DNA of 6,185 bases, taken from positions 1 through 6,185 of the forward strand of contig JAITLF010000335.1 of the NCBI GenBank assembly GCA_031278025.1, in the 5' to 3' direction. How positions within the stretch are numbered: position 1 is the first letter of the stretch; the number at the start of each line of letters is the position of its first letter. Positions 1-6,185 of the stretch are shown here, one piece after another. The DNA is from Treponema sp. (GTDB taxonomy: Bacteria > Spirochaetota > Spirochaetia > Treponematales > Breznakiellaceae). A program made the translations under genes and the position numbers. Under the pieces are notes generated by a model. That model was not told the origin of the DNA and did no database searches. It saw only the letters and a list, made by a program, of their open reading frames with translations.

Positions 1-62
1 ATCAGTTTCTCCGTATGCAGATAGTACCCGGCATCATGATAAATTGTTAGAGCCTGGCGCAT
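1..62 (-). CDS. N-terminal fragment of an unidentified gene, cut by the left edge
   Basis: Read on the minus strand, ATG at 62-60 opens a frame that stays open to the window edge and encodes MRQALTIYHDAGYYLHTEKL. Its composition (mixed polar and aromatic residues, ordinary codons) is unlike the low-complexity peptides read from the adjacent repeat array, so I take it as the start of a real protein. The frame also stays open upstream for some distance, but only into GC-rich DNA and the array, so ATG 62 is the sensible start. There is no Shine-Dalgarno sequence; a -10-like GATACT lies 5 nt upstream, as at other leaderless-looking starts in this window. The gene is divergent from the helicase across the array. 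I do not recognise the family from 20 residues. Confidence 0.55.
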   Translation of the reverse strand, partial: MRQALTIYHDAGYYLHTEKL

Positions 63-67
63 TGGAG

Positions 68-73
68 AGTATC
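68..73 (-). promoter_or_regulatory. Possible -10 box of the left-edge gene
   Basis: GATACT on the minus strand ends 5 nt before the ATG at 62, which would put the transcription start at or next to the start codon. No good -35 hexamer is visible 17 bp upstream (it reads ACCCAG), and there is no extended TG element. This is a weak call, supported mainly by analogy with the methyltransferase promoter, which has TATACT 6 nt before its ATG. Confidence 0.25.
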
Positions 74-75
74 CC

Positions 76-87
76 CCGCCGTCCGCG
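76..87. repeat. Left copy of a 12-bp direct repeat flanking the array
   Basis: CCGCCGTCCGCG occurs here and again, identical and in the same orientation, at 437-448. The two copies bracket the palindromic array. They could be a relic of how the array was inserted or duplicated, or chance in GC-rich DNA. Confidence 0.5.
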
Positions 88-94
88 TACCTGG

Positions 95-415
95 GTCCGA
101 AACTTCCAGACTTGAGTCTGGAACTTCCAGACTTGAGTCTGGAACTTCCAGACTTGAGTCTGGAACTTCCAGACTTGAGTCTGGAGGTTCCAGACTTGAG
201 TCTGGAGGTTCCAGACTTGAGTCTGGAGGTTCCAGACTTGAGTCCGAAACTTCCAGACTTGAGTCTGGAACTTCCAGACTTGAGTCTTGAACTTCCAGAC
301 TTGAGTCTGGAGGTTCCAGACTTGAGTCTGGAGGTTCCAGACTTGAGTCCGAAACTTCCAGACCTCATTTCTTGAAGTCCCAGACCTCATTTCTTGAACT
401 TCCAGACCTGGGTTT
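95..415. repeat. Tandem array of 21-bp palindromic units
   Basis: Twelve cores CCAGACTTGAGTC begin at 106, 127, 148, 169, 190, 211, 232, 253, 274, 295, 316 and 337, with a period of exactly 21 bp. They are separated by 8-nt spacers of three main types: TGGAACTT (A), TGGAGGTT (B) and CGAAACTT (c), plus one TTGAACTT. Each unit is a dyad. With A spacers, TTCCAGACT and AGTCTGGAA pair around TG, and a second dyad centres on the C of the spacer. Degenerate units start at 358, 380 and 402, now 22 bp apart, and have lost the right arm. The array lies wholly between divergent start codons (62 and 564). Because 21 is a multiple of three, it can be read as heptapeptides on both strands (SLELPDL on plus, a QTQVWK-like peptide on minus). 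I regard these readings as artefacts. It lacks the unique spacers of a CRISPR. Function unknown. Confidence 0.95.
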
Positions 416-436
416 ACAAGCCGCAGGCCCCTGTCT

Positions 437-448
437 CCGCCGTCCGCG
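437..448. repeat. Right copy of the 12-bp direct repeat flanking the array
   Basis: Identical to 76-87 and in the same orientation, 361 bp away. The short motif CCTGGGT also occurs at both array edges (90-96 and 407-413), so the two flanks share more than one piece of sequence. Confidence 0.5.
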
Positions 449-484
449 CAGGCGCCTGCCGTGTTCGCGGGGGCGCCGCCCCCG
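448..484. other. GC-rich palindromes upstream of the helicase promoter
   Basis: GCAGGCGCCTGC at 448-459 is a perfect 12-bp palindrome. At 468-484 a 7-bp stem (CGGGGGC with GCCCCCG) encloses a 3-nt loop. There is no T-tract after either, so neither is a standard terminator. They sit between the repeat array and the promoter at 523-552 and would be upstream of the helicase transcript. Their role is unclear; regulatory binding or structural junction are both possible. Confidence 0.45.
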
Positions 485-522
485 GCCCCGCCGGCCCCCC
501 CATCCGCCGGGGAAGGGTCTCC

Positions 523-552
523 TTGACACGGCTGTCCCTCATGCCATAGTAT
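523..552 (+). promoter_or_regulatory. Sigma70-type promoter of the helicase gene
   Basis: A perfect TTGACA at 523-528 is followed after 18 bp by TAGTAT at 547-552 (4 of 6 matches to TATAAT). Transcription would start near 559, only about 5 nt before the ATG at 564. This agrees with the absence of a Shine-Dalgarno sequence and suggests a nearly leaderless mRNA. It also places the repeat array upstream of the transcript. Confidence 0.55.
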
Positions 553-563
553 TCCCAAACTAT

Positions 564-2357
564 ATGACCACTACTGAAACCCCCCACCCTTTTGCTTCCT
601 TCAATTTATCCCCTGGGATTCTGGATGCCCTAACCCGCAAAGGGTTTACCGTTCCCACTTCAATTCAAGCCATCGCCCTGCCCCGGCTCCTCTCCGGCGA
701 AGATCACCTCATCGTCAAGGCAAGAACCGGTACGGGGAAAACCGCCGCCTTTGGGATACCCCTTATCGAGCGGTTCATCCGCGGCGGGATTGCCCCGGGC
801 CATGCGCCCAGGGCGCTGATTCTAACCCCCACCAGAGAGCTGGCCCTCCAGGTGTCCCTGGAAATCGCTTCCTTTATCCCCCGTAACGAAGCCGGCGAGG
901 GAAAGGCGGCCCCCCGGATCACGGCGGTCTATGGCGGGGCTTCTATCAGAAACCAGATCATCGCCCTCAAACGGGGCGCGGAAATCGTGGTGGGGACTCC
1001 CGGCCGGGTGATGGACTTGATGGAACGGAAGGTCCTGGACCTTTCAACGGTGGATTGGTTCATTTTAGACGAGGCGGATGAAATGCTGGACATGGGCTTT
1101 CTTGAGGATGTGGAGATGATCCTCGGGGCGGTTAAAAGCGACCGCCGGGTAGCCCTGTTTTCGGCGACGATGCCCGAAGCGATACTCCGGGTGATTCGGG
1201 AACATATAGGAGATACCGAGATACTGGAGGACCGCGCCGCGGTTGATGAAAAGCCGGCGGTTGATCAGTTTTACCTGGTGCTGCGCCGGGAAGACCGGCT
1301 TGAGGCGCTCAGGCGGCTTATAGACGGGGCGGAGGATTTCTACGGGCTGGTGTTCTGCGCCACGAAAGCCGGGGCGGATGAACTTGCCCGGCGGCTTCTT
1401 GACGCGGGTTATGTCGCCGAAGTCATCCATGGGGACCGGTCCCAGGAGGAACGGGAGCGGACTCTCCAGCGGTTCCGGGCGTACCGGGCTGTTTCGGGCG
1501 GCGACGCGGCGATACTGGTGGCCACCGATGTGGCGGCCAGGGGCATAGACATAGAGCGGCTGACCCACGTAATAAACTGGGACTTCCCCAATGACCGGGA
1601 GTCTTACGTTCACCGCATAGGCCGTACCGGCAGGGCGGGCCGCCGGGGTAAGGCCGTGAGCCTGGTCCTGCCCGCGGAGCAGGGGCGGATCGGCCAGTTC
1701 TCCCGGAGCATGGAGCGGGTCTTGGGGAGCCGCATAGAATGGATGCGCATACCTCCGGTAAAGTCGGTGATGAAGGCCAGGGAGCGGCGCATCCTGGCGG
1801 CGGTACTTGCGGCGGTTCCCGAACAACAAATCGGGGAGGACGGGATGTCCCCTGACCCCGCCGCCGCGGATGGGGCGCAGGACCTCGCGGGGGCGGGTGC
1901 GGCTTCCCTGGCCGCAAGCCCCAGGCTGGAAGAAACCGTCCCGGAAACGGCGGCGTTTCCCGATGCCCGGCTCTCCCGGTTAGGCCGCAAGCTCATTGAA
2001 CGGCTCGGCCCCGAAGGGGCGGTGGAAGCCCTGGTAACCGCGGCGTACGGGGAGCTTCTGGACAGCGGGCGGTACGGGCCGGTAACGGAATTCCCGGAGC
2101 CCGGGGCGTGGGAAGATACCCGGCGGGGAAGGCGCGGCGCGGACCGCCCTGACTCAGGCGGCGGGCGAAGGCCGCCGGGAACCGCCCGCCGGCATACGGC
2201 AGGTTTCACCGGGGGGAAGGCCGGGGGAGCGAGGAGAAGCTGGTCCGGGTTTACGTGGGCCTGGGCCGGAGGCATGGGGCCGCTGCCAGGGATGTGGCGG
2301 GGATTCTTATGCGGGCGGGAGGAGTACCGGGGCGGCTGGTGGATTCTATTGAAATGA
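564..2357 (+). CDS. DEAD-box ATP-dependent RNA helicase (DbpA/CsdA type), frameshifted near the C-terminus
   Basis: This is an ATP-dependent RNA helicase that remodels RNA duplexes; family members act in ribosome assembly or cold-shock RNA handling in the cytoplasm. The 597-aa frame carries the Q motif (F13 to Q35), Walker A ARTGTGKT (53-60), PTREL (89-93), TPGR (145-148), DEAD (169-172), SAT (200-202), VFC (263-265), VATDVAARGID (319-329) and HRIGRTGRAG (350-359). Both RecA-like domains are therefore complete. I start it at ATG 564. The frame is open upstream to 372, but that part only reads the repeat array and GC-rich DNA and lies ahead of the promoter. After about residue 550 the sequence becomes Trp/Gly-rich nonsense, while the expected RNA-binding domain continues one frame away up to 2473. 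One additional base in the G-run near 2211-2227 would give a single 636-aa protein. Exact orthology (DbpA or CsdA/DeaD) is not settled, so I give no symbol. Confidence 0.93.
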   Translation: MTTTETPHPFASFNLSPGILDALTRKGFTVPTSIQAIALPRLLSGEDHLIVKARTGTGKTAAFGIPLIERFIRGGIAPGHAPRALILTPTRELALQVSLEIASFIPRNEAGEGKAAPRITAVYGGASIRNQIIALKRGAEIVVGTPGRVMDLMERKVLDLSTVDWFILDEADEMLDMGFLEDVEMILGAVKSDRRVALFSATMPEAILRVIREHIGDTEILEDRAAVDEKPAVDQFYLVLRREDRLEALRRLIDGAEDFYGLVFCATKAGADELARRLLDAGYVAEVIHGDRSQEERERTLQRFRAYRAVSGGDAAILVATDVAARGIDIERLTHVINWDFPNDRESYVHRIGRTGRAGRRGKAVSLVLPAEQGRIGQFSRSMERVLGSRIEWMRIPPVKSVMKARERRILAAVLAAVPEQQIGEDGMSPDPAAADGAQDLAGAGAASLAASPRLEETVPETAAFPDARLSRLGRKLIERLGPEGAVEALVTAAYGELLDSGRYGPVTEFPEPGAWEDTRRGRRGADRPDSGGGRRPPGTARRHTAGFTGGKAGGARRSWSGFTWAWAGGMGPLPGMWRGFLCGREEYRGGWWILLK

Positions 2358-2473
2358 AGGATTACTGCGCGTTTGCCACGATGCCCCCGGACGCGGCAAA
2401 ACGGGCGTATGAATTCTCCCGAAACACCCCCCAGGACCCGGCGATACGGCCGGCATCCCCGGCAAGGTACTGA
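2228..2473 (+). CDS. Out-of-frame DbpA-type RNA-binding domain, C-terminal part of the helicase
   Basis: In the frame -1 relative to the helicase the sequence reads SEEKLVRVYVGLGRRHG, then a stretch containing RDVAGILMRAGG, VDSIEMKDYCAFATMPPDAA and a short tail, with TGA at 2471-2473. This matches the DbpA RNA-binding domain pattern (PF03880 type: LVRxYVxxGRxxG, about 20 residues, an I-x-I strand, then F-A-x-x-x-V/M-P). That domain normally follows the second RecA domain and gives RNA specificity. There is no credible independent start: the first upstream stop in this frame is at 2150-2152 and GTG 2255 falls inside the domain. I therefore treat it as the severed end of the helicase. Causes could be a recent one-base deletion, a sequencing error in a G-run, or ribosomal frameshifting. 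Confidence 0.8.
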   Translation, partial: SEEKLVRVYVGLGRRHGAAARDVAGILMRAGGVPGRLVDSIEMKDYCAFATMPPDAAKRAYEFSRNTPQDPAIRPASPARY

Positions 2474-2486
2474 CGGACCGGGCCGC

Positions 2487-2505
2487 ACCGGTATTTTTTA
2501 CCGGT
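2487..2505 (+). terminator. Possible terminator hairpin after the helicase
   Basis: ACCGGTA (2487-2493) pairs perfectly with TACCGGT (2499-2505) around a TTTTT loop, 13 nt after the TGA. Only TTT follows, so it is a poor intrinsic terminator. A second candidate for the same strand is the GC palindrome at 2568-2577 followed by TA and six T (2580-2585), but its hairpin is short. The hairpin is symmetric and could act on both convergent transcripts. Confidence 0.3.
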
Positions 2506-2526
2506 TTCCGGGTTACCCAGGTGCGG

Positions 2527-2543
2527 GGCGGCCAAAAGCCGCC
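2527..2543 (-). terminator. GC hairpin downstream of glpK
   Basis: GGCGGC (2527-2532) and GCCGCC (2538-2543) form a 6-bp stem around a 5-nt loop, about 40 nt past the glpK stop on the minus strand. There is no U-tract on the minus-strand transcript, so if it ends transcription it is not a classic intrinsic terminator. Confidence 0.25.
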
Positions 2544-2584
2544 GCTCCTTGTCTGGGGGATACCTGGGGGCCGGCCCTATTTTT

Positions 2585-4069
2585 TCATTCCGCCCAGTCC
2601 CGGCTGCGGCCAACGGCTTTATGCCAGCCGGAGAGCAGGAATTCCCGCTTCGCGGCGTCCAATGCCGGCTCGAATACCCGGTCGATTTGCCAGCGGTCCC
2701 GGACTTCGTCAAGGCCTTTCCAGAACCCTACGGCTATTCCCGCAAGGCACGCCGCGCCCAGGGCAGTGGTCTCCCGTATCCCCGGACGCAGGATGCGGCC
2801 CCCCATGATGTCCGCCTGGAACTGCATAAGAAAGGCGTCCCGGCTGGCGCCGCCGTCCACCCGGAGTTCCGGAATCTTCGCGCCCGTGTCTTTTTCCATG
2901 GCCCGGATCAGGTCCAGGCTCTGGTAGGCGATGGACTCTTCCGCGGCGCGGATGATGTGGTACCGCTTGGTGCCTCTGGTGATCCCCACAATACAGCCCC
3001 GTGCGTACATGTCCCAGTAAGGGGCGCCCAACCCCGTAAAAGCAGGAACCAGGTAGACCCCGCCGGTATCGGGGACCTTGCCGGCGTAATACTCCGAATC
3101 GGCGCTTTCGGTGATGAACCGCAGTTCGTCCCGCAGCCACTGAATCACCGCGCCGCCCACAAAGACGCTGCCCTCCAGGGCATAGTGGATCGTTCCCGGA
3201 AGGCTTGCGGCGATGGTGGTTAATAGACCGTTCCGGCTTTCGCACGGCTCGTTCCCGGTATTCATAAGGAGGAAACAACCCGTACCGTAGGTGTTCTTCG
3301 CCTCCCCTTTCTTAAAGCAGCACTGGCCGAAAAGAGCAGCCTGCTGGTCCCCCGCGGCGGCGGCAAGGGGAATCTCCGCGCCCTGGATATTGGCCGTGCC
3401 GTACACCGAGCTTGAAGGCCGTACCTGGGGCAGCATCGCCCGCGGGATGTCCAGGGCGTTAAGCAGGGTATCGTCCCAATCTAGGGAGTGAATATCAAAG
3501 AGCATGGTCCTGCTGGCGTTGGTATAATCGGTTACATGGACCGCCCCGTTGGTCAGCTTCCAGATAAGCCAGGTGTCCACCGTCCCGAAAAGAACCTCCC
3601 CCCGGCCCGCCTTTGCCCGGAGGCCCTCAACATGATCCAGAATCCACTTGACTTTGGTCCCGGAAAAATAGGCATCCGGAACCAGACCCGTGGTTTTCCT
3701 GATGTAATCCGAAAGCCCCTGTTCCACCAGGCCGTCCACAATCTCCGCGGTACGCCGGCACTGCCACACAATGGCGTTATAAACGGGCCGCCCGGTGGCC
3801 TTGTCCCAAAGAACGGTGGTCTCCCGCTGATTGGTGATCCCTATAGCGGCAATATCCCCCGGCGCAACCCCCTGCTGGGTGATAAGCTCCATCATCACCG
3901 CGTACTGGGAGGAATAGATCTCCATAGGATCGTGTTCCACCCATCCTGCGCGGGGATAAATTTGCGCGAATTCCTTTTGGGCGGTCCCCACTATCTTTTG
4001 CCCCTGATCAAACAGAATAGCCCGTGAGCTGGTCGTCCCCTGATCCAACGCGAGAATATACCTGGCCAT
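2585..4069 (-). CDS. glpK: Glycerol kinase
   Basis: It phosphorylates glycerol with ATP to sn-glycerol 3-phosphate, feeding lipid synthesis or glycolysis, in the cytoplasm. At 494 aa it has the usual family length. Visible marks are the N-terminal ATP/phosphate loop DQGTTSSR (9-16), QRET (81-84) and W102/R105 in VWQCRR, the substrate segment YFSGTK (134-139), catalytic-base region [10 protein letters not shown] (D241), the FGGY-kinase signature around [16 protein letters not shown] (337-352) and [13 protein letters not shown] (404-416). The allosteric segment GGTRIP of E. coli GlpK reads GAEIP here (230-234), with Glu where the fructose-1,6-bisphosphate-binding Arg lies. The loop also lacks the His that is phosphorylated in Gram-positive enzymes, so neither control is evident. 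A strong SD precedes ATG 4069. It is the second gene of a unit with the methyltransferase, 21 nt upstream. No glycerol facilitator or G3P dehydrogenase gene is in view. Confidence 0.97.
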
Positions 4070-4075
4070 ACATAA

Positions 4076-4080
4076 CTCCT
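4076..4080 (-). promoter_or_regulatory. Ribosome binding site of glpK
   Basis: AGGAG on the minus strand lies 6 nt before ATG 4069, inside the 21-nt gap after the methyltransferase stop. Its presence in an internal operon position contrasts with the SD-less starts of the promoter-proximal genes in this window. Confidence 0.8.
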
Positions 4081-4090
4081 TACAAGGTTT

Positions 4091-4882
4091 TCATTTTCTT
4101 CCAACGGCAATCAGCGCCGCCGCCCGATGATCGTAGGGGGATTCATCCCAATCGCCGTAAAGTTCCACCGTGGAAAAACCCGCATCGAACAGGAGGCGCC
4201 GGAGTTCGGAGGCGGCGTACAAACGCTGGCGAAAGGTCTTTTCGATACGCCGGCCGTCTTTTTTATCAATAAGGATCCACCGGTTCTCCAGGAAGGACCA
4301 GGAATCCCGTGGGGCGTATCGCGTGAGTACCATGAAGCCCGCCCGCTCGAACCACTCGGCTTCAACAAAGTCCCGGACCGCGATCTCCTTTCCCAGGGTC
4401 TCGATGATGAAAGCGCCGCCGTCTTTCAGGGAATCGCCGGCGTTTTGGGCCACGAGCCGGTCGTCTTCCGGGTTATCAAAATAGCCGAAGGATATATAGA
4501 GGTTCACCGCCAGGTCAAAGGCGGCGGGGCGTTTGAAGGCGCGGACATCAGAGCGGACGAATTCTATGTCCAGGTTTTCATAGGCCGCGTCGTCCCGTGC
4601 GGTTTCCAGGTATGCCCCGGTGATGTCCACCCCCACCGGGGAAAAGCCCCGGCGGGCCAGTTCCAGCGTGATGCGGCCAAACCCGCAGCAGAGGTCCAGA
4701 ACACGGGGCGCAGCGGCCGCTGCGTCCGTCCGGTAGAGGTCCGGGCAGGCAAGGCGGGTGATTCCGTCGGCCACACGGGAAATTTCGGTCATCCGCTTAT
4801 TGTCAAACATGATGGGGGCGTACTGTTCCCAAAAGCCTTCATCGTAAAACCATTCCCGGCCAGAGCGGCCATCACTATCCAT
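4091..4882 (-). CDS. Class I SAM-dependent methyltransferase, substrate unknown
   Basis: This 263-aa protein has a Rossmann-fold methyltransferase core (methyltransferase domain 25/11 type). Motif I VLDLCCGFGR is at 61-70, the acidic ribose-binding strand end VGVDIT at 83-88, a DxR segment at 112-114, and NLYISFGYF at 127-135 takes the place of motif IV. The N-terminal WFYDEGFWEQYAPIMF and C-terminal LYAASELRRLLFDAGF followed by LYGDWDESPYD are typical of a widespread bacterial subfamily whose substrate is not known. The start at 4882 is supported by that conserved N-terminus and by an extended -10 promoter 6 nt upstream. There is no SD, so translation is probably from a leaderless mRNA. It is the first gene of a likely two-gene unit with glpK and is divergent from the lipoprotein gene. 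Nothing in the sequence links it to glycerol metabolism. Confidence 0.88.
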   Translation of the reverse strand: MDSDGRSGREWFYDEGFWEQYAPIMFDNKRMTEISRVADGITRLACPDLYRTDAAAAAPRVLDLCCGFGRITLELARRGFSPVGVDITGAYLETARDDAAYENLDIEFVRSDVRAFKRPAAFDLAVNLYISFGYFDNPEDDRLVAQNAGDSLKDGGAFIIETLGKEIAVRDFVEAEWFERAGFMVLTRYAPRDSWSFLENRWILIDKKDGRRIEKTFRQRLYAASELRRLLFDAGFSTVELYGDWDESPYDHRAAALIAVGRK

Positions 4883-4888
4883 AGAAAA

Positions 4889-4897
4889 AGTATACCA
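4889..4897 (-). promoter_or_regulatory. Extended -10 promoter of the methyltransferase-glpK unit
   Basis: The minus strand reads TGGTATACT, an extended -10 (TGnTATAAT type, TATACT being 5 of 6). The -35 region at 17 bp is poor (TAGGCG), as is tolerated with extended -10 elements. Only TTTTCT separates the box from ATG 4882, so the predicted start of transcription is at the A of the start codon. Confidence 0.55.
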
Positions 4898-4903
4898 GGA
4901 AAA

Positions 4904-4932
4904 TTGGCAAACGCCTATGAAAATAGTATTAT
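4904..4932 (+). promoter_or_regulatory. Sigma70 promoter of the lipoprotein gene
   Basis: TTGGCA (4904-4909, 5 of 6) and TATTAT (4927-4932, 5 of 6) are exactly 17 bp apart. Transcription would begin near 4939, two or three bases before ATG 4942. The AAAAGG next to the ATG is too close to serve as an SD and would hardly be in the transcript. Its -35 box lies in the -35/-10 spacer of the opposing promoter. Confidence 0.65.
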
Positions 4933-4941
4933 TATAAAAGG

Positions 4942-5790
4942 ATGAAGAAGAAATCAGTTAGCAAAGGCTTTTTTATGGCGATCCTTTCTCTTGTGAGTAT
5001 GACATTCCTCGGCTCCTGTCAAAGTAATCCGGATGTTCAATGCCGGAGAATCCAGCAGGCTCAACGGGATATTGATCCCGCAACGTACAAAACAGTGGTT
5101 AAATCCGAAACCATACCCCTAACCCCGGCGCCCGGATATGACGGCCCCCAAATGTTCATCATGATGGCCGTTCAGAATGTCCCAACACGGGGAAAGCTGG
5201 GGGCTCTGGTCCGGAATACCGTGTTTGGCGGGATTGATCCCGAAGTGTATGCGGAAAAGGTCATCGCGGATTACCGGGTACGGTACCAAGAGGCCGGGAA
5301 CCTGGCCGTGACGGAGGGCCGCGCCCTCTCCGAATCCTGGAACTGGGAGTACAGCGAAACTATTGAAGGCGCCGAAATAACCCCGGAACGGGCGGTATTG
5401 GGGATCACCCAGTGGGTCGTCGTCAGCCGGCTGCGGGAGTATTACCTAGGAGGCGCCCACGGTATGCGGGAAAAACAGTATTTCCTGTTTGATACGGTTA
5501 ACGTTAAGAAGCTCTCCCCGGACGATCTCTTCCGGGAAGACGCCCGTATGACCGTGCGGCGGATCTTGGCGGCCAGGCTGCGGGAATTCGCGGGAATTGC
5601 GGCGGATGCCGCGCTAAGCCAGGGCGGTTTCTTTACGGACTTGCCCGATGTTCCGGAAAACTTCTTCCTTACCGCAGGAGGAGTTGGATTTCACTGGGAC
5701 CCTGCCGAAATCGCCCCCTATGTGATGGGGCCTATCGAAGTTGTCGTTTCCTATGACGAGCTTATGAGTACGCTCCGCCCGGAGGGTTGA
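4942..5790 (+). CDS. Predicted lipoprotein with DUF3298/RsiV-like domain
   Basis: The 282-aa product starts with a lysine-rich n-region (MKKK), a hydrophobic stretch (about 10-22) and a lipobox LGSC with Cys26, so it is a likely lipoprotein anchored in the cell envelope. The mature part resembles the DUF4163/DUF3298 arrangement found in RsiV-type proteins: an N-terminal portion with a broken beta pattern, then GGAHGMREKQYFLFD (170-184) and LSPDDLF (191-197), and the C-terminal hallmark ENFFLTAGGVGFHWDPAEIA (239-258) with PYVMGPIEVVVSYDEL. In RsiV this domain senses lysozyme, and other homologues are uncharacterised. No sigma factor gene is adjacent and there is no cytoplasmic anti-sigma segment, so an RsiV function should not be assumed. 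It is divergent from the methyltransferase and likely translated from a leaderless mRNA. Confidence 0.85.
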   Translation: MKKKSVSKGFFMAILSLVSMTFLGSCQSNPDVQCRRIQQAQRDIDPATYKTVVKSETIPLTPAPGYDGPQMFIMMAVQNVPTRGKLGALVRNTVFGGIDPEVYAEKVIADYRVRYQEAGNLAVTEGRALSESWNWEYSETIEGAEITPERAVLGITQWVVVSRLREYYLGGAHGMREKQYFLFDTVNVKKLSPDDLFREDARMTVRRILAARLREFAGIAADAALSQGGFFTDLPDVPENFFLTAGGVGFHWDPAEIAPYVMGPIEVVVSYDELMSTLRPEG

Positions 5791-5830
5791 GCAAAAATTC
5801 CCCCGTGCAGCCGCTTCTAAACCTTCGTTC

Positions 5831-5841
5831 CGGATAATCCG
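5831..5841. promoter_or_regulatory. Short perfect dyad upstream of the small gene
   Basis: CGGAT-A-ATCCG is an 11-bp dyad in the 85-bp gap between the lipoprotein and the small gene. A -10-like GATACT (5841-5846) overlaps its right edge without a good -35 at normal spacing. It could be an operator or chance. Confidence 0.2.
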
Positions 5842-5862
5842 ATACTAAAACAATGAAAAGAT

Positions 5863-5867
5863 GGAGG
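5863..5867 (+). promoter_or_regulatory. Ribosome binding site deciding the start of the 70-aa gene
   Basis: GGAGG lies 8 nt before ATG 5876. An in-frame ATG at 5861 overlaps this SD and has none of its own, so 5876 is the preferred start. Confidence 0.8.
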
Positions 5868-5875
5868 AATTATCC

Positions 5876-6088
5876 ATGAAATGTTACTGCATCAAGTGTG
5901 AGCCAGATCGGGTTGAGTATCTGGATATCATCAGCGAGAACAGCGAGGGCTACATTATCCGGCTTACGAGGATAAGAAACGGGTATGAAAAGGTTATCGA
6001 AGGGCCGTTAAGCAGGCATCTTTTCGATATATGCCTAAAAACGGGGTACATCTACAAAGCGGAAAGAACGAAAATTTCCGCGGCATAG
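5876..6088 (+). CDS. Small Cys-containing protein of unknown function
   Basis: The 70-aa product begins MKCYCIKCEPDRVEYLDI and has Cys at 3, 5, 8 and 53, a middle part with YIIRLTRI (26-33), and ends near SRHLFDICLKTGYIYK (46-61). The CxCxxC at the N-terminus could bind a metal ion, but with only one more Cys (and His48) a complete zinc site is not evident. No signal peptide or membrane segment is present. The overall look is that of short conserved proteins I associate with treponemes, but this is memory of style and not a search result. A strong SD fixes the start. It lies 85 bp after the lipoprotein on the same strand and may be co-transcribed or separately expressed. A large stem-loop follows its stop. 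Confidence 0.75.
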   Translation: MKCYCIKCEPDRVEYLDIISENSEGYIIRLTRIRNGYEKVIEGPLSRHLFDICLKTGYIYKAERTKISAA

Positions 6089-6099
6089 GGGATGCGTGA

Positions 6100-6145
6100 A
6101 CCCGCAGGGGGGGCGTTAAGCGCCCTCCCGCTTCCCCGTGCGGGT
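6100..6145 (+). terminator. Composite stem-loop after the small gene
   Basis: An outer stem ACCCGCA (6100-6106) with TGCGGGT (6139-6145) encloses an inner 9-bp stem: GGGGGGGCG (6107-6115) with CGCCCTCCC (6121-6129), one G-T wobble and loop TTAAG. Nine unpaired bases (6130-6138) lie on the 3' side. It starts 12 nt after the TAG. No T-tract follows, so it could be a terminator of another kind, a stabilising 3' structure or a dispersed palindromic element. Confidence 0.45.
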
Positions 6146-6160
6146 GCGGCGTGAGCAAAC

Positions 6161-6185
6161 CCAGGTTTCCTGATCGCAAACCTGG
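6161..6185. repeat. Inverted repeat at the right window edge
   Basis: CCAGGTTT (6161-6168) and AAACCTGG (6178-6185) are perfect 8-bp arms around a 9-nt loop ending exactly at the window edge. AAACCCAGG (6157-6165) is the reverse complement of CCTGGGTTT (407-415), which ends the 21-bp array. It could be a terminator stem or the beginning of another palindromic repeat; the continuation is not visible. Confidence 0.4.

What the first reader, a model, noticed from the sequence alone, without database searches (positions are those of the whole stretch)
95..415. In-phase array of twelve palindromes between two divergent genes
Twelve perfect cores repeat every 21 bp, which is two turns of B-DNA, so all dyads face the same side of the helix over 252 bp. 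The array lies between two divergent start codons and ahead of a TTGACA promoter. A phased array of identical dyads resembles a landing strip for a cooperatively binding protein (partition-site, iteron or multi-operator architecture) more than random satellite. If transcribed, it could fold into many alternative hairpins.
Basis: partly seen in the sequence, partly recalled or inferred. Interest (0 to 1): 0.75.

Follow-up and report, generated by a model that had tools for sequence, protein, structure and literature searches.

The report
Fixed-length 21-bp palindromic satellite array
This is a block of near-identical 21-letter palindromic repeats between two genes of an uncultured, probably termite-gut, spirochaete; in its relatives such blocks occur at many places with ever-changing sequence but a repeat length of almost always 21 or 23 letters, so it looks more like a spreading satellite than a dedicated control site.

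Summary
Twelve perfect 13-bp cores sit exactly 21 bp apart inside a 14.5-unit array at 101-407; the full 16-bp dyad is intact in nine. The array lies between a P83/100-like gene, whose start falls just outside the window, and a DEAD-box/DbpA helicase, and is not part of either protein.

A landing strip dedicated to this locus is not supported. Look-alike arrays in relatives lie beside other genes. Of 14 helicase orthologues, 3 have arrays upstream, none more like the window's unit than shuffled units. In contigs taken by number from six array-bearing spirochaete MAGs (505 kb), arrays fill 1.6%. Their period is 21 (25 segments) or 23 (17), rarely 22 (2); sequence is nearly free. Such arrays are almost absent from four array-poor relatives and from unrelated bacteria. 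Units are enriched for dyads, but paired bases do not covary. Two arrays are missing at the matching sites of a close relative.

This matches the published, unexplained class of bacterial tandem repeats with constant length and variable sequence (Subirana & Messeguer). It appears to be a spirochaete variant with a 21/23 rule.

The parts
101..407 (.). tandem array, 21-bp unit AACTTCCAGACTTGAGTCTGG, 14.5 copies, 90% matches, no indels
   Evidence: TRF; unit nearly fully dyad-symmetric, 9 of 10 pairs, p 0.002 against shuffled units
106..349 (+). twelve perfect cores CCAGACTTGAGTC every 21 bp; nine carry the full dyad CCAGACTTGAGTCTGG
353..409 (.). degenerate end of the array (CCAGACCTCATTTCTTG-like units, read by TRF as 22 bp x 2.6)
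   Evidence: sequence
1..49 (-). upstream region of a divergent P83/100-like gene whose ATG lies about 3 bases outside the window; if the frame is as in L361, TGA at 2-4 (minus strand) closes it upstream
   Evidence: 86% match to L361 796-844; L361 protein is PF05262, E 2.6e-95
523..552 (+). sigma-70-like promoter candidate for the helicase (TTGACA, then CATAGT or TAGTAT)
   Evidence: consensus match only
564..2473 (+). DEAD-box RNA helicase with C-terminal DbpA domain; one frame change near 2230 separates the two parts
   Evidence: PF00270 and PF00271 in 564-2357, PF03880 in 2255-2473; orthologues align from the first residues at 564

Best explanation
The array is one member of a class of non-coding minisatellites with fixed unit length (21 or 23 bp) and nearly free sequence, found at many places in the genomes of a family of uncultured, probably termite-gut, treponemes. 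Shown by computation in relatives: the period rule, sequence freedom across genomes, dyad enrichment, no codon signature, fast turnover at two orthologous positions, and two sites where a close relative lacks the array. Inferred: placement between genes and in untranslated ends; arrival of arrays as a block (or in one burst) from other arrays in the same or related genomes by recombination or transfer; homogenisation by unequal exchange or slippage in register, so that unit length is inherited while sequence drifts. Dyads would come from how the units were first made (hairpin-prone seeds), not from selection on each pair. The array would have no dedicated function for the helicase or the P83 gene, though it may add spacing, hairpins or bound protein incidentally.
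For: Lag counts on 54 contigs (505,487 bases) of six array-bearing MAGs, without the six contigs picked because of hits: period 21 x25, 22 x2, 23 x17, 14 x4, 28 x3, 30 x1, 35 x2, nothing else from 10 to 40; 1.59% of bases. Pattern allowing steps of 18-26 in 195 family genomes: 34 match; of the 150 rows listed (a capped list, several rows per array) 135 span 48 bp (step 21), 11 span 52 (23), 3 span 53, 1 spans 50 (22). Units across genomes are about as alike as shuffles (21 bp: 9.83 vs 9.78 matches), while 6 of 162 within-genome pairs are at least 76% identical and 0 of 661 between genomes (4 of the 6 involve contigs picked for hits). Look-alikes of the window unit lie beside other genes in 9 of 9 loci. 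No codon-phase bias in 66 arrays of 21 bp (Fisher p 0.99). No covariation of arms in 48 arrays. An array in G004 is missing at the matching site of G046, in an inferred 5' leader, and another between a stop codon and a terminator-like hairpin. Isolated two-copy duplications away from arrays: 0 at 21 bp, 1 at 23 bp.
Against: The window's own genome is not held, so dispersal in this very organism is unseen. Only two filled/empty sites were read; neither shows a clear target duplication, loss in G046 is possible, and at the second site a 13-bp stretch of G046 resembles part of the unit, so a local seed is not excluded. Before duplications near arrays were dropped, two-copy repeats were also mostly of 21 (16) and 23 bp (6), which growth at array edges would explain as well. 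No transposase or other agent was linked. A small excess of similar units across genomes exists (13 or more matches: 15 vs 8.5 expected at 21 bp, 15 vs 9.3 at 23 bp). Descent from two founders explains the gap at 22 only if indels hardly ever spread; constant lengths published in unrelated phyla suggest a stronger constraint. A simple ORF caller covers 65% of array bases on average, against 85% of the loci, so placement between genes is not proven for the class.
Confidence: 0.5

Rival explanations
1. Length-reading protein lattice: a nucleoid-associated or structure-binding protein polymerises on any array of weak dyads spaced about two helical turns apart, so length is selected and sequence is not. 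Subirana and Messeguer propose a version of this.
For: Strict length with nearly free sequence; dyad enrichment, mean stem 4.95 vs 3.56, Fisher p 9e-11 over 57 arrays; proposal in PMC8161180 section 4.1.
Against: 23 bp is not two turns and 22 is rare; arms do not covary, 2303 paired cells vs 2314 in shuffles, 21 double changes vs 25; presence at two orthologous positions is not conserved.
Confidence: 0.2
2. Locus-specific multi-operator or partition site.
For: Position between divergent genes; exact spacing; strong dyads.
Against: 3 of 14 helicase orthologues have any array upstream and none resembles the window's unit beyond chance; related genomes hold many arrays of different sequence, about 200 per genome if the densities hold.
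Confidence: 0.07
3. RNA-level element: the transcribed array makes serial hairpins acting on mRNA stability or termination.
For: Two relatives' arrays lie in inferred leader or trailer DNA; strong single-strand folding of the window array (DNA parameters); 52-nt satellites of Bacillus coagulans are transcribed (PMC8625621).
Against: No pair-preserving changes; the window array lies upstream of the only promoter-like site found, that of the helicase (the left gene's promoter was not located, so transcription through the array is not excluded); no Rfam family.
Confidence: 0.1
4. Coding heptad repeat (21 = 7 codons).
For: Open frames run through the array; one G011 array family, read by eye, continues as EVLEYIP repeats into unique sequence.
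Against: No codon-phase signature in 66 arrays of 21 bp; 23-bp arrays cannot keep frame; in the window the P83 frame would be closed by TGA and helicase homology starts at 564; none of 1600 candidates scored as a homologue of the 174-aa frame.
Confidence: 0.04
5. Assembly artefact of one metagenome project.
For: The three array-bearing sampled MAGs with known names (G001, G004, G006) have similar accessions and contig names, as from one project (the project identity is inferred). The others are unnamed.
Against: An Endomicrobium MAG of the same sample code as G006 (Gx481) and three others with like accessions have no match to one period pattern; units differ within arrays and keep higher-order order; the window shows the same.
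Confidence: 0.04

Closest known systems
Bacterial tandem repeats of constant length and variable sequence (Subirana & Messeguer 2019-2021)
   Same: Mostly non-coding arrays with constant unit size, no sequence conservation, several families per genome, present in some species and few in others; sizes 20-21 (20-23 in many bacterial groups) or 52 nt (PMC8161180, passages and sections 3.3 and 4.1 read). Leptospira interrogans has non-coding families, with repeat lengths including 46 and 69 nt (PMC6749651, section on families); that these are multiples of 23 is my remark.
   Different: Here two sizes, 21 and 23, coexist with few at 22; units are dyad-enriched (for 52-nt repeats the authors do note short sequences and their reverse in one repeat); empty sites in a close relative were read. 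PMC8161180 does not contain the words Treponema or Leptospira; the other papers were not searched for Treponema.
REP/BIME and RAYT systems
   Same: Extragenic palindromes, many per genome, dispersed; Y1 transposase genes are present in 16 of 20 searched relatives.
   Different: REPs share sequence across the genome (recalled); here sequence is nearly free and units are head-to-tail. The window unit lacks the GTAG and CGTC tags.
CRISPR arrays
   Same: Partly palindromic repeats at regular spacing.
   Different: No spacers; Cas1 in 3 of 10 array-rich and 4 of 10 array-poor genomes.
Iterons, partition sites, multi-operators (recalled)
   Same: Direct repeats of about two helical turns.
   Different: Those keep one sequence for one protein at one locus; this class does not.

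Membership tests
Constant-length variable-sequence bacterial tandem repeats | four or more tandem copies | tested here: met
   14.5 copies
Constant-length variable-sequence bacterial tandem repeats | unit size in the published classes (20-23 or 52 nt) | tested here: met
   21 bp; classes from PMC8161180
Constant-length variable-sequence bacterial tandem repeats | non-coding | tested here: met
   window array: codon-phase p 0.55, i.e. no signal; flanking gene starts outside the array; open frames do run through it
Constant-length variable-sequence bacterial tandem repeats | many arrays of one length and different sequences in the same genome | tested here: met
   met in six relatives; not testable in the window's own genome
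Constant-length variable-sequence bacterial tandem repeats | families of related arrays at several loci of one genome | tested here: met
   relatives only: 6 of 162 within-genome pairs at 76% or more, 0 of 661 between genomes; 4 of the 6 involve contigs picked for hits
Constant-length variable-sequence bacterial tandem repeats | characteristic short sequence shared by the repeats of a species | not tested
   reported for Bacillus; not examined here
REP/RAYT | palindromic unit | tested here: met
REP/RAYT | one conserved unit sequence across the genome | tested here: not met
   relatives: mean within-genome unit identity 0.50
REP/RAYT | GTAG or CGTC tag | tested here: not met
   unit read by eye on both strands; tags named in the title of PMC3733652 (search listing)
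REP/RAYT | linked transposase | tested here: inconclusive
   Y1 copies 97,33,14,13,13,9,6,6,1,1 in ten array-rich and 46,9,3,1,1,1,0,0,0,0 in ten genomes taken as array-poor; 4 of 14 Y1 loci not chosen for an array had one nearby
CRISPR | unique spacers between repeats | tested here: not met
   head-to-tail units without spacers
Operator, iteron or partition array | sequence and position conserved with the served gene | tested here: not met
   3 of 14 helicase orthologues have arrays, none like the window's
Operator, iteron or partition array | cognate DNA-binding protein | not testable with these tools
   needs pull-down

The most novel reading that the evidence does not exclude
These spirochaetes run a sequence-blind molecular ruler: an unknown enzyme or lattice protein makes and spreads palindromic satellites in units of exactly 21 or 23 bp, hardly ever 22, arriving as whole arrays in leaders, trailers and gaps between divergent genes. 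It would be a gene-less mobile repeat defined by length and not by sequence.
Probability: 0.2. Interest if true: 0.85.

Novelty: new variant of a known kind. Interest (0 to 1): 0.5.

Why it matters
Why some bacteria hold many arrays of one unit length but no common sequence is called enigmatic by the authors who described it. That allows 'length set when arrays are made' to be tested against 'length selected by a bound protein'.

Tried and rejected
Sequence-specific core: the ACTTGA 21-step pattern hit 14 of 195 genomes, but the pattern read backwards hit 18 of 195, so the core itself is not special. Exact 19-bp stretch of the unit in genome contigs: 0 matches. Protein reading of the array: no homologue. 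RAYT: copy number leans to array-rich genomes, but G004 and G127 have one copy each and G010 has 46. Of 20 loci fetched around Y1 genes or arrays, 17 gave a Y1 match; 14 of these were not chosen for an array, and 4 of the 14 hold a 21- or 23-bp array of at least 3.5 copies, which the general density would roughly predict. Cas1 and reverse transcriptase: no link. Selection on hairpins: no covariation. Growth from local two-copy duplications: 22 two-copy repeats of 21 or 23 bp at first, but 1 left once those within 300 bp of an array were dropped, with slightly different thresholds. The full-unit symmetry test was weak for the class, 9 of 57 at p<0.05; the stem test is stronger, 18 of 57; both include six contigs chosen for pattern hits. 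The cross-genome similarity is inflated by choice of loci; one search repeats it without those and finds none on average for 21 bp and a slight excess for 23 bp (11.01 vs 10.78). The claim that arrays avoid genes was dropped to an inference.

Full report
What is there. The window holds a tandem array at 101-407: 21-bp unit, 14.5 copies, no indels. The core CCAGACTTGAGTC is perfect in 12 consecutive units. Nine of these keep the whole 16-bp dyad. The 21-bp unit is almost fully self-complementary (9 of 10 pairs, p 0.002 against shuffled units), so the array also forms long inverted repeats in many registers. It ends in degenerate units at 353-409.

Where it lies. To the right is a DEAD-box/DbpA helicase. 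Its start at 564 agrees with the N-termini of relatives, and a TTGACA site stands at 523; no minus-strand promoter-like site was found in 1-700. To the left, window 1-49 matches at 86% the stretch just upstream of a P83/100 gene of genome G034. If the same gene follows here, its ATG is three bases outside the window and a TGA at 2-4 closes its frame upstream. The array would then lie between two divergent upstream regions and not be part of either protein.

Whose it is. No genome is held for the window. The six best helicase relatives are spirochaete records named Treponema, Spirochaetaceae or Spirochaetia. That they come from termite guts is my inference from their isolate codes and company; no call states it. 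A 19-bp stretch of the unit occurs in none of the genome contigs records.

The class. Relatives carry many arrays. I took contigs by number from six MAGs that were helicase relatives (G001, G004, G006) or had shown pattern hits (G032, G051, G127), so the density holds for array-bearing genomes. In 54 contigs (505,487 bases), after dropping six contigs picked because of hits, segments with at least 80% self-match over three periods number 25 at period 21, 2 at 22 and 17 at 23. The only other periods between 10 and 40 are 14 (4), 28 (3), 30 (1) and 35 (2). Arrays of 21 and 23 take 1.59% of the bases. The same count gives none at 21 or 23 in G142, G140 and G003, one at 21 in G002 (840,000 bases for the four), and none in 855,798 bases around helicases of 74 other loci. 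With TRF the 74 loci hold one 23-bp array, in L058, and 18 further family genomes sampled with one contig each (217,861 bases) hold one of 21 and one of 23 bp.

Over whole genomes, AAGTCT three times with free steps of 18-26 bp matched 34 of 195 family genomes. Of the 150 rows listed, a capped list with several rows per array, 135 span 48 bp, 11 span 52, 3 span 53 and 1 spans 50; the pattern read backwards also matched in many genomes, so the letters are not special. The same pattern in 14 other genomes matched one, at step 24. Four of those 14 are Endomicrobium MAGs with like accessions, one of them of the same sample code as G006. This and the variation among units speak against an assembly artefact.

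Length fixed, sequence nearly free. Units of different genomes are on average no more alike than shuffled units for 21 bp (35 units, 475 pairs, 9.83 vs 9.78) and slightly more for 23 bp (20 units, 125 pairs, 11.01 vs 10.78, about three standard deviations of the null mean); close pairs (13 or more matches) are 15 vs 8.5 and 15 vs 9.3 expected. Within a genome some arrays share a unit: 6 of 162 pairs at 76% or more, against 0 of 661 between genomes; four of the six involve contigs picked for hits. The window's unit has look-alikes, for example 18 of 21 with an array of G139 and 17 of 21 with one of G004 (these loci were found by similarity). None of nine such loci contains the helicase or P83. 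The ACTTGA core as such is not conserved: read backwards it hits as often (68 matches in 14 genomes against 66 in 18).

Dyads. Over 57 arrays, including the window and contigs picked for hits, the longest stem in the unit averages 4.95 bp against 3.56 in shuffles; 18 of 57 have p<0.05, Fisher p 9e-11. Yet in 48 arrays with stems of 5 or more the two arms do not change together: 2303 of 2782 cells paired against 2314 expected, 21 double changes against 25. Dyads look like a feature of origin and not of upkeep. The window alone has 2 double changes against 0.1 expected, too few to weigh.

Not coding. In 66 arrays of 21 bp, changes show no preference for a codon position (Fisher p 0.99; 2 of 66 below 0.05); the same holds for 20 arrays of 23 bp. 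Some 21-bp arrays may still code; one G011 family, read by eye, runs as EVLEYIP into unique sequence.

Placement. A simple ORF caller covers arrays to 65% on average and their loci to 85%; a 21-bp unit without a stop is open by itself, so this does not settle the matter. With arrays masked, the neighbouring ORFs are co-directional in 20 cases, divergent in 8, convergent in 3, and 25 of 56 arrays lie too near a contig end. That arrays lie between genes is therefore inferred, from tight flanks and from the two sites read below.

Turnover. Upstream of the helicase, 3 of 14 orthologues from array-rich genomes have an array within 700 bp (G006 period 22/44, G051 42, G024 21). Against the window's unit they score p 0.35, 0.90 to 1.0 and 0.07. 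One of the 14 had only 213 bp upstream, a fifteenth locus, cut by its contig end, was left out, and three of the 18 searched genomes gave no clear orthologue. G004 shows three degenerate units by eye there, which TRF does not report. For a second gene, 16 orthologues were read; only G004 has a 21- or 23-bp array upstream. G127 has 3.1 copies of a 27-bp unit there, and in two of the 16 only about 300 bp upstream were held. G046, 94% identical in that protein, has alignable flanks and no array. In G004 the array sits between an inferred promoter and the ATG of the leftward gene. A second G004 array, of 23 bp, lies between a stop codon and a terminator-like hairpin and is also missing in G046. 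By eye neither empty site holds the unit as a single copy, but at the second a 13-bp stretch in the G046 hairpin (11 of 13) resembles part of it. Two-copy repeats of 21 (16) and 23 bp (6) are seen in the sample; once those within 300 bp of an array are dropped, 8 remain at lengths 15-40, none of 21 and one of 23. Together this favours arrival as a block, or one burst, over slow local growth from unique DNA. Loss in G046 cannot be excluded at either site.

Agents. Y1 transposases are more numerous in array-rich genomes but not needed in number: G004 and G127 have one each. The six array-poor genomes other than G142, G140, G002 and G003 were called poor mainly because two patterns missed them. 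Cas1 is in 3 of 10 array-rich and 4 of 10 array-poor genomes, RVT_1 in 4 of 10 and 5 of 10. No agent is identified.

What is known. [quoted passage not shown] passages and sections 3.3 and 4.1 read). Sizes are 20-21 nt, given as 20-23 nt in many bacterial groups, or 52 nt. They propose a polymerising protein or small RNAs, note that 20-21 nt is two helical turns, and note short sequences and their reverse within one 52-nt repeat. Their 2019 survey lists L. interrogans families of 46, 69 and 37 nt, several of them clearly non-coding (PMC6749651; abstract and two sections read); 46 and 69 are multiples of 23, which is my remark. The 52-nt repeats of B. coagulans are transcribed (PMC8625621; abstract and sections 1, 3.2 and 4 read). 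Their J Bacteriol 2020 paper is not held. Searches for termite-gut Treponema with tandem or intergenic repeats gave no paper. So the class is known and this is a spirochaete variant. I did not find the 21/23 rule with few at 22, or the empty sites, in what I read.

Verdict. Real, and more interesting as a member of a class than as a single array. Best reading: a dispersing satellite with fixed unit length. The locus-specific landing strip is unlikely; a length-reading protein remains open.

Noticed in passing
window 2200-2260: The helicase frame changes near 2230: PF00270/PF00271 and the DbpA domain lie in different frames, while 15 relatives have one open frame of 562-660 aa. Sequencing error or a broken gene.
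   Followed up: partly
window 6161-6185: The last bases hold an 8-bp-arm inverted repeat (CCAGGTTT...AAACCTGG) that could be the first unit of another array cut by the window end.
   Followed up: no
L003, upstream of the helicase: A RAYT-like Y1 transposase gene stands just upstream of the helicase in G001.
   Followed up: partly
L107 1343-1905 and L362 1-690: Composite arrays keep a single 21-bp register while blocks of units change sequence, including replacement of one palindromic core by another.
   Followed up: partly
L375 7956-8496, L380 896-1183, L376 1835-1936, L379 1452-1867: GGGGACAGACCTC-containing repeats in G011, near Y1 transposase genes in L376 and L379, look like a REP family of their own.
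   Followed up: no
G012 and G010, whole genomes: 97 Y1 transposase matches in a 2.2-Mb genome (G012) and 46 in G010, an unusual load.
   Followed up: no
L223 10328-10719 and L225 5125-5633: Two G032 arrays of one unit family share alignable DNA on their flank too, so a larger segment may have been copied.
   Followed up: no
L126 8120-8300 (G004) and the matching site in L424 (G046): The 23-bp unit beside a terminator-like hairpin is itself a hairpin with a C-rich loop that recalls the loop of the G046 hairpin; some arrays might descend from terminators (by eye).
   Followed up: no
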